This document shows, in pieces, positions 1-64,000 of a stretch of DNA of 64,000 nt. Both the position numbers and the translations under genes were made by a program. Position 1 is the first letter of the stretch; each line of letters opens with the position of its first letter. The notes under the pieces are model-generated. The model was not told where the DNA came from and did not search any database. It saw only the letters and a program-made list of their open reading frames with translations. Source of the stretch: Agriterribacter humi (lineage in GTDB: Bacteria; Bacteroidota; Bacteroidia; Chitinophagales; Chitinophagaceae); NCBI RefSeq assembly GCF_009192765.1, contig NZ_VOHQ01000004.1, positions 186,001 through 250,000 on the forward strand. The letters are read 5' to 3'.

Positions 1-17
1 AATCCCGCCCTCTCCGC
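1..17 (+). tRNA. 3' end of a tRNA, probably tRNA-Ser (partial)
   Basis: The first bases read AATCCCGCCCTCTCCG, which has the layout of a T-arm end followed by a 7-base acceptor strand (CCTCTCC) and discriminator G, as in tRNA-Ser ending on a GGAGAGG acceptor strand. CCA is not encoded; CAA follows. The rest of the gene lies outside the window, so neither the cloverleaf nor the anticodon can be checked. Confidence 0.45.
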
Positions 18-110
18 AATTCTATTTTTTAGAACACCACAAGCACGAGCTATATTGTAGTTCGTTCCATTTAGCGGTTCTTACACAAACACCCTGAATT
101 TCATCATTAG

Positions 111-230
111 TGTCCGGTAAAAATACTTGATTGATAAATTAAAAGGAGGCGAGTAGCCTCCTTTTTCGGTATTTTTAAGTTACCACACAAAAAAACAGCC
201 GATGAGTAAAGGTACTTTTTTTACCGGACA
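111..230. mobile_element. 120-bp MITE-like element with 13-bp terminal inverted repeats
   Basis: TGTCCGGTAAAAA at 111-123 is perfectly inverted at 218-230 (TTTTTACCGGACA). The interior has no open reading frame and holds a strong hairpin. No convincing target-site duplication is visible: left flank CATTAG, right flank GCCAAT. It may be a miniature inverted-repeat element mobilised in trans, or the collapsed ends of an insertion sequence. It sits about 95 bp after a tRNA end, a common landing place for mobile DNA. Confidence 0.45.
141..166. terminator. Rho-independent-type hairpin
   Basis: GGAGGC (145-150), loop GAGTA, GCCTCC (156-161), flanked by A4 on the left and T5 on the right. It could therefore stop transcription in either direction. 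It lies inside the inverted-repeat element and downstream of the tRNA. Confidence 0.6.
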
Positions 231-312
231 GCCAATCTTCAATCAGGTACTGACAGCAATGATTTCAAATCAACTCTTCCGTTCATTACTTTTTGAACTT
301 TCTAAAATATAA

Positions 313-348
313 TTTGCACGTGTAAATATATGCTCTATATTTGTAGAG
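313..348 (+). promoter_or_regulatory. blaI promoter with overlapping palindromic operator
   Basis: TTTG at 313-316 and TATATTTG at 336-343 are spaced by exactly 19 bp, matching the Bacteroidota -33/-7 pattern. The -7 box lies inside the palindrome CTCTA-N6-TAGAG (333-337, 344-348), a position where a BlaI dimer would block transcription. A further inverted match (CAAATAGAGCA, 360-370) lies just before the start codon. That BlaI binds here is inference from position and symmetry. Confidence 0.6.
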
Positions 349-374
349 TAAACTAAAACCAAATAGAGCAAGTT

Positions 375-746
375 ATGATGACTAAGGGAGAAGAAGAGTT
401 AATGAAATATTTATGGAGACTGGAGAAGTGTTTTTTCAAAGATCTGAAAGATCAGTATCCCGATCCTAAACCGGCTACCACAACCATTAATACCCTGCTG
501 AAGAGACTGATTGATAAAGGTATTGTCAATTACCGCTTATATGGCAATAGCCGTGAATACTATCCTCTGGTAAGCAGGAATCAGTACTTTTCCAGGCAGA
601 TCGGCGGTTTGATAAAAAATCATTTCAATAATTCCGTGGAACAATTCGGAAGTTTCTTTACCAAAGAAATTGAGATCAGCGAGAATGACCTGAAGAAATT
701 GAGGGATATCGTAGACAAACAGTTAAAGACTAAATCCAATGATTGA
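375..746 (+). CDS. blaI: BlaI/MecI/CopY family transcriptional repressor
   Basis: A 123-residue winged-helix repressor of the penicillinase-repressor family. The N-terminal 75 or so residues (EEELMKYLWR, then TTTINTLLKRLIDKGIVNY and a wing ending in YYPLV) are the DNA-binding part. The C-terminal helices would dimerise and contain the site that the partner peptidase cleaves in characterised systems. ATG codons at 375 and 378 are both possible. The last 8 bp overlap the next gene, so the two are translationally coupled. It probably represses its own operon through the palindrome at 333-348. Confidence 0.9.
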   Translation: MMTKGEEELMKYLWRLEKCFFKDLKDQYPDPKPATTTINTLLKRLIDKGIVNYRLYGNSREYYPLVSRNQYFSRQIGGLIKNHFNNSVEQFGSFFTKEIEISENDLKKLRDIVDKQLKTKSND

Positions 747-1929
747 GTATCTCATAAAATCAACGCTTTGTTTGCTGTTCCTATACCTGGTTTACGTTAT
801 AATGTTCAGGCGCTCCAGGAACTATCATATTAACCGGGTAGTATTGCTGTTTTCAGTGATCTTTCCCCTGCTGGCACCACTGTTTAAGATTACACCGGCA
901 GAAATTCCGGTAGCAGATATCCAACAGGTTGAAGTTCTTTATAAAATTGCCTCTTATCAGCACTATGTTCAGACTTCTGTCCCTGCAAAAACACTAGCTA
1001 CAGAGAATTCAACCGACCTTTGGCGAATCGTTCTGATTGCTTATTCAATTATATGCTTTGTATTCCTGATAAGGTTTGCAACGAATATTTCAATCCTGTC
1101 GATAAAAGCCCGTAAATCGGATAAAACGGACCATAATGGAACCAAACTCACGCTGATCGATGAAAATATCGACCCATTCACTTTTATGGGTTATATATTT
1201 ATCAATCGTACGTACTATGAGAGACATGTGAATGAAGAAATGATCGTTCACGAGATCGCACACAAAAAACAATTTCATTCAGCAGATATCGTGTTAGTCG
1301 AATTCATCCAGGTGTTTTTCTGGTTTAATCCCTTTATTCATCTTTTTAAGAAACTAATCCGGGCCAATCATGAATTTCTGGCTGATGATTATGTTATAAG
1401 ATCAGGCATCAGGCAAAACGACTATTCTTTAAAACTTCTCAACCATACCGTAAAAAGCAGGCAGCCTCTGGCGTTTGCAAGCGGATTTAACCATTTATTA
1501 ATTAATCAAAGACTCACTATGTTATCAAAATTCAACCAGAAAAGACGTCCGGCATACCAACTGGCACTCTTTATTCCGCTTATCATGGTATTATTCTTCA
1601 CAACTGCTTTCAAAACCACAGCAGCAAAAACTCTGGGTTCATTCTATGCCGAACGCTTGGTATGGTCGGCAGAAACAAAACAGGTCTGGATATACGGCGA
1701 AAAAATGATCGTAAAGTTCGGTTCGAACGACTTTACCGGCTCGGGTAGGTTTTCAGGATTCGGACAGGTAAACCTGTTGGTAGTTGATGGTAAGAAAGCA
1801 GTGCTTGATTCGTCAATTCTGGTTTCAGGCAAAAAATGTGAGGTCATAATTTTAACAAAAGACGAAGCCGCACAGAAATATGGCGCAGATGGCAGATTAG
1901 GCGTTATTGAAATTAATACCTCCAGATAG
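739..1929 (+). CDS. M56 (BlaR1-like) membrane zinc peptidase sensor
   Basis: 396 residues. Transmembrane segments lie near residues 5-24, 34-50, 96-117 and 272-292. The zinc-peptidase motif HEIAH is at 171-175, with a likely third ligand in NHEFLADD near 212. In the BlaR1/MecR1 family such peptidases respond to cell-wall stress or beta-lactams and inactivate the BlaI repressor encoded just upstream. The periplasmic C-terminus (about 100 residues, ending GVIEINTSR) is not a penicillin-binding domain. It resembles the short TonB-plug-like tails of many Bacteroidota M56 proteins, so the signal sensed may not be a beta-lactam. Confidence 0.88.
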   Translation: MIEYLIKSTLCLLFLYLVYVIMFRRSRNYHINRVVLLFSVIFPLLAPLFKITPAEIPVADIQQVEVLYKIASYQHYVQTSVPAKTLATENSTDLWRIVLIAYSIICFVFLIRFATNISILSIKARKSDKTDHNGTKLTLIDENIDPFTFMGYIFINRTYYERHVNEEMIVHEIAHKKQFHSADIVLVEFIQVFFWFNPFIHLFKKLIRANHEFLADDYVIRSGIRQNDYSLKLLNHTVKSRQPLAFASGFNHLLINQRLTMLSKFNQKRRPAYQLALFIPLIMVLFFTTAFKTTAAKTLGSFYAERLVWSAETKQVWIYGEKMIVKFGSNDFTGSGRFSGFGQVNLLVVDGKKAVLDSSILVSGKKCEVIILTKDEAAQKYGADGRLGVIEINTSR

Positions 1930-1970
1930 ACGCCGGTCTTAAGATAATCATCTTCTAATTAATTTTTACG

Positions 1971-3209
1971 ATGAGTACATTAATAAACAGACCCATAAGG
2001 GTTTCTATTGCCCTTATTTTTTCAGGTGCCGTTACAATAGCCGGCGCCCAGCCAAAGAACAGCGAATCGATTGATGCGGCAGTTAAAAGCTTTATGGCAG
2101 AGAAGAAAATACCGGGCTTCGCAATGGGTATTGTTAAAAAAAGATCCATAATATGGTCAAAAGCATACGGGCAGGCAAATATTGAAGATAAAACCCCAAT
2201 GAGTGTAGATGGCATCATGAATATCGGATCCATATCCAAAACCTTCACTACAGTTGCTGCCATGCAGTTTTGGGAAAAAGGGATGCTTGATCTTAATGCC
2301 GATATTAACAAATATCTGGATTTTGAAGTAAGGAACCCCAAATACCCGGATAAGCCGATAACAGTTTTCCAGGTCTTAACGCATACCTCCTCTATTCAGG
2401 ACGGAAAAGCGTATAGCCATAGTTACTCCTGCGGTGATCCGACTATTGCCTTGCACGACTGGATACTTGAGAACCTGACGCCGAAGGGAAAATTTTACGA
2501 TAACGGAAGCAACTTTGGAGAGTGGGCTCCAGGGTCCGGGCAACGCAGGTATTCCAACGTTTCTTTTGGACTTCTTGGCCTCATCATCGAACGGATTGCC
2601 AGACAACCGTTTAACCAATACTGCAGGGAACATATTTTCAAGCCTCTCAGTATGAAAAATACGGGCTGGATGCTTAACGAGGTGAATACTCAAAACCATA
2701 TTATTCCCTACGCCTACGTAACGGAAAAGAACCGTAACAGTTTAATGGAAAGAAAGCAGCTTTATCCCAAGGGTGGAGAATTCCTGCCCGGAACATTTGT
2801 CCCGGCCTGCCTCTATAGCTTTCCAAATTACCCTGACGGGCTCGTTCGCACCAGCGTAAAAGAATTGTCTAATTACCTTATTGCAATGATGAATGGGGGC
2901 AAATTCAAAGGAAAAAGGATACTGAAGAAAGAAACGGTGAGTAAAATGCTGTCTCTTCAAACCGTAAACTATAAATTTCAGGGATTGACCTGGCATATTT
3001 ATGAATGGGATGTTCCGGGGAATAGTGAAATACTATGGGGCCATACTGGCGGCGATCCGGGTATTATAACTTATCTTTTTTTCAATCCGGTTTCCAAACT
3101 TGGTATCATTACTTTTCAGAATGCATCCACAGACGGCACATCAGGACTTTTTGAAAAATTATATCCCCTGGCGGTTTTGCAACTAAAGATTAAGCGACAG
3201 AATAATTGA
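1971..3209 (+). CDS. Secreted serine hydrolase (beta-lactamase/PBP4-like family)
   Basis: 412 residues with an N-terminal signal peptide ending near AGAQ (residue 27). The active-site motifs of the class C beta-lactamase/DD-peptidase fold are present: S87-I-S-K90, Y194-S-N196 and a late HTGG. It follows the BlaI/M56 pair by 41 bp and probably belongs to the same regulon. Family members include beta-lactamases, esterases and D-aminopeptidases, and the sequence does not tell which. A link to cell-wall stress is suggested by the neighbours only. Confidence 0.85.
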   Translation: MSTLINRPIRVSIALIFSGAVTIAGAQPKNSESIDAAVKSFMAEKKIPGFAMGIVKKRSIIWSKAYGQANIEDKTPMSVDGIMNIGSISKTFTTVAAMQFWEKGMLDLNADINKYLDFEVRNPKYPDKPITVFQVLTHTSSIQDGKAYSHSYSCGDPTIALHDWILENLTPKGKFYDNGSNFGEWAPGSGQRRYSNVSFGLLGLIIERIARQPFNQYCREHIFKPLSMKNTGWMLNEVNTQNHIIPYAYVTEKNRNSLMERKQLYPKGGEFLPGTFVPACLYSFPNYPDGLVRTSVKELSNYLIAMMNGGKFKGKRILKKETVSKMLSLQTVNYKFQGLTWHIYEWDVPGNSEILWGHTGGDPGIITYLFFNPVSKLGIITFQNASTDGTSGLFEKLYPLAVLQLKIKRQNN

Positions 3210-3609
3210 CTCATTCATAATAATCAAGGAGATAGCAACAATAATTAGGTCATTTTCTGACTGTTATTTCCTGGATTACAGTCAGAATTTTACTAAGGTG
3301 TTCTAATAGAGACCCATTCACCTCGCCTCCGCCCACCGAAGTTTTAACGAAGACGGGGCTTTTTATTTCATTATATCTTATTTCAATTTTATTAGTCGTG
3401 GGCTACGGCGGACAAAGTCCGCTGAAGGTGTTCAATTGTAATCCCGCAGGCCGGTAAATACCCTCGCAATATAGAAGACCAATTGATGAAATTAACAGGT
3501 ATTCAGAATAATACATGGTAATTTTATAATACCAGCAATAATATTTCATGGCATTTCCGCTGCGTTGCACCCTCGTACTATTGATAATCCAGATAAAAAT
3601 CAAACAACA
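3210..3609. other. 400-bp intergenic stretch, no gene seen
   Basis: The stretch holds a C-rich patch at 3320-3360 followed by a T-run (possible weak terminator of the serine hydrolase). A perfect small hairpin, GCGGAC-AAA-GTCCGC, lies at 3408-3422. The minus-strand open frame across 3403-3621 has no recognisable features and runs over the cupin start, so I do not call it. Confidence 0.4.
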
Positions 3610-4023
3610 ATGAACGAACAAAACAACATCTCCCTTTTTCCGAAAGGAGATAAATTATCCGGCGAGTGGTTTAGCGGAGACGCTTTTTTAAAACCCTTAT
3701 TGATAAAAGATAAAAACAATGAATTTGCTTTGGGAAGTGTAACTTTCGAAGCAGCTGCAAGAACGCATTGGCATACACATCCAAAGGGCCAGGTTTTGAT
3801 CCTAACAGAAGGTGAAGGTTTTTAACAGGAGAAAGGGAACCCTGCACAACGGATTAAGAAAGGCGATGTGGTGAACATTCCTGAAAATGTAGAGCATTGG
3901 CACGGAGCTACTGCAAACACTAAGATGGTACACATTGCTATTACCAATTACAATGGCGAAGAGAATGTAACGTGGCTGAAAGCTGTAACAGATGAAAAAT
4001 ACAACGAGGTGAATAAAAAATAA
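3610..4023 (+). pseudogene. Cupin-domain protein interrupted by a nonsense codon
   Basis: Starting at ATG 3610, the reading frame encodes a small cupin. It has the metal-binding first motif (ARTHWHTHPKGQ) and runs to LTEGEGF, where TAA at 3823-3825 stops it. The same frame continues without any shift as QEKGNPAQRIKKGDVVNIPE, VEHWHGAT and onward to TAA at 4021-4023. That is the second half of the same cupin, including its second His motif. Relatives usually have Tyr after GEG-F/Y, so a single TAT-to-TAA change would explain the stop. The full-length protein would be 137 residues. A sequencing error is the main alternative. Confidence 0.85.
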
Positions 4024-4163
4024 AAGCATCCATGATGAAACAGGTATAATTACTGCAATGGATACTATTGTGTTAAGGATAGCTATAAATCCGATGGGGC
4101 ACAAAATAATACAGATACAAATGCAACTTTGTAGAAAATTTTCGCAGAAAAAGTCAGCATCAA

Positions 4164-4820
4164 TCAGGCTTCAGCCAACTCCCGTATATCCCCAATCTCT
4201 AAAATATTTTTACCATATCCTTTCGTCACCGCATGAATCATGGCCTTGCCTACCTGTTCCATGGTAAGTACTCTTTTCGGCGACAGCACCCTCATGATCT
4301 TTACAATCCATTTGTATACCGTCTTCCAGTTTTTCTGATCAGGGAACGGCAGCATAGCACCCGGACGAAAATTGTATTCCGCCTTAAATGGCAATGCTGC
4401 CAGGTCGTTTTCCGTTTTGCCTTTTACCCGCGCCCACATCAGCCTGCCCTTTTCTGTGCTGTCGGTATGGCTGCCCGATACATAGGTAAACACCATATTG
4501 CTGTTCACTTTCAGTAGGCTTTTGGCAAAGGCCAGCGTAGTATCGTAGGTAATATGCCTGAACTTATCTTCCTTCATGCCTACAGAGCTGATGCCCGCGC
4601 AAAAGAAACAGGCATCATAGCCTGACACCTGTTCATCATGTTTATCCACTTGAAAAAAATCAGGCAGGATCAATTCTTTGAGCTTAGGATGCTGCAATTC
4701 GTAATGCCTGCGGTTTACGATCAGCACTTCGACCACTTCGGCATTCTGAAGACATTCAAATAAAACGCCTTCACCTACCATACCTGTTGCCCCGGTAATG
4801 ATTACTTTGATACCTGCCAT
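4164..4820 (-). CDS. NAD(P)-binding oxidoreductase (atypical SDR, Rossmann fold)
   Basis: 218 residues from the ATG at 4820. The N-terminus MAGIKVIITGATGMVGEGVL has the GxxGxxG dinucleotide-binding loop (GATGMVG), typical of NAD-dependent epimerase/NmrA-like proteins of the Htatip2 type. No classical YxxxK pair is obvious, so it may be a redox sensor rather than an active dehydrogenase. It is the last gene of a five-gene minus-strand series headed by the CMD-like gene at 8135, about 130 bp after the sigma factor gene. Confidence 0.8.
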   Translation of the reverse strand: MAGIKVIITGATGMVGEGVLFECLQNAEVVEVLIVNRRHYELQHPKLKELILPDFFQVDKHDEQVSGYDACFFCAGISSVGMKEDKFRHITYDTTLAFAKSLLKVNSNMVFTYVSGSHTDSTEKGRLMWARVKGKTENDLAALPFKAEYNFRPGAMLPFPDQKNWKTVYKWIVKIMRVLSPKRVLTMEQVGKAMIHAVTKGYGKNILEIGDIRELAEA

Positions 4821-4949
4821 TGTTTTGTATTTATAAATAAAGATCGGCAGAAAAAGCAAACGAAGCTTTGTTAATCAGACCGGCTCAATATTTCTGCAGG
4901 GATTTCATCCAATGAAAGCAGCAAAAAAACACAATGCCTTCGGCAAAAT

Positions 4950-6206
4950 CTATTTCCCGGAAATTTTAATCTCGTGAATAATCTTCTCCATATGTCTCCC
5001 GATCGTTTGTTTATCAGCCGCTGTATTTGCGAACTCTAATGCGGTAGTATAATGCTGCAGTGCAGTAGCATTGTCAATATCAGTATATAAATTACCCAGC
5101 AATGAAAAATAAAACGGATTGCTGTTGAGCTGCAGCTTCTCTGCTTCCTTTATACCCGCTGCTTTACCACGGGCTTTGGCAAGCGCAAACGTGCGGTTGA
5201 GCGCTGCTATGGGCGAATATTCAATTTGCAGCAACTGGTTGTACAGTTGCAGTATTTCTTCCCATTTGGCAGGTGTATCTTCCTTATGGGTATGCCAGTA
5301 AGCAATGCCGGCTTCCAGGTGGTAGCGCGATATGTAACTGCCACGCGAAGCCAGGTTGAGGTGTTCAATTCCTTTTTCAACCAGCGACCGGTCCCACAAG
5401 GTTTCGTCCTGGTCTTCGTATAAAACCGCTTCGCCGGTGCCGGTTATTCGCGCATCTAATCTTGAGGCGTGAAAACACATTAAGGCATACAAAGCATTCA
5501 CCGCCGGCTTGTTGGTCACATCATTTTCTATCAGCAGCAGGGTAAGGCGCATGGCTTCATTGCAAAGATCCCGCCGCACAATAAGGTCGTGCGATTTAGA
5601 ATAATGTCCCTCCGAAAACAATAAATACAACGTTGTAAGCACCTGTTCCAGCCGGTCGCTGATAGCGGTTAGCCCTGGATGTTGTATCCGGATGTTGTGT
5701 TCCCGTAGCTTTTCTTTTGCCCGGCTGATGCGTTTGTACACCACTTCTTTACTGGTGAGGTAGGCATCGGCAATTTCCTGCACACCAAACCCACACAGCA
5801 GGTGCAGTGCAAGTGAGGTCTGTGCATCGGCAGGTATACACGGATCACATACCGTAAACATCATGGCAAGCTGGCTATCGTTTATATTCTTAGGCGACAA
5901 ATCAATTTCTATTTCCTGGGTGGTGACGCTGTTGTGCTTTAGCTCCGCAGCAATTTTTTTATTGAACAGCGAATGCCGTTTGAGGTAATTCTGGGTTTTG
6001 TTTTTTGCCACCGTGTACAGCCATGCTTTAGGATTGCCGGGTATTTCTTTCAGCGACCAGGTTTCCATAGCCGTTAAAAAAGTATCGCTCACAATATCCT
6101 CGGCAACTGCTATATTTTCTATACCAAACTTATAACAGAGTACCGACACAAGGTTGCCGTACTCTGTTCTGAATAAGCCGGGTAATAGTTCCTGTTCAGG
6201 TTTCAT
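4950..6206 (-). CDS. ECF sigma factor of the ECF42 type with C-terminal helical-repeat domain
   Basis: About 419 residues, much longer than a standard ECF sigma factor (about 190). Residues 1-80 hold sigma region 2 (AEDIVSDTFLTAMETW, then GNPKAWLYTVAKNKTQNYLKR). Sigma region 4 follows (LLCGFGVQEIADAYLTSKE, VYKRISRAKEKLRE). The remaining 240 or so residues contain TPR-like helices, including a PIAALNRTFALAKA segment. That architecture, plus the adjacent YCII/DGPF gene, is the hallmark of the ECF42 group, which has no cognate anti-sigma factor. The start is ATG 6206 or 6209, giving M(M)KPEQ. Confidence 0.88.
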   Translation of the reverse strand: MKPEQELLPGLFRTEYGNLVSVLCYKFGIENIAVAEDIVSDTFLTAMETWSLKEIPGNPKAWLYTVAKNKTQNYLKRHSLFNKKIAAELKHNSVTTQEIEIDLSPKNINDSQLAMMFTVCDPCIPADAQTSLALHLLCGFGVQEIADAYLTSKEVVYKRISRAKEKLREHNIRIQHPGLTAISDRLEQVLTTLYLLFSEGHYSKSHDLIVRRDLCNEAMRLTLLLIENDVTNKPAVNALYALMCFHASRLDARITGTGEAVLYEDQDETLWDRSLVEKGIEHLNLASRGSYISRYHLEAGIAYWHTHKEDTPAKWEEILQLYNQLLQIEYSPIAALNRTFALAKARGKAAGIKEAEKLQLNSNPFYFSLLGNLYTDIDNATALQHYTTALEFANTAADKQTIGRHMEKIIHEIKISGK

Positions 6207-6423
6207 CATTGTACCGCTAAAATACAAACACCGGATGCAACACTACGGCCTGCATTTTGTTTGCTGAATAAAAAAACAGAACCCACAAGTGTGCGACGCA
6301 ACGGAAGATTCATAGTAGCAATGCGGCCTGGTACATAAAAAATAAAGGACATTAAATGTTGCTGCCGGTGATAAATAATAAAATTGAATATTGCAAACGC
6401 AATAACAGTTTGGAACGCTTTAT

Positions 6424-6774
6424 CTACTGCACCGGCGGAGCCAGCGCCATACGCACTTCTACAGTGGCACCCCATTGCAGTACGGGACAGCCCTTAGCGA
6501 TTTCCACCGCTTCATCGTAACTTTCGGCGCGGATAAAAAACAATCCGCCCAGCGATTCCTTGATCTCCGCATACGGACCCTCGGTTACCGAATGTTGTTT
6601 TACCACCCTGCCATCGCCATCCCAGCGTTTGGGTGGCGCTACCAATTTGTTTTGAGCAGCAATGCCGCCAATCCAATCCTGGAAAGGCTTGATGGCTGCC
6701 TGCATTTGCTCAGGCGAGGGACTTGCATTTTTGCTTTTCATATCCCTGTGAATGGCTATTAAAAATTCGTTCAT
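6424..6774 (-). CDS. YCII-related (DGPF) protein, ECF42 partner
   Basis: 116 residues with the YCII fold signature. The conserved VTEGPYAEIKESLGGLFF stretch corresponds to the DGPF motif region, followed by DEAVEIAKGCP. Such genes sit next to ECF42 sigma factors and are usually their targets. Their biochemical role is unknown, although YciI-like folds can bind small molecules. It ends 218 bp before the sigma factor start; that gap may hold a promoter. Confidence 0.88.
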   Translation of the reverse strand: MNEFLIAIHRDMKSKNASPSPEQMQAAIKPFQDWIGGIAAQNKLVAPPKRWDGDGRVVKQHSVTEGPYAEIKESLGGLFFIRAESYDEAVEIAKGCPVLQWGATVEVRMALAPPVQ

Positions 6775-6846
6775 AATATTTGAATTAAAATGGTGATAAA
6801 TGATTCTTAAAGCAATATCAGCATAAGACGCTAATTAAATCTGTTT

Positions 6847-7602
6847 CTAATTTTTTATTGGTGACCCATTCAGCCAATCGCTAAAACGATCAGTACCGGT
6901 GTAAGCGTCTTGTTCAGGTAATAGGGTACGCTCCTGCAATAAGGCGCCGAAATAACGGGCGCCACCATCCGCTATTACCTTGCGTGTATCACGGTTGTGC
7001 TGCAGGTATGCATGCACCAACTCGTCCAGTTGAAAGGTTTCCGGTCCGGCAATTTCCACCGTTTTATTTTGCGGTGCGCCGGTTGCAATATCCGCTACTG
7101 CTGTTGCCACATCTTCCGAAGAAATGGGTTGTATCAGCGCTGTTGACAAATGTATACCATCGGCTTTGGTGCCCGACTGCGCTATGCCACCTGCAAATTC
7201 AAAGAACTGCGTGGAATGCACAAGGGTATACGGTATGCCGGAAGCCTGTATCAGTTCTTCCTGTACCTGCTTGGCGCGAAAGTACCCACTTTCCTGCAGA
7301 CGTTGTGTCCCCACCACCGATAGCGCCACATGATGCTGCACGCCGGCCTTTGCTTCGGCAGCCAAAAGGTTTTGCCCCGACACGCGAAAGAACTCCATTA
7401 CCGCATTGTCTTCAAACGAAGGCGAATTGGCCACGTCTATCGCCACCTGAGCCCCTGCCAGCGCCTCGGCCAAGCCTTCGCCTGTAATGGTGTTGATGCC
7501 TGCCGATGGTGACGCGGCGATCACCGCGTGTCCTTTTGTGGTAAGCCTTTTTACCAGCTTCGACCCGATCAGCCCGCTGCCGCCAATTACTACTATTTTC
7601 AT
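6847..7602 (-). CDS. NmrA-like SDR family NAD(P)-binding protein
   Basis: 251 residues. It begins MKIVVIGGSGLIGSKLVKRL with the nucleotide-binding GGSGLIG loop, followed by the FFRVSGQNLLAAEAKAGVQHHVALSVVG region typical of the atypical SDR/NmrA family. These act as NAD(P)-dependent reductases or redox sensors. It lies between the CMD-like and YCII genes in the same orientation, so it belongs to the presumed ECF42 regulon. Confidence 0.85.
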   Translation of the reverse strand: MKIVVIGGSGLIGSKLVKRLTTKGHAVIAASPSAGINTITGEGLAEALAGAQVAIDVANSPSFEDNAVMEFFRVSGQNLLAAEAKAGVQHHVALSVVGTQRLQESGYFRAKQVQEELIQASGIPYTLVHSTQFFEFAGGIAQSGTKADGIHLSTALIQPISSEDVATAVADIATGAPQNKTVEIAGPETFQLDELVHAYLQHNRDTRKVIADGGARYFGALLQERTLLPEQDAYTGTDRFSDWLNGSPIKN

Positions 7603-7649
7603 ATTGCTTGCTTTTTTACGTAAGTTGTTTGTGTGTGAAAGGGTTTTTT

Positions 7650-7677
7650 CTGTACCTTTTTCCGTAAAAAAGTACAG
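7650..7677. promoter_or_regulatory. 28-bp imperfect palindrome between the CMD and NmrA genes
   Basis: CTGTAC-C-TTTTT, loop CCGT, AAAAA-A-GTACAG: a near-perfect inverted repeat in the 80-bp gap between the CMD-like stop and the NmrA-like start. No T-run follows on the minus strand, so an operator or RNA hairpin is more likely than a terminator. The function is unknown. Confidence 0.4.
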
Positions 7678-7682
7678 TAAAT

Positions 7683-8135
7683 TTAACCAAATTGCCCCAC
7701 CCTGTACGTACCCACTCCATGCGGAAAGGAAATGTTCAGCCGGTTCCAGGTATTGATGGTAGTAACCGCCATCGTCAGGTCTATCAATTCCTCTTCGGAA
7801 AAATGTGGTGATACTTCATCATACACTGTGTCCGGCACTTTGCTCGCCGTAACTGCTTCCGCCCAAAGCAGTGCTGCCCTTTCCCTGTCGCTGTAGTAAG
7901 GCGATTCCTGCCATACACTCAGCCCATACAGCCGTTGTTCCGTTTCGCCTATAGCGCGGGCATCCTTCCAGTGCATATCCAAACAGTAGGCGCAACCGTT
8001 GATCTGCGAAACCCTGACCTCTATCAACAGTTGCAGCGGTTTTTCTATACGGCTGTTTTTTACATAATTGCCCATTGCAAACAGTGGTTTCAGGGCTTCC
8101 TGTCCCTTTACAAAAAAATTCGTTCTCTTTTCCAT
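7683..8135 (-). CDS. Carboxymuconolactone decarboxylase/AhpD-like protein
   Basis: 150 residues from ATG 8135 (MEKRTNFFVKGQ). The CMD/AhpD fold is shown by the redox motif C-A-Y-C-L-D-M-H, the CxxC plus His arrangement of alkylhydroperoxidase-D-like proteins, near residue 58. Such proteins reduce peroxides or act on lactones. CMD genes are the usual partners of ECF41 sigma factors, whereas this cluster has an ECF42-type sigma factor. It is the first gene of the minus-strand series. Confidence 0.9.
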   Translation of the reverse strand: MEKRTNFFVKGQEALKPLFAMGNYVKNSRIEKPLQLLIEVRVSQINGCAYCLDMHWKDARAIGETEQRLYGLSVWQESPYYSDRERAALLWAEAVTASKVPDTVYDEVSPHFSEEELIDLTMAVTTINTWNRLNISFPHGVGTYRVGQFG

Positions 8136-8175
8136 TGTATTAATCATTATAATGCGTTTAAAGCAGAATGACAAA

Positions 8176-8425
8176 CAACCTGCAGCAATTGGACAAAAAA
8201 GAGAAAATATTTTTAAAAAAATTTGGGGCTGTGAGCCGGATATCGTTGTTCGGCCACAAAACCGGCTGTGCGCTGCTACTCCGCCACAAAGCCGGGCGAC
8301 GGCTTCAGCGGGGTATTCGCTCCCATCCGGCAGCCCTTGGGGCGTAAAATAGGGATGAGCTGACTGTTACGAAAGTTCCGCATTGCCTTATAATGAACTG
8401 GCAGTATAGTGGAATTATTCCACAT
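8176..8425. other. Intergenic stretch, G+C-rich in its middle
   Basis: From 8225 to 8350 the sequence is clearly richer in G and C than its surroundings. It carries short open frames without recognisable features. I see no gene. It may be debris like the adjacent RhuM relic. Confidence 0.3.
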
Positions 8426-8640
8426 GTAAGTTATATACAAACCGGGGAAATTATTATTCATAAAAGCAACAATGATGAAACCACAGTTGAGGTTAAGCAG
8501 GAAAGTCAGACACTTTGGTTATCGTTTATGGCTCAATTAGCCGGTAAGGATTCCGATACTATTGAGTTACACATTAAAAACATGAATGCGAGGATGAATT
8601 AGATGAAAAGTCAAATACCGTGGTTTTCACCGGTCCTGAC
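8426..8640 (+). pseudogene. RhuM-family (virulence RhuM-like) N-terminal relic
   Basis: The frame encodes TGEIIIHKSNNDETTVEVKQ, then TLWLSFMAQLAGKD and IELHIKNM. This follows the start of RhuM-family proteins (a IIIYKSxDGETKVEV then VWLTQAQMAELF then ISRHIKNI pattern). After that it stops at 8600, while the next frame continues ECEDELDEKSNT, matching the family's EGELDE(K/N)S segment. So there is a frameshift near 8580 and then loss of the rest (the family is about 330 residues). RhuM genes are often found inside type I restriction-modification loci, and an hsdM relic lies 600 bp away. Confidence 0.6.
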
Positions 8641-8728
8641 GTTGAGATGTTTAATGAACTAAATAGTACATACAACAACGCATGCCCCATCTTGTCTCTA
8701 TAAACATACGAAACTCCCGCAGAAGTCC

Positions 8729-9140
8729 GTTAAAAAAATGTTGAGTGCTGTAGAAACAACGCTCGCAGACCGGTAGAAGGCCAACATGAGAAAACTTGAT
8801 CTACCTAAAAATTTAGCAACCTGTTGGTTAACGATGAAAGGAACTATTTTATTTTAGGTTCCCGCACCGGCGAAGCGCACAATTCATGCGCATACGCTAT
8901 TTTCCATTCATTGTTTATTTTGTTAAAAAGCAAGCTCCTGTACAGGGTATTGTTTTTTAGCTGTTTCTTTTCCCGCCGCTGACCATTTGTACGTCCTGCT
9001 GTTGCAGAAGAATAAAAAGACATCGCAGGCAATAGTGTTAATCCGCAAAAAGGAGATAGGAATGTTTGCTGGATACCTATTATTACTATATTTTATTTAT
9101 TACTATATTTTATTGTTAATGGGTTAGGTTTAAAGGAAAC
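8729..9140 (+). repeat. Long direct repeat, copy 1 (split by an insert of about 215 bp)
   Basis: Two modules match the copy at 14059-14234. Module a, 8729-8810, includes AAACAACGCTCGCAGACCGG and GCCAACATGAGAAAAC. Module b, 9029-9140, includes AATCCGC, GGAGA, ATAC..ATTATTA and GTTAA.GGGT.AGG. In copy 2 the modules are contiguous. Here about 215 bp (8811-9028) separate them. The insert carries a minus-strand frame (to 8844) ending with LFNKINNEWKIAYAHEL, which faintly resembles a SnoaL/DUF4440 end. Module b also has a 17-bp tandem duplication (TATTACTATATTTTATT). Confidence 0.6.
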
Positions 9141-9238
9141 AGCAAGCGGAATTACTCATTTTTTCAGTAAACAATGGGAACAAAACAGCCCTGGTGCCGA
9201 AAATTTCTATTTGTAAGGCAAGTAATGTAAAAGCACAG

Positions 9239-9856
9239 CAGGGGTCGAACACACGGCCTTTGTACGGCTCCATCATCTCAGCCAATAATTCAACAACACT
9301 TCTTGGCGTATAGAACTGTCCGCCCTTCTTTCCTTCGGCCAGTGCAAACTCACCGAGAATATACTCAAACACGTGACCGAGCACATCGGCGCTCCTTGCT
9401 TTGGCAGTGCCGAGCGCTATATTGCTTACCAGGTCTATCAATCCACCGAGACTAACAGGATCGAGATTTTGCCGGGCAAATACTTTGGGCAATACGCCTT
9501 TTAATGATGCATTGTCTCTTTCAATAGCATCCATCGCTTCATCTACATCTTTACCCACTTCGGGCAGCTTTGCGCGGCTTTGCAGGTATTTCCATCTTGC
9601 AGAAGGAGGCACAAAGAATATATTCTCCGCTTTGTATTCGTCCCGGTCTTCGGGGTCTGCGCCTTTATATTCGCCTTTGCCTGCAGCCAGCTTTGCATAC
9701 ATTTCTTCAAAGGAGTCGCTGATGTATTTGAGAAAGATCAAACCAAGCACAAATATGCTTGTATTCGGCCGCGTCAATATTTTTACGCATTTTATCCGCC
9801 GCTTTCCAGAGTTGCTTTTCCAATGGTTCTTCTTTTGCTGTTTTTTCTTTGGCCAT
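9239..9856 (-). pseudogene. hsdM: Type I restriction-modification methyltransferase HsdM, frameshifted and truncated
   Basis: From ATG 9856 the frame reads [20 protein letters not shown], then [15 protein letters not shown]. At about 9749 one extra T shifts the frame, and the family sequence resumes as [20 protein letters not shown]. The protein then follows HsdM through [20 protein letters not shown] and RVFDPC near 9239, where homology stops just as the SAM-binding motif would be completed. The NPPY catalytic motif and the C-terminal 250 or so residues are missing. The open frame runs on to 9130 with unrelated residues. No hsdS or hsdR is present. It is non-functional. Confidence 0.88.
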
Positions 9857-9869
9857 ACTTATTGTTTCA

Positions 9870-11558
9870 TTATCGCGTAAAATTCAATACCACCGTACTC
9901 ATTTCAGGCTTAATGCGCATAATGGCATCACCACCAGGATTTAAAAAATTTCCTTTGGATGCTTTAACCCGGTAATCCATTTCTTGAAACCGGCAGTTTA
10001 TGGTATGCGGAGCTATTTTTGTAAAAGGCAGGGATGCTGTATCGCCGGCCGAAAGATCCAAAAACCAGTCAACCGTTTTGCTTCCTTCTACTTTTATCTG
10101 CATTTGCTTTTCATCCACATCCATTACCAGTGTTCCGTTCGCAGATTTCAATGGCCATTCAATATGGAGCTTGCCCGGAACATCATCGTTTATAGTTGGA
10201 GTGCCGCCTTCCATCGGTATTTCTTTGCCATTGGAAACCATTCTGAACCGCAGCGCCGCGGGTTGCTCAGCACTGCTCCAGCGATAGCCGTCAACAAAAG
10301 GAAGTGTAAAAAAAGAACATTCGTTAGATGTGGCCCTGTTCTCTGTATACACGGAAGGAAAATTTTCATTGAAAATATGAATATCGCGGAAACGCAGGTT
10401 GTTGTTTTCCCACAATAAATTGAAACGGTAAAAGCGGCTGTTGAACCACACCGTTTTTTTATCGCTTCCGTTCAGATCATTATTTACCGTAACAGATGTT
10501 GCCGGCGTAACCGCATATTTTTTACGAAACCATTCGCCGGATGCCGCCAGTGTTTCTACTTTTACTTTTTGCTCATCCCGCAAACGGGCGATCAATGGCA
10601 TTTGTATTTCAAAACCCTTCGACATGGCGTTCCATGTAAAAGAATTTTCCTGCCCTGCCTGCACATAAGCATATTCCATACATTGTCCCTCTACAAATTC
10701 TTTAAAATACCAATGCACCCAGGCAGAATCGCCGCCACCAAATTTATATACGGGCTCCAGCGTTACCACGCCTTGTCCGTTGCTACCACTTCCTTTATCA
10801 TCGTATTGCCGTATAGGGTCGCTCCCCAGCATCCGGAAAATAGGAACGGGCGTTTGGTTCTTTTCGGTTTGCGCAGGCATATAAGCATTTATTTTACTGG
10901 GGTAATAGGCCTGGTTCCAGTAGCCGCCCCATAAGGTATATCCATCCGTGCCCAACTGGTCTTTACAATTGGTAGAAGCGACAATTTTATATTTCTCGTA
11001 CAAATAATTCAGCGTGTGCGCATCTATAAACCAGGAGCCTACAGACTTTGGGTAATAGCCGAATATTTTTTTAAAATCCTGCATATATACATCTACGAGC
11101 TTCTCCCGCTCTTTGGGCGTATAGCCGGTAGAAAACCCCACATCCGCATGCCAGTCCCAGGGATAACGACCTCTCCATTGTAACCCGGATTTTTCTACCA
11201 GCGGCTGTGGAATTTCCCACCAGGCGCCTATTTCAAAAGAAGAAGGAGGAAGATTTTTCAGCAATTGCTGGTAACGCGCATCCATCAGCGCGTCGTACTG
11301 CAATAAAAAAGTGCCGGGCAAATGATACTGCTGCATGATCTGCACCTGTTTTACCACGGTTTGATACAGTACATCTTCTGTTATCTGTGCATCCCTTGGT
11401 TCGAGTAACCGGATGAAATTGATGATGTTTACAATTTTGGGATGTTGCTCCTGGTTTGCCGCATTTTGCGAATGGCTTTTATAACCGGCAAAACAAAGCA
11501 GCAGCAATATTGAAATGAAGCTCCGGGAAAAAAGATTGATTGAAATCATAGGGTTCAA
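9870..11558 (-). CDS. Secreted protein with polysaccharide-deacetylase/GH57-like domain
   Basis: 562 residues with an N-terminal signal peptide (SFISILLLLCFAGYKSHSQ, cleavage near residue 31). Residues 45-250 resemble a (beta/alpha) barrel of the deacetylase or GH57 type: PGTFLLQYDALMD, FEIGAWWEIPQPLVEKSG, then FGYYPKSVGSWFIDAHTLNY. The C-terminal 250 residues look beta-rich (a possible galactose-mutarotase-like or carbohydrate-binding domain). I do not recognise the exact family, so enzyme activity is an inference. It lies between the hsdM relic and a secreted serine hydrolase on the same strand, with about 190 bp between. Confidence 0.6.
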   Translation of the reverse strand: MNPMISINLFSRSFISILLLLCFAGYKSHSQNAANQEQHPKIVNIINFIRLLEPRDAQITEDVLYQTVVKQVQIMQQYHLPGTFLLQYDALMDARYQQLLKNLPPSSFEIGAWWEIPQPLVEKSGLQWRGRYPWDWHADVGFSTGYTPKEREKLVDVYMQDFKKIFGYYPKSVGSWFIDAHTLNYLYEKYKIVASTNCKDQLGTDGYTLWGGYWNQAYYPSKINAYMPAQTEKNQTPVPIFRMLGSDPIRQYDDKGSGSNGQGVVTLEPVYKFGGGDSAWVHWYFKEFVEGQCMEYAYVQAGQENSFTWNAMSKGFEIQMPLIARLRDEQKVKVETLAASGEWFRKKYAVTPATSVTVNNDLNGSDKKTVWFNSRFYRFNLLWENNNLRFRDIHIFNENFPSVYTENRATSNECSFFTLPFVDGYRWSSAEQPAALRFRMVSNGKEIPMEGGTPTINDDVPGKLHIEWPLKSANGTLVMDVDEKQMQIKVEGSKTVDWFLDLSAGDTASLPFTKIAPHTINCRFQEMDYRVKASKGNFLNPGGDAIMRIKPEMSTVVLNFTR

Positions 11559-11750
11559 ATATACTGATTAAGACCCTGAATGATATTCCCCCTTAACTAC
11601 CATGTTCCTCCTGTGTTTGTTATCTTCAACACATAGGCACAATAGGTCCTATGAAAAATAGGGTTATATTAAAGACGATGTGTACCTATGTGGCTAATGT
11701 TCAGTAAAAATAACAAACTGATTTTCATTTCCCAACATCCAAAATTCACG

Positions 11751-13769
11751 TTACTTATCCTTTCCCTCTACCAAAAACTGTCCTATGGCTTCCAGTAATA
11801 CATCCGATGTATTGGAGTTGGTAAAAAGCGCATAACCCATTTTCTGGTCCTTATATACACGAAAAGTGCATTTAAAGTCACCATTGTTGCCGCCATGTCC
11901 GAAGGATTTACCCCAGGGTGTTTCCCGGATCTCGAGGCTTTCACCCATATAGGTGGGATACTTGGGCTTTTCATCGCCGGGTTCAAAAGAGTAGTCGGAA
12001 TGTTTGCTGAGCATGGTATTGTAGGTTTGAGCGCTCAGCCCTTTTTGTTCTAACAGGTACAGCATAAAACGCGTAAATATTTTTGCTTCGGTATGCATCG
12101 AGTAGGCCATACCGGGAGCGTCGGGCAGCTCATCGTAATTGGGCAGCATATCTATATGCCCTTCCGCTACCATATTCCTCAGTGAATCGTTGCGCGAAAA
12201 AAAGGTATGCCAGAGCCCGATGGGTTGTATTACTTCTTCCTTTAACACCTGTTCCACTTTTTTGCCGGTGATTTTTTCTACTACCATTTTCAAATACTCA
12301 AAACCTTCGCCGGAATAATTATAGCTGGTGCCAGGTGTAAATTTCAGGTTCAGCTTACCATCGGGGTTCATGGAGCGCCAATTGGGAAAACCCGTACGGT
12401 GTGTAAGCACATGCCTTGCCGTCATCAGTTTGTATCGGTCGTCATACGCAATATCCGGGTAAGGGAGATAGAGGTATAATGGCCTGTCGAGATCAATTAC
12501 ACCCCGCTCTGCCAGCCGCTGGACGGCAAAAGCAAAAACAGGCTTGGTAATGGAAGCGGCTTCAAACAGGGTATTGCTGTCCACCGGTTGTTTTGTAAAA
12601 GTATTTCGTACACCGTATGTGTGGTGGTATACCAGTTTACCATCTTTAATCAGGGCCAGCGACACACCGGGTACCTGGTAATACTTTTTGTAAGTCTCTA
12701 TAAAATGATCAATCTGTTTGGCGGTGGCTGCCGTGAAGTTGCCTTGCAGCATGCCTTTATCCGGGATGAGGTGAGGCGCGGGGGCAGAAGGAATGATGAT
12801 GCCGGGGGTCGTGGCGCTTTTGCCACCTGCAGCGTCAACGATGACCGGCTTTTTTTGCGCGGCGGCATATACGGTATCGCCCCGTTGAGAATATGCTTCG
12901 GGCAGATCAATGGTATATTTTCCTGGGGGAACCTGTGCCGAATAATGGCCCAGGCTATCCGTTGCCGTGGTAAGCCATTGCTCGGGATGTTGGGTATTGA
13001 TCAAACGTACCCGGCCTGGAAGCGGCACATTTATTTTTTTGTCCCATGCCACATTACCGGAAAGTGTAACCAACTTTTGATTGGCGGGCATAATGATCAC
13101 ATCCGACAGGCTGCGCGGATTTACATATTTCATTTCACCACTGCCCCAGGAGGCGAACGAAAAGCTCTTATCGGCATCCATATCAAAAACAAAGAAGTCC
13201 AGCCCGATAGATTTTCCTATGGTAAGCTGGTCACCGAGTTTAATCTGCCATTCGTAGTAACGCGTATTGCCTTTTTGTATAAAAGCTACGTCTATGATAT
13301 TCCATTTCGCGTTTTTGGCAAAGGGGTCGTAATAGGCATTATTGGTATTGCGAAGTTTTTTGCTGTACATAAAAGAAGCCACTCCGGAACCAAAGGGCAG
13401 GTGCCGTGCATCGAGGTAGAGTTCCAGTGCATCCTGTGTATTCCAGCGCACACTGGCAGAAGTATCTTCTATAAAATCATCGTCTGTTACTGTAATGGCC
13501 ACATACAGGGAATGATCTTCGATACGGTAACCCATGCGGAAAAAACCGCTGAAATCTGATTCACTGAGTGGTTTGGTATCCGAACCGTTTACCCCGATTT
13601 TGTATGTGGCGATATTCTGCGGCCAGTCGGAAAAATCGCCGTCAATGGTTATGTTGCCCAGCGGGTAGGCATAACCTACCGTACCATTATGCGCCAGGAT
13701 TTGCCGCCCCAGGGCAACAAATAAAATTACGAGGCTGAAGCGCCTGACTTTCGTGGTGGATATAAACAT
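11751..13769 (-). CDS. Three-domain secreted protein: CBM9-like, carboxypeptidase-regulatory-like, serine hydrolase
   Basis: 672 residues. A signal peptide (to about 26) precedes a CBM9-like/sugar-binding beta domain at about 35-220 (NITIDGDFSDWPQN, DDDFIEDTSASVRWNTQDAL). A small regulatory-like beta domain at about 228-320 has the ATDSLGHYSAQVPPGKYTID pattern. A beta-lactamase-family domain fills about 340-672, with S-I-T-K in FEAASITKPVFAF, YNYSGEGF and HGGNNGDFK. These motifs support an active serine esterase or peptidase anchored to sugar or another surface ligand. The CBM9-like module on a serine hydrolase is unusual. Confidence 0.8.
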   Translation of the reverse strand: MFISTTKVRRFSLVILFVALGRQILAHNGTVGYAYPLGNITIDGDFSDWPQNIATYKIGVNGSDTKPLSESDFSGFFRMGYRIEDHSLYVAITVTDDDFIEDTSASVRWNTQDALELYLDARHLPFGSGVASFMYSKKLRNTNNAYYDPFAKNAKWNIIDVAFIQKGNTRYYEWQIKLGDQLTIGKSIGLDFFVFDMDADKSFSFASWGSGEMKYVNPRSLSDVIIMPANQKLVTLSGNVAWDKKINVPLPGRVRLINTQHPEQWLTTATDSLGHYSAQVPPGKYTIDLPEAYSQRGDTVYAAAQKKPVIVDAAGGKSATTPGIIIPSAPAPHLIPDKGMLQGNFTAATAKQIDHFIETYKKYYQVPGVSLALIKDGKLVYHHTYGVRNTFTKQPVDSNTLFEAASITKPVFAFAVQRLAERGVIDLDRPLYLYLPYPDIAYDDRYKLMTARHVLTHRTGFPNWRSMNPDGKLNLKFTPGTSYNYSGEGFEYLKMVVEKITGKKVEQVLKEEVIQPIGLWHTFFSRNDSLRNMVAEGHIDMLPNYDELPDAPGMAYSMHTEAKIFTRFMLYLLEQKGLSAQTYNTMLSKHSDYSFEPGDEKPKYPTYMGESLEIRETPWGKSFGHGGNNGDFKCTFRVYKDQKMGYALFTNSNTSDVLLEAIGQFLVEGKDK

Positions 13770-13775
13770 AGCTTA

Positions 13776-13789
13776 CAATTGTACAATTG
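13776..13789. promoter_or_regulatory. 14-bp perfect palindrome upstream of the serine hydrolase fusion
   Basis: CAATTGTACAATTG is fully self-complementary and ends 6 bp before the minus-strand start codon at 13769. It could be an operator or a 5'-UTR hairpin. No binding protein is suggested by the neighbours. Confidence 0.35.
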
Positions 13790-13868
13790 AAATACCGCCC
13801 GCTGATTTTTTACTTGTACGAATGGGTTTGCCAAAATGTTACTATGGAATGAAAAGATTTCAATAGGT

Positions 13869-13897
13869 GGGACAGATTTCCATGGGCGGGGGGACAG
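13869..13897. promoter_or_regulatory. Pair of GGGACAG boxes spaced 22 bp
   Basis: GGGACAG occurs at 13869-13875 and 13891-13897 in the same orientation, 22 bp (two helical turns) apart. They are 100-130 bp upstream of the minus-strand gene starting at 13769. Direct repeats at this spacing are typical of LytTR-type and similar response-regulator sites. Which regulator, if any, binds is unknown. Confidence 0.35.
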
Positions 13898-14058
13898 GTC
13901 AATTTACGATGCTGTTATAGCTTTTGTAAAGACAATTTGATTACCGGTATGTTGCATAAGTGTGAATAATGTTTACGGAAGGGTGTTTCGGGGATATTAA
14001 AGTCCACTCCCATCCAGGCGGCTTTCTTCTATGGTCGGATACCCGCCAACAACCACCC

Positions 14059-14234
14059 GTTTTAAAAAATGTGGAGTGCTGTGGAAACAACGCTCGCAGA
14101 CCGGTAGAAAGCCAACATGAGAAAACATGATCTACCTTAAAAAGATGATGGTATTGATCCGCCAACGGGAGACGGAAATATTTACCCGATACTCATTATT
14201 ATAATATTTTTGTTAAAGGGTCAGGCTAATGGAA
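14059..14234 (+). repeat. Long direct repeat, copy 2 (uninterrupted)
   Basis: Module a (14059-14140, with AAACAACGCTCGCAGACCGG) is joined directly to module b (14147-14234, ATCCGCC..GGGAGA..ATAC..ATTATTAT..GTTAAAGGGTCAGG). Identity with copy 1 is high in module a and moderate in module b. The copies are direct repeats 5.3 kb apart. No coding frame is preserved in both, and no transposase is linked. It fills most of the 590-bp gap between 13770 and 14361. Confidence 0.6.
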
Positions 14235-14361
14235 ACCGTAAATTCAGGTAAAGCCTATTTTAAACGATTGATTCCCGAAATTATTCCGCAACGAATAAAG
14301 TCTTATCTTTTGGGTTCAATAATTTTACCGCTTTCGTCATTTATTTAAACCACTACATTCA

Positions 14362-15267
14362 ATGTATACATCAAGAAGAAATTTTCTAAAAAAAACTGCG
14401 CTGGCTTTAGCCGGTACCACTGTATTGTCCAATGAACTATTTGCCGCGATAAACCCGGGTGAGTTGCTGGGCATACAACTATACAGTATACGCGATGATA
14501 TGAAAAGCGATCCGCTTGGCAGTCTTAAAAAGGTGGCGGCAATGGGATATAAACACGTAGAGCACGCCAATTATGTAAACAGAAAACTGTACGGATATAG
14601 TGCCGTGGAATTTAAAAAAATACTCGACAGTCTTGGCTTAAAGATGCCAAGCGGGCATACCGTAATGGGTAAGCAACATTGGGACGCCGCTAAGAATGAT
14701 TTTACAGATGAATGGAAAATGACTGTAGAAGATGCAGCCACTTTAGGGCAACAAATAGTGATCAGCCCATGGCTGGATGAAAGTCTCCGCAAAACATACG
14801 ATGATATGAAACGTTATATGGATGTATTCAATAAAAGCGGTGAACTGTGTAAAAAATCAGGGATGAAGTTTGGATATCATAATCATGATTTTGAATTTAG
14901 CCAAAAGCTCAATGGCATAACTGTTTTTGATATACTTCTTCAAAATACCGATCCATCATTGGTAGTACAGCAACTGGATATTGGAAATATGTACAATGCC
15001 GGTGCAAAAGCGCTTGATATTATGAAGAAATACCCGGGCAGGTTTGAATCCATGCACGTGAAAGATGAAATAAAATCAACAGGGGGACACGATCCTTACG
15101 AAAGTACGATCCTGGGCAAAGGTGTTATCCCGGTAAAAGAGATAATTGACCTGGGCAGAAAATCCGGGACCAAACATTTTATTATTGAGCAGGAATCTTA
15201 CCAGGGGAAAACGCCTATGGAAAGCATAACCGAAGATCTGAAGATCATGAAGAAATGGGGTTATTGA
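14362..15267 (+). CDS. Sugar phosphate isomerase/epimerase-like protein with Tat-type signal
   Basis: 301 residues. The N-terminus (MYTSRRNFLKKTALALAGTT) carries a twin-arginine SRRNFLKK motif and a hydrophobic stretch, so export by Tat is likely. The rest is a xylose-isomerase-like TIM barrel (AP endonuclease family 2), with GYHNHDFEF, LDIGNMYNAG and MHVKDEI segments that supply metal-binding His, Asp and Glu residues. Relatives in Bacteroidota are 3-keto-sugar or inositol-pathway isomerases. The substrate here cannot be told. It stands alone with flanking gaps. Confidence 0.82.
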   Translation: MYTSRRNFLKKTALALAGTTVLSNELFAAINPGELLGIQLYSIRDDMKSDPLGSLKKVAAMGYKHVEHANYVNRKLYGYSAVEFKKILDSLGLKMPSGHTVMGKQHWDAAKNDFTDEWKMTVEDAATLGQQIVISPWLDESLRKTYDDMKRYMDVFNKSGELCKKSGMKFGYHNHDFEFSQKLNGITVFDILLQNTDPSLVVQQLDIGNMYNAGAKALDIMKKYPGRFESMHVKDEIKSTGGHDPYESTILGKGVIPVKEIIDLGRKSGTKHFIIEQESYQGKTPMESITEDLKIMKKWGY

Positions 15268-15599
15268 TAAAACCAGATTCATTCCTTTTAATACAAATAC
15301 GGCCACAAAATAATACTTTCTCATTCAATCTTCCTTTTTATAAGGAAGGAGGGCAATTTTTTTCACCTTTAATAGTTCAATGGAAGAGCTTACGCTGAAA
15401 ATTGCCGGTACCCGATATTTTCTAATACTAAGCATATGCAACATAATGCTGTATATGATTGTCAAACAGAAAGTTGAGTTAATTAAATAAATTTTGAAAG
15501 CATTGGTATGGAAATAGATGTTTTAAATCGGTGCGCAAAGCTTTGCTTTTATAACATAAGGAATAATATATTTATAAAAATAATAATTCTTTATATTTA
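15268..15599. other. 332-bp intergenic stretch
   Basis: The stretch is AT-rich, with a short TTCCTT/AAGGAA inverted repeat near 15330-15347, shortly after the isomerase gene. No coding frame or RNA gene is recognised. It presumably holds the promoter of the glycosyltransferase. Confidence 0.3.
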
Positions 15600-16367
15600 A
15601 TGAAACCTTTATCCGTTGTTATCATTACATTCAACGAAGAAAAAAACATTGCCAGGTGCCTGGAAAGTGTAAAGGATCTTGCAGATGAGATTGTTGTTGT
15701 GGACTCTTTATCAGAGGATCATACCAGGGGTATCTGCCGGCAATATGGAGTGCGGTTTATTGAGCAGCCTTTTTTGGGCTATATCGAACAAAAGAATTTT
15801 GCACTTCAACAGGCAAAGTATGACCATGTGTTGTCGTTGGATGCCGATGAGGCGTTGGATGAAACGCTTTACAATGCAATATCTTCTGCAAAGCAGGAAG
15901 GATTTCCTTACGATGGATACGCAATGAACCGTTGCGCCAATTACTGCGGCAAATGGATAAGGCATGGTAAATGGTACCCGGATAGAAAACTGCGTATACT
16001 GAACAGGCAAAAAGGGAAATGGGGAGGCGTTAATCCCCACGATAAGATTGAAATGGATGCCGGAGCCAGCATTTGCCGTTTACCCGGAGACATCCTGCAT
16101 TATACGTATTATACCATTGAGGAGCATATATCGCAGATGAACCGCTTTACCACCATACAGTCGGAAGCCATGTTGAAAAAAGGAAAAAGATCAACTATAT
16201 TTCATGTCATTTTTAATCCGCTCGCCGCTTTTGTTACAGGTTATATTTTTAGAAGAGGATTTTTAGATGGTGTGGATGGCTTTTTGATTGCAAAAAGTGT
16301 TGCTTATCAAACCCTGCTCAAATATGTAAAGCTTTTACAACTTCAGCGGAAGCATAATATGAGCTAA
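15600..16367 (+). CDS. Family 2 glycosyltransferase (WaaE/KdtX-like)
   Basis: 255 residues with a GT-A fold. The start is SVVIITFNEEKNIARCLES, followed by DEIVVVDSLSEDHT and the DxD-type LSLDADEALD near residue 80. Later come WYPDRKLRILNR and a C-terminal hydrophobic stretch (FNPLAAFVTGYIFRRGFLDG). This pattern matches lipopolysaccharide-core beta-1,4-glucosyltransferases of the WaaE group. The acceptor in this organism is unknown. Monocistronic. Confidence 0.85.
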   Translation: MKPLSVVIITFNEEKNIARCLESVKDLADEIVVVDSLSEDHTRGICRQYGVRFIEQPFLGYIEQKNFALQQAKYDHVLSLDADEALDETLYNAISSAKQEGFPYDGYAMNRCANYCGKWIRHGKWYPDRKLRILNRQKGKWGGVNPHDKIEMDAGASICRLPGDILHYTYYTIEEHISQMNRFTTIQSEAMLKKGKRSTIFHVIFNPLAAFVTGYIFRRGFLDGVDGFLIAKSVAYQTLLKYVKLLQLQRKHNMS

Positions 16368-16433
16368 CCCATTGTTGGGAAGGCAGAAGAAAATTGGGAA
16401 AAATATTTTGATATAACAATTAACCGGTTATTA

Positions 16434-16658
16434 TTAAACCTTATCACTCTTGTTTTGTTTCCACAACCGGTAACCTATAAATCCCACCACAGCAAAAGGT
16501 GTAACCATAAGATACAGGATACCCGCGTTTAATGCCTTAGCCGGCTTTTCACCCATTTGCTGTGCTGTTTTAGTACAAATAGAACATTGCGCGGAAGCAG
16601 CAACAGTACTCAGCACCATCAAAACTATACCCAGCAAAATAGCTGTCATCCTTTTCAT
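16434..16658 (-). CDS. Small membrane/secreted protein with CxxC
   Basis: 74 residues from ATG 16658 (an ATG at 16664 is also possible). A signal peptide or first membrane helix (TAILLGIVLMVLSTVAASA) is followed by QCSICTKTAQQMGEKPAKAL and a second helix (LYLMVTPFAVVGFIGYRLW), ending in a basic tail. The CSIC motif could bind metal or form a disulfide. I do not recognise the family, but the two-helix design with CxxC reads as a real protein. Confidence 0.6.
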   Translation of the reverse strand: MKRMTAILLGIVLMVLSTVAASAQCSICTKTAQQMGEKPAKALNAGILYLMVTPFAVVGFIGYRLWKQNKSDKV

Positions 16659-16758
16659 TTGCATTGCCTTATCAATTGAAGTGCTAAGGTACAACGAATG
16701 CGGGTATGTTCCCAATCGGGGCCCGGTAATACCCTTGGCACAACAAAATTATTATTTG

Positions 16759-16788
16759 TTGCATCTTATTGATCTCCCATTAATTTTG
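16759..16788 (+). promoter_or_regulatory. nadE promoter
   Basis: TTG at 16759-16761 and TAATTTTG at 16781-16788 are separated by 19 bp, a full match to the Bacteroidota promoter pattern. The start codon follows the -7 box by only 5 bp, which places the expected transcription start at or next to the ATG (16794). Confidence 0.55.
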
Positions 16789-16793
16789 CAGTT

Positions 16794-18527
16794 ATGAGGA
16801 TAGCAATAGCGCAGCAAAATTATCATATCGGCAATTTTGAAAGTAACGTAAAGAAAATCATAACTGCCATTGAACAGGCTAAAACCGCCGGAGCCGAACT
16901 GGTGGTTTTCTCCGAATTAAGCGTTTGCGGGTATCCCCCGCGCGATTTCCTGGAATTTGATGATTTTATAAATGAATGCTACGCTTCGGTTGAAGAAATA
17001 AAACTACATACTGAAGGTATAGGCGTCATTATCGGGGCTCCTCAAAGAAACCCCAATCCTCTCGGTAAAGATCTTTTTAACACAGCATGGCTGCTGTACA
17101 ACAGGGAAATATCGGGCGTAGCGCATAAAACATTGTTGCCTACCTATGATGTATTTGATGAAAACCGGTATTTTGAACCTTCATTTGAGTGGAATGTAAT
17201 CCCTTTCAAAAACCATCGCATTGCCCTTACCATTTGTGAAGATGTGTGGAACCTGGGGGACAATCCCTTATACCGTATTTGCCCGATGGATATACTGGCC
17301 AAACAACAGCCCGATATCATGATCAATATTTCGGCATCTCCTTTTGACTATGATCATGATGAAGACCGTAAAGAAGTAGCAAAAGCCAATGTGCTGAAGT
17401 ATCATCTTCCTTTAGTGTATTGCAATGCTGTTGGCTCCCAAACGGAAATTGTATTTGACGGGGGCAGCCTCGTATATGACGAAAAGGGTAACCTGCTGAA
17501 AGAAATGGAATACTTTGAAGAAGCGTTCAGCATAATAGATATAGCGCAGCCCGGTAATCAACCCGTACAACAAAATGAGGTAGAGGGTCAGCAACCTGCA
17601 GTTATCTCTGGCCAAACCGACAAAGAAATGCGTGTTTCCAAAATTAAGGATCCCGATAAGATCATTGATTTTCTTACGGCCGGTAATAATATCCGCCAGA
17701 TACACGATGCGCTTATATTGGGCATACGGGATTATTTCAGTAAAATGGGGTTTTCAAAAGCTATATTGGGCAGCAGTGGCGGTATAGACAGTGCAGTGGT
17801 GCTGGCCCTGGCTTGTGAAGCATTGGGTGCAGACCATGTTCGCGCTATTTTAATGCCGTCTCCATTTTCATCCGGTCATTCTGTACAGGATGCCGAACAA
17901 CTCAGTAAAACACTGGGCAATCCTTATGATATTATCCCCATTAAAGATGTTTATGATACTTTTCTTACTACTTTAAAACCTGTTTTTAAAGACCTGCCAT
18001 TCAGCGTTGCGGAAGAAAATATCCAGAGCCGGTCGCGTGGAAATCTTTTAATGGCCATTGCCAATAAATTTGGATATATATTATTAAACACTTCCAATAA
18101 AAGTGAGCTGGCAACCGGTTATGGTACTTTATATGGCGATATGGCCGGTGGGTTAAGTGTACTGGGCGATGTATATAAAATGCAGGTGTACGCCCTGGCA
18201 AAATATATTAACCGTGATAAAGAGGTCATCCCTATTCATATCATTACCAAAGCCCCTTCGGCAGAGTTACGTCCCAATCAGAAAGACAGTGATAGTTTGC
18301 CCGACTACAATGTATTGGATAAAGTATTGTATCAATATATTGAGAAAAGGCAGGGACCAAACGAAATCATAGCTATGGGTATTGATGCTGCACTGGTAAA
18401 CAGGATATTGAAGCTTGTAAATATAAATGAATACAAACGCAACCAGTTTTGTCCTGTCATACGGGTAAGTTCAAAAGCTTTTGGCGTAGGCAGGAGAATG
18501 CCGATTGTGGGAAAATATTTAAGCTGA
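16794..18527 (+). CDS. nadE: Glutamine-dependent NAD+ synthetase
   Basis: 577 residues. Residues 1-250 are a nitrilase-type glutaminase domain with its catalytic triad E41 (VFSELSVCGYPPRD), K112 (AHKTLLPTYDVFDENRYFEP) and C148 (LTICEDVW). The C-terminal NAD synthetase domain has the ATP-binding SSGGIDSAVVLAL loop and the NKSELATGYGTLYGDMAGG motif. It makes NAD+ from deamido-NAD+, glutamine and ATP in the cytoplasm. The linker near residues 245-285 is Gln-rich. Asparagine synthetase follows 51 bp later on the same strand. Confidence 0.95.
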   Translation: MRIAIAQQNYHIGNFESNVKKIITAIEQAKTAGAELVVFSELSVCGYPPRDFLEFDDFINECYASVEEIKLHTEGIGVIIGAPQRNPNPLGKDLFNTAWLLYNREISGVAHKTLLPTYDVFDENRYFEPSFEWNVIPFKNHRIALTICEDVWNLGDNPLYRICPMDILAKQQPDIMINISASPFDYDHDEDRKEVAKANVLKYHLPLVYCNAVGSQTEIVFDGGSLVYDEKGNLLKEMEYFEEAFSIIDIAQPGNQPVQQNEVEGQQPAVISGQTDKEMRVSKIKDPDKIIDFLTAGNNIRQIHDALILGIRDYFSKMGFSKAILGSSGGIDSAVVLALACEALGADHVRAILMPSPFSSGHSVQDAEQLSKTLGNPYDIIPIKDVYDTFLTTLKPVFKDLPFSVAEENIQSRSRGNLLMAIANKFGYILLNTSNKSELATGYGTLYGDMAGGLSVLGDVYKMQVYALAKYINRDKEVIPIHIITKAPSAELRPNQKDSDSLPDYNVLDKVLYQYIEKRQGPNEIIAMGIDAALVNRILKLVNINEYKRNQFCPVIRVSSKAFGVGRRMPIVGKYLS

Positions 18528-18578
18528 TCCGCCGAAAAAATTCGTATTTGCCTTAAAGATTTTAGATATTTACCTACT

Positions 18579-20465
18579 ATGTGCGGCATTGCCGGTATTA
18601 TATCACCCAACCCTGCGTCAATTACTACCCACCGTTTAAAAAAAATGGCGGATGCTATAGCACATCGTGGTCCTGATGGTGAAGGATTCTGGATCAGTCG
18701 GGATGGCACAGTTGGTTTTGCGCACCGGAGGCTATCCGTTATTGATTTGAGTGAAGCCGCCGCGCAACCCATGCATTATACTTCCGGAGGGTTCCCAGCA
18801 TCAACTCAACGATATACCATAACCTATAACGGAGAACTCTATAATTTTCCCGAAATAAAAGAACAACTCGCCTCCAAAGGATATACTTTTAGCACCGGCT
18901 CAGATACAGAAGTAATACTGGCGGCATACGATTGCTATAAAGAAGAATGCCTGCAGTTCTTTGACGGGATGTTCGCTTTTGCTATTTGGGATGAGAAGAA
19001 TCAAACTCTTTTTACAGCAAGAGACCGGTTTGGTGAAAAACCATTTTTTTATTATTTGGATGAACCTGGTAGCACTTTTCTTTTTGCCAGTGAAATGAAG
19101 GCTTTATGGGCAGCCGGAATTGAAAAAACTGTAGAGGAAGAGGCGTTACTATATTATATCGGCTTAGGTTTTACACAGTTTCCGGTTGAGAAACAACGGA
19201 CATTCTATAAAAACATATACGCGCTTCCCCCTGCCCATTATATGAAATGGCAGGTTAAACGCAGTCGTATTACAGCCTGCCGTTACTGGGATATTGATAA
19301 AGACGATATTAACCCCTGTAACGAAAAAGAAGGGGTAGAAAAATTCAGATCGCTTTTTTTTACCTCTGTTAAAAGAAGGCTAAGAAGCGATGTGCCCATT
19401 GGAACCAGTCTGAGCGGTGGACTGGATAGCTCTTCCATTGCAAGTGCCATACATATCCTGCTTCCCAACAATACAAATTATAAAAGCTTTTCGGCCGTTT
19501 TTCCGGGTTATGAAAAAGATGAGTCGAAGCACATACAGGAGATTGTATCTGCATTTGCCCTTACCAATTTTACAGTTTCGCCTACCCATTCCTGTTTGAT
19601 TGATAGCCTGGAAAGGCTTTGTTATTATCATGAGCAACCCATAGGCTCATCCAGCGTATTTACACAGTATGCCGTTTGCCAACTGGCAGGCCGGCATGGT
19701 ATTAAAGTACTGTTAGACGGACAGGGCGCCGATGAAACAATAGGCGGGTATTCCAAATATATACACTGGTGGCTCCAGGAACTGGTAAGCCGCAAAAAAT
19801 TTATACAGTTTAAAAAAGAAAAAAAAGCCTTAACAGATAACAACATGCCTTTTGAGTGGGGCTATAAAAACTATATGGCTGCCTGTGCGCCGGGACTTAC
19901 AGCAATAACACTTCAAAAAAGGGAACAAAAAAGGCTTAATATCAATAATGAAATTGAACCGGCTTTTATGCGGGCATTTAATAACGGGGATTGTTCCTGC
20001 AAACCCTTTGTAAGCAGACTAAACGACGTGTTGTATTACAATACCATGCAAAACGGGCTGGACGAACTATTGTGTTATGCAGACCGTAATTCGATGGCGC
20101 ACGGATTAGAGCTGCGGTTGCCGTTTCTTAGCCATAAACTGGTGGAATTCCTTTTCTCCATGCCGGGTCACTATAAAATACGGGAGGGTTATACCAAATG
20201 GGTTCTGCGGGAAAGTATAAAAAAAGAATTGCCTGCAACCATTACCTGGAGAAAAGATAAAATTGGTTTTGAACCTCCTCAAATGCAATGGATGAATCAA
20301 CCTTCATTACAGGACTGTATACATGATGCTAAACAAAAACTTTCGGCTGCAGGCATTCTCAAAAAAGATGTGCTGAACATTTCTGTTCGTCCCCGGTCTG
20401 CTTATGATTCAGAAAACAGTGATTGGCGTTATCTTATTGCGGCTACATTGCTGCATTTAAAATAG
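18579..20465 (+). CDS. asnB: Asparagine synthetase, glutamine-hydrolysing
   Basis: 628 residues. The N-terminal nucleophile Cys2 begins MCGIAGIISP. The class II glutaminase domain continues through HRGPDGEGFW, ITYNGELYNF and GSDTEVILAAY. The synthetase domain has the PP-loop SLSGGLDSSSIA near residue 280 and LDGQGADETIGGYSKY. At 628 residues it is longer than E. coli AsnB (554) and close to the AsnB type often found in polysaccharide or secondary-metabolite loci. A role in making asparagine or amidating another carboxylate cannot be separated by sequence. Confidence 0.92.
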   Translation: MCGIAGIISPNPASITTHRLKKMADAIAHRGPDGEGFWISRDGTVGFAHRRLSVIDLSEAAAQPMHYTSGGFPASTQRYTITYNGELYNFPEIKEQLASKGYTFSTGSDTEVILAAYDCYKEECLQFFDGMFAFAIWDEKNQTLFTARDRFGEKPFFYYLDEPGSTFLFASEMKALWAAGIEKTVEEEALLYYIGLGFTQFPVEKQRTFYKNIYALPPAHYMKWQVKRSRITACRYWDIDKDDINPCNEKEGVEKFRSLFFTSVKRRLRSDVPIGTSLSGGLDSSSIASAIHILLPNNTNYKSFSAVFPGYEKDESKHIQEIVSAFALTNFTVSPTHSCLIDSLERLCYYHEQPIGSSSVFTQYAVCQLAGRHGIKVLLDGQGADETIGGYSKYIHWWLQELVSRKKFIQFKKEKKALTDNNMPFEWGYKNYMAACAPGLTAITLQKREQKRLNINNEIEPAFMRAFNNGDCSCKPFVSRLNDVLYYNTMQNGLDELLCYADRNSMAHGLELRLPFLSHKLVEFLFSMPGHYKIREGYTKWVLRESIKKELPATITWRKDKIGFEPPQMQWMNQPSLQDCIHDAKQKLSAAGILKKDVLNISVRPRSAYDSENSDWRYLIAATLLHLK

Positions 20466-20476
20466 CCTTCCAATAT

Positions 20477-20917
20477 TTATTTTTGTTTCCGGAGCGTTTC
20501 ATATACCTCGCTATTACCGTAAGCATCCGTCTTAATAGTATACCAATTCTTACTGTCTTCCATTTTTACAAAATAAGCAACATTCTCTCCGGATGTAATT
20601 TCGGTAACGCCAAAAAGCGATTTCTTTGCATAACTCCTTTTAAGTTCCGACAAAATATTCATGGGCAATAATGAAGGTTTGTAAAAACGCATAGAACCGG
20701 TAATTTTGCCATTCTTATTATAGTAAACAATATACCTTACGTCCGACTGCAAAAAGCGAACGGAGTATTCGCCTTTGGCTTCATGCCAGCTTACATTTTC
20801 GGCCGCAGTAAAAGTTTCGTGGAACGCTTTAAGTACTTTTTCGCTAACGGAGGGAGCGTTGGCATACACACCTGCCGACATCAGGGCAACAATAGCAAGA
20901 ACAAATATCTTTTTCAT
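20477..20917 (-). CDS. Secreted PepSY/BLIP-like small protein
   Basis: 146 residues: signal peptide MKKIFVLAIVALMSAGVYANA, then a domain containing FHETFTAAENVSWHEAKGEY and VRYIVYYNKNGKITGSMRFY. This resembles the PepSY-like/beta-lactamase-inhibitor-like periplasmic repeats common in Bacteroidota. No catalytic motif is seen, so a binding or inhibitory role is plausible but unproven. It converges on asnB with only 11 bp between the stops. Confidence 0.75.
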   Translation of the reverse strand: MKKIFVLAIVALMSAGVYANAPSVSEKVLKAFHETFTAAENVSWHEAKGEYSVRFLQSDVRYIVYYNKNGKITGSMRFYKPSLLPMNILSELKRSYAKKSLFGVTEITSGENVAYFVKMEDSKNWYTIKTDAYGNSEVYETLRKQK

Positions 20918-21225
20918 AACATTACATTTACTTGGATAATTAAATCATTTTGACGAAACAAAAATAGAACGCCATTATTCATTCAAAAATTATACTACGC
21001 CGGTGGATTGATCAAGATAAGATGGTATTTACCTTATAGTAATGTTGCGTGTATACAACAATATATGCATCGCGTAAAACCCTTTACACCAAAGCCTTTC
21101 AAAAAATGTTGCAGATTGTTACGCGAGGCCGGTTAAGTTTCTGTTAAACTGGAATTCCGGAAAATAACTTGATAAGTTGAAACTCGTTTCATTTCCTCAT
21201 CTTTGCATTTCATCTTATTCACGAT
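20918..21225. other. 308-bp divergent intergenic region with a probable metB promoter
   Basis: Near the right end, TTG (21177-21179), an 18-bp spacer and CATCTTTG (21198-21205, one mismatch to TAnnTTTG) could drive the downstream gene. I looked for a SAM riboswitch because the next gene is in methionine metabolism. No SAM-I-like or SAM-II-like core could be recognised by eye. Confidence 0.35.
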
Positions 21226-22365
21226 ATGAAATCAGCTACAAAATTTATTCATGCGGGCGTGCATCCTGATCCTTCCACAGGCGCTATTATGACACCCATT
21301 TTTCAAACATCAACTTTTGTTCAGGATGGCCCCGGTAAACATAAAGGATATGAATATGCCCGCACACAAAATCCTACCCGCACCCAATTGCAAAACGCAC
21401 TGGCTGCATCGGAAAACGGGGAGTATGGCATTAGCTTTGGCAGCGGGCTTGCAGCAACAGATACACTGCTTAAGCTTTTTAAACCGGGTGATGAAATTAT
21501 AAGTACCAACGATTTATATGGCGGCACTTACAGGCTAATGAGGAAAGTTTGGGAGACTTACGGCTTAAAATTTAAATTTATTGACATGAGCAATGCTGAC
21601 AATATCAGCAAACATGTTACGCCTGCCACTAAAATGATCTGGGTAGAAACACCTACTAATCCCTTAATACGGATCATTGATATTAAAGCCTGTGCGGCTA
21701 TTGCAAAAAAAGCAGGCGCCCTGCTGGCAGTGGATAATACTTTCGCGTCACCTTACCTGCAAAACCCGCTCGATCTGGGAGCGGATATGGTAATGCATTC
21801 CGCAACCAAATATATTGGCGGGCATAGTGATGTTGTGCATGGATGTATTATCACCAGTAATAAAGAGATAGCAGACCAGTTGTATTTTTTACAAAATGCA
21901 TGTGGCGCCGTGCCCGGCCCGCAGGATTGCTTTCTTTTATTGCGTGGATTGAAAACACTGCATGTGCGCATGCAAAGGCACTGCGAAAACGGAGAACAAA
22001 TCGCTCATTTCCTCCGCCAGCACTCCAAAGTGGCCAAAGTGCACTGGTGCGGATTTGAAGATCACCCCAATTATGCTATAGCCAAAACGCAAATGCGCGG
22101 CTTTGGTGGTATGATCAGTTTTGAACTGAAAGATAACACGGTAGCCGCAGCGGAAAAAGTATTATCATCCACAAAGCTCTTCGCCTGTGCAGAATCGTTA
22201 GGTGGTGTAGAATCGCTGATCGGCCATCCGGCCAGTATGACACATGCTTCCATTCCACGGGAAGAAAGAATAGCGAACGGCCTGGTGGATTCACTCATCC
22301 GCCTGAGCGTAGGCATTGAAGATGCGGAAGACCTTATAGAAGACTTAAAGCAGGCATTAGGATAA
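21226..22365 (+). CDS. metB: Cystathionine gamma-synthase/lyase-type PLP enzyme
   Basis: 379 residues of the Cys/Met-metabolism PLP family. The PLP-binding lysine lies in MVMHSATKYIGGHSD near residue 196. Other family segments are YEYARTQNPTRTQLQ, VETPTNPLIRIIDI and VDNTFASPYLQNPL. The C-terminal SLGGVESLIGHPASMTHASI segment agrees with cystathionine gamma-synthase or beta/gamma-lyase, so metB is the best but not the only name. The stop overlaps the next start (TAATG), making a tight operon with three more genes. Confidence 0.88.
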   Translation: MKSATKFIHAGVHPDPSTGAIMTPIFQTSTFVQDGPGKHKGYEYARTQNPTRTQLQNALAASENGEYGISFGSGLAATDTLLKLFKPGDEIISTNDLYGGTYRLMRKVWETYGLKFKFIDMSNADNISKHVTPATKMIWVETPTNPLIRIIDIKACAAIAKKAGALLAVDNTFASPYLQNPLDLGADMVMHSATKYIGGHSDVVHGCIITSNKEIADQLYFLQNACGAVPGPQDCFLLLRGLKTLHVRMQRHCENGEQIAHFLRQHSKVAKVHWCGFEDHPNYAIAKTQMRGFGGMISFELKDNTVAAAEKVLSSTKLFACAESLGGVESLIGHPASMTHASIPREERIANGLVDSLIRLSVGIEDAEDLIEDLKQALG

Positions 22366-23147
22366 TGCAAATGAATTTGCCTCCACATCTCAGAGATTTC
22401 ATGAACAGGAAGGTGGATGAGTACAATCAGTCTTCCTTTATTGTCAGTGATCCCATCTGTGTGCCCCATGCTTTTACAAAAAAACAGGATATAGAAATCG
22501 CCGCATTATTTGCCGCTATTTTAGCCTGGGGGAACCGTACTACCATTATCGCCAAAAGCAAAGCCTTAATGCAGGCAATGGATAATGCGCCGCACGATTT
22601 TTGCCTGCATGCAGGTGAACCGGAATTGAAAAGACTGATGCTATTTAAACACAGAACGTTTAATGCAACAGACATTTTGTATTTCGTTGAATTTCTAAAA
22701 TACCATTATACGCATTGCGATTCTTTGGAAACAGCTTTTACCCAATGGATGCGCCCTGACGATCTTACCACCGAAAATGCAATGCGCGGTTTTTATCATT
22801 ACTTCTTTTCCCTCCCCGATGCACCGCCGCGTACCCGCAAACATATAGCCACTCCGGATAAAAAATCTACCTGCAAAAGGTTGAATATGTTTTTAAGATG
22901 GATGGTAAGAAATGACGACAGGGGTGTTGATTTTGGTATATGGAAAAATATTTCCCCTTCCCAGCTCATTTGCCCTGTTGATGTACATGTAGCCCGTGTG
23001 GCCAAACGTTTTAATATGGTGTCGCGCCATCAAACCGACTGGCTTACGGCTTTGGAATTAACAGTATGTTTACGGCAGTTTTGTGCTGAAGACCCTGTAA
23101 AATATGATTTCGCATTATTTGGATTGGGCGTTGTTGAAAAATTTTAA
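22365..23147 (+). CDS. TIGR02757/DUF2400 family protein
   Basis: 260 residues; the start is the overlapping ATG 22365 or the internal ATG 22371. Residues 185-245 contain ICPVDVHVARVAKRF followed by ALELTVCLRQFCAEDPVKYD and FALFGLGV. That resembles the VDTHV-R-RL helix region of HhH-GPD DNA glycosylases such as endonuclease III, though no catalytic Lys/Asp pair is assured. The family is widespread in Bacteroidota and spirochaetes and has no established role. It is coupled to metB by a TAATG overlap. Confidence 0.85.
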   Translation: MQMNLPPHLRDFMNRKVDEYNQSSFIVSDPICVPHAFTKKQDIEIAALFAAILAWGNRTTIIAKSKALMQAMDNAPHDFCLHAGEPELKRLMLFKHRTFNATDILYFVEFLKYHYTHCDSLETAFTQWMRPDDLTTENAMRGFYHYFFSLPDAPPRTRKHIATPDKKSTCKRLNMFLRWMVRNDDRGVDFGIWKNISPSQLICPVDVHVARVAKRFNMVSRHQTDWLTALELTVCLRQFCAEDPVKYDFALFGLGVVEKF

Positions 23148-23149
23148 TC

Positions 23150-23473
23150 ATGGATAACCAGGCATTACTAACCGCGCTGCAAAAGGAATTATCATTAGAA
23201 TTGTATGACCAGCTAAATGAAAAGGAACTGCAATTGCGGGTACAGGAAAAAGTGAATGAACTGATTGAGCACGATTTTGGGAAACTGGTGAATATATTGT
23301 ACCGCATAGATGTGAGTGAACAAAAGTTAAAGCAATTATTAGAATCAAACGATGATAAAGACGCGGCAGCTATTATTGCCGGCTTAATCATAGAACGGCA
23401 AATGGAAAAAATAAAAAGCCGTCATGATACCAGGCATTTTGACAACACTAATGATACAGAAGACAAATGGTAA
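23150..23473 (+). CDS. Small hypothetical alpha-helical protein
   Basis: 107 residues, very rich in Glu, Leu and Lys, predicted helical (ALLTALQKELSLELYDQLNE, NELIEHDFGKLVNILYRIDV), with a charged tail. No family is recognised. It starts 2 bp after the TIGR02757 stop, so expression in the operon is likely, and its position between conserved genes supports that it is real. Confidence 0.75.
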   Translation: MDNQALLTALQKELSLELYDQLNEKELQLRVQEKVNELIEHDFGKLVNILYRIDVSEQKLKQLLESNDDKDAAAIIAGLIIERQMEKIKSRHDTRHFDNTNDTEDKW

Positions 23474-23496
23474 TTGCTCTTAAAACAAATGCACAA

Positions 23497-23841
23497 ATGA
23501 TCGTTTACGGAATACCCAATTGCGATACCACACAAAAAGCAATAGCCTGGCTGAAAAAAAGGAAAATAAACTTTGCATTCCACAACTACAGGGAAGCAGG
23601 CATAACAGCCGTCAAATTGAATGAATGGAGTAAACTGGCAGGGTGGGAAAAAATTCTCAATAAAAAAAGTACCACATGGCGAAGCTTAGCACCCGAACAG
23701 CAGGCAGCAGTAACCAGTCAGAAAGCGGCAGTGCAGGTAATGCTTAGTCATCACAGCATCATTAAGCGCCCTGTTATTGAGTATAACAACAAAATAGTAA
23801 CTGGTTACAATGATGCGCTATATCAACAGGAGTTCAAATAG
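23497..23841 (+). CDS. ArsC/Spx-like (YffB) thioredoxin-fold protein
   Basis: 114 residues from ATG 23497. MIVYGIPNCDTTQKAIAWLK shows the ArsC/Spx fold with a single N-terminal cysteine (PNCDTTQKA; T-T in place of the Spx CxxC partner). The C-terminal IIKRPVIEYNNKIVTGY motif corresponds to the cis-Pro RPVI segment of the family. This matches YffB/ArsC-related reductases whose substrate is unclear. The upstream in-frame extension to 23467 lacks family similarity. Last gene of the metB operon. Confidence 0.85.
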   Translation: MIVYGIPNCDTTQKAIAWLKKRKINFAFHNYREAGITAVKLNEWSKLAGWEKILNKKSTTWRSLAPEQQAAVTSQKAAVQVMLSHHSIIKRPVIEYNNKIVTGYNDALYQQEFK

Positions 23842-24141
23842 TACTATTGCTTAGTAAATTGTATTGTGCCTTATCATATATAATCCACCTGGCCCGGTTG
23901 ATGATCGTAGCATATGCATTTTGTATTTCGTTTTGCTACCTTACATTAAAATTTTCCTGCCAATTAATCGCGTTCAGCATGTTTTGCAGTATATCCTTTG
24001 CCTCATACACAGAACTAAAATTGGACCGTAGTGACCGGGGCGGAACCTTAAAACCGCAACCTGTAATTCGCTGCGCTTCACAAACCGTAAGCGCAATCAT
24101 GCATGAAAGCAAAAGTAAAAATCGTTTGTGGATGGTGCTTT
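23834..24141 (-). pseudogene. Relic of a secreted M48-type metallopeptidase N-terminus
   Basis: Minus strand, read from 24141: KRFLLLLSCMIALTVCEAQ (signal peptide), then GCGFKVPPRSLRSNFSSVYE, AKDILQNMLNAINWQENFNV and R. A TAG stop follows, then in the same frame QNEIQNAYATIINRARWIIY and DKAQYNLLSN to TGA at 23834. The NAYATIINRARWIIYD part matches the conserved NAAAVI-G-RYILYN region of Bacteroidota M48 peptidases. There is no ATG in frame, there is an internal stop, and the HExxH region is absent, so it is a decayed fragment. Confidence 0.6.
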
Positions 24142-24226
24142 TTTAAAATAATACAGGATTTCCTTTTAAAAATAAAGGGAAGCTTTATTAAAGCTCCGAT
24201 AACAAAGGATTAACGAAAAAGTGAAG

Positions 24227-24264
24227 TTAAACGCTTGTTTAATTTAAACGTTTGTTTAATTTTG
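24227..24264 (+). promoter_or_regulatory. Efflux operon promoter with two tandem TetR-type palindromes
   Basis: TTAAAC-GCTT-GTTTAA (24227-24242) and TTAAAC-GTTT-GTTTAA (24244-24259) are two copies of the same palindrome, 17 bp centre to centre. TTG at 24235-24237 and TAATTTTG at 24257-24264 (19-bp spacer) form a standard Bacteroidota promoter that the palindromes cover. Repression by the adjacent TetR protein is a strong inference. Confidence 0.7.
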
Positions 24265-24283
24265 CGCCCGAAATAAATCGTTT

Positions 24284-24910
24284 ATGAAGGATAAAAGAGT
24301 GCATATACTGGATTCAGCAGAACTACTTTTTGCAGAAAAAGGCTTTGATGGTACTTCAGTTAGAGATATAGCGGGGCATGCAGGAGTGAATCTTGCCATG
24401 ATCTCCTATTATTTCGGTTCAAAAGAAAAGTTGCTGGTAGCACTTATTGCGCACAGGTCAAGTTATACGCATGGTATTCTGGAAGAGCTGAATAAAGACG
24501 AAAAGCTTTCTCCCTGGGATAAAATTGAAAGACTTGTTGATCTGTATGTAGACAAGATTGTAAATAATTATAAGTTTCATTGCATTATGACAATGCATCT
24601 GCCTACCATACAATCAGATGACATCAGGGAAATGATCACCGATATTAAGCTTAAAAATTTTGAACAGGTAAAAAGGATTATTGCAGAAGGGCAAAAAAAG
24701 AAAGTATTCAGAAAAGTAGATATGGAACTTACGGTTGGCTGTGTGATGGGAACAATTACACAGGTTACTTTATCTAAAAGCCTGTATTGCCGGTTAATGC
24801 ATATTGATAAAAATGATGAAGAAGGTTACAGGAAAAAAATGATCCCCAAAATAAAAGCACATCTTAAAGAATTGCTGAAAGCCCACCTGGATATAAAAAA
24901 TCAGAATTAA
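24284..24910 (+). CDS. TetR/AcrR family regulator of the efflux operon
   Basis: 208 residues. The N-terminal helix-turn-helix covers residues 6-50 (ILDSAELLFAEKGFDGTSVR, then NLAMISYYFGSKEKLL). The C-terminal ligand-binding helices are unassigned. It is the first gene, followed at 22 bp by tolC, emrA and emrB homologues, and its promoter carries two palindromes 20 to 57 bp upstream of the start. It likely represses the whole unit until a toxic ligand binds. Confidence 0.92.
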   Translation: MKDKRVHILDSAELLFAEKGFDGTSVRDIAGHAGVNLAMISYYFGSKEKLLVALIAHRSSYTHGILEELNKDEKLSPWDKIERLVDLYVDKIVNNYKFHCIMTMHLPTIQSDDIREMITDIKLKNFEQVKRIIAEGQKKKVFRKVDMELTVGCVMGTITQVTLSKSLYCRLMHIDKNDEEGYRKKMIPKIKAHLKELLKAHLDIKNQN

Positions 24911-24932
24911 AAATCTTCAACTACAGCACAGC

Positions 24933-26258
24933 ATGAAAAAAATGGCAGCCGTATTGCTTTTTTGGATAACAGGCTTTATTCAACTATCCGCACAAACCAA
25001 AACATTGAGTCTTCGTGATGCAGTGACAATGGGCATACAAAACAGCAAACAGCTAAGGCTGGCAGCGCATGAAATTGAACAGGCGTTATCGCAGGCAGAG
25101 CAAGCCAAAGATGCTTCACTCCCATCGGCCGAAATAAGCGTCGGCTATAACCATGCTTTAATGCTTTCACAAACGTTTCATCTTCCTGCCGCTAATGGCA
25201 ATGACCCGCAAAAGTTAAGTTTTCCTTTCGACAATACATTGTACCAGTCTACACTCAGCATTAACCAACCCATTTTTGCGGGTAACCAACTCCGTTATGC
25301 CAGGCAGTCGGCAGACCTTTTGCTGCAAATGAGCAAACTCAATGCTGAAGCGGATAAAGATGAAGTGATTTTTACCATTATTCAATCGTATATCAATTAT
25401 TATAAACTTCGGCAGAACCAAAAGATCCTTGCACAAAATCTTGAAGACATAGAAAATAAGCTCGTTGAAATTAAAAAATTTGAAGCCCAGGGGCTGGCTA
25501 CAAAAAACGATGTGCTGAGGTTTGAGCTTGAAAAATCGAATATGAAGCTCAATGCAATTGAACTGGATAATAACCGCAAAATTGTTAACTACAACCTGAA
25601 CGTATTGTTAGGCTTGCCCGAGAGCACTGTTATTGTGGAAGAGCACATCAACTACAGTCTGGGAGAAAATGACCCGTTTGAAAATTTCCTGCTTCAGGCA
25701 CTGAAAGACCGCAAGGAACTAACTGAACTGCAATACCGGTTGAAACTCACAGACATCAGCATTAAAAAAACACAGGATGAAAAACTACCAACGGTAAGCG
25801 CTGGTGGCAATTTGTATTTTATTAACCCTTCCGGAAATATTATTCCCAAAAATGGTAGCTACCTGGCGCCCTTTGTAGTGGGTATAAGTGTAGGGTGGGA
25901 CATTGGCAGCCTGTATAAAAATAAAAACAAATTGACTGAATCAAAAATTCAGAAACAGGAGGAAGCTGATAAGTATGAGATAACCAAAGACAGGATCAAA
26001 ACGGAAGTGAACCAAAGTTACCTGCAGTATAAACAGGCGCTGGAAAAAATAACTGTGCTGCAGGAAGCCATTGTGCAGGCAACCGAAAATGAAAGGATAA
26101 TGGAATCGAAGTTCCGCAACAATTTAGCCACCACTACCGATCGCATTGATGCGCAAACCCTGCTATACCAGGCACGTATCAATTTAGAGCTTTCAAAATC
26201 AGATGCTACTGCTGCATATTATATGCTTCTTAAATCAACGGGGCATATTCAACTTTAA
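24933..26258 (+). CDS. TolC-family outer membrane efflux protein
   Basis: 441 residues: signal peptide (MKKMAAVLLFWITGFIQLSA), then two OEP repeats rich in long helices. The first begins LSLRDAVTMGIQNSKQLRLA and the second near KDRKELTELQYRLKLTDISI. A proline-containing beta segment (SINQPIFAGNQLRY) fits the outer-membrane barrel strands. It would form the outer channel of the EmrAB-type pump encoded by the next two genes, with 30 bp to the adaptor gene. Confidence 0.92.
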   Translation: MKKMAAVLLFWITGFIQLSAQTKTLSLRDAVTMGIQNSKQLRLAAHEIEQALSQAEQAKDASLPSAEISVGYNHALMLSQTFHLPAANGNDPQKLSFPFDNTLYQSTLSINQPIFAGNQLRYARQSADLLLQMSKLNAEADKDEVIFTIIQSYINYYKLRQNQKILAQNLEDIENKLVEIKKFEAQGLATKNDVLRFELEKSNMKLNAIELDNNRKIVNYNLNVLLGLPESTVIVEEHINYSLGENDPFENFLLQALKDRKELTELQYRLKLTDISIKKTQDEKLPTVSAGGNLYFINPSGNIIPKNGSYLAPFVVGISVGWDIGSLYKNKNKLTESKIQKQEEADKYEITKDRIKTEVNQSYLQYKQALEKITVLQEAIVQATENERIMESKFRNNLATTTDRIDAQTLLYQARINLELSKSDATAAYYMLLKSTGHIQL

Positions 26259-26288
26259 CCAATCCGACCAAAAGCTTAAAAAAATTAT

Positions 26289-27341
26289 ATGAGCAATAAA
26301 AAACAACAGAAGAAATACAAAGGCAAAAAAATCATATTTCCTGTTATTCTTGCAGCAGTACTGGTATTGGCCGTAGTATTTACATTAAAGGAATATTTCT
26401 ATTTCCAGGCACATGAGGTAACAGACAATGCCCAGGTTGATGCCGACATCAGCCCGGTTATTTCGCGTGTAAGCGGTTATGTAAAAGAGATCAGGTTTGC
26501 CGATAACCAGGAGGTGAAAGCAGGCGATACCCTGGTAATCCTCGATGACAGGGATTTTAAAATAAAATTGCAACAGGCGCAAGCCGCTTTGGCCTCTGCC
26601 AGACAATCGGTAACCGTATCCCGTTACGCCATACAGGAAGCCGAATCTAATATTGCAACTGCCCAGGCAAATGTAAAAGCTGCTAAAGTAAAAGTATGGA
26701 AGACCACCGAAGATTTCAACCGCTATAAAAATCTGTACGATGATCATGCCATTACTAAAGCACAATATGACGCGGTGAAGGCAGAGAAGGAATCGGCTGA
26801 AGCGGCCTTGCTTGTTGCACAAACCCAGGTACCGGTAATCCATAAAAAAGTAAGCACCAACGAGCAGGAAGCAATGGCAACCGCCTCCAATATCGCCGGC
26901 AGGCAGTCTGATGTAGATTTTGCGAGGCTGCAATTATCATACACGGCTATTATTGCTCCTGCAGATGGCATTGCTTCCAAACGCAATATACAACTGGGTC
27001 AACTGGTACAGGCAGGCCAGTCTTTGCTTGCTGTAGTAAACGATAAGGGTTTGTATATCACGGCTAATTTTAAAGAAACGCAAATGGAACACCTGAAGAT
27101 TGGAGAAAAAGTAGACATCACTGTTGATGCTTATCCGGATTCGCCGGTTCATGGGAGTGTGGAATCTTTTGCCGGCGCTACAGGCGCTAAATTTTCACTG
27201 CTGCCGCCCGATAATGCCACAGGCAATTTTGTGAAAGTAGTACAGCGTGTACCGGTAAGGATAAAACTTGATTCCAGCCCTGCTTTTAATACAGCCCTGC
27301 GCCCGGGGATGAGTGTAAAAGTAATTGTACATACTAAATAG
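26289..27341 (+). CDS. emrA: HlyD/EmrA-family membrane fusion protein
   Basis: 350 residues: one N-terminal membrane helix (IIFPVILAAVLVLAVVFTL), then TDNAQVDADISPVISRVSGY, which opens the biotinyl-lipoyl-like domain. A coiled-coil hairpin follows (residues about 90-200), and then YTAIIAPADGIASKRNIQLG, which closes it. A beta-barrel end contains LRPGMSVKV. It bridges the inner-membrane MFS pump and the TolC channel. Between it and emrB lies a GTAGTAAGTGGTGAGTAGT-type degenerate repeat. Confidence 0.93.
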   Translation: MSNKKQQKKYKGKKIIFPVILAAVLVLAVVFTLKEYFYFQAHEVTDNAQVDADISPVISRVSGYVKEIRFADNQEVKAGDTLVILDDRDFKIKLQQAQAALASARQSVTVSRYAIQEAESNIATAQANVKAAKVKVWKTTEDFNRYKNLYDDHAITKAQYDAVKAEKESAEAALLVAQTQVPVIHKKVSTNEQEAMATASNIAGRQSDVDFARLQLSYTAIIAPADGIASKRNIQLGQLVQAGQSLLAVVNDKGLYITANFKETQMEHLKIGEKVDITVDAYPDSPVHGSVESFAGATGAKFSLLPPDNATGNFVKVVQRVPVRIKLDSSPAFNTALRPGMSVKVIVHTK

Positions 27342-27342
27342 T

Positions 27343-27369
27343 GGTAAGTAGTAAGTGGTGAGTAGTAAA
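27343..27369. repeat. Degenerate GTAGTGAGTGGT-type repeat, copy 1
   Basis: GTGGTAAGTAGTAAGTGGTG then AGTAGTAAA: an imperfect tandem of AGTAGT/AGTGGT units between emrA and emrB. Similar strings occur at 49020-49048 and 63593-63628. Confidence 0.5.
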
Positions 27370-27412
27370 TACAGGGTTTGGTTAAACACAAAAAATACTC
27401 AAAGAAAAAGCA

Positions 27413-28960
27413 ATGGCAGAGCATGGCTTAAGAAAATGGATCATTACAATTACAGTAATAATGGCTTCATTACTGGAATTGATTGATACTACTATTGTAA
27501 ATGTGGCTTTACCCCAGATCATGGGCAACCTGGGCGCAACGCTTGAAGATGCGGGATGGCTGGTAACAGGTTATGCAGTAGCGAATGTAATCGTATTACC
27601 CATGTCGGGCTGGCTGGGTGACAGGTTTGGAAGAAAGAATTATTTCATGGCATCCATTATACTTTTCACCATTGCTTCCATACTTTGCGGCAATGCCACC
27701 GGCTTGTATGAATTGATTGTTTTCAGGATTTTGCAGGGCCTGGCAGGAGGAGGGCTGCTTTCTACAGCGCAGGCTATACTTATAGAAACCTGGCCCCGTG
27801 AAGAAGTGGGCATGGCTACCGCCTTGTTTGGACTGGGAGCGGTGGTAGGACCAACCGTGGGGCCAACTATTGGAGGATACATTACAGATCATTTTAATTG
27901 GCCCTGGATTTTTTATGTAAATATCCCGGTGGGTGCATTGGCAGCATTCCTGGTTTCGATGTTCGTAAAAGAATCTCCCCAATATGCCAAAGGGCAACCG
28001 ATTGACTGGTGGGGGATCGCCTTCCTGGCCATTGGTGTGGGAAGTTTACAGGTGGTGCTGGAAAAAGGAGAATCCGAAGACTGGCTTGCTACTCCTTACA
28101 TTGCGGTGCTTATAGTAAGCACTATTGTTGCCGCTGTTGCTTTTATATGGCGTGAGCTCAGTACGGATCACCCGGTAGTGAATTTCAAAATACTAAGATT
28201 CCGCAGTTTTTCTGTAGGCATATTAACTTCCTTTGCCCTGGGATTTGCTTTATATGGGTCCGTATTTATCTTCCCTGTATTCTGTCAAAATTTACTTGGG
28301 TTTTCTGCACAACAAACAGGAGAATTGTTATTTCCCGGAGGTATGGCAACCATATGCATGATGCCAGTTGTTGGAATGATGCTTAAACGTGGAATACCGG
28401 CGCAGTTGATGTCTACCATAGGATTTGTATTATTCTTCATTTTTAGCTGGATGTTATCTAATTCTACACTGGAATCGGGTACCGGCAATTTCTTTTGGCC
28501 GCTTATTATACGCGGAATTGGAATGAGCCTGCTGTTTGTACCATTAACTACCCTTGCTATACAGGATCTTCATGGAAAAGATATTGGCCAGGGTGCGGGT
28601 CTCAACAATATGATGCGCCAACTCGGTGGCTCTTTTGGAATCGCTATTCTTACTACCCTCATTCATATTAAAAGCGGGATCAACAGAAATATTTTACTGG
28701 AAAATATCAATCCCTATAACCCGGCATTTGCAGAAAAACAACAGGCGTTTATACAAGGCTTTCAAAGTAAAGGCTACAGCGCTTTTGATGCGCAACAAAT
28801 GGCCAACAAGGCCGTTGAAGGTTCGGTGATCAAACAAACGATGCTGGTAACCTACGATAATATATACTTACTGGTGGGCGTATTTGTGCTTTGCTGTATT
28901 CCGCTGGTATACCTGCAGAAATTTAAAAAGAATGTGGCTTTACCTGTGGATGCACATTAA
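27413..28960 (+). CDS. emrB: DHA2-family MFS drug:proton antiporter (EmrB-like)
   Basis: 515 residues with about 14 membrane helices. It opens with the DHA2 motif LLELIDTTIVNVALPQIMGN and has the motif A loop GWLGDRFGRKNYF. Motif C-like glycine and proline residues follow in GAVVGPTVGPTIGGYI. The substrates of EmrB-like pumps are hydrophobic drugs or uncouplers; here they are unknown. With the adaptor and TolC genes it forms a complete tripartite pump. Confidence 0.94.
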   Translation: MAEHGLRKWIITITVIMASLLELIDTTIVNVALPQIMGNLGATLEDAGWLVTGYAVANVIVLPMSGWLGDRFGRKNYFMASIILFTIASILCGNATGLYELIVFRILQGLAGGGLLSTAQAILIETWPREEVGMATALFGLGAVVGPTVGPTIGGYITDHFNWPWIFYVNIPVGALAAFLVSMFVKESPQYAKGQPIDWWGIAFLAIGVGSLQVVLEKGESEDWLATPYIAVLIVSTIVAAVAFIWRELSTDHPVVNFKILRFRSFSVGILTSFALGFALYGSVFIFPVFCQNLLGFSAQQTGELLFPGGMATICMMPVVGMMLKRGIPAQLMSTIGFVLFFIFSWMLSNSTLESGTGNFFWPLIIRGIGMSLLFVPLTTLAIQDLHGKDIGQGAGLNNMMRQLGGSFGIAILTTLIHIKSGINRNILLENINPYNPAFAEKQQAFIQGFQSKGYSAFDAQQMANKAVEGSVIKQTMLVTYDNIYLLVGVFVLCCIPLVYLQKFKKNVALPVDAH

Positions 28961-28980
28961 CAGTTCAAAGCATAGAAGTA

Positions 28981-30642
28981 TTACTTAATAATAATCTTTT
29001 GGTTTTTTTGAAAATTGCGGCCGGTCAACCGGATGATATACATCCCTTTTTGCAAAGCGGGTAATACAATAGAAAAATAGCCACTTGCTCCATTCATTTC
29101 CTTTGTTAAAACCGGTTTGCCTGCTACAGTAAAGAGCTGTACTCTATCTATCCGTTTCCCCGAATTAATATCCAGTCTTCCGGCAGTAATGATGGTAGGA
29201 TAAATTTTTACATCGGTTGCTATTGCATTGTTTATGCTGATAACGGCAGAATAATTTCCGGTGCCATCAGCGTCAATAATATATAACCGGTAAAATATTT
29301 TACCTTCTGTAATGGTATAATGCCTGAAACTATACTCAGCTCCACTAATATTATTGGATGCATTTACTGCTCCTGCGCTACTGAATTCATTTCCGTTGCT
29401 GCTGTATTCAATTACAAATTTTTCAACGGTTTGTTCCGTTGCCGTCGTCCAGCTCAATTCATTATAGCCACCATCCGTTTCGCGGCCCGAAAAATGGGTA
29501 AGGGTGAGTGGTGTAGCTTCCAACGGGATTATTTTATATACAGCATTTTCAGTGAGGGCTGCCGCATATAAGGTTCCATCCTGTATTTCACTAATACTGG
29601 ATATACCTGTCTTTAAAGCCGGCTGCGTATTTACAATATTAAAGTTATCATTAACATGCTGAATCGTCCATACGGTACCCGAATAATAATCGGTAACAAA
29701 ATAATATCCCTGTAAAGTTGCAAATTCATCACCCCTGTATACATAACCGCCTACCACTGAACTTCCGTCCTCCGGATTATCATATTCAAAAACAGGAATC
29801 ACTTTACCTGGTGGATCGCAAACCGGGTCAACATCTGTATTTTGAACAGTTCCTTCGTAGCAACGCCAGCCATAATTGGCGCCGGATGAGCCCGTTTCCC
29901 GGAAGTTCACTTCCTCTTTTTTACCCTGTCCAACATCGCCGATCCATACATCACCCGTTGAGCGGTCGAAGCTCCAGCGAAAGGGATTGCGCAGGCCAAT
30001 GGCCCACAGCTCCGTTGTTACAGGCGTTGCATCTACATTCATGCGGATCATCTTCCCCAGTAATGAGGCGGGGTTTTGCGCATTGTTATCCGGATCATTG
30101 GCGCCACCTCCATCACCGGTGGCGAAATATAAGTAATTAATCCCCTCTTCAGTGCGAAACTGCAAATGACCGCCATTGTGATTGGCAAAAGATTTTGGTA
30201 TTGTTACTAAAGGTGCGACAGGATTGGGATTGGGTTCGGCAATATCTGGATTGGAAGAAACGATGTAACGGGCAACAGTAACCGACCCCTCAGCATTTGT
30301 ATAATAAACAAAAAAGTACCCATTACTTGCATAGTTGGGATGAAAGGCTATGCTCAGGAGCCCGCGTTCTCCATTCGATGTAATAATTGTGCTGATATCA
30401 AGAAAAGGAGTTTCCAGAACCTCCGATCCATTCCATATTTTAATAGTGCCGCCCTTTTCAACGATAAACAATCTGCCGGGAGCATCTCCCGGCGCTGAAG
30501 CAATTTCCATGGGTGACGAAAGCCCTGAACTGATCAGTGGTTCGTAAGTAATCGCCGGCTGTGAGCGGGCAATAGTTTGGAAAAAGAGAATAAGCGCCGG
30601 TAAAAAAGCAATTTGCAGGTAGCGAAAATGTTCTTTCCTCAT
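28981..30642 (-). CDS. PQQ-type sugar dehydrogenase-like protein with T9SS sorting domain
   Basis: 553 residues from ATG 30642 (MRKEHFRYLQIAFLPALILF, a signal peptide). Residues 30-370 form the glucose/sorbosone dehydrogenase beta-propeller: GRLFIVEKGGTIKIW, then GLLSIAFHPNYASNGYFFVY, NHNGGHLQFR and WAIGLRNPFRWSFDRSTGDV. PQQ or Ca use is known for the family, not proven here. The last 75 or so residues (KIYPTIITAGRLDINSG to GMYIIRLTGRNFQKNQKIII) are a type A sorting domain for type IX secretion, so the protein is surface-bound or released. Confidence 0.88.
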   Translation of the reverse strand: MRKEHFRYLQIAFLPALILFFQTIARSQPAITYEPLISSGLSSPMEIASAPGDAPGRLFIVEKGGTIKIWNGSEVLETPFLDISTIITSNGERGLLSIAFHPNYASNGYFFVYYTNAEGSVTVARYIVSSNPDIAEPNPNPVAPLVTIPKSFANHNGGHLQFRTEEGINYLYFATGDGGGANDPDNNAQNPASLLGKMIRMNVDATPVTTELWAIGLRNPFRWSFDRSTGDVWIGDVGQGKKEEVNFRETGSSGANYGWRCYEGTVQNTDVDPVCDPPGKVIPVFEYDNPEDGSSVVGGYVYRGDEFATLQGYYFVTDYYSGTVWTIQHVNDNFNIVNTQPALKTGISSISEIQDGTLYAAALTENAVYKIIPLEATPLTLTHFSGRETDGGYNELSWTTATEQTVEKFVIEYSSNGNEFSSAGAVNASNNISGAEYSFRHYTITEGKIFYRLYIIDADGTGNYSAVISINNAIATDVKIYPTIITAGRLDINSGKRIDRVQLFTVAGKPVLTKEMNGASGYFSIVLPALQKGMYIIRLTGRNFQKNQKIIIK

Positions 30643-30756
30643 ACCAGTAGCATTTAAAAAAGAAAACGTCACAAATACAGTGCCGTTCGAAAATATGAGC
30701 TACAGGTGGGAGTTGTCTCAAAAGCGATTATTGAAGACATATAGCAGGATGTTCAC

Positions 30757-30782
30757 AAAAAAAGCGCTGAAAAATCAGCGCC
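30757..30782 (-). terminator. carB terminator
   Basis: On the minus strand, GCGCTGA, loop TTTT, TCAGCGC and then a T7 run (plus-strand stem halves 30764-30770 and 30775-30781). It lies 26 bp after the carB stop. Confidence 0.8.
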
Positions 30783-30807
30783 TTCGAATATTTAATGACC
30801 ATTATAT

Positions 30808-33684
30808 TTACTTGCTCAAATGCATACTCCTTTCCTTATACAGTGTTCTGAAATAAGGATCGCGTAAGTCCTTTATAAAGCGGATGGCTTCGCCGGTTGA
30901 TTTCATTTCCGGGCCCAGCTCTTTATTTACACCGGGAAACTTATCAAAACTAAAAACGGGTTCTTTAATAGCAAACCCTTTCAGATTCTTCTTAAAGGTC
31001 AGATCTTTCAACTTCACTTCTTCCAGCATTACTTTTGTAGCTATATTAAGATAAGGTATCTGGTAGGCTTTGGCTATGAACGGCGTAGTGCGGGAAGCCC
31101 TGGGATTGGCTTCTATAACATATACCACCCCGTCTTTAATAGCAAATTGTATATTGATGAGCCCGCGGATATCCAGCGACCGGGCAATCTTTTCTGAATA
31201 GAACTCCATTGTGGTTACTTCCAGCGGACTGAGGTTGAAAGCAGGCAATACGGCATGGCTGTCGCCGCTATGTATACCCGCCGGCTCTATATGCTCCATT
31301 ACGCCCATTACATGAAAGGTTTCGCCATCATAAATAGCATCTACTTCCGCTTCCTGGCAACGGTCAAGGAAATGATCAATCAGGATTTTATTCCCGGGAA
31401 GATGTTTTAATAAACTCAGTACACCTTTTTCCAGTTCTTCGTCATTTAATACAATCCGCATTCTTTGTCCACCCAACACATAACTCGGCCTTACCAGCAC
31501 CGGGTAGCCCACTTCTTTGGCTACCTCAATGGCATCATCCGCATCGTAGGCTGTACCATAATTGGGGTAAGGAATGCCCAATTCTTTTAAAAGATCGCTA
31601 AAACGTCCCCTGTCTTCGGCAATATCCATATTGTCGAAAGAGGTACCTATAATACGGATGCCTTTTTCATGCAGTCGTTTGGCTAATTTCAATGCGGTTT
31701 GTCCGCCCAACTGTACAATTACGCCCACAGGCTTTTCATATTCTACGATCTCCCATAAATGTTCCCAGAATACGGGCTCGAAATACAGCTTATCCGCAAT
31801 ATCAAAGTCAGTTGAAACGGTTTCCGGATTACAATTTACCATGATAGCTTCATAACCACATTCCTTTATGGCCAGCAACCCGTGTACACAGCAATAGTCA
31901 AACTCAATACCCTGACCTATCCGGTTGGGGCCGGAACCTAAAACCAATACAGATCCTTTGGCACTTTTAGAAGTTGCGCTGCCCGGATGCACAATACTTT
32001 CATTGTGCACAACACCGGCTTTTGCGTTTCCTGAAACAGAATGCGCCTCAAAACTGGAGTAGAAATAAGGTGTTTTGGCTTCAAACTCGGCGGCACAGGT
32101 ATCCACCATCTTATATACACGGGTCAATCCCATCTTTTTCCTGCGCTCATAAATATCCTCGTCTTTCCCATCTTTCATAATCCGGCAGATCTGTTCATCG
32201 CTGAACCCGTTGTGTTTGGCTTCAATCAGCAGATCATCGGGTAAGGACTGCCGGTTGTACTGCGCTATTTTTTTCTCGATATTTACAATTTGCTGGATCT
32301 GGTAAATAAACCAGCGGTCAATGCGGGTAGCTTCACAAATAGATTTTACGCTTACCCCCATCATCAGGGCATCTTTAATACGGAAGATCCTGTCCCACTT
32401 GGGTGTTTTTAAATATTCCACAATTTCGTCAGACCGCATCATGCTTTTTCCGTAATAACCCAGGCCCACCGCTTCATTCTCGAGGCTCTGACATGCTTTT
32501 TGAATGGCTTCGGTAAAACTGCGGCCGATTGACATTACTTCGCCCACGGATTTCATCTGCAGCCCCAATGTATCATTGGCGCCTTTAAACTTATCGAAAT
32601 TCCACCGGGGTACTTTTACAATTACATAGTCGAGTGTTGGCTCAAAATAAGCCGAAGTAGACTGGGTGATCTGGTTTTTGAGCTCATCTAAATTATAACC
32701 AATAGCCAGCTTGGCAGCTATTTTAGCAATAGGGTAACCTGTGGCTTTAGAGGCCAGGGCCGAAGAACGGCTTACTCTTGGATTAATTTCGATAGCAATA
32801 ATTTCTTCTGTTGCCGGGTTAAGGGCGAACTGTACATTACAACCTCCCGCAAAATTACCCAGGTCGCGCATCATGCGTATAGCGGTATTGCGCATCAATT
32901 GAAAAGCCGTATCGCTCAGCGTCATAGCCGGGGCAACGGTTATTGAATCGCCCGTATGGACGCCCATGGGGTCAAAGTTCTCAACCGTGCAGATGATTGC
33001 TACATTATCTGCATCATCACGCAGAAGCTCCAGTTCAAATTCCTTCCAGCCCAGTACGGCCTTTTCCACCAGCACTTCATGTATGGGAGAAGCAGATAAG
33101 CCCCTGTCGAGGGCATCATCTAAAAATTCTTTGTTAAGCACAAATCCGCCACCGGTACCACCAAGGGTATAGGACGGACGTATAACCAAGGGAAATCCTA
33201 TTTCCTGGGCAAATTCCTTTCCCTCTAAAAATGAGTTGGCGGTTCTGGCCGGCGCTACTGCTATACCCAGCCGGATCATCCACTGGCGAAAAAGTTCCCT
33301 GTCTTCTGCCTTATCTATGGCCTTAATATCCACACCAATTAATCTTACCCCATATTTCTCCCAAACACCCAGTTCATTGGCTTCCTTGGCTAAATTCAAT
33401 GCGGTTTGTCCGCCCATAGTAGGCAATACAGCGTCAATTTGGTTTTCTTCCAGTATTTGCTCAATGCTTTCTACAGTCAGCGGCAGCAAATACACCCGGT
33501 CGGCCATCATGGGATCGGTCATGATGGTAGCGGGATTGCTATTGATCAATATTACTTTAACCCCTTCTTCCCGCAGGCTTCGCGCAGCCTGGGTTCCCGA
33601 ATAATCAAATTCACATGCTTGTCCGATAATAATAGGACCTGAACCAATGATCAGGACCGTTTTGATTGAATTGTCTTTAGGCAT
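30808..33684 (-). CDS. carB: Carbamoyl-phosphate synthase large subunit
   Basis: 958 residues containing the two homologous ATP-grasp halves. The first starts MPKDNSIKTVLIIGSGPIII, with RPSYTLGGTGGGFV near residue 170. The second has VLGSGPNRIGQGIEFDY near 580 and RPSYVLGGQRMRIVL near 730. Carboxy-phosphate and carbamate are phosphorylated in turn, to give carbamoyl phosphate for pyrimidines and arginine. The C-terminal regulatory domain seems shortened: the frame ends soon after STGEAIRFIKDLRDPYFRTL. This is shorter than the 1,070 residues of E. coli CarB but common in Bacteroidota. No carA is nearby. Confidence 0.95.
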   Translation of the reverse strand: MPKDNSIKTVLIIGSGPIIIGQACEFDYSGTQAARSLREEGVKVILINSNPATIMTDPMMADRVYLLPLTVESIEQILEENQIDAVLPTMGGQTALNLAKEANELGVWEKYGVRLIGVDIKAIDKAEDRELFRQWMIRLGIAVAPARTANSFLEGKEFAQEIGFPLVIRPSYTLGGTGGGFVLNKEFLDDALDRGLSASPIHEVLVEKAVLGWKEFELELLRDDADNVAIICTVENFDPMGVHTGDSITVAPAMTLSDTAFQLMRNTAIRMMRDLGNFAGGCNVQFALNPATEEIIAIEINPRVSRSSALASKATGYPIAKIAAKLAIGYNLDELKNQITQSTSAYFEPTLDYVIVKVPRWNFDKFKGANDTLGLQMKSVGEVMSIGRSFTEAIQKACQSLENEAVGLGYYGKSMMRSDEIVEYLKTPKWDRIFRIKDALMMGVSVKSICEATRIDRWFIYQIQQIVNIEKKIAQYNRQSLPDDLLIEAKHNGFSDEQICRIMKDGKDEDIYERRKKMGLTRVYKMVDTCAAEFEAKTPYFYSSFEAHSVSGNAKAGVVHNESIVHPGSATSKSAKGSVLVLGSGPNRIGQGIEFDYCCVHGLLAIKECGYEAIMVNCNPETVSTDFDIADKLYFEPVFWEHLWEIVEYEKPVGVIVQLGGQTALKLAKRLHEKGIRIIGTSFDNMDIAEDRGRFSDLLKELGIPYPNYGTAYDADDAIEVAKEVGYPVLVRPSYVLGGQRMRIVLNDEELEKGVLSLLKHLPGNKILIDHFLDRCQEAEVDAIYDGETFHVMGVMEHIEPAGIHSGDSHAVLPAFNLSPLEVTTMEFYSEKIARSLDIRGLINIQFAIKDGVVYVIEANPRASRTTPFIAKAYQIPYLNIATKVMLEEVKLKDLTFKKNLKGFAIKEPVFSFDKFPGVNKELGPEMKSTGEAIRFIKDLRDPYFRTLYKERSMHLSK

Positions 33685-33915
33685 TTCTTAATAAAGATTT
33701 GAAAGAATCTGGCAGGTATTTCCGCATAAACCTCCTCCGGGTTGGCACTGAAAAAACCGGGCAAAGGTAAGGGTTGAAAAATTAAATGCGAAACTCAAAC
33801 GGTTAATATTTCCGAGATATGTTATTTATGTAAGGCACGAGACCGGGGCCAGCGGTTTTCGGGTTACCTGTTTCGGGGACATGCATTCATTTTGTAAGAC
33901 ATGACATGGCATAAA

Positions 33916-33945
33916 AAAAGACACTGCTAAATGCGAGTGTCTTTT
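33916..33945 (-). terminator. Terminator of the small gene at 33965-34162
   Basis: AAAAGACACT (33916-33925), a 10-base loop, AGTGTCTTTT (33936-33945): a 10-bp perfect stem with an A/T-run on each side. It lies 20 bp beyond the minus-strand stop at 33965. It could also act on the other strand. Confidence 0.65.
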
Positions 33946-33964
33946 AAAAATATTGGAACAGAAC

Positions 33965-34162
33965 CTAACTGGTATGAAACGCAGAAAGTTCAAATTCATC
34001 AAGCATAATTTCCTGTTGTTGCTGAACCTGTTTATGATCCTCATACTTGTTCTTCACTTTGGCAATAAATTTCTGTTTTGCCAGTTCTCCCCGGAAAGCG
34101 CCAATTACAGATCCTGTCATGATGGCCAGTGCCAGTACGATTTTTGTTTTCATCCCTTTCAT
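33965..34162 (-). CDS. Small hypothetical protein with N-terminal hydrophobic segment
   Basis: 65 residues from ATG 34162 (MKGMKTKIVLALAIMTGSVI). A hydrophobic helix at residues 7-20 would anchor or export it. The remainder is charged and helical (FIAKVKNKYEDHKQVQQQQE). No family is recognised. A hairpin terminator directly downstream supports that this is an expressed gene. Confidence 0.5.
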   Translation of the reverse strand: MKGMKTKIVLALAIMTGSVIGAFRGELAKQKFIAKVKNKYEDHKQVQQQQEIMLDEFELSAFHTS

Positions 34163-34644
34163 AACATTCAATTTTAGGTTCAACAATATATAGTAGACAA
34201 TATATAGACGAAAAACGCTGTATTATAGTTTGAAAATATTATACTCTTTTTAGGGTATTTTCGTCGTTTCAAAGATTATTACCAAAAATCAAATTGATTC
34301 TTTCATCGGCATACCTTAATCAGGGTATACAAGAACCCATTTTTAACGGTTCATCAAGGTATTGGGGGAGGTGTAAACCAGCCCGAAAAATATATTTGTA
34401 ATAATCTTTACAGAGCAGGCAAAAACAGTAGCAATTTTTCCAGGGGGCAGTCATTGCTTATTTCTCAAAGAGAATGCCAGTTTTTTTAAATGTTCAAAAA
34501 AACCACAATTAAACATTTATTTAAACAACAAATAAGCATTGTTAACCATCATTTGTAAATATTGCTTCAAAGGATTGGCAAAATGATTTTATTGTTAAAT
34601 CAATCATAGGTAGATTTGTTACCCAATACTTAAGAATTACTTTA
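34163..34644. other. 480-bp AT-rich intergenic region
   Basis: This lies between the small minus-strand gene and the M23 peptidase gene. It must contain at least one divergent promoter, but I cannot point to a clean TTG-N19-TAnnTTTG match. Long A and T runs occur around 34490-34530. No RNA or gene is recognised. Confidence 0.3.
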
Positions 34645-34647
34645 TTG

Positions 34648-36354
34648 ATGAGATCCATTTTCTTTTTGTTTTTTTTAACTGGTTTCCATTCATTCGCCCA
34701 GGAGCATTTGCCCAATATTTATCCTAAAGGATATTTCATCAAGCCACTGGATATTCCTGCAAGTTTATCCGGCAATTTTGGCGAGCTCCGTCCCAATCAC
34801 TATCATATGGGGCTTGATTTTAAAACCAACCACGTGCAGAACCTGCCTATACATGCAGCCGCCGACGGGTATATAGCAAGAATAAAGATTGAGCCCTTTG
34901 GATTTGGCAGGGCTATTTATATTAATCACCCTAATGGTTTAACCACAGTTTATGCGCATCTCAATAGTTTCTTTCCAAAGCTGGAACAATATGTAAAGGA
35001 ACAGCAATACAAGCTGGAATCATGGAACGTTTACTTAGATATACCCGTGGGAATGTTTCCGGTTAAAAAGGGCTCTTTTATTGCCAATAGCGGAAATACC
35101 GGTGGCTCACAGGGTCCGCATCTTCATTTTGAAATACGCAATACCGCAACGGACACCAATCTCAACCCTATATTATTTGGATTTCCCATAGCCGACAATG
35201 TTCCACCCGTTATTCAACGCCTTGCCGTTTACGATCGCAACAAAAGTATTTACGAACAATCTCCCCAAATAATAGCGGTTAAAAAAACAACGCAGGGTTA
35301 TATTACTGTTCCTTCGACCATAACAGTATCATCAGATAAGGTAAGTTTTGCTGTGAGCAGCTATGATGCACAAACAGGTTCGGCTAACCACAATGGTATT
35401 TACCAGGGCGTTTTGTATGATAGCTCCAAAGAAGTAATCCGTTTTACAATGGATACAATCAGTTATTACGATACGCGCTACCTGAATGCGCATATTGACT
35501 ACAAAACCAAAGCCAAGGGCGGTCCCTACCTGCAACATCTATCGGAGCTTCCGGGCTATATCAATAGCGTGTACCGCCAGCAAAGGGGAAACGGAGTGAT
35601 CAGGCTAACTGAAGGAGCTATACACAACATCCGCATTGAAACAAAAGACGCCTATAACAATACAGCACTGTTGAATTTTAAAGTTCAGTACGAGCCGCCG
35701 GTAATAAAGCCCATACCGCCTGCCGGCAAGATGTATTATCCTTTTATGGTGAATGTGGGAGAAGGAAGTGGAGATTGCGAATTTTACATTGGTGAAAGAG
35801 GTTTATATGATGCTGTACAGATTGCCTACCGGAGATCGGCCTCCGCAAACCCGGTAGTGGTATCGGCTATACACACTATTGGAGCAGATTACATTCCGCT
35901 CCAGGAGGGACTGGTTGTTCGTATTAAGCCAGACTCCGGCTTGCTGCAGGATAAAAGAAACAGGGTGGTTATGCAACGGTTTGCCGGAACCAAAAAAGAA
36001 ATATCAAAACCGGAATGGCAGAATGGCTGGGCCATGGGGAAATTTAACAGCTTTGGCAGCTTTCAGTTGGTGCTGGATGAAACAGCGCCGGAAATTATTC
36101 CAATAGGATTTAAAAGCGGCCAGAACATGAGCAAAGCCAGCCGGTTAATGTTTAGCGTAAAAGATAATCTGGGAGCGATAAAAAATTTCAGGGCCGAATT
36201 AGACGGCAAATGGCTTCGCTTTACCAATGACAAAGCCAGGAATTTTATCTACACTTTTGATGAACACTGCACACCGGGGGAGCATTCGTTGAAAATTAGC
36301 GTAGCCGATGAAGCAGGGAATACGGCTGCACAAATTTTTACATTTACCCGGTAG
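34648..36354 (+). CDS. M23-family peptidoglycan metallopeptidase
   Basis: 568 residues from ATG 34648, signal peptide to about residue 20. The LytM/M23 domain is at residues 45-170: zinc ligands in PNHYHMGLDF (HxxxD) near 52 and the closing GPHLHFEIRN (HxH) near 158. The 400-residue C-terminal region is beta-rich, with Ig-like segments ending DEAGNTAAQIFTFTR. It probably cleaves peptide cross-bridges of the wall. An earlier TTG in frame at 34645 is adjacent and unlikely. Confidence 0.9.
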   Translation: MRSIFFLFFLTGFHSFAQEHLPNIYPKGYFIKPLDIPASLSGNFGELRPNHYHMGLDFKTNHVQNLPIHAAADGYIARIKIEPFGFGRAIYINHPNGLTTVYAHLNSFFPKLEQYVKEQQYKLESWNVYLDIPVGMFPVKKGSFIANSGNTGGSQGPHLHFEIRNTATDTNLNPILFGFPIADNVPPVIQRLAVYDRNKSIYEQSPQIIAVKKTTQGYITVPSTITVSSDKVSFAVSSYDAQTGSANHNGIYQGVLYDSSKEVIRFTMDTISYYDTRYLNAHIDYKTKAKGGPYLQHLSELPGYINSVYRQQRGNGVIRLTEGAIHNIRIETKDAYNNTALLNFKVQYEPPVIKPIPPAGKMYYPFMVNVGEGSGDCEFYIGERGLYDAVQIAYRRSASANPVVVSAIHTIGADYIPLQEGLVVRIKPDSGLLQDKRNRVVMQRFAGTKKEISKPEWQNGWAMGKFNSFGSFQLVLDETAPEIIPIGFKSGQNMSKASRLMFSVKDNLGAIKNFRAELDGKWLRFTNDKARNFIYTFDEHCTPGEHSLKISVADEAGNTAAQIFTFTR

Positions 36355-36361
36355 GTGGGGA

Positions 36362-36540
36362 TCGGGTTACAAGTTGCAGGAATGCAGGTTTCAGGGCTTT
36401 TTCGGATTCATTGGTCTTTAGTTTTGTGTTTATCATTGTATTCCTTCGAATTTCAGAGTTAAGGCTTCGGATTTGAATTTTTATTTGCTTCTTGTGTTTT
36501 GTTATTTGGTTCTTCTTATCACGCTGCAACTACTCTTTCC
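36362..36540. repeat. Dispersed intergenic repeat, copy A
   Basis: Shared modules are GTTACAAGTTGCAGG, GTTTATCATT, GGCTTCGGATTTGAATTTTT and ATTTGGTTCTT. Related copies sit at 61482-61620 and 62760-62935. It lies between the M23 peptidase and bcp genes and has no open frame of interest. Confidence 0.6.
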
Positions 36541-36591
36541 TCATTCTCCAATTTTCACATTTCCCACATTTCCCATATTTTCACATTCATT

Positions 36592-37059
36592 ATGATTACA
36601 GTAAAAGAAGGCGATAAAGCTCCTGCCTTTTCCGGAAAGAATCAAGAAGGAGAAAAAATTGCCCTATCGGATTATAAAGGGAAAAAGCTGGTATTGTATT
36701 TTTACCCGGAGGATGATACGCCTACCTGTACTATACAAGCCTGTAATTTGAGGGACAATTTTTCTTTATTGAAACAAAAGGGATTTGAAATATTGGGCGT
36801 AAGCCCCAATGATGAAAAATCACATAAAAAATTTGAAGAAAAATATACACTCCCGTTTAATTTGCTGGCCGACCCGGATCATAAAGTTATTGACAAATAC
36901 GGGGTATGGGGCGAGAAGCAGTTATACGGAAGAAAGTACATGGGATTGCACCGCACTACTTTTATTATTGATGAAAAAGGGGTGGTCAGGAAGGTATTTT
37001 TACGTCCCAGGAATAAACAACATGCAGAAGAAATTATTAAAGCATGGGAGCAGTTATAA
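36592..37059 (+). CDS. bcp: Thioredoxin-dependent thiol peroxidase (BCP/PrxQ)
   Basis: 156 residues from ATG 36592 (MITVKEGDKAPAFSGKNQEG). The active site reads YPEDDTPTCTIQACNLRDNF: peroxidatic Cys in TPTC, resolving Cys five residues later, as in atypical 2-Cys PrxQ enzymes. It reduces peroxides using thioredoxin. The 31-codon upstream extension is repeat-derived sequence. The stop TAA is directly followed by the ATG of the next gene, so the two are coupled. Confidence 0.93.
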   Translation: MITVKEGDKAPAFSGKNQEGEKIALSDYKGKKLVLYFYPEDDTPTCTIQACNLRDNFSLLKQKGFEILGVSPNDEKSHKKFEEKYTLPFNLLADPDHKVIDKYGVWGEKQLYGRKYMGLHRTTFIIDEKGVVRKVFLRPRNKQHAEEIIKAWEQL

Positions 37060-37368
37060 ATGCAGGTAGATACCACTAATATAAAAATAAGAGAACGATC
37101 CTGGAAAGCAAAGATTGCTGCCTGGTGGCTCGGAGTAGACAATGTGGCTTTTACCTTGGGCAAAACCATTCACCTGTATAATGCTACTGCCCGGGAGTTT
37201 TTAGACGATACCCGCTGGGTAAAACACGAATTGAAGCATGTTGAACAATTCAGGCGATACGGGTTCATTCCTTTTATAGCCCGTTACACCATTGAAACCA
37301 TTAAAAAAGGTTACCGCGATAACAAATATGAAATTGAAGCCCGTATGGCGGAACAGGATATAATGTAA
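37060..37368 (+). CDS. Small HExxH protein (DUF4157-like)
   Basis: 102 residues with WVKHELKHVEQFRRYGFIPF near residues 53-72. This is a zincin-like H-E-x-x-H helix followed by a conserved YEIEARMAEQD segment near the C-terminus, where a third ligand Glu would be expected. Similar short proteins in Bacteroidota are annotated as DUF4157. Peptidase activity is unproven, and the protein is too short for a full zincin, so a structural role is possible. It starts right at the bcp stop. Confidence 0.78.
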   Translation: MQVDTTNIKIRERSWKAKIAAWWLGVDNVAFTLGKTIHLYNATAREFLDDTRWVKHELKHVEQFRRYGFIPFIARYTIETIKKGYRDNKYEIEARMAEQDIM

Positions 37369-37409
37369 GCGGATTTTAAAATTCAACTAAAATTTGTAAA
37401 CCTATTCTT

Positions 37410-38243
37410 ATGCAATTTGCCCGATGTATATTCTTATCTGCATGTGTTGTACTATTTCACAGCGCAGCACTATCTCAAACACAGGATAACTACCAACTCG
37501 TATGGAATGATGAATTTGATATCAATGGCGCCCCCGATTCAACAAAATGGAATTATGAAAAAGGTTTTGTACGCAATGAGGAATTACAATGGTACCAGCC
37601 CGAAAATGCCCGTTGTGAAAAGGGCATGCTGATCATTGAAGCACGGCGGGAACAAAAATCCAATCCGATATATGAACCGGGCAGTGATAACTGGCGAAAG
37701 AAAAGACCAACTGTGCAATATACTTCTTCATGCCTGATCACCAAAGAAAAACAGAGCTGGCAGTATGGTCGTTTTGAAATGCGGGCACGCATTGATATTG
37801 ACCCCGGTATGTGGCCAGCCTGGTGGACGCTGGGGGTAGAAAAACGCTGGCCTGAGAATGGTGAAATAGACATCATGGAATATTACCGCGAAATACTTTT
37901 AGCGAATATTCTTTGTCGTGGTAAAAACAATTCCAATGAATGGCATACTACCAAAACAAGTGTACAAAAATTAGGGGGCGCTGCGTGGGCCGGAAAGTTC
38001 CACACCTGGCGTATGGACTGGACAGAAGAATACATAGCTTTATTTGTAGATGATTCACTGCTGAATAAAGTAGCAGTAAAGGATCTGGTAAATAAGGATG
38101 GCAGCGGATTCAATCCTTTTAAACAACCGCACTACATGCTGCTGAACCTTGCCATTGGCGGGCAAAATGGTGGTGATCCGCAGCACACTGCATTTCCAAA
38201 ACAGATGGAGGTGGATTATGTGCGGGTGTGGGGCAAGAAGTAA
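37410..38243 (+). CDS. Secreted GH16 family beta-glucanase
   Basis: 277 residues with a signal peptide (CIFLSACVVLFHSAALSQ). The GH16 catalytic motif ENGEIDIMEYY lies near residue 150 (ExDxxE; nucleophile and acid/base glutamates). WNDEFDINGAPDSTKWNYE and KQPHYMLLNLAIGG are typical family segments. Likely substrates are laminarin- or lichenan-type beta-1,3(4)-glucans. Subfamily and bond specificity cannot be fixed by eye. No SusCD genes adjoin it. Confidence 0.93.
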   Translation: MQFARCIFLSACVVLFHSAALSQTQDNYQLVWNDEFDINGAPDSTKWNYEKGFVRNEELQWYQPENARCEKGMLIIEARREQKSNPIYEPGSDNWRKKRPTVQYTSSCLITKEKQSWQYGRFEMRARIDIDPGMWPAWWTLGVEKRWPENGEIDIMEYYREILLANILCRGKNNSNEWHTTKTSVQKLGGAAWAGKFHTWRMDWTEEYIALFVDDSLLNKVAVKDLVNKDGSGFNPFKQPHYMLLNLAIGGQNGGDPQHTAFPKQMEVDYVRVWGKK

Positions 38244-38246
38244 TTG

Positions 38247-38595
38247 TGATAAAATAGTACACCTGATGTTTCTACCGCTAATATAATTGATACTACCGGT
38301 ATATGATATTACGCCCCTTCAGGGCTATGCAGTTTAGTTCCTGATTATACGATGGACGATGTCCATCGTTAAGAGATTACGCCCCTTTGGGGCTCTGGCC
38401 AATCCCGCAGATTAGCCCTGAAGGGGCGTAATATCCATAACGTGGGGTGTAGCCCCTCGTTATAAAAGATGTGTTATGCTCATAATAACAGATTACACCG
38501 CAGATTAGCCCTGAATGGCGTAATATTCATAACGTGAAAGTAGCCCCTCGTATATTCTCCGAACGGTATCCCCGGATCGCGGAGTGTAGCCGATA
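38247..38595. repeat. REP-like palindrome array, left side of the RAYT gene
   Basis: The array contains ATTACGCCCCTTCAGGGCT (from 38309), GATTACGCCCCTTTGGGGCT (38375) and their inverted partner TTAGCCCTGAAGGGGCGTAA (38412). The unit CCGCAGATTAGCCCTGAA..GCGTAATAT.CATAACGTG..GTAGCCCCTCG is present twice (from about 38405 and 38499). The first 70 bp (from 38247: AAATAGTACACCTG..CCGCTAATATAATTGATACT) are repeated directly on the other side of the transposase gene. Confidence 0.8.
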
Positions 38596-39054
38596 TTAAT
38601 CCCACACATATCTCTCATCATAGTCCACATCATAGTAATTAAGATATTCCCTGTATTCATCCTGGAAGTTTTTCTTACTGTGGTGGGCATGCTGATTAGC
38701 GATATAAGCGATGACGACATCTGCCTCCGCGGGGTTAACAGAAAATGCACCGTATCCATTCTGCCAGTAAAAGTTACTTAATGATCTGTCTTTGGTTTTC
38801 ATCCATTTGGAGGAATGTGATTTTACTTCTTCCAGCAGTTTCATCAAAGCTATTTTTTGTGATAACCTGCAGAGCATATGAACATGATCTGTATAACCTC
38901 CGATTTTTATCGGCTGGCAATCCATGCTTTTGCAGATGCCGCCGAGATAACTGTGAAGTTCATCCTCATACGGAGGGTAAATAAGCGGCTGACGACACTT
39001 GGTGCTGAACACGATATGAACGTAATTTTTTACGAGCGACTGTCCCATATGCAT
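38596..39054 (-). CDS. RAYT / IS200-like Y1 (HUH) transposase
   Basis: 152 residues of the Y1 transposase fold: MGQSLVKNYVHIVFSTKCRQ, then the HUH metal-binding motif H57-V-H59 in GGYTDHVHMLCRL. Next comes KLLEEVKSHSSKWMKT, and a helix VIAYIANQHAHH whose Tyr is the likely nucleophile. It lacks a TnpB partner and sits inside REP-like palindromes, which defines a REP-associated tyrosine transposase (RAYT). Such enzymes nick single-stranded DNA at REP hairpins. The frame is intact. Confidence 0.88.
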   Translation of the reverse strand: MHMGQSLVKNYVHIVFSTKCRQPLIYPPYEDELHSYLGGICKSMDCQPIKIGGYTDHVHMLCRLSQKIALMKLLEEVKSHSSKWMKTKDRSLSNFYWQNGYGAFSVNPAEADVVIAYIANQHAHHSKKNFQDEYREYLNYYDVDYDERYVWD

Positions 39055-39063
39055 AAGTTAGCG

Positions 39064-39190
39064 ATGATAAAATAGTACACCTGTTGTCTCTGCCGCTAAT
39101 ATAATTGATACTACCGGTATATTACGCCCCTTCACGGTTCTGGCCAATCCCGCAGATTAGCCCTGAAGGAACATAATGTCCGTGGAATAT
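39064..39190. repeat. REP-like array, right side of the RAYT gene
   Basis: GATAAAATAGTACACCTG (39067) and CCGCTAATATAATTGATACT (39093) repeat the left flank, followed by ATTACGCCCCTTCACGGTTC and CCGCAGATTAGCCCTGAAGG. The pair of long direct flanks plus inverted hairpins makes a complete REP-RAYT unit of about 940 bp (38247-39190). Confidence 0.8.
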
Positions 39191-39198
39191 CGGATCCC

Positions 39199-40344
39199 CT
39201 ACACCCTCATCAGTCTTTCCACCGCCTTTTCCAGCGTCTCCTCTTTTTTACAAAAACAAAAACGCAGGACTTTGTTATCGATGGGAGTTCGGTAAAATGC
39301 GGAGACGGGGATAGTGGCTACACCATAATCTTTGGTAATGCGGATGGCAATATCTTTCTCCGCTTCATCGCTGAAATGACCATAGCTGCCCAAAATAAAA
39401 TAACTACCATGCGATTGATGCATATTAAATTTTGTATCCTTCATCAGTCGCAGAAAATAATCCCTTTTCTGCTGTATAAAAGCGCCCAGAAATTCATACT
39501 GGTCTTTTTGCTTTAAAAAAGAGGCAAGCGCCACCTGCTTGGGCGTATCGGTTGAAAAACAATTGAACTGATGCACTTTCCTGAATTCGGTCATAACAGC
39601 AGCAGGAGCTACACAATAGCCGATCTTCCAGCCTGTGCAGTGATAGATCTTGCCAAAAGAAAAACATACAAAGCTTCTCTCCAGCAAATCGGGGTAACGG
39701 AGCATACTCTGGTGCGGCAATGCATCAAATATTATATGCTCGTATACTTCATCGCTTAGTATAAAAATATCCGTTCCGGTAACGAGCGTTCTTAATGCTT
39801 CTATATCTTGTTGTCGCAATATGGCGCCCGTTGGGTTATGCGGCGAATTGAGCATGATCATTCGGGTGCGCGGAGTAACGGCTTTGCGCACCGCATCCCA
39901 GTTAATGGAATAATTGGGATACTGTAAGGGAATGAGTACAGGGGTAGCATCGTTAACCAGCACATTGGGTATATAGCTGTCGTAGCCCGGCTGAAAAATG
40001 ATGACCTCATCGCCCGGCTGCAATACACTTGTAAGCGCTGTATAAATAGCATAGGTTCCGCCGGGTGTTATGGTAATTTCGGTATCAGCATGTATATTTG
40101 ATCCATACAGGTTTGCTATCTTTTCCGCGAGTACTTCACGCAGTGGCAGGTAACCATTCATGTGGGTGTACTGGTTATATCCCTTTTGCATGGCTTCATT
40201 TACTTTTGCAATCAGTTCTTCATTCATGTCAAAATCCGGAAAGCCCTGGCCAAGGTTTACCGCATTGTGTTCCTTTGCCAGGGAACTCATCACCGTAAAA
40301 ATGGTTGTACCCACTTCCGGAAGTTTGGAGATTATAGATGGCAT
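39199..40344 (-). CDS. Methionine aminotransferase-like class I PLP aminotransferase
   Basis: 381 residues. The PLP lysine is in SFGKIYHCTGWKIGY near residue 233; other class I segments are NLGQGFPDFDMNEELIAKVN, NSPHNPTGAILRQQDIEAL and LSDEVYEHIIFDALPHQSM. The last is very like YbdL/KAT-type methionine or kynurenine aminotransferases. It would transfer the amino group between methionine or aromatic amino acids and 2-oxo acids. The next minus-strand gene is far away, so it is probably single. Confidence 0.9.
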   Translation of the reverse strand: MPSIISKLPEVGTTIFTVMSSLAKEHNAVNLGQGFPDFDMNEELIAKVNEAMQKGYNQYTHMNGYLPLREVLAEKIANLYGSNIHADTEITITPGGTYAIYTALTSVLQPGDEVIIFQPGYDSYIPNVLVNDATPVLIPLQYPNYSINWDAVRKAVTPRTRMIMLNSPHNPTGAILRQQDIEALRTLVTGTDIFILSDEVYEHIIFDALPHQSMLRYPDLLERSFVCFSFGKIYHCTGWKIGYCVAPAAVMTEFRKVHQFNCFSTDTPKQVALASFLKQKDQYEFLGAFIQQKRDYFLRLMKDTKFNMHQSHGSYFILGSYGHFSDEAEKDIAIRITKDYGVATIPVSAFYRTPIDNKVLRFCFCKKEETLEKAVERLMRV

Positions 40345-40527
40345 TTAAAACGGTTTGGTTTTCGAAAAACGTAAAATTATTTGTTATACAGCAAAGGCTC
40401 GAAAAGATTTCGGAACTTAGTGGCGTGTAATGACCGGATGGTTTGCTGGAATTTGTTATTTTACTTCTGCGATCCGTAATTCCGCCCTGCTGCAATTTGC
40501 ATTTTCGTAACAAATAAATAATATAAT

Positions 40528-40938
40528 ATGAAACGTTCAGCAACCGCCGTATGGAACGGCACAGGCAAAGATGGCAATGGCTCAGTGAGTACGCAAAGCA
40601 CCGTACTCAATAAAACACAGTATTCGTATAAGTCGCGTTTTGAGAATGGTACAGGCACCAACCCCGAGGAACTGATTGCCGCCGCCCATGCAGGATGCTT
40701 TAGTATGAAGCTGGCTTTTGTACTGAACGCCGGGGGTTTTACACCCGATGAAATTATAACCGAGTGTGTTATTACACTGGGAGATGGCGCCATTACCTCA
40801 TCGCACCTGGTACTTAAAGCAAAAGTGCCCGGTATTGACAAAGCCAAATTCGATGCGGCTGCGGCAGATGCCAAAGCCAATTGCCCGATCAGTAAATTGC
40901 TGAACACCGATATTACGCTGGACGCTACTTTGCTATAA
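40528..40938 (+). CDS. osmC: OsmC family peroxiredoxin
   Basis: 136 residues. The OsmC fold is supported by NPEELIAAAHAGCFSMKLAF (first Cys) and ADAKANCPISKLLN (second Cys). These are the two redox cysteines of organic hydroperoxide reductases of the OsmC branch. It detoxifies organic peroxides in the cytoplasm. It converges on the LOG gene, with a 15-bp-stem terminator between them. Confidence 0.92.
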   Translation: MKRSATAVWNGTGKDGNGSVSTQSTVLNKTQYSYKSRFENGTGTNPEELIAAAHAGCFSMKLAFVLNAGGFTPDEIITECVITLGDGAITSSHLVLKAKVPGIDKAKFDAAAADAKANCPISKLLNTDITLDATLL

Positions 40939-40965
40939 TTATAATAAGATCACTTGTTATGATCA

Positions 40966-41005
40966 TTAAACAATATTGCCGCTGAAAAGTGGCAATATTG
41001 TTTAA
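40966..41005. terminator. Bidirectional terminator between osmC and the LOG gene
   Basis: TTAAACAATATTGCC (40966-40980), loop GCTGAAAAGT, GGCAATATTGTTTAA (40991-41005): a perfect 15-bp stem. The stop codon of the minus-strand gene (41002-41004) lies inside the right arm. A-runs on the right give a T-run for the minus strand. Confidence 0.75.
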
Positions 41006-41733
41006 AAAAACTTTTTCTCAAACAGCCATTTCGTAGGTTTTGGCTCAGCATATTTTAGCCCGAACTGATCAATGCTGTTTGTTTTAATGTGTTCAACCGC
41101 CTCTTCAATAGAATCGGTAAGCAATACCAATTCCAGGTCAACGGGTGAAATAGTGCCTGCTACGATCAGCTTCTCCACATAATCCATTAATTCCTTATGG
41201 AACTCTTTGCAAAAAACAATAATGGGAAATGCCTTGATCATTTGGGTTTGGATAAGCGTGAGGGCTTCAAAAAATTCATCAAGCGTGCCAAATCCACCCG
41301 GCATTACCACAAAAGCATAGGAATATTTTACCAACAGGGTTTTACGCACAAAAAAATACCTGATGTTCACCCATTTATCAAGGTAAGGATTAGGATACTG
41401 TTCGTGTGGTAAAACAATATTACATCCAACGGACCTTCCACCAACCTCCTTTGCCCCACGGTTGGCTGCTTCCATAATACCGGGGCCTCCCCCCGTCAGA
41501 ATAGTAAAACCAAGGCGGGCTATCTGACCGGAAAGTTTTTGTGTTAATACATAGTATTCATGATCTTCCTTAAACCTGGCAGATCCAAAAATAGTAACGC
41601 AGGGCCCGGCAAAGTGCAGGGCGCGAAATCCTTTTACAAATTCCAGAGCAACTTTTATAGTAAACTTAAAATCCTCCCACCTGGATTGAGGGCCTTCTAA
41701 AAACCGTATCTCAGAAGCTTTTTCTTTAGGCAT
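41002..41733 (-). CDS. LOG family Rossmann protein (TIGR00730), cytokinin-riboside-phosphate phosphoribohydrolase-like
   Basis: 243 residues. The signature motifs are GGGPGIMEAANRGAKEVGG near residue 80 and PGGFGTLDEFFEALTLIQT near 145 (PGGxGTxxE). In plants and some bacteria LOG proteins release cytokinin bases from their 5'-monophosphate ribosides. Other bacterial members hydrolyse nucleotides such as AMP. The N-terminal 50 residues (EKASEIRFLEGPQSRWEDFK) are an extension common in Bacteroidota. The actual substrate is open. Confidence 0.9.
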   Translation of the reverse strand: MPKEKASEIRFLEGPQSRWEDFKFTIKVALEFVKGFRALHFAGPCVTIFGSARFKEDHEYYVLTQKLSGQIARLGFTILTGGGPGIMEAANRGAKEVGGRSVGCNIVLPHEQYPNPYLDKWVNIRYFFVRKTLLVKYSYAFVVMPGGFGTLDEFFEALTLIQTQMIKAFPIIVFCKEFHKELMDYVEKLIVAGTISPVDLELVLLTDSIEEAVEHIKTNSIDQFGLKYAEPKPTKWLFEKKFF

Positions 41734-41955
41734 AGTTTGAAAATAAATATTCCAAACCTACCGGATTTTTGCTAAAAAGCGCCAACCCCGGTAAGACAAT
41801 CTGTCATTATACAGTATATTGGATGAATATGCTGTAAATCATTGAAAATTGATGATCTTTACATTTTTAATTAATATATTATATAGGTTTAGATTACAAA
41901 CCATGAAATGGCATCTATTTTGACGCCATTGGATTAATCATAAAAAGATTGGATT

Positions 41956-42513
41956 ATGAAGTTTAAAGTTGAAGAAAAGATAATACCACCAAAAGAAATG
42001 ATTGTTGGTGATCCGGAGGCAAAAGTGCTTATTGTGGAGTACGGAGACTACGAAAGTGCTGACACCGCTAAAATTCACGATGTTGTGCAGCAATTGCTGG
42101 AAACATATAAAGGGAAGATAAAATACAATTTTCGTCATTTTCCGCTTACCCGTATTCACCAGCGTTCCTTTAAAGCCGCCGAAGCTGCCATTGCTGCAGG
42201 CCAGGAAGGAAAATTCTGGGAAATGCACAATATTTTGCTTCATCACCAGCGTAACTTGGGTACTATCAGCCTTAAGGGTTATGCCCGCGATGTAGGAGTT
42301 ACCCGCAAACATTTTCTGGACGACCTGATGAATTCAAAATTTGGATGGTATGTAAGAGACGACCAGATGCAGGCTGTGGATGCAGGTGTTACAGATGTGC
42401 CTGCCATTTTTGTAAATGGAGAGCGCTTTGAAGGAAAACCTACCTTACAAAATCTTTCCGCGGCTATTACCCAGGCATTAAAAAGCAAGAAAAAAGTATC
42501 GCAAAGAGCTTAG
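41956..42513 (+). CDS. DsbA-like thioredoxin-fold protein lacking the CxxC motif
   Basis: 185 residues of the DsbA/thioredoxin_4 type. VLIVEYGDYESADTAKIHDV occupies the place where relatives have EYGDYECPYCxxx, so both redox cysteines are absent (E-S-A-D-T-A). The rest of the fold is kept: NFRHFPLTRIHQRSFKAAEA, KFWEMHNILLHHQ and the cis-Pro loop VTDVPAIFVNGERFEG. No signal peptide is present, so it is cytoplasmic. A disulfide role is excluded by sequence; a chaperone or binding role is inference. No neighbour explains it. Confidence 0.85.
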   Translation: MKFKVEEKIIPPKEMIVGDPEAKVLIVEYGDYESADTAKIHDVVQQLLETYKGKIKYNFRHFPLTRIHQRSFKAAEAAIAAGQEGKFWEMHNILLHHQRNLGTISLKGYARDVGVTRKHFLDDLMNSKFGWYVRDDQMQAVDAGVTDVPAIFVNGERFEGKPTLQNLSAAITQALKSKKKVSQRA

Positions 42514-42669
42514 GTTTTTAATTTTCACTTGCAAACGCTCGTTTTTCTGCTAAAATGCGTAGCGCTGCTTCATGGGGCCTTATAGTGCTGTTAAGGCTAT
42601 TTCTACAAATATCAGAAAATAATAGCATAAGCCTTGTCTTAATATCATTTAAGTTGCGCAGTTTGCAGT

Positions 42670-43584
42670 ATGAAACGCAGGATCATTTTTTTGCTGAATC
42701 CAATTGCCGGAACAGGAAACCGCTCTAAAATCAGGCGGCTTATTGAAAAAAAACTTACTGCATCGGGAGTGAATTTTGAAATTTTTCCTACCAGGACCGA
42801 GGGCAATTATGATGATATCCGTTATAAAATATTGTATGAAGGTGTAACGGATGTTGTGGTTGCCGGGGGCGATGGCACCATAAGCAGCGTAGTACATAAC
42901 CTCAGGGATACCCGTGTTAGTTTTGGGCTTATCCCCTGCGGTTCGGGCAACGGACTTGCTTTTTGCGCAGGTATTTCTAAAAACCCCCACAAAGCCATTG
43001 ATCTTATTTTTACAGGCGCCCCGGTACTCACCGATGCCTTTACGATCAATAATGAGTTTTCGTGCATGCTTAGCGGTTTAGGTTTTGATGCGCAGGTAGC
43101 GCATGATTTCGCAAAGCAAAACCGGAGAGGGCTTATAACTTATATAAAGCAGACCTATACTAATTTTATTAAGGCAAAACCATACCATTTTGAAATTATC
43201 GCAAATGGTGATTCTCTTTTTACAGAAGCATTTTTTGTTAGCATAGCCAACAGCAACCAGTTTGGCAACCAGTTTACCATTGCCCCTAAAGCTGATCTTA
43301 ATGATGGTTTACTTGATATTGTAATTGTACAAAAAATGAATAAGCCGCATATGCTGCTTGCAGTACTGCAGCAAATATGGAGGGGAGAGGTAAAAGAAAT
43401 CCGTCATAAAAAAAAGGGCGTTATTTATTATCAAACGAAAAATCTCTATATCAAAAACCCCGATGCTGCTCCTTTGCACATTGATGGTGACCCCAAACCT
43501 ACGGCTTCTGGTTTTGATATCAGCGTTGTTCCAAATGCATTTCGGCTGATCCGGCCTTTACGCGGGCAGATTGAAAAAAAATGA
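42670..43584 (+). CDS. Diacylglycerol kinase-family lipid kinase
   Basis: 304 residues: MKRRIIFLLNPIAGTGNRSK (N-terminal DAGK motif), the nucleotide-binding VVVAGGDGTISSVVHNL near residue 60 and LIPCGSGNGLAFCAGI near residue 90. The C-terminal part contains PLHIDGDPKPTA. Such soluble kinases (YegS/DgkB/BmrU type) phosphorylate lipids such as diacylglycerol or sphingoid bases. Bacteroidota make sphingolipids, so a sphingoid substrate is possible. The last 65 bp overlap the 3' end of the converging patatin gene. Confidence 0.9.
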   Translation: MKRRIIFLLNPIAGTGNRSKIRRLIEKKLTASGVNFEIFPTRTEGNYDDIRYKILYEGVTDVVVAGGDGTISSVVHNLRDTRVSFGLIPCGSGNGLAFCAGISKNPHKAIDLIFTGAPVLTDAFTINNEFSCMLSGLGFDAQVAHDFAKQNRRGLITYIKQTYTNFIKAKPYHFEIIANGDSLFTEAFFVSIANSNQFGNQFTIAPKADLNDGLLDIVIVQKMNKPHMLLAVLQQIWRGEVKEIRHKKKGVIYYQTKNLYIKNPDAAPLHIDGDPKPTASGFDISVVPNAFRLIRPLRGQIEKK

Positions 43585-45805
43585 TTTTTTTAAATGACGT
43601 CACATTTGATTCAGAATGAAGCGCTCTTCTGATATCTAATTTTTCATTTCTGGTAAGGTGAAAGTTTAAAGCGGCTCCTTTTTGTTTGGGTAATGGCGCA
43701 TAGGAAAAAGTGATTTTTTTAAAGGGAAAGCCAAAGCCGGTATGTGCATACTGAATCATTTCATCATGATAATAATCCTGCATCTTCATCCAGTTATGCT
43801 GCAGCGTCATAATGGGCTTTGTAAACATACCTGTAATGCTGGGATCGTCATACCCTTCATCCCATTCACCATCTTTACGATCGCGTATTTGTATAAATAC
43901 AACTCCCCCTGTATTATTAGTTATCCAATTTTCCAGCACATGTAAAAAACGCAGGGAAGATTCCTGACCGAAATTATCGCGCATACCCGCATCCATTACA
44001 TCTATAATTGGCGAAGAAGGTAGCCATACATTAGGTAAAACATAAGGGAAAGTAGCATTAATACGCAAAGTAGAAAGCAGCCGGAGGCTATACGGATCCT
44101 GCTTTTTAAACATAGCGCTAAAATCAATGGCATCGGGTTCGGCTGTTATACCGGCGGCTGAATCGGGCCAATTGCGCATCATAAAACTAACAGGTTGTGT
44201 GCTGATGATCATTTTCCGCCCATCTCTTGTAATAGTAGAATTAAAAAGCATAAGAGGGATTTTGGCAGCGGCTTCATCTTCAGTAATATCTCTTAAGGTA
44301 TAATCTAATATTCTGCCTGTGTTGCGGTTGAATTGTTCTTCAAAGGCATAACCCCTGTCCTTGATATAATTATAATTTCCCGCTTTGAACTGCTGGGCGG
44401 GTGCAAAAAGATCGCGTGTTACAAAAGAGGAGAACAGGGCATTCAAAAGATCTTTGGATATATTATCTGTGTATTGCTGATCCTGGAGGTTAACCGGCCT
44501 GCCCTGTTGTTTTAAGCGAAACAATTCGCGGTAATAAGCCGCTCCCAGCATACCACCTGAAGCACCATTGATGATAAAGGTTTTTCTCAACAACTCTCCA
44601 TTCATGATACTGTCCATGTGCTGCATTACATTAAGCGTAAATGTTGCCGACCGGGTGCCGCCTCCACTTACATTTATGATATATAACAAAGGCTTTTCTT
44701 CACGCTGCCGCTGTTTCCAGCGTTCCAGTATCCGGATCATATTTTTCTTATCCGCCTCCATTTTTTCAATGGTGCACAATTGCATGATACTGTCTCTGGT
44801 GTAAACAGGTCGTTCACTGCGGTTCGTATAATTGATACCATAAGCCTTATTGCGCGGATCAATGATCTCTTTTTCAAACAAAAAATTCAATCCAATACCC
44901 AAAAGCAGTAAAATGGGAAAAGCCCAGCTTTTAAGCCAGTAGGTTAACGCCCCCGAGCCGGCAATCAGCACAGAAAAAAACAAGAGGATAGCCGCCGCCG
45001 CAGGGATAATAAAAAAAGGCTTGTCCATCAGCATCCCGATCAGCGCCAAAAATAAAAAAGCCAGTATAATGGATATTACAGCGGTAAAATGATGTCTTTT
45101 AAAAACGGTATCAATAAACTCCTGCGAATAATGCGTTACGTTGCGGGGCTTTTTCAATTTCATCCTCGTATTAAAAAACCAGTCAATATGCAGCATTCCC
45201 CTTTCATGAAAATGTTTACCGCCAATGCCAAACTGTGCGGCAAATGTTTTGGGATCCCTGAAAACAGGCTCCATAGTACGCATCATGGATTTCTCTGTTC
45301 TGAAAAAATATAAAAAAGAAATCACGAAAGCAAAACTAAGTCCCGACAAAAAACCAGTTACCAGTACAATAATTCTGCGAGCAGGAAGCAGCTCATTATG
45401 CGTATCATAATAAATGCTTTTAGACAAATAGAAAATAAGGAACAGCAGCGGTATAATGGCATTGTTGATGCAGTATTTCAAAAAGGGTTTGGAAGTAGTG
45501 GCTAAAAATTTGAACTGGTTGCTATGCAAAATAAAAGTAGTGATGTTCCAGCTCATGATAAAAATACCTGTAGCCACACCCACTATTGCCATACTAAACC
45601 CGTTTACTTCTCCCAGGTATTCGGGGGCCAGAAAAAGTGAATCCGCACCGAATGTGCTCATAAAATCGCCATGAATTGCACTGGCCAAAATGAACCAGAA
45701 AGCAAGAAGCAACTGATAACGCCTGAGATGAAGAATGAAAAGCTGAACAGGAAAGGAATAATAAAACCCCTTTATATAGGCTTTTATGTTAGAAAAAACA
45801 GGCAT
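43520..45805 (-). CDS. Polytopic membrane patatin-like phospholipase
   Basis: About 761 residues from ATG 45805. The N-terminal 320 residues contain roughly seven membrane helices (such as LLLAFWFILASAI, FSMAIVGVATGIFIMSW and IIVLVTGFLSGLSFAFVI). The patatin domain follows: oxyanion segment NVSGGGTRSATFTL near 380, nucleophile elbow NGASGGMLGAAYY near 415 and the dyad aspartate in DVMDAGMRDNFG near 602. It is expected to hydrolyse membrane lipids. The membrane-fused architecture is larger than most bacterial patatins. It converges on and overlaps the lipid kinase gene by 65 bp. Confidence 0.85.
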   Translation of the reverse strand: MPVFSNIKAYIKGFYYSFPVQLFILHLRRYQLLLAFWFILASAIHGDFMSTFGADSLFLAPEYLGEVNGFSMAIVGVATGIFIMSWNITTFILHSNQFKFLATTSKPFLKYCINNAIIPLLFLIFYLSKSIYYDTHNELLPARRIIVLVTGFLSGLSFAFVISFLYFFRTEKSMMRTMEPVFRDPKTFAAQFGIGGKHFHERGMLHIDWFFNTRMKLKKPRNVTHYSQEFIDTVFKRHHFTAVISIILAFLFLALIGMLMDKPFFIIPAAAAILLFFSVLIAGSGALTYWLKSWAFPILLLLGIGLNFLFEKEIIDPRNKAYGINYTNRSERPVYTRDSIMQLCTIEKMEADKKNMIRILERWKQRQREEKPLLYIINVSGGGTRSATFTLNVMQHMDSIMNGELLRKTFIINGASGGMLGAAYYRELFRLKQQGRPVNLQDQQYTDNISKDLLNALFSSFVTRDLFAPAQQFKAGNYNYIKDRGYAFEEQFNRNTGRILDYTLRDITEDEAAAKIPLMLFNSTITRDGRKMIISTQPVSFMMRNWPDSAAGITAEPDAIDFSAMFKKQDPYSLRLLSTLRINATFPYVLPNVWLPSSPIIDVMDAGMRDNFGQESSLRFLHVLENWITNNTGGVVFIQIRDRKDGEWDEGYDDPSITGMFTKPIMTLQHNWMKMQDYYHDEMIQYAHTGFGFPFKKITFSYAPLPKQKGAALNFHLTRNEKLDIRRALHSESNVTSFKKIIFFQSARVKAGSAEMHLEQR

Positions 45806-45931
45806 CAAACGCAATATAATACTTTGATATTTAACGCAAAAGACGGATACAATAATATGCTGTTAACAGCAATTTATCTTTTCGCATCAGGTATAACGGA
45901 ATAAATGTTCTTGTTTAGTTATTTGCAATTT

Positions 45932-46972
45932 CTACTTCTTCACCAGGTACAACATCCACACCAGCGATACCAGCAGCAGCATAGCGGTAAACTGATGCAG
46001 CACACCCAACCATACTAATGCGTTTACTGAAGGGGAGTATAAAACAGTGAGTATGCCCAGCAACACCTGGACCAATACCAGCAGGAGTGGCAATGCCCTG
46101 GTTTTGCTCAGCCAGGGGGCTGCAACAGCCTTTCGTGCTTTAATAAACCAGGCAACAATGAGTATAACAAAAAGATAGGCTATTCCCCGGTGAATAAACT
46201 GTACCATAAATGGATTGTTTATATAATTCTCCACCCCCCGGGTATTAAACAATGATGCAGGAAACCATTCGCCATTAATCGTAGGCCAGGTTGGAGCAAT
46301 AGTAGCGGCTTTAAGCCCTGCCATAAAACCACCATAAACAAGCTGAACGAATAACAGCAGCATCAGCAGCACTGTAAATTTTTTTAAAGATGCATAACGA
46401 ACAATTTGCTGCTCCGGCACCAGCATGCGTAAAGCAAACCATAAAGTATATACCAACAGTATTAGTGCCGCTACAAAATGAGTTGCCAGCTCAACATGTC
46501 CTACAAAATATTTTTCAGGCACCAGCCCGCTTTTTACCATTATCCATCCAATAGCGCCCTGCAGAGCGCCCAGCAAAAAAAGAATGATCAGCGGAATGAT
46601 CATCTCCCGTTTGAATTTTTTCTTCCATATAAACCATGCAAATCCTATAATAAAAACAATGCCCAATAACCTGGCCCAAAAACGGTGAAACCATTCCCAG
46701 AAGAAAATAAATTTGAAATCGGATAATAAAAAATCTGAATGGAGGTACCTGAACTGGTCGGTTTGTTTGTATTTATCAAATTCCGATTGCCAGGCTAAGT
46801 CGCCTATTGGCGGCAATATGCCTGTAATGGGTTTCCACTCTGTAATGGAGAGTCCGGATTCGGTAAGGCGGGTAATGCCCCCTATCAATACCTGGATCAT
46901 AATCATACCCGCACCTGTTAATAACCACCAGGCTACCGCCCTGTTGGGCGAGGGTGAAAGCGATTTGTTCAT
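45932..46972 (-). CDS. ctaA: Heme A synthase
   Basis: 346 residues with about eight membrane helices. Conserved heme-ligand or catalytic histidines appear in EWFHRFWARLLG, GHVELATHFVAALIL, QFIHRGIAYLF and LHQFTAMLLL. The start contains GGITRLTESGLSITEWKPIT, the COX15/CtaA signature with ESG and EWKP. It converts heme O to heme A for aa3-type cytochrome oxidase. It diverges from rnhB with 52 bp between the starts. No ctaB (heme O synthase) is in the window. Confidence 0.95.
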   Translation of the reverse strand: MNKSLSPSPNRAVAWWLLTGAGMIMIQVLIGGITRLTESGLSITEWKPITGILPPIGDLAWQSEFDKYKQTDQFRYLHSDFLLSDFKFIFFWEWFHRFWARLLGIVFIIGFAWFIWKKKFKREMIIPLIILFLLGALQGAIGWIMVKSGLVPEKYFVGHVELATHFVAALILLVYTLWFALRMLVPEQQIVRYASLKKFTVLLMLLLFVQLVYGGFMAGLKAATIAPTWPTINGEWFPASLFNTRGVENYINNPFMVQFIHRGIAYLFVILIVAWFIKARKAVAAPWLSKTRALPLLLVLVQVLLGILTVLYSPSVNALVWLGVLHQFTAMLLLVSLVWMLYLVKK

Positions 46973-47024
46973 AACTGCAAAAGTATTGTACGATTTTTTA
47001 TTCTTAACATTGCAGCACGAATAT

Positions 47025-47624
47025 ATGTTACAGGCGTTTTACCAGGATATACACATCGAAGCAGGCTGCGATGAAGCGGGCCGCGGATGCCTGGCCGGGC
47101 CTGTATTTGCAGCAGCCGTGATTTTGCCCCGTGATTTTTTTCACCCTGTACTCAATGATTCCAAACAATTAACTGCGGAACAGCGCAGTGAAATGAGAAT
47201 ATACATTGAAGAAAAAGCGATAGCTTATAATGTAGCAAGTGTAGATCATGAAGAAATTGACAGGATCAATATATTAAATGCATCGTTTAGGGCAATGCAC
47301 CTGGCTTTAGACGGACTACCTATTATACCTGAGCTGCTATTAATTGACGGTAACCGGTTTCATGCCTATAAAAAAATTGATCACCACTGCATCATAAAAG
47401 GTGATGGGATTTTTTCTTCTATCGCCGCTGCCAGCGTATTGGCCAAAACGTACAGGGATGAATACATGATGAAACTACATGAAGATTTTCCGCACTACCA
47501 TTGGTATAATAATAAAGGCTATGGAACAGCGGCACACCGCAGATCCATTCTAAAGCACGGGCTTAGCCCTTTTCACCGGAAAAGTTTTCAATGCATATCT
47601 GCCCAAATGGAAATATGGGAGTAA
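47025..47624 (+). CDS. rnhB: Ribonuclease HII
   Basis: 199 residues from ATG 47025. The catalytic motif EAGCDEAGRGCLAGPVFAAA supplies the DE pair; later acidic positions lie in LLIDGNRFHAYK and AKTYRDEYM. The C-terminal HYHWYNNKGYGTAAHRRSIL is typical of the family. It removes RNA from RNA-DNA hybrids. The upstream in-frame extension to 46713 overlaps ctaA antisense and has no family similarity. A weak -7 box TAACATTG lies at 47005-47012. Confidence 0.95.
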   Translation: MLQAFYQDIHIEAGCDEAGRGCLAGPVFAAAVILPRDFFHPVLNDSKQLTAEQRSEMRIYIEEKAIAYNVASVDHEEIDRINILNASFRAMHLALDGLPIIPELLLIDGNRFHAYKKIDHHCIIKGDGIFSSIAAASVLAKTYRDEYMMKLHEDFPHYHWYNNKGYGTAAHRRSILKHGLSPFHRKSFQCISAQMEIWE

Positions 47625-47690
47625 AATGGTAAAGCCTGCCAGGCGGAAAAATAGTGATCAACCCTTTATAATCCTTTTCATTTAAAAAAC

Positions 47691-47975
47691 ATGATCAAAA
47701 AAATAGCGCCTGATAAATGGAGGCATTTCCTGGTTGGCATTGCAATGGGCGCCCTGTTGCAGGCAACTGGCTGGTGGCTTTGGCCAACAGATATTATTTT
47801 ATCATCCATAATGGCGCTGGCAATAGTAATTGCTATCAGCTATGGCTTTGAATTGTTCTCAAAAATTACCGGAAAAGGCAGATATGATTTTATGGATGCC
47901 GTGGCTTCTGTAGCAGGCGGCGTGTTAGGGATGGGTGCGGTTTTATTGCCACAAGCCGGGCTGGTACACCTGTAA
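47691..47975 (+). CDS. Small membrane protein, unknown function
   Basis: 94 residues with three probable membrane helices (FLVGIAMGALLQATGWWLW, ILSSIMALAIVIAISYGFEL, VASVAGGVLGMGAVLLPQAG). The loop FSKITGKGRYDFMDAVASVA follows the pattern of VanZ-like and other small inner-membrane proteins, but I do not recognise the family. It follows rnhB by about 65 bp on the same strand. Confidence 0.7.
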   Translation: MIKKIAPDKWRHFLVGIAMGALLQATGWWLWPTDIILSSIMALAIVIAISYGFELFSKITGKGRYDFMDAVASVAGGVLGMGAVLLPQAGLVHL

Positions 47976-48004
47976 TGTTTTACGGAGAATGGCTTTATTA
48001 AAAA

Positions 48005-49000
48005 CTACAGGCCTACAGCGGCTTTCTGCATCATCATCGCTGCAATTTGACCGGCATCGTGTTGAAATGAAATATCAACGGGCTGCGCATCAGCGTACCA
48101 TTGTTCAAAAATGGTATTAAAATTTTCAGGAAGGTGAGCTAGTGTTTTTACCCCCAGTTGCCGTAGGGCAGCGGCATTGCATTGCTGCTCATATTGCCCT
48201 TTGATGGGCATCACCATTATTTTTTTCTTTAAATGCAGCGCCTCCGAAGGCGTTTCAAAACCGGCGCCACAAACAATTGCAGCGCAATGGATCAGGCTTT
48301 CATTAAATTTTTCTTTGCTTACCGGTATAAAAGTGAGGTGGTCCTGTTTTGTTTCAACTTTTACTTCCCGTGAAAAAACCTGGAAGCGGTACGAAGTAAG
48401 TTTTCCAAAAAATTTACGGATCTCACAATCGCAGTAAGCGGGTAAGTAAACGGTTATGTGATTATCGTGGACCGGACGGGCGTTCCATATTTCAGACTTA
48501 ATAACGGGCGTATGAATAAAGTCGTCGTATTGCCTGAAATGCAGACCCATATATTGCGTAGCTCCTGCATAGTTTTTCAGGAGCCATTCACCTATACGGC
48601 TTTGCTGAGCCGGGCGGGGTGTTTTTGCCGACATAAAACTCGCCTGGTGTCCAAAATGAATGGAGGGTGCTTTTTTTTGCCGGCAGGCCAGTGAGGTTAT
48701 ACATTCAAAATCATTTATAACCAGATCATATTTTTCCACAGGCAATGCCGCTACTTCTTTTTTGATATGAAACGGCGAAATCCTTTTTATCATTGAAAAA
48801 TAATCAAGGCTTCCCTTGCAGGTATAAAACAAACTCAAGCCTTTGCTCCTGTATTTTATGGGTGCATCAAGATGCAGGCTGCTGTTGGCGCCGCTTAAGA
48901 ATATATCCACCGTTCCATATTGCTGCAGGTAGGGCAATAACTCCATAGCCCTGCTGATATGCCCGTTTCCCGTTGCCTGTATAGCATAGAATATTTTCAT
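48005..49000 (-). CDS. MurG/GT28-like glycosyltransferase
   Basis: 331 residues from ATG 49000. The start MKIFYAIQATGNGHISRAME has the glycine-rich GxGH loop of GT-B enzymes. Near residue 255, IVCGAGFETPSEALHLKKKI followed by VMPIKGQYEQQCNAAALRQL forms the nucleotide-sugar binding motif, as in MurG and diglucosyldiacylglycerol synthases. The acceptor is unknown; a glycolipid or envelope glycan is likely. It lies just downstream of an LpxH-like gene on the same strand (58 bp gap), so both may act in envelope lipid assembly. Confidence 0.85.
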   Translation of the reverse strand: MKIFYAIQATGNGHISRAMELLPYLQQYGTVDIFLSGANSSLHLDAPIKYRSKGLSLFYTCKGSLDYFSMIKRISPFHIKKEVAALPVEKYDLVINDFECITSLACRQKKAPSIHFGHQASFMSAKTPRPAQQSRIGEWLLKNYAGATQYMGLHFRQYDDFIHTPVIKSEIWNARPVHDNHITVYLPAYCDCEIRKFFGKLTSYRFQVFSREVKVETKQDHLTFIPVSKEKFNESLIHCAAIVCGAGFETPSEALHLKKKIMVMPIKGQYEQQCNAAALRQLGVKTLAHLPENFNTIFEQWYADAQPVDISFQHDAGQIAAMMMQKAAVGL

Positions 49001-49019
49001 ACAATCATATTCAATTTTT

Positions 49020-49048
49020 ACTGTACACTTACGACTTACCACCTACTG
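49020..49048. repeat. Degenerate GTAGTGAGTGGT-type repeat, copy 2
   Basis: ACTGTACACTTACGACTTAC followed by CACCTACTG lies in the gap between the LpxH-like gene and the glycosyltransferase. Its complement (CAGTAGGTGGTAAGTCGTAA) resembles the strings at 27343 and 63593. Confidence 0.35.
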
Positions 49049-49058
49049 CTCCCTTATC

Positions 49059-49895
49059 CTATCCCGTTAGCGAACTGATATAATAGCTGATCTCATCTGT
49101 AACTACATCAGGCCGGGGCCTTTCTTTCTCCACTTTCATTTCGGGGAAATTGGATGGATCAAACTCGAACAGCTTCCATTCCTTTTTACAATACTCCAAT
49201 GCTGTGCAATGCTCCACCCAGTCGCCGCTATTCAAATAAGTAACATCACCTTCTTCATTACGCACTATCCTTTTCTGCGGTTTATGAATATGTCCGCAAA
49301 TAACATACTCGTACTTTTTTTTAATCGCCAGTTCCGCGGCAGTCATCTCAAAATCATTAATCTTTGAAACGGCTTTATTCACACCCTCCATTATCTTTTT
49401 TGAAAGCGATACTCTTTCACGCCCAATGCATCGTAAAATTGTATTGATAAAGCGGTTAACCAGTATTAGCGCGCCATAGCCGGTGCTGCCAAGCTTGGCC
49501 AGAAATTTAGCGCTCCCTTTTGTGGTGTTATCAAACACATCTCCATGAAATATCCAGGTCAATTTATTGTCTATTTCCAGCACCAGCTTGTCGGTTAGCA
49601 TAAAATTACCCACCCTGCAACCCGAATAGCGTCTTAGCACTTCATCGTGATTACCGGTAATGTAAAATACTCTTGTACCGTTGGTGATGCAATGAATGAT
49701 TTCCTTGATCACGCCGAGATGAGTAGCGGGAAAATAACTTTTGCTGAACTGCCATGCATCAATAATATCCCCGTTAAGAATAAGCATGGAGGGGGCGATA
49801 CTTTTAAGATAAGCGGTTAGTTCTTTGGCCTTGCAGCCATAAGTACCCAGGTGCACATCGGAGATAACAACAACATCTATGGGACGTTTATCCAT
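49059..49895 (-). CDS. LpxH-like UDP-2,3-diacylglucosamine diphosphatase family metallophosphoesterase
   Basis: 278 residues from ATG 49895 (MDKRPIDVVVISDVHLGTYG). The metal-binding motifs appear in order: DVHLG, LNGDIIDAW, ITGNHDEVL, IFHGDVFD and ICGHIHKPQ. These match the calcineurin-like LpxH group, which removes UMP from UDP-2,3-diacylglucosamine in lipid A synthesis. Related Bacteroidota proteins of this size may act on other pyrophosphates. The gene precedes the glycosyltransferase on the minus strand. Confidence 0.85.
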   Translation of the reverse strand: MDKRPIDVVVISDVHLGTYGCKAKELTAYLKSIAPSMLILNGDIIDAWQFSKSYFPATHLGVIKEIIHCITNGTRVFYITGNHDEVLRRYSGCRVGNFMLTDKLVLEIDNKLTWIFHGDVFDNTTKGSAKFLAKLGSTGYGALILVNRFINTILRCIGRERVSLSKKIMEGVNKAVSKINDFEMTAAELAIKKKYEYVICGHIHKPQKRIVRNEEGDVTYLNSGDWVEHCTALEYCKKEWKLFEFDPSNFPEMKVEKERPRPDVVTDEISYYISSLTG

Positions 49896-50216
49896 GAGGG
49901 ATATGTTTCTCAAATTTCTCTATTTCATATTACTATGATATTAAGCCGGCGTTAAGAAATAGTGAGGAATTGGTGCAGGAACAAGTTCAAAACCCGCAAA
50001 AGTTGATGCCATAAAACGCGTGTTTCCATGCAGCTAAAAAAATAAAATGAGAATTATTTTCAAGTTTTTCTATCCCGTTTCAGCAGTTTTCATATAAATC
50101 AATATATTTAGTATTAATATACAAATAACATTATGGTTAAACACGGTTAACCCCCGGTTTACACCTGTTTGTAATCTTTGCAAACCCTTTTATCAAAAAA
50201 TCAAAAAACTACGCTT
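49896..50216. other. 321-bp divergent region upstream of susC
   Basis: The stretch is AT-rich. AATCAATATATTTAGTATTA and following A/T-rich sequence near 50098-50130 could carry a susC promoter; GTAATCTTTG at 50171 has an imperfect -7 box (TAATCTTTG, one base too long). I see no anti-sigma or sigma gene next to susC, unlike many SusCD loci. Confidence 0.35.
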
Positions 50217-53200
50217 ATGACCAAAAAGTTATGTTCCTGGCGAATCTGCATCGCCATGCTGGCACTATGGGCCCTGCCATTACTGTCCCTCGCGCAACAA
50301 ACCGTTACCGGAAGAGTAACTTCTTCCAAAGACCAAAACCCGCTGGAGGGTGTATCCGTTGCGGTAAAAGGTACTACTAAGGGTACTTTAACTACATCGG
50401 AAGGGCAATTTTCCATTGATGCCAAAAGAGGCGACGTGCTTGTAATAACCGGCATTGGCTATATAGCCGCTGAAGTAGAAATTAACGGGAACACAGTATC
50501 GGTAGAACTCAAAGAAGATACACGTAACCTCAGTGAAGTGGTTGTGACTGCGATTGGAATCAAACAACAGAAAAAAAGATTAGGTTTCACTACGCAGGAA
50601 GTAAATACGGAGCAATTGTCCAACTCCCGTACTATGAACCTGGGCACTGCCTTATCCGGGCAGGTGGCAGGTCTTACTGTCACCAACCCTACGGGTATGT
50701 TTCAGAAACCTTCGTTTGTATTAAGGGGAAAGAATCCCCTCATTGTTATTGATGGCGTTCCGGTTGAAACGGACTTTTATGATGTTTCCGGTGAAGATAT
50801 TGAAAACATTAATGTGCTGAAAGGTATTGCCGCATCTGCCTTGTATGGTTCAAGAGGGAAGAATGGAGCCATACTGATCACCACTAAGAATGCAAAAAAA
50901 GAAGGGATGGAAGTTAATTTTACTACCAATAACATGTTCACAGCCGGTTTTGCCGCCTTCCCAAAAACCCAAACGGAATATGGTAGCGGATCGAACGGAC
51001 TATATGAATTCTGGGATGGCGCCGATGGCGGCATCTCCGATGGTGACATGACCTGGGGGCCTAAATTGAACGCCGGTGTTAAAGTTCCGCAATGGAACAG
51101 TCCGATCAGGGATAAACAAACGGGCGAAACCATAGAATGGTACGGAGATGTAAAAGGTACGGTATACGATGACCGTTCAAGATATGAGCGTGTTCCTACC
51201 GACTTTGTCTACCACAATAATCTTAAAGATTTCTTACAAACAGGTTTTGTAACCACCAATAATTTTTCTGTTGCTTACAAAGGTGAAAAAGCACGGTATT
51301 ACGCTTCCGGAAAATATGCTTACCAGAAGGGGCAGGTTCCCAATATGTCTCTCACTACAGGTAGCCTTAACTTCAATGCCGCGTTTGATATTTCTAAAAA
51401 TCTAACAATTGAAAGTTCGCTTTCTTATAATAAGGTATCTTCTCCAAATTATCCGCGATATGGATATGGTCCCAAAAATCACATTTATACAATCCTGATC
51501 TGGATGAGTGATGACGTTAACGGACAGGATCTGAAAAATCATATGTACGTGCCCGGACTTGAAGGGTACCGCCAGGCCAATTATAATTACGCCTGGTATA
51601 ACAATCCGTACTTTGCCTCGTATGAGCTGGAGCAGAAACAGGACAGGGATGTAGTGGATTTGCAAATGAAAGCGTTGTGGAAGGTAACAGAAGACCTTAA
51701 TATCCAGGTGCGCGGAACAGGCAGAAATGTTTCCAATTTCGAGTCTATGAAAAGTCCCAAGTCTTATATGAACTATGGCGATTCGAGAAATGGTGATTAC
51801 AAAATATGGAACTCTTCACAATTGAATATTGATGCGGACGTACTGGCATCTTACAACAAAGAAATTTCGGATAATTTTCAGGTAGGCATCAATGCCGGCG
51901 CTTCGGTATTTAATCGTAACTATTCACAGGAATACCAATCATCCGATGGTTTGATCGTTCCTTTTGTATATAGCCTTAACAATACACAAGGACCGGTACA
52001 GGCAAGTAACTATTTGCAGGAAAAATCGATTCGAAGCGTTTATGGAGCCGCTAATCTGGATTTTTACAATGCAGTTTTCTTAAGTTTTACAGCCCGAAAT
52101 GACTGGTCATCCACCTTGCCGGTGAAACATAATTCTTATTTTTACCCATCCGTTTCGTTGAGCACTATGGTTTCTGAGTATATCCAGATGCCATCTTTTG
52201 TTGATTACCTGAAATTATATTCTTCATGGGCGCAGGTGTCAAGCGATTTAAATCCATACAGTATATATTCCGCCTACAATAAAGGGACTACTTACGGTAG
52301 TACGCCTTCGGTATATTATCCTGCAGGCATTATTAATCCCAACATCCTCCCCGAAAAGTCGTCTTCCTATGAAATTGGGTTGTCTTCTGCCTTCCTTAAT
52401 AGCAGGCTGAGCTTAGATCTGACCTATTACAATATCAAGGATGAAAATCAGATTATTGATCTGGGGATTTCCGAGGCATCTGGTTTTACATCCCGCAAGG
52501 TTAATGGCAATGTTTATACAACCAATGGCTTTGAAATAGTAGCTGGTTATAAAGCCATAAAAAGGCAGAATTTCACCTGGAGCATTGCGGCTAACTGGTC
52601 GAAATATGTGAAAAAGATTACAGAGATTTATGGAGATCAGCCCAAATATGGCAATCTGAAACTGGGTGAAAGAGTTGATAGTTATTATGCTACCGTTTGG
52701 CAAAAAAGCGCAACAGGAGAGCTGATCCTGGGTGCCAACGGATTGCCAATCAGAGATGCTTTTGCACAGAATCTCGGCCACCTGGATCCGTCCTGGCGCT
52801 TGGGATTAATGAATAAGTTCAATATCAAAGGCTTTGATATTGGAATAGATATAGATGGCGTATGGGGTGGTATCATGAACTCTACTACTGTAGAGAAAAT
52901 GTGGTGGGGAGGAAAACATCCGAGTTCAACAGAGTTTCGGGCAGCCGAATATGCCGCGGGGCAACCGGTTTACGTTCCGGAGGGAGTAGTGGTTACAGGC
53001 GGAGAACTGCAGCGTGACGTATTGGGCAATGTGATATCCGACACCAGGACTTACACACCTAATAAGACAGCCGTGAGCTGGCAAACCTGGGGACAGCAAT
53101 ATCCTTACAGGGCCAGAGTAACTGAAAAAGAGAACGAGAAATTCGCTAATACCTTCGACCGTTCATTTTTTAAACTGAGAAGAGTTGCGGTTGGTTATGA

Positions 53201-53384
53201 TCTGGCAAAAGTAATTAATCTTGGTACCTGGATTAAAGGACTGAATGCCCAGGTATTTGGTTATAACCTGCTGATATGGAAAAAAATTCCATTGCTTGAT
53301 CCTGATTATGGTACTGGTAATGACGGCGACTTACAAGACCCGTCACCCAGGTATGTAGGCTTTTCGCTGAATGTGAAATTATAG
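50217..53384 (+). CDS. SusC/RagA-type TonB-linked outer membrane transporter
   Basis: 1,055 residues from ATG 50217. In order: signal peptide (AMLALWALPLLSLAQ), a carboxypeptidase-regulatory-like domain (TVTGRVTSSKDQNPLEGVSV and following), and a plug domain with VVVTAIGIKQQKKRLGF. The SusC box LYGSRGKNGAILITTK is near residue 215, and the long 22-strand beta-barrel ends PRYVGFSLNVKL. It imports a glycan or peptide with TonB energy, together with the SusD lipoprotein encoded 36 bp downstream. The substrate cannot be deduced: no enzymes flank the pair. Confidence 0.95.
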   Translation: MTKKLCSWRICIAMLALWALPLLSLAQQTVTGRVTSSKDQNPLEGVSVAVKGTTKGTLTTSEGQFSIDAKRGDVLVITGIGYIAAEVEINGNTVSVELKEDTRNLSEVVVTAIGIKQQKKRLGFTTQEVNTEQLSNSRTMNLGTALSGQVAGLTVTNPTGMFQKPSFVLRGKNPLIVIDGVPVETDFYDVSGEDIENINVLKGIAASALYGSRGKNGAILITTKNAKKEGMEVNFTTNNMFTAGFAAFPKTQTEYGSGSNGLYEFWDGADGGISDGDMTWGPKLNAGVKVPQWNSPIRDKQTGETIEWYGDVKGTVYDDRSRYERVPTDFVYHNNLKDFLQTGFVTTNNFSVAYKGEKARYYASGKYAYQKGQVPNMSLTTGSLNFNAAFDISKNLTIESSLSYNKVSSPNYPRYGYGPKNHIYTILIWMSDDVNGQDLKNHMYVPGLEGYRQANYNYAWYNNPYFASYELEQKQDRDVVDLQMKALWKVTEDLNIQVRGTGRNVSNFESMKSPKSYMNYGDSRNGDYKIWNSSQLNIDADVLASYNKEISDNFQVGINAGASVFNRNYSQEYQSSDGLIVPFVYSLNNTQGPVQASNYLQEKSIRSVYGAANLDFYNAVFLSFTARNDWSSTLPVKHNSYFYPSVSLSTMVSEYIQMPSFVDYLKLYSSWAQVSSDLNPYSIYSAYNKGTTYGSTPSVYYPAGIINPNILPEKSSSYEIGLSSAFLNSRLSLDLTYYNIKDENQIIDLGISEASGFTSRKVNGNVYTTNGFEIVAGYKAIKRQNFTWSIAANWSKYVKKITEIYGDQPKYGNLKLGERVDSYYATVWQKSATGELILGANGLPIRDAFAQNLGHLDPSWRLGLMNKFNIKGFDIGIDIDGVWGGIMNSTTVEKMWWGGKHPSSTEFRAAEYAAGQPVYVPEGVVVTGGELQRDVLGNVISDTRTYTPNKTAVSWQTWGQQYPYRARVTEKENEKFANTFDRSFFKLRRVAVGYDLAKVINLGTWIKGLNAQVFGYNLLIWKKIPLLDPDYGTGNDGDLQDPSPRYVGFSLNVKL

Positions 53385-53420
53385 TTCAAGTTTATAAACA
53401 CTTTAAAGCATTAGAACGAT

Positions 53421-54908
53421 ATGAAGAAGATACTATTAATAGTTACTGCTGCTTTTTTTGCTTTGGCTTCCTGCAAAAAAGATCTGGCAGAAATAAATGT
53501 TGATCCTAACCGGGTAACCGAAACGCACCCGCAGCTTCAACTCACTCAAATTCAATGGAATGCATTTCAATATAATACAGGTACCGGTTCGCTTTATGCT
53601 ATGAAAATGCTGGTGCAAACCGATGGCGAAAGCAGTGGCCAATATTATAAATGGGATCGTTCCGACTTTGGGGCGTATTCCCGTATGCGGGATGTAACCA
53701 AAATGATGGAAGAAGCCGAACGTATTAACAGCAAGGCTTATATTGCACTGGGTAAATTTTTCAGAGCTTTTTATTTTCTTAATCTGACCCTTACTTTCGG
53801 CGATGTACCTTATTCACAAGCTTTACAGGGCGAAACACAAGCCGAATATGCTCCACCGGTATATGATGCCCAAAAAGAGGTATTTAAAGGGATCCTCGCT
53901 GAGCTTAAAGAAGCCAATGACATATTAGCGGCCGAAAACACCATTATTGCGGGGGATATTATTTATGGAGGTGATGTTACAAAATGGCGCAAACTGGTAA
54001 ACGCTTTTCGTTTGAAAGTGTTACTGCTGCTTTCTAAGAAAGAAGCTGATGCTGATTTGAACCTTAAATCAAAGTTTGCACAGATTGTTACCAGTGAACC
54101 CCTTTTTACCGGTAATGAAGATGATGCAAAATTAGTATTCCTTGATCAGCAGGGAAACCGCTATCCTGAATTCAATTCCAGCGGGTATGGCTCCGGCATG
54201 TATATGGATTCTACTTTTATACGCCGCCTGCAGGATCGGGAAGACCCCCGGTTGTTTATTTATTGCACGCAAACCAAAAATGCGGAAGATGGCGGCCTGG
54301 CTATTGATAACTTCGCTGCATATGAGGGTGGAGACCCTGCCGCTCCTTATGCGGAAGTAAATACCAAGGCAGCCAACGGTAAAACTTCTAAAGTAAATAA
54401 CAGGTACCATAAAGATCCAACCACTGAGCCATTGGTGCTGTTGGGATATGCCGAACAACAATTGATTATTGCAGAAGCCATTGTAAGGGGCTGGGTTGCA
54501 GGAAATGAAGTAGATTACTACAACCAGGGAGTAAAATCATCCTTTAAGTTTTACGAAACGTATGCAAAGGGATTGGGGAGCTATGTAACACCCGCTAAGG
54601 CAGATGCTTATCTTGGAAAAGCAATTAATAACCTTTCAACTGCGGCCACGCCGGAAGAAAAGATTGAAAAAATAATTATGCAGCGTTATTTACGTGCATT
54701 CCAGCAATCTCCGTGGGGGCCGTTTTTTGACCATCTCAGAACCGGCTATCCCTCGTTCCGCAGGCCTGCAGGGGTTTCTATACCTTTCCGCTGGATTTAT
54801 CCGGAGGCAGAATATAATAATAATGCCACCAACGTTTCGGCTGCTATTAGCAGCCAGTTTGGGGAAGGCAATGATAAAATTAGTTCTGAACCATGGTGGG
54901 TTAAGTAA
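53421..54908 (+). CDS. SusD/RagB-type substrate-binding lipoprotein
   Basis: 495 residues. The lipobox is LASC (residues 15-18 of MKKILLIVTAAFFALASC). The rest is an alpha-helical TPR-like binding protein of the SusD-like_2 branch (SYK-rich start NVDPNRVTETHPQLQLTQIQ, later YAEQQLIIAEAIVRGW and EKIEKIIMQRYLRAFQQSPW). It caps the SusC barrel at the cell surface. It is the partner of the adjacent SusC. The operon ends with a terminator at 54988. Confidence 0.93.
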   Translation: MKKILLIVTAAFFALASCKKDLAEINVDPNRVTETHPQLQLTQIQWNAFQYNTGTGSLYAMKMLVQTDGESSGQYYKWDRSDFGAYSRMRDVTKMMEEAERINSKAYIALGKFFRAFYFLNLTLTFGDVPYSQALQGETQAEYAPPVYDAQKEVFKGILAELKEANDILAAENTIIAGDIIYGGDVTKWRKLVNAFRLKVLLLLSKKEADADLNLKSKFAQIVTSEPLFTGNEDDAKLVFLDQQGNRYPEFNSSGYGSGMYMDSTFIRRLQDREDPRLFIYCTQTKNAEDGGLAIDNFAAYEGGDPAAPYAEVNTKAANGKTSKVNNRYHKDPTTEPLVLLGYAEQQLIIAEAIVRGWVAGNEVDYYNQGVKSSFKFYETYAKGLGSYVTPAKADAYLGKAINNLSTAATPEEKIEKIIMQRYLRAFQQSPWGPFFDHLRTGYPSFRRPAGVSIPFRWIYPEAEYNNNATNVSAAISSQFGEGNDKISSEPWWVK

Positions 54909-54987
54909 AATAATAATAAATTTCAGAATTTATTGATTTGAGTTAAGAGAAACGCATCAGGAAAATTATAATCCTTTTGGGAAACCA

Positions 54988-55019
54988 GGGGCTGTCATTA
55001 ACGACAGCCTCTTTTTTTT
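54988..55019 (+). terminator. susCD operon terminator
   Basis: GGCTGTC (54990-54996), loop ATTAAC, GACAGCC (55003-55009), extended by flanking G/C pairs and followed by a T8 run. Confidence 0.85.
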
Positions 55020-55097
55020 AAACTATGTTTTTTGTTCGTCCGGATTACATTACATTATTTGGTAGCAAGAGGGCTTAGCAGAGCAAGATCATTGCAA

Positions 55098-57170
55098 TTT
55101 AACCCACATTGCAGCTAACCATAGCCAAGTTCAGCGGTAGCAGGGATTTCAATTTTGTTGGGTGGCGGTTTGTGTACTACAAATTTGATTTGCTTAAAGG
55201 GTTTTGATTTTTGTTGTTTTAGGGCATTGTGGATTTGTCTGAGGTCTTCGGTTGGTTCGGTGCATCGCTTAATTTGTATCATTTTATTGTAACTGTTTTG
55301 CGCTGTTGTCAGCACAGATTTTTGTCTGGATGCTTTTCTTTTTATTTCCTTCCAATCATCATTGATGCCCGATTGTTTTAGCTGATAACGTATGGTGTTT
55401 ACCAACCAATAGGCCAGTAAGCCTAAATGTAGGTGCGCCATGATTGAGGTGTCATTTTTATGATAAATGGGGCGCAGGTCTAAATCCGTTTTCAATATTC
55501 TAAAGGTAGATTCTATCTCCCGGATCATATTGTAAATCATCCATTCTAAGGCTTCATCTGTATCCTCTAAATTTGTTCTTAAAAAATAGACACCTAATTT
55601 TTATTAGCTTCCTGGGCTTTTACTACATCCTTTTGCCAGTAAATGTTTTTTACTATCCTGGTAGCTGTGTCAATATCAAGGATGATGTTGTATAGATCAT
55701 GGATGGACGGATATTTTTGTTTGGCTCTGCCAATCCTTTGCTGCACTTTATCTGCTTTTTTTATGCCCCTTGGTTTGCTTAAACCTTGTTTTATTAAATT
55801 TAATCGTTCTTCATAACCCTGCTCCAACCTGTTTTTAATGCCTTGCTCTTTGATTCCTTTGGCTGGGCTTTCTACCTTCAAAAAGCTGTCTGTATATTTT
55901 TAACTTTGCACCAATGACAGCCTTATTATTTTTTTCGATTTTGTAAGCAAATAGGTTTCCTTGCCTCGCTGCACTGGCTGGTAGTCTTTTATTTTTGCCC
56001 TGCTCACCACCACATATTTGTATCCCTGTTGGGTTAAAGTGGCTAAGTTTTTTTCGGTGGCTATGCCTGCATCCATTACCACTATTGACCTTGCTGCTGT
56101 ACTGGTGTTGCTGCTTAGGTTTTCTATGAGTGTTTTGATGTCTGCTGTATCGGCATAGTTCCCTTCGTGGATAGCCGAATATTTGATGAAGCCTTCTATG
56201 TTGATGACCATTGCTAATACAACCAATTTGGCATCGCTGCGCTTTTCTTTACTGCGGCCATATTTTGCTAATTGGCTATTGCGTTTATTGCCTTCAAAAT
56301 AAGTATTGGTAAGGTCGTACAGCATTATTCTATCTTGCAGATCAAAGAGTTCATTGGTAGTGGTAGATAAATGTTTTTCGATGGTTGTTTTGTGTTGATA
56401 TACATCTAAAGCACTTTGGTAAAGTTTGTCTTTGGTAATTTTATTTGCATCATAACCGGTAATATCGCAGACCGCCGAATTTTCTTTTATCCATTTGCCG
56501 GTTGCCAGTTCCGAGCCTGGATATACTGCCCTGCTTATCACTTGTGTCATGGCTAATTGCACCTTTTCTTCACTCCAGCCGAGATTTTCAAATAGCTCAG
56601 TAAGTTTTAGCTGATGCCACGTGCTGGCACATATCCATTCTGTACCTATCTCTTTGGCTTCTTTATGTTTTATGGTATTAACTTTTACCAGCCTGTGTTT
56701 TTCTTCCATCGTTTTACGGTCGATGGTTTTCTTTGCAATCATCTCCTTCCAAAACCTATTTACCCATTCCGCTACTTGCTCATCTGTTTCTTCAAAAAGG
56801 GCTAATTCGTTTTTATATCTTTCATTAAGATGGTCAACTACTTTATCTTTTTGCGATCTGGTAGCATCTGCCCAAAAGCCAATATTTAAAAGCGTCTTAT
56901 GGCAAACCCTATCGAATTCGTTACGATAACTTTCTACCAGCCGGTAGTAAGCAGCAATATCCTTGATGGCGGGATTGTGTCTGAATGAAGCTTTTAAATA
57001 CATTGAACACAAAGCTAAAAATAGCTGTTGGTCTACGAACACACCCCTGTGTACTACAAACCATTTCTAAAAGACAAAACCCTTTAGTAGCAGGGCTTTC
57101 AGAAATTAAAAACCAAAATAATCATGAAAAATGATAAAAAATAATAGTTTTAGCTGCAATGTGGGTTAAA
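55098..57170 (-). mobile_element. IS1634-family insertion sequence, 2.07 kb
   Basis: The ends are 21-bp perfect inverted repeats: TTTAACCCACATTGCAGCTAA at 55098-55118 and its complement at 57150-57170. The interior is one transposase gene read on the minus strand. No clean target duplication is visible (left flank CATTGCAA, right flank ATCTCTAA). The insertion is 79 bp after the susCD terminator. Confidence 0.85.
55115..57042 (-). pseudogene. IS1634-family transposase with nonsense codon and frameshift
   Basis: The N-terminal part (57042 to 55900; internal ATG 57003, MYLKASFRHNPAIKDIAAYY) has the family's IMLYDLTNTYFEG and SIVVMDAGIATEKN, which carry the first catalytic Asp residues. TAA at 55900-55902 interrupts it; the same frame resumes (KYTDSFLKVESPAKGIKEQG) to 55594. 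Then a -1 shift near 55598 continues LGVYFLRTNLEDTDEALEWM, with IREIESTFRILKTDLDLRPI carrying the catalytic Glu, to 55115. The two lesions make it inactive. A programmed -1 slip at AATAAAAATTAG is not a canonical slippery site. Confidence 0.88.
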
Positions 57171-57261
57171 ATCTCTAATACATGTATGAGAACTGTGGAA
57201 TGTTATAGGTATTCCCAGGTGTAAGTATTTGCTATGTTTTAGATAAACGAAGTAGTATATT

Positions 57262-57297
57262 AAAAAAGAGTGCCTCAAAATTGAATTGAAGCACTCC
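57262..57297 (-). terminator. Terminator of the T9SS protein gene
   Basis: On the minus strand GAGTGC-T-TCAA pairs with TTGA-G-GCACTC (plus-strand arms around 57268-57296) and is followed by a T6 run. It lies about 37 bp after the stop at 57334. Confidence 0.7.
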
Positions 57298-57333
57298 GTG
57301 AAGTAGTAATAAAACAGTAGACACTACATCAAA

Positions 57334-59307
57334 CTATCTTCCTATTAAAAGCTTGTGATTCGTCCATTTTTCCCCATCAAATATTCGAAGGAAATATATC
57401 CCAGGAATAAATTCTTGAACATTCATATTTACATTTTTAACTCCTTCTCCACATTTAATTCTTTTCTTTATAACTCCTATTTGATCCAGCAAAATTATTT
57501 CTTTAATTATATTTGGTGCTTGGCCGTTATCTACGTTATCTATTGGTGGTAGTATATTCCGGTATACTGAAATATTCAAATTTGTTGCGACAGGATTTGG
57601 TGCAATGCTAATTTTATATTCAGCGTTAACCAATTTATCATTAATGGGTTTATTGTTGGAAGTATCTTTTGAGTTTGCTTCAGATGATGTATCGGATGAT
57701 TTCCTATGCCCTCCACCAGAACCATCACATGGTGGCATACCAAGATAATAATACTTTCTCTGTAAAACGGTAGAAGTACCACAACTCGTCACTAAATCCA
57801 ACCCTACATCAAAGGTTCTTGTACAACCATCTGGATAATATCCAATCCGACTTGGGATAGATGTATTATAATCAGAAGTTTCAGCCACAAATACATCATT
57901 AATAAACCAACGATACCTTGCGCCGGGAACCTCGGCTGCAATTACTCGTATTTTGACAGTATTATCCCAAAAGGCATATAAGGAGGGGGTGTTAGGCGTA
58001 CCGATGCTAATAGTCTTCGGTGCAGATATTCTTTGTGCTCCACATGCATTTTGTATAGTTGATGTTAAGGTTAAGATCCCACTCATATTTGGTACCCTAC
58101 TTATTACAATATTGTTGCCATTGATACTATAGGTAACTATTCCTGCTGGTTGCGAGTTTAAGTTCCATGTTGTATTCGTATTAGAGCTAACTACAAAGAA
58201 GGATTTTTGCCCTGAACAAATTGCATTTTCTCCAGAGATTGAAAAAGAAGGCGGTGGATTATTTATAAATAAAGTTGAACATGACAACTGCGTATTAGCA
58301 TTAAGAGTTCCATTTATATTGAATTTTACCGAAATAACGCCGGGCGCAGCATTACCGACAGGTTTTAAAGCTAAAGAAGGAGTTGTTGTTGTTATTGTAG
58401 AAGGCGCTGGCGTTCCATTAGGAAGTAACCAATTAGCGCCAACTGTCCAAATATAACTTGTAATACAAGTATATGGTAAAGTGTTGGCTATGGTAAAAGT
58501 CCTGGTAGCTTGATCCTCACAAGCAATTGTTATTGGATTTACGCCATTAACAGACAAAGTTAAAGGGGGTCTACCAGAAAGCAATATTCGATACCAATCA
58601 CTTTTCTTAAGATTAACCTGATCACAATCATTTTTTGCACGCATCCTTATTTCACCGCCAGTTAAAGGATCCGGGACAATAGTCGCTGTAGGAGAAGTGG
58701 TGCCAATAGGATTTGTTCCATCGCAAATAGTCCCATTAATTTTCCAACCTTTAGGCGGCAGCCATTCATACTGATGCATAGGAAATGTGCCGAAGGCATT
58801 ACCATTTGCATCTTTGTATTTTAAGTCAGGCCCGGAATAAGTGAAACTGGTCGTTGCACAAGCAGTTGCAGGTGACGCAGAATTTAGGACATCGTTATAT
58901 GTAGGGTTAGGTCCCAGAGGAAATGGCGTAATCCAGGAAGGGACTGGAGCAGGCCATTCTGGCCTTATCCCATCCAGGGTTTTAATTCTCTTAAAAACAA
59001 AAGGATTAGTAGTGGTATGCCAGGCAATGTCATATACTTTAAATTCATGGGGTTCTTTTTTATCGGAAAATCGTACGATTGCTGTATTATTAGATTGGAT
59101 ATTAGATACAATCGTTATCCCCTTCAGTCCATTTGTTGAACTAATAGTGTTACTTAAAGGATAAGTAAAATTGAATTTTAAAATGACATCCACCCCAGGG
59201 CATATCTCATGCGTATAATCGCCTGCTGCATTTACATTATATGTAACTTGCCCTTTGGCAGAAAGACATATGTTAAAAAAAATAAATATAATAATAAAAC
59301 TTTTCAT
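57334..59307 (-). CDS. Large secreted protein with T9SS type A sorting domain, function unknown
   Basis: 657 residues: signal peptide (MKSFIIIFIFFNICLSAKGQ), then beta-rich repeats with PKD/Ig-like character. There are several paired Cys and many Pro-Thr-Ser segments (CSGQKSFFVVSSNTNTTW is one example). A Ser/Lys linker (GGGHRKSSDTSSEANSKDTS) precedes the C-terminal sorting domain KISIAPNPVATNLNISVYRN to PGIYFLRIFDGEKWTNHKLL. It would be exported by the type IX system and fixed at the surface. Base composition is visibly more AT-rich than its neighbours and it borders the IS, so recent acquisition is possible. No adhesin or enzyme motif is recognised. Confidence 0.8.
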   Translation of the reverse strand: MKSFIIIFIFFNICLSAKGQVTYNVNAAGDYTHEICPGVDVILKFNFTYPLSNTISSTNGLKGITIVSNIQSNNTAIVRFSDKKEPHEFKVYDIAWHTTTNPFVFKRIKTLDGIRPEWPAPVPSWITPFPLGPNPTYNDVLNSASPATACATTSFTYSGPDLKYKDANGNAFGTFPMHQYEWLPPKGWKINGTICDGTNPIGTTSPTATIVPDPLTGGEIRMRAKNDCDQVNLKKSDWYRILLSGRPPLTLSVNGVNPITIACEDQATRTFTIANTLPYTCITSYIWTVGANWLLPNGTPAPSTITTTTPSLALKPVGNAAPGVISVKFNINGTLNANTQLSCSTLFINNPPPSFSISGENAICSGQKSFFVVSSNTNTTWNLNSQPAGIVTYSINGNNIVISRVPNMSGILTLTSTIQNACGAQRISAPKTISIGTPNTPSLYAFWDNTVKIRVIAAEVPGARYRWFINDVFVAETSDYNTSIPSRIGYYPDGCTRTFDVGLDLVTSCGTSTVLQRKYYYLGMPPCDGSGGGHRKSSDTSSEANSKDTSNNKPINDKLVNAEYKISIAPNPVATNLNISVYRNILPPIDNVDNGQAPNIIKEIILLDQIGVIKKRIKCGEGVKNVNMNVQEFIPGIYFLRIFDGEKWTNHKLLIGR

Positions 59308-59454
59308 GCAATTAATTTTTATTATATAAATATATTATTATATCCATAATATAAAAAATATTATTATATTTTAAAGCAGGTACCTAATGTGGGGATATTC
59401 TCTAATTCTCACCTATTTTTGGACTTACTTTCTATTTGGCTTCGATATCGGTCA

Positions 59455-60258
59455 ATGCGGTCAACCTTTATTCCATACAAATACTCCAATATCCATTACC
59501 TCCAGTTTGGAACAGGTGAAAAAACATTGCTGTGCTTTCATGGCTTTGGTGAAAACGCTGATAGCTTCATTCCGCTTGCACGCCAGCTTGGCGATACATA
59601 TACCATCGTAGCTATTGATCTGCCATTGCACGGAAAAACAGTTTGGAATGAAGGAATGATGTGCACAACAGAAGATATTATCAGTATTATTGATAATATA
59701 CCGGTGCTGCACAAACGATCTTTTTCACTGGCGGGATACAGCATGGGCGGAAGAGTTGCATTATCTGTATATGAGCTAATCCCACAACGCATACAACAAT
59801 TGATACTACTGGCCTCGGATGGTTTAAAAATTAACTTTTGGTACTGGCTGGCAACGCAAACCGCTTTGGGCAACCGTCTGTTCAAATACTTTATGAAAAA
59901 GCCGGGCATTTTTTTTACGGTTACCAAAGCCCTTAAAAGTACAGGCATGATCAATATAGGCGTATATAATTATGTGCATCAGTACCTCAACCAGGAAGAC
60001 AAACGAATACAATTGTATACGATATGGACCACCATGCGAAAATTAAGACCTGCTGCAAAAAATATAAAAGCGCTTATTCAAAAAAACAGCACACCCGCGT
60101 TTTTAATATACGGCCGGTACGACAGGGTAATACGCCATACTACAGGCAGTTCTTTTAAAAAAGGTATGGAAGATCTCTGTACGCTGCATATCCTGCCCTG
60201 CGGCCACAGGATGTTGCACGAAAAAAATACAGCGGCTATAGCGGCTTTATTACAGTAA
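59455..60258 (+). CDS. Alpha/beta hydrolase
   Basis: 267 residues from ATG 59455 (MRSTFIPYKYSNIHYLQFGT; ATG 59389 is a possible longer start). TLLCFHGFGENADSFIPLAR holds the oxyanion region, AGYSMGGRVALSVYE the nucleophile elbow (G-Y-S-M-G). The acid lies in FLIYGRYDRVIR and the catalytic His in LPCGHRMLHEKN. All three catalytic positions are present, so it should be active as an esterase or related hydrolase. The substrate is unknown. It is followed by a glycosyltransferase gene in the same direction (24 bp). Confidence 0.88.
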   Translation: MRSTFIPYKYSNIHYLQFGTGEKTLLCFHGFGENADSFIPLARQLGDTYTIVAIDLPLHGKTVWNEGMMCTTEDIISIIDNIPVLHKRSFSLAGYSMGGRVALSVYELIPQRIQQLILLASDGLKINFWYWLATQTALGNRLFKYFMKKPGIFFTVTKALKSTGMINIGVYNYVHQYLNQEDKRIQLYTIWTTMRKLRPAAKNIKALIQKNSTPAFLIYGRYDRVIRHTTGSSFKKGMEDLCTLHILPCGHRMLHEKNTAAIAALLQ

Positions 60259-60282
60259 CACAATTTGCCCTAATTTGTGCGC

Positions 60283-61428
60283 ATGATAATATTTATCATA
60301 AGCCTTGCTTTATTGGGCGCTTATTATTTCCTGATACGTTATTACCACCAGGCGTGGAAACAGGTTCCCCATTTCGACAGCAATGCAGCAAATGATTTTG
60401 CTGCTGCAGAAAAAATTTCGGTGATTGTTCCGGCGCGCAATGAAGAAGCTGTAATTGAACAATGTATCCTATCTTTATTACAGCAATCCTATCCAAAAGA
60501 ACTGCTTGAAATTATTATAGTGGACGATCATTCAACCGATCGTACTGCCGGTATTGTAAAGCAATACAGCAAAGAAGCCATCCAACTCATATCACTCCAT
60601 GAACAACCAGGTACTGACGCCGGCTACATTGCCTTTAAGAAAAAAGCCATTGAAACAGCCATACGGGCGGCAACCGGCAACCTGATTGTTACTACCGACG
60701 CGGATTGCACTTTTCATAAAGACTGGATTAAAACGATTGCCGCGTTTCACCAGTACAGCAAAGCGGTTTTCATCGTAGCGCCTGTTAAAGTAAAACCCCA
60801 TAATTCACTACTTTCTGTTTTTCAAAGCATAGATTTTGCCATTCTGCAGGGCATAACGGCAGCTTCCGTATATAAAAAATTTCACAGCATGTGCAATGGC
60901 GCCAACCTTGCCTATGAAAAAACAATTTTCAATGAAGTAAGAGGGTTTGAAAACATTGATCATATTGCTTCCGGCGATGATATGCTGCTCATGCAAAAAA
61001 TATACAGCAAATATCCGGGTGGAATTGCTTACCTCAAAGCAAGAGAGGCTACCGTGGAAACTTCACCTGCCCCTGGCTGGAAAGCCTTTTTTAACCAACG
61101 GATACGATGGGCCAGCAAAACCGGGCAGTATAAAGACAAGCGTATTGTGTTTGTTCTTGCGCTTGTATATATCATTAACCTAAGCCTTTTTATTTTACTG
61201 GCCGGAAGCATAGTACAGCCTGGCTGGTTATTATTTTTTGCAGTGACTGTTTGCTATAAAACACTTATTGAATGGAACTTTGTAACAGGCGTATTGAAGT
61301 ATTTTAATCTTCGACACTTAATGCGGTGGTTTCCTTTGTTTCAACCATTGCATATAGCCTATACCGCTATAGCCGGTTTTTTCGGCAGCTTCGGCAGTTA
61401 TAAATGGAAAGGAAGGAGAGTGAGGTGA
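60283..61428 (+). CDS. Membrane family 2 glycosyltransferase
   Basis: 381 residues from ATG 60283. The N-terminal membrane helix (IIFIISLALLGAYYFLI) precedes the GT-A domain: ISVIVPARNEEAVIEQCILS, IIVDDHSTDRTAGIVKQYS, TTDADCTFHKDW (DxD near 143) and NQRIRWASKTGQYKD, a QRIRW-type motif. Two or more C-terminal helices follow (IVFVLALVYIINLSLFILLA). It resembles ceramide or hopanoid glucosyltransferases and EPS synthases. The product is unknown. It is coupled to the hydrolase gene. Confidence 0.88.
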   Translation: MIIFIISLALLGAYYFLIRYYHQAWKQVPHFDSNAANDFAAAEKISVIVPARNEEAVIEQCILSLLQQSYPKELLEIIIVDDHSTDRTAGIVKQYSKEAIQLISLHEQPGTDAGYIAFKKKAIETAIRAATGNLIVTTDADCTFHKDWIKTIAAFHQYSKAVFIVAPVKVKPHNSLLSVFQSIDFAILQGITAASVYKKFHSMCNGANLAYEKTIFNEVRGFENIDHIASGDDMLLMQKIYSKYPGGIAYLKAREATVETSPAPGWKAFFNQRIRWASKTGQYKDKRIVFVLALVYIINLSLFILLAGSIVQPGWLLFFAVTVCYKTLIEWNFVTGVLKYFNLRHLMRWFPLFQPLHIAYTAIAGFFGSFGSYKWKGRRVR

Positions 61429-61481
61429 GTAGGGATGTGGTGGTCGGTACGCGACGAAGGAGCGTCAGACCGCCTGCATAA

Positions 61482-61620
61482 GTTGCAGGTTACAAGTTGC
61501 AGGGTCTGTCCGTTTCAATGTTGAGTTTATCGTTTTCCGTTCCGCACGTGCGGGACCAGCTTCGGATTTGTTTTTTATTTGGTTCTTGTCATTTGGTTCT
61601 TGGTTCTTTTCTTTATTTTA
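61482..61620. repeat. Dispersed intergenic repeat, copy B
   Basis: GTTACAAGTTGCAGGGT, GAGTTTATCGTTTTCC, CAGCTTCGGATTTG and ATTTGGTTCTTG (twice, tandem) match copies A and C. It spans the possible long N-terminus of the next gene, which argues for a start downstream of it. Confidence 0.6.
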
Positions 61621-61624
61621 CGCC

Positions 61625-62722
61625 GTGCAAAATGTATCACCTACTTTTTTTCAGTCTGCATGGAAAAGATTGCGGAAAAACAAAGGGGCCGTTTTTGGGC
61701 TTTGCATCATTGCCTTAGCCGTATTAACAGGCCTTGGTGCTTATATGCTTGCCCCGGATCATTCACCGAACGCCAACAGGATGACCCTGGAAATTGGAGG
61801 ACAAAAGCCCGGTTTCAGCATGTGGTTTCTTAAGATACCCAAAGATAAAGCTGTAGAAAAAGCTGGCATTTTTGAAAGGTTACTCAGCGGCCAGGAGGAT
61901 GTGTATAATTATATACCTGTTCGTTCATGGCAGCAAAAAGGCGACAGTATTGTTGTGCAGCAATACATTGATGAAGGCATAGAAGAACGGCAATCCTATT
62001 CTATTAAAACCCTGAATACTGATCCTTCTTCCCCTGTGGTTAATAAAACTTTTTGGCTGGGCACGGATAAATTCGGGAGGGACATTCTCAGCCGCCTGAT
62101 CGTAGGAGTGCGGGTAAGCCTTGCCGTTGGATTGATCGCAGTTGTAATTTCCCTGTCTATCGGCATAGTGCTGGGGCTCGTTGCCGGGTATTTCGGCGGC
62201 AGAACAGATAATATCATCATGTGGTTTATTAACGTGGTATGGAGCATGCCCACCTTACTGCTGGTATTTGCCATTACCCTGGCATTGGGTAAGGGGTTCT
62301 GGCAGGTATTTATTGCCGTTGGATTAACCTTATGGGTAAACACGGCAAGGATCATTCGCACGCAGGTGCTGAGTATCCGGGAACTGCAATATATTGAAGC
62401 TGCCAGGGCGCTTGGCTTTACCAATACCAGAATCATCTTCCGGCATATACTGCCCAATGTGCTGGGGCCGGTAATGGTAATGGCCGCTTCCAATTTTGCA
62501 TCGGCTATCGTTATAGAAGCAGGACTGAGTTTTTTAGGCATCGGCGTTCAACCACCGCAGCCCAGTTGGGGTTTAATGATCAAAGAAAACTACAATTTCA
62601 TCATCACCCATAATCCATTACTGGCCATATCGCCTGGCATTTGTATTATGTTGCTGGTGCTGGCCTTTAATTTATTAGGCAATGGGTTGAGAGATGCATT
62701 AGATGTAAGGGGGAAGTGGTAA
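61625..62722 (+). CDS. Peptide/nickel-type ABC transporter permease (OppC/DppC-like)
   Basis: 365 residues if started at GTG 61625 (VQNVSPTFFQSAWKRLRKNK). ATG 61568 would add residues that come from a dispersed repeat. The first helix (AVFGLCIIALAVLTGLGAYM) is followed by a 110-residue periplasmic loop. The binding-protein-dependent permease domain contains FWLGTDKFGRDILSRLIVGV and, near the end, the EAA-type loop YIEAARALGFTNTRIIFRHI. A partner permease, ATPase and binding protein are not in the window, so the transported peptide is unknown. Confidence 0.88.
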   Translation: MQNVSPTFFQSAWKRLRKNKGAVFGLCIIALAVLTGLGAYMLAPDHSPNANRMTLEIGGQKPGFSMWFLKIPKDKAVEKAGIFERLLSGQEDVYNYIPVRSWQQKGDSIVVQQYIDEGIEERQSYSIKTLNTDPSSPVVNKTFWLGTDKFGRDILSRLIVGVRVSLAVGLIAVVISLSIGIVLGLVAGYFGGRTDNIIMWFINVVWSMPTLLLVFAITLALGKGFWQVFIAVGLTLWVNTARIIRTQVLSIRELQYIEAARALGFTNTRIIFRHILPNVLGPVMVMAASNFASAIVIEAGLSFLGIGVQPPQPSWGLMIKENYNFIITHNPLLAISPGICIMLLVLAFNLLGNGLRDALDVRGKW

Positions 62723-62759
62723 GGTGTAGGTTTAAAATTTGAGATTGATGGGATGAAGG

Positions 62760-62935
62760 GCACGTTACAAGTTGCAGGGTGCAGGGAATATCCGTTGCTG
62801 AAATTTGGCGGTCGGGTGAGTAGATGCTTGCTGACTGCTGCCCGCTGGCAGCCCTCTTTGAATTTGAATTTTATCCGCCCCGGCGGACATGTTTGGTTCT
62901 TGTGTTCTGGTTCTTGGTGCTTTCCTGACTTATAA
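62760..62935. repeat. Dispersed intergenic repeat, copy C
   Basis: CACGTTACAAGTTGCAGGGT, TTTGAATTTGAATTTTATC and TTTGGTTCTTG..CTGGTTCTTGG match copies A and B. The gap between the permease and the Lrp gene consists of it almost entirely. It just reaches the stop of the Lrp gene. Confidence 0.55.
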
Positions 62936-63400
62936 AGGCCCTACCTGTACATTTCGGTTAAAACTTTCTTCCAGCGATATTAATGTTTCGGTTCGTTCAA
63001 TACCCTTTATTTTTTGCAATTCATCATGCAACACATGCCGCAACTGGGTGATATCCCTGCATACAATTTCGATGAACATACTGTAGTTGCCGGTTGTATA
63101 ATTAAGGCGCACAATTTCGGGTATTCTTTTCAGGTCTTTGGCTACGGTATCGTATAAAGAGCTTTTTTCGAGGTAGATGCCCACAAAGGCTGTGATGTCA
63201 TAACCCAGTTCCTTCAACTCCACGTTAAGCCGGGTGCCCTTTACCACACCGCTTTCCTGTAGCTTTTTAATGCGCACATGGATGGTACCGCCTGATACAG
63301 AAAGATTTTTTCCCAAATCAGCATACGAGATCCCGGCATCTTCCATCATAGCTGATATGATCTGCAGGTCTAATTTGTCTAAATTTAATTTTGACGCCAT
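62930..63400 (-). CDS. Lrp/AsnC family transcriptional regulator
   Basis: 156 residues: N-terminal helix-turn-helix (LDKLDLQIISAMMEDAGISY, ADLGKNLSVSGGTIHVRIKK) and a C-terminal RAM (ligand-binding) domain (TAFVGIYLEKSSLYDTVAKD to IKGIERTETLISLEES). Such regulators respond to amino acids and act as octamers. Its regulon is not evident from the neighbours. It converges on the ABC permease gene. Confidence 0.93.
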   Translation of the reverse strand: MASKLNLDKLDLQIISAMMEDAGISYADLGKNLSVSGGTIHVRIKKLQESGVVKGTRLNVELKELGYDITAFVGIYLEKSSLYDTVAKDLKRIPEIVRLNYTTGNYSMFIEIVCRDITQLRHVLHDELQKIKGIERTETLISLEESFNRNVQVGPL

Positions 63401-63592
63401 TTTACCCTGTTTTATCTACATAATACTACAATTTATTGATACAGGCAGGAAAAAGATAATTGTAAGTAAAAAAACGTTCAGTGAAAATTAAAAGAATTTC
63501 AGTCAACCCCCGCAATGAAACCGGGATAGAGAAACAGGGCAGAAAGCATCAGCTCCCGGTGCACTGAGAAAAATCTCAAATTGCTACCTCTC

Positions 63593-63628
63593 CTCTGACC
63601 ACTCACTACTGACTACTCACCACTTGCT
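63593..63628. repeat. Degenerate GTAGTGAGTGGT-type repeat, copy 3
   Basis: CTGACCACTCACTACTGACT followed by ACTCACCACTTGC is the complement of the AGTGGTGAGTAGT-type strings at 27343. It lies next to the 3' end of tatC. Confidence 0.5.
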
Positions 63629-64000
63629 AACTCCATTCTTCCCATTTCTTATCACTCTTTTTGTTAACCCTGGCGGCAATAATAACGCTGATCTCGTATA
63701 AAAGAAAAAGTGGAACGCAAACAATCATCTGGCTACCCCAGTCCGGCGAAGGTGTAATGATGGCGGCAAGCACCAGCAAGGCTATATATGCGTACTTACG
63801 GTAAGACCGCAAAAACCCGGCTGTGAGTAGCCCCATTCTTGCCAGCACCCATGAAGCCATTGGTAGTTCAAAGGCAACCCCCGACCCTATAGTAATATCA
63901 ATAATTGAATCCAGGTAATCACTCAGCATGGGTTTATAATCCAGTATTTGCTGGGAACCCAGTGTATAATTATACAGGAAATTAAAAGTAAAGGGCGCCA
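63627..64000 (-). CDS. tatC: Sec-independent translocase TatC (start outside window)
   Basis: The last 123 or so residues of TatC. Read from the window edge they run APFTFNFLYNYTLGSQQILD, YKPMLSDYLDSIIDITIGSG, VAFELPMASWVLARMGLLTA and onward, with the late membrane helices YAYIALLVLAAIITPSP and MIVCVPLFLLYEISVIIAA. The FELP segment and TPSPD turn are conserved in TatC. It forms the core of the twin-arginine translocon, which could serve the SRR-bearing protein encoded at 14362. The N-terminal half lies beyond 64000. Confidence 0.92.
   Translation of the reverse strand, partial: APFTFNFLYNYTLGSQQILDYKPMLSDYLDSIIDITIGSGVAFELPMASWVLARMGLLTAGFLRSYRKYAYIALLVLAAIITPSPDWGSQMIVCVPLFLLYEISVIIAARVNKKSDKKWEEWS

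Follow-up and report, generated by a model that had tools for sequence, protein, structure and literature searches.

In IS200/IS605 insertion sequences, terminal hairpins lying in the same direction bound the gene. REPtrons, which belong to class 2, comprise one chromosomal gene framed by palindromes, with inverted pairs and with copies in the genomes of relatives (PMC8266576, in its accessible part), and TIRtrons comprise a Y1 gene (TIRYT) flanked by non-GTAG-REP repeats, with long terminal inverted repeats (Di Nocera et al. 2013, PMC3733652, likewise in part). According to the accessible part of Quentin et al. 2018 (PMC6006769), 20 of 26 TIRYT fall in subclass 2.1. Table 1 of that paper gives TnpA subclass 1.2 the motifs DH[IV]H, WQ and YIKNQKEHH and enters 'no' under REP; these proteins of about 150 aa, which have a C-terminal domain specific to the subclass and are present in few copies in Bacteroidetes and Cyanobacteria, are described as generally without typical terminal IS200 structures. 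The literature searched records no REP partner for subclass 1.2, and another report from Bacteroidota, in its accessible part, concerns a RayT gene near abeS in Chryseobacterium (PMC11194056).

A catalogued RNA family also bears on this locus. RF01687 (Acido-Lenti-1 RNA) is listed as probably an RNA, from Acidobacteria and Lentisphaerae, in Table 1 of Weinberg et al. 2010 (PMC2864571). In the accessible text of that paper 'transpos' occurs in the name of another motif, and we found no link between RF01687 and a transposase in the literature searched. Its function was still called little known in 2026 by a paper whose accessible part places Acido-Lenti-1 copies downstream of Tannerella forsythia proteases and suggests that they regulate them (PMC13298647), and multiple copies are annotated in Vibrio anguillarum (PMC10059132, in part).

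Here we describe a unit at positions 38247-39181 of the window, the whole 64,000-nucleotide stretch of DNA that was analysed. Its neighbours, both assigned by Pfam, are a GH16 gene whose end is at 38243 and a convergent aminotransferase gene at 39199-40344. We consider it likely that this is a REPtron-like unit built round a TnpA of subclass 1.2, with a compound repeat, hpA-hpB-hpA, as presumed substrate, and that this repeat is of the RF01687 kind. The features of the unit are given below, with scores from R1, a covariance model of the compound repeat.

38247-38304, plus strand: left 58-bp direct repeat A, whose only other copy in the genome is its partner A'
38303-38375, plus strand: 73-bp segment equal to one hpA-hpB unit, in the left array and missing from the right
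38306-38396, plus strand: complete hpA-hpB-hpA repeat unit (R1 77.3 bits, E 5.7e-16)
38308-38326, plus strand: hpA copy 1 (ATTACGCCCCTTCAGGGCT)
38349-38369, plus strand: hpB, perfect 9-bp stem with a 3-nt loop
38376-38394, plus strand: hpA copy 2, perfect 5-bp stem with a TTT loop
38412-38526, minus strand: second hpA-hpB-hpA unit, partly decayed (R1 44.7 bits, E 1.3e-8)
38414-38432, minus strand: hpA copy 3, inverted relative to copy 2 and 19 nt from it, a REPIN-like pair
near 38506 and near 39159, both minus strand: degenerate hpA copies
38596-39054, minus strand: tnpA, intact HUH/Y1 gene of 152 aa (Pfam Y1_Tnp, E 1e-24)
39065-39122, plus strand: right 58-bp direct repeat A', 95% identical to A
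39121-39181, plus strand: right array, with hpA on the plus strand at 39121 and a decayed hpA on the minus strand at 39159, 87% identical to 38376-38436

The intact Y1 transposase with an HVH motif and a tyrosine that an earlier note on this DNA had read from the sequence is confirmed by the Y1_Tnp match and by the conservation of the catalytic residues. Across an alignment of 23 sequences, made up of the window and 22 relatives, H56, H58, Y116, Q120, H123 and H124 do not vary; nor do DHVH and W96-Q97, apart from the D of DHVH, which is nearly invariant. The HuH and Y---Q--HH motifs are present in 81 of 81 proteins, those of the window and of the named relatives (the best 80 of 520 tnpA loci, 71-81% identical to the window), and the tnpA relatives share a conserved C-terminal tail, YDERYVWD. 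A conserved MGQSL start suggests that the gene begins at 39048. The predicted model of the protein (mean pLDDT 83) is closest to the TnpA of IS608 and ISDra2 (Z about 14-15) and next to the TnpAREP-hairpin complex 4er8 of the E. coli enzyme (Z 9.6); structural matches below the Y1 family (Z <9) were taken as a common arrangement only. Given that tnpA encodes an HUH/Y1 protein, its product is probably a single-strand nuclease.

The earlier description of the gene as a RAYT does not hold in the strict sense. The NCBIfam model REP_Tyr_transpos gives 21 bits, under its cut-off of 80, whereas the NCBIfam IS200/IS605 model passes (71 bits, cut-off 55), and the catalytic motif is Y---Q--HH, not the Y---NP of class 2. 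DHVH, WQ and Y---Q--HH are the motifs of subclass 1.2, and the single copy and the distribution of relatives (73 Bacteroidota among the best 80 of 520) agree with the low copy number and host range of that subclass. Table 1 of PMC6006769 has 'no' for REP in this subclass, whereas every close relative that we examined has hairpin repeats. The likeness to REPtrons lies in the single chromosomal gene framed by palindromes, the inverted pairs and the copies in relatives' genomes; unlike REPtrons, the unit has no Y---NP motif and no GT[AG]G at the hairpin foot, where TAT stands instead, and it combines two hairpin kinds per unit, with a 3-nt loop. A RAYT gene is flanked by REPs that also occur elsewhere, and this is what relatives of the window show, its own genome holding one divergent unit only. 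With IS608 and ISDra2 the locus shares the HUH/Y1 fold, the catalytic residues and hairpins near the gene, and it departs from IS200/IS605 in its single copy, its inverted hairpins in arrays and the lack of a companion transposon gene among the listed ORFs. TIRtrons resemble it as Y1 genes flanked by non-GTAG-REP repeats and differ in their long terminal inverted repeats.

The palindromes claimed from the sequence are present, at 38308(+), 38376(+), 38414(-) and 39121(+), and both folding and a covariance model built without the window place them beyond chance. Folded as single-stranded DNA, 38302-38396 has a z of -4.8 and 38372-38436 of -6.9, with 0 of 200 shuffles as stable. The right array (39117-39181) folds poorly (z -1.1, 27 of 200 shuffles as stable) and is decayed. 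The second hairpin kind, hpB at 38349-38369, was absent from the first description. Each hairpin array is preceded by one copy of the 58-bp direct repeat, and a further 61-bp repeat (87%) follows A and A', at 38376 and 39121. Direct repeats of about 70 bp had been placed at 38247 and 39067; they exist, but at 58 bp and 95% identity, with the second at 39065. When left and right arrays are aligned, they show point differences and one 73-bp hpA-hpB unit and otherwise match; the direct repeats are a duplicated array whose left copy is longer by that unit. We considered target-site duplications and rejected them: the repeats measure 58 bp and form part of the arrays, between which there is a difference of one repeat unit.

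In the compound repeat, hpA is a conserved hairpin with a 5-bp stem and a 3-nt loop, following TAT, and the full unit runs from hpA through a covarying hpB to another hpA about 68 bp on, some 90-110 nt in all. Over 435 hpA sites the foot reads TAT-NN-C (75, 95 and 95% at three positions), and at 154 of them (35%) a perfect stem of at least 6 bp ends 6-18 nt upstream, compared with 1.6% in shuffles and 5% when the mirrored side, downstream, is searched; these sites near tnpA show 106 distinct hpB sequences. Same-strand hpA pairs 62-76 bp apart, picked without regard to hpB, occur at 71 of the 80 named loci (best 80 of 520), the picked pair lying within 1 kb of tnpA in 70 of the 71. In the hpB alignment of these 71 units, 12 of 17 pairs vary on both sides and 93.5% of cells pair, against 82.2% when shuffled; covariation reaches 0.312 against 0.106 shuffled, a value attained by 0 of 500 shuffles, and sliding the partners destroys the signal. 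Covariation extends to the loop-closing pair of hpA, which is Watson-Crick in 383 of 443 cases where 276 are expected. The sequence of hpB is free to change provided that pairing is kept. Covariation does not distinguish pairing in DNA from pairing in RNA. R1, built from the 71 relatives' units with the window left out, finds units at 29 of 29 family-sample tnpA loci, some of them probably of the same species as rows of R1, and at 1 of 27 control loci; this sole positive control, L017, was brought in by a related pattern.

That the transposase-like gene and the palindromes belong together, as first proposed for this locus, is what the relatives bear out. By title, the best 80 of 520 are 73 Bacteroidota, 3 Ignavibacteria, 1 Chlorobiaceae and 3 methanotroph bins. 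With at most two mismatches allowed in 12 fixed positions, hpA stands no more than 500 bp from tnpA at every one of the 80 (best 80 of 520). The loci are kin by descent and some are probably of the same species, so that neither these counts nor the p values represent independent events. Matches number 472 in 76.7 kb near tnpA and 14 in 194.6 kb far from it, a far stretch being available for 79 of these 80 named loci (best 80 of 520). Counts of 9-mers made without any pattern spell the same hairpin: CCCTTTCAG stands near tnpA at 70 loci (best 80 of 520) and is missing from all of the far stretches. On both sides of the gene the nearest hpA faces outward (upstream, minus strand 64 against 9; downstream, plus strand 58 against 6; best 80 of 520). 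The family sample gives a similar picture, with hpA within 500 bp of tnpA in 29 of 30 loci, the window included, and 166 matches in the 98.6 kb of these 30 whole loci compared with 9 in the 107.6 kb of 31 control loci.

More distant tnpA genes (36-42% identity) carry Y---Q--HH at 19 of 20 loci. Their flanks hold perfect hairpins of at least 7 bp with a 3-nt loop at 1.56 per kb, where two controls give 0.03 and 0.04 per kb, and hairpins of their own, mostly of other sequences, stand at 12 of the 20 loci only. Given these other hairpins, the association probably extends to more of subclass 1.2, with each branch having its own hairpin. A tree of the 81 proteins fits taxonomy poorly: two separate placements are needed to account for the three methanotroph rows, and those from Ignavibacteria form one group. 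Transfer between lineages is suggested, with support too weak for dating, as the bootstrap of the tree is unsettled. We also note that distant subclass 1.2 genes (L291-L310, L004, L006) have other 7-bp hairpins in their flanks, ATGTCCCGTAGGGACAT and GTGTTCCGCTGGAACAC among them, with a spacing that is often about 50 bp, that some tnpA paralogues in the window's own genome have such other 7-bp hairpins too, and that long tandem hairpin arrays with periods of about 65, 47 and 24 bp stand near tnpA at L042, L051 and L169.

Within the window's own genome, the repeat is nearly unique to this site, an outcome that the earlier note had named as counting against its reading. With at most two mismatches the palindrome occurs at this locus only, with three its matches elsewhere are no more than those of the reversed control, and the 58-bp flank occurs at this locus only, six other rows being matches of 14-19 bases. 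R1 finds one divergent unit elsewhere (C29:13851-13923, 38.1 bits, E 3.5e-5), between convergent PPIase and MTHFR genes. We also considered whether flank A is part of a common element and rejected this, since A and A' have no match in the other loci compared and A has none in the rest of the genome. With its one locus, one divergent unit elsewhere and decayed right array, the unit looks quiet in this genome.

Further copies are found in relatives, and it is from relatives that the link to tnpA comes. The exact hpA core, CGCCCYTTYRGGGCT, is present in 61 of 394 family genomes, with up to 36 copies each; its reversed control gives 11 matches in 10 of these genomes. Of the 32 genomes that have a close tnpA (at E 1e-40 or better, a threshold chosen after seeing the gap in the list), 29 contain the core, against 32 of 362 without (Fisher p 1e-23); some of these 29 have no copies besides those beside tnpA itself. 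The 32 family genomes that have the core without a close tnpA count against our explanation. In the window's genus, R1 finds units at E 0.1 or better in 9 of 12 genomes, the window's among them, and the fetched loci of this genus include seven with a tnpA of 32-37% identity and one, in G395, of 74.7%. As to the mobility of single repeats, copies in G732, G551 and G504 share longer flanks, and for that reason clear repeat ends could not be fixed.

In the consensus of RF01687, a 12-nt linker joins an 8-bp hairpin to a 5-bp one, which has a UUC loop and is followed by U; this corresponds to hpB followed by hpA. In the window it matches 38350-38394, which is hpB with hpA copy 2, at 25.5 bits (E 0.003), short of the curated cut-off of 37 bits; the alignment spans all 46 positions, and the two-hairpin architecture, the 12-nt linker and the 3-nt loop are present. 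Over the cut-off there are 19 matches at 10 of the 80 named loci (best 80 of 520), all within about 560 bp of tnpA, and none at the other 70, which, like the low score of the window's unit, counts against our explanation; no other Rfam family passes its cut-off in the 447 kb around tnpA in the best 80 of 520. The likeness lies in this architecture and the difference in the description of the family, in Table 1 of PMC2864571, as a probable RNA of Acidobacteria and Lentisphaerae. In our explanation, the window-type repeat is of the same kind as RF01687.

A scan of 375 phylum genomes points the same way. It scored up to 16 RF01687 and up to 10 tnpA candidates per genome, which makes absences soft and copy numbers minimum values, and it covers Bacteroidota, whereas the family was defined in Acidobacteria and Lentisphaerae. 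RF01687 at E 1e-5 or better is found in at least 48 of the 375 genomes, in 35 over the cut-off, and in 0 of 14 control genomes; tnpA (profile E 1e-25) is found in at least 152. The gene is present in 34 of the 48 RF01687 genomes compared with 118 of 327 without RF01687 (p 7e-6, absences being soft), and part of this genome-level link, as of that for hpA, comes from hairpins at the tnpA locus itself. Fourteen of the 48, 13 of them in one genus, have RF01687 without tnpA and speak against our explanation (absences again soft). Genus g147 holds 17 RF01687 genomes (1.5-3.3 Mb), with tnpA at E 1e-25 in 4 only, subject to the same softness of absences, and would be a case of repeats without the presumed enzyme; outside g147, 30 of 31 RF01687 genomes have tnpA. 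Among the 116 RF01687 matches listed for genomes with a listed tnpA, 19 fall no farther than about 1 kb from the gene, in 9 genomes, where 0.13 are expected. R1, which models the upstream hpA too, finds 26 of the 30 top RF01687 loci. Simple matching places an upstream hpA at only 13 of the 30, a point against our explanation, and gives 2 of 30 in the downstream control direction. This suggests that the 'RNA' RF01687 is really DNA cut by such an enzyme. For the Acido-Lenti-1 copies of Tannerella forsythia and Vibrio anguillarum, a REP reading would be an alternative.

The competing explanation that survives best, though we hold it to be improbable, is that RF01687 and hpA-hpB-hpA act as RNA, in ending transcription, stabilizing mRNA or as a small RNA, with tnpA a mere spreader or incidental. 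The entry in Table 1 of Weinberg et al. 2010 speaks for it, as does the intergenic position of hairpins such as the divergent unit between the PPIase and MTHFR genes, and the covariation fits DNA and RNA pairing alike. The outward orientation, the tandem units and the co-location with tnpA, however, are predictions of a nuclease substrate.

The history of the site can be followed in the window's genus. The stop codons of the GH16 and aminotransferase genes are only 18 bp apart in G394 and 24 bp apart in G336, with no unit between them, so something was inserted or lost here. At the same site G310, the closest same-genus genome by aminotransferase (87%), has a broken tnpA piece (window 38639-38882, 80%, 28 gap positions) and no array; the other 8 of the 12 genus members have no GH16 neighbour in the stretch compared and are uninformative. 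We rejected a recent arrival of the unit as unlikely, because G310 keeps its broken gene piece at this site. Most simply, the unit would have entered before the window's genome and G310 split, and then decayed in G310. A second REP-like palindrome, CCTGCCCGA...TTCAGGCGGGC, lies inside the tnpA remnant of G310 (L087) and is also present in L097.

The idea that the whole 940-bp unit moves finds nothing to show for it: the genome lacks another copy of the whole unit, the flank is unmatched in the other loci compared, and the arrays differ by one hpA-hpB unit, as would be expected from duplication within an array. An ordinary IS200/IS605 insertion sequence, in which the hpA copies would be the left and right ends and the whole 0.94-kb unit would transpose, is a reading to which we give slightly less credence than to the RNA one. 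The passing IS200 model, the closest folds (IS608 and ISDra2 TnpA) and the gaps of 18 and 24 bp in G394 and G336, where something was inserted or lost, are all compatible with it. Yet near-identical copies are missing from a genome that holds one copy and whose best tnpA paralogue is at 40%, no second transposon gene stands alongside among the listed ORFs, and the nearest hpA copies face outward on both sides in place of the same direction (best 80 of 520). Nor did we find the expected mobile carriers: 152 pattern stretches in viral contigs include none confirmed as a tnpA relative, and plasmids and phages have none at 60% or above. The 73-bp unit difference inside the arrays also speaks against it.

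Type I restriction genes lie near tnpA in some relatives. In G395 (L320, L328 and L334) the unit lies between hsdS and hsdR. Homologues of HsdS and/or HsdR occur in the flanking stretch compared, up to 3 kb on each side, at 23 of the 80 named loci (best 80 of 520) and at 0 of 27 controls; both genes are present at 13 of these loci, with tnpA between them in 12 (best 80 of 520). Pfam finds Methylase_S in two of the four restriction proteins tested and EcoEI_R_C/HSDR_N in the other two. Across hosts, HsdR shares 54-100% identity with its G395 counterpart, in most cases 71-88%, and for this reason the tnpA cassette may be carried along with the restriction system. Beside the copy in the window stand GH16 and aminotransferase genes, not restriction genes, and a search for a defence role gave no PADLOC match. 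That tnpA and the hairpins merely gather in recombination-prone places such as type I restriction operons, with no mutual action, has the 23 loci of the best 80 of 520 in its favour and is very improbable, given that 57 of the 80 have no such gene there, that all 80 have hairpins, and that the window's unit sits between the GH16 and aminotransferase genes.

We return to the REPtron-like unit with its presumed substrate. Binding and cleavage by TnpA, mobility of the repeats and any host function are what we infer from these patterns. TnpA would bind hpA while the strand is single, on the lagging strand or in a transcription bubble, and would cut next to it through Tyr116; cutting and rejoining could then add, remove or occasionally disperse repeat units.

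On a wider proposal our judgement is evenly balanced. In it, RF01687 would be the DNA substrate, and not an RNA gene family, of an overlooked REP branch in subclass 1.2 that has its own hairpin in each sub-branch, is spread over Bacteroidota, Ignavibacteria, Chlorobi and methanotrophs, and has settled time and again between hsdS and hsdR, with the operon perhaps being reshaped as a result. The analysis gives the catalogued structured 'RNA' RF01687 a testable identity and would add REP partners to subclass 1.2, which Table 1 of PMC6006769 lists with none. Annotations that class such repeats as non-coding RNAs, or that have them regulate the genes alongside, may deserve re-examination. In subclass 1.2 an IS200-like protein of class 1 occurs in a REP arrangement, and the subclass may therefore reveal how the transposase of an insertion sequence turns into a settled enzyme of the chromosome.
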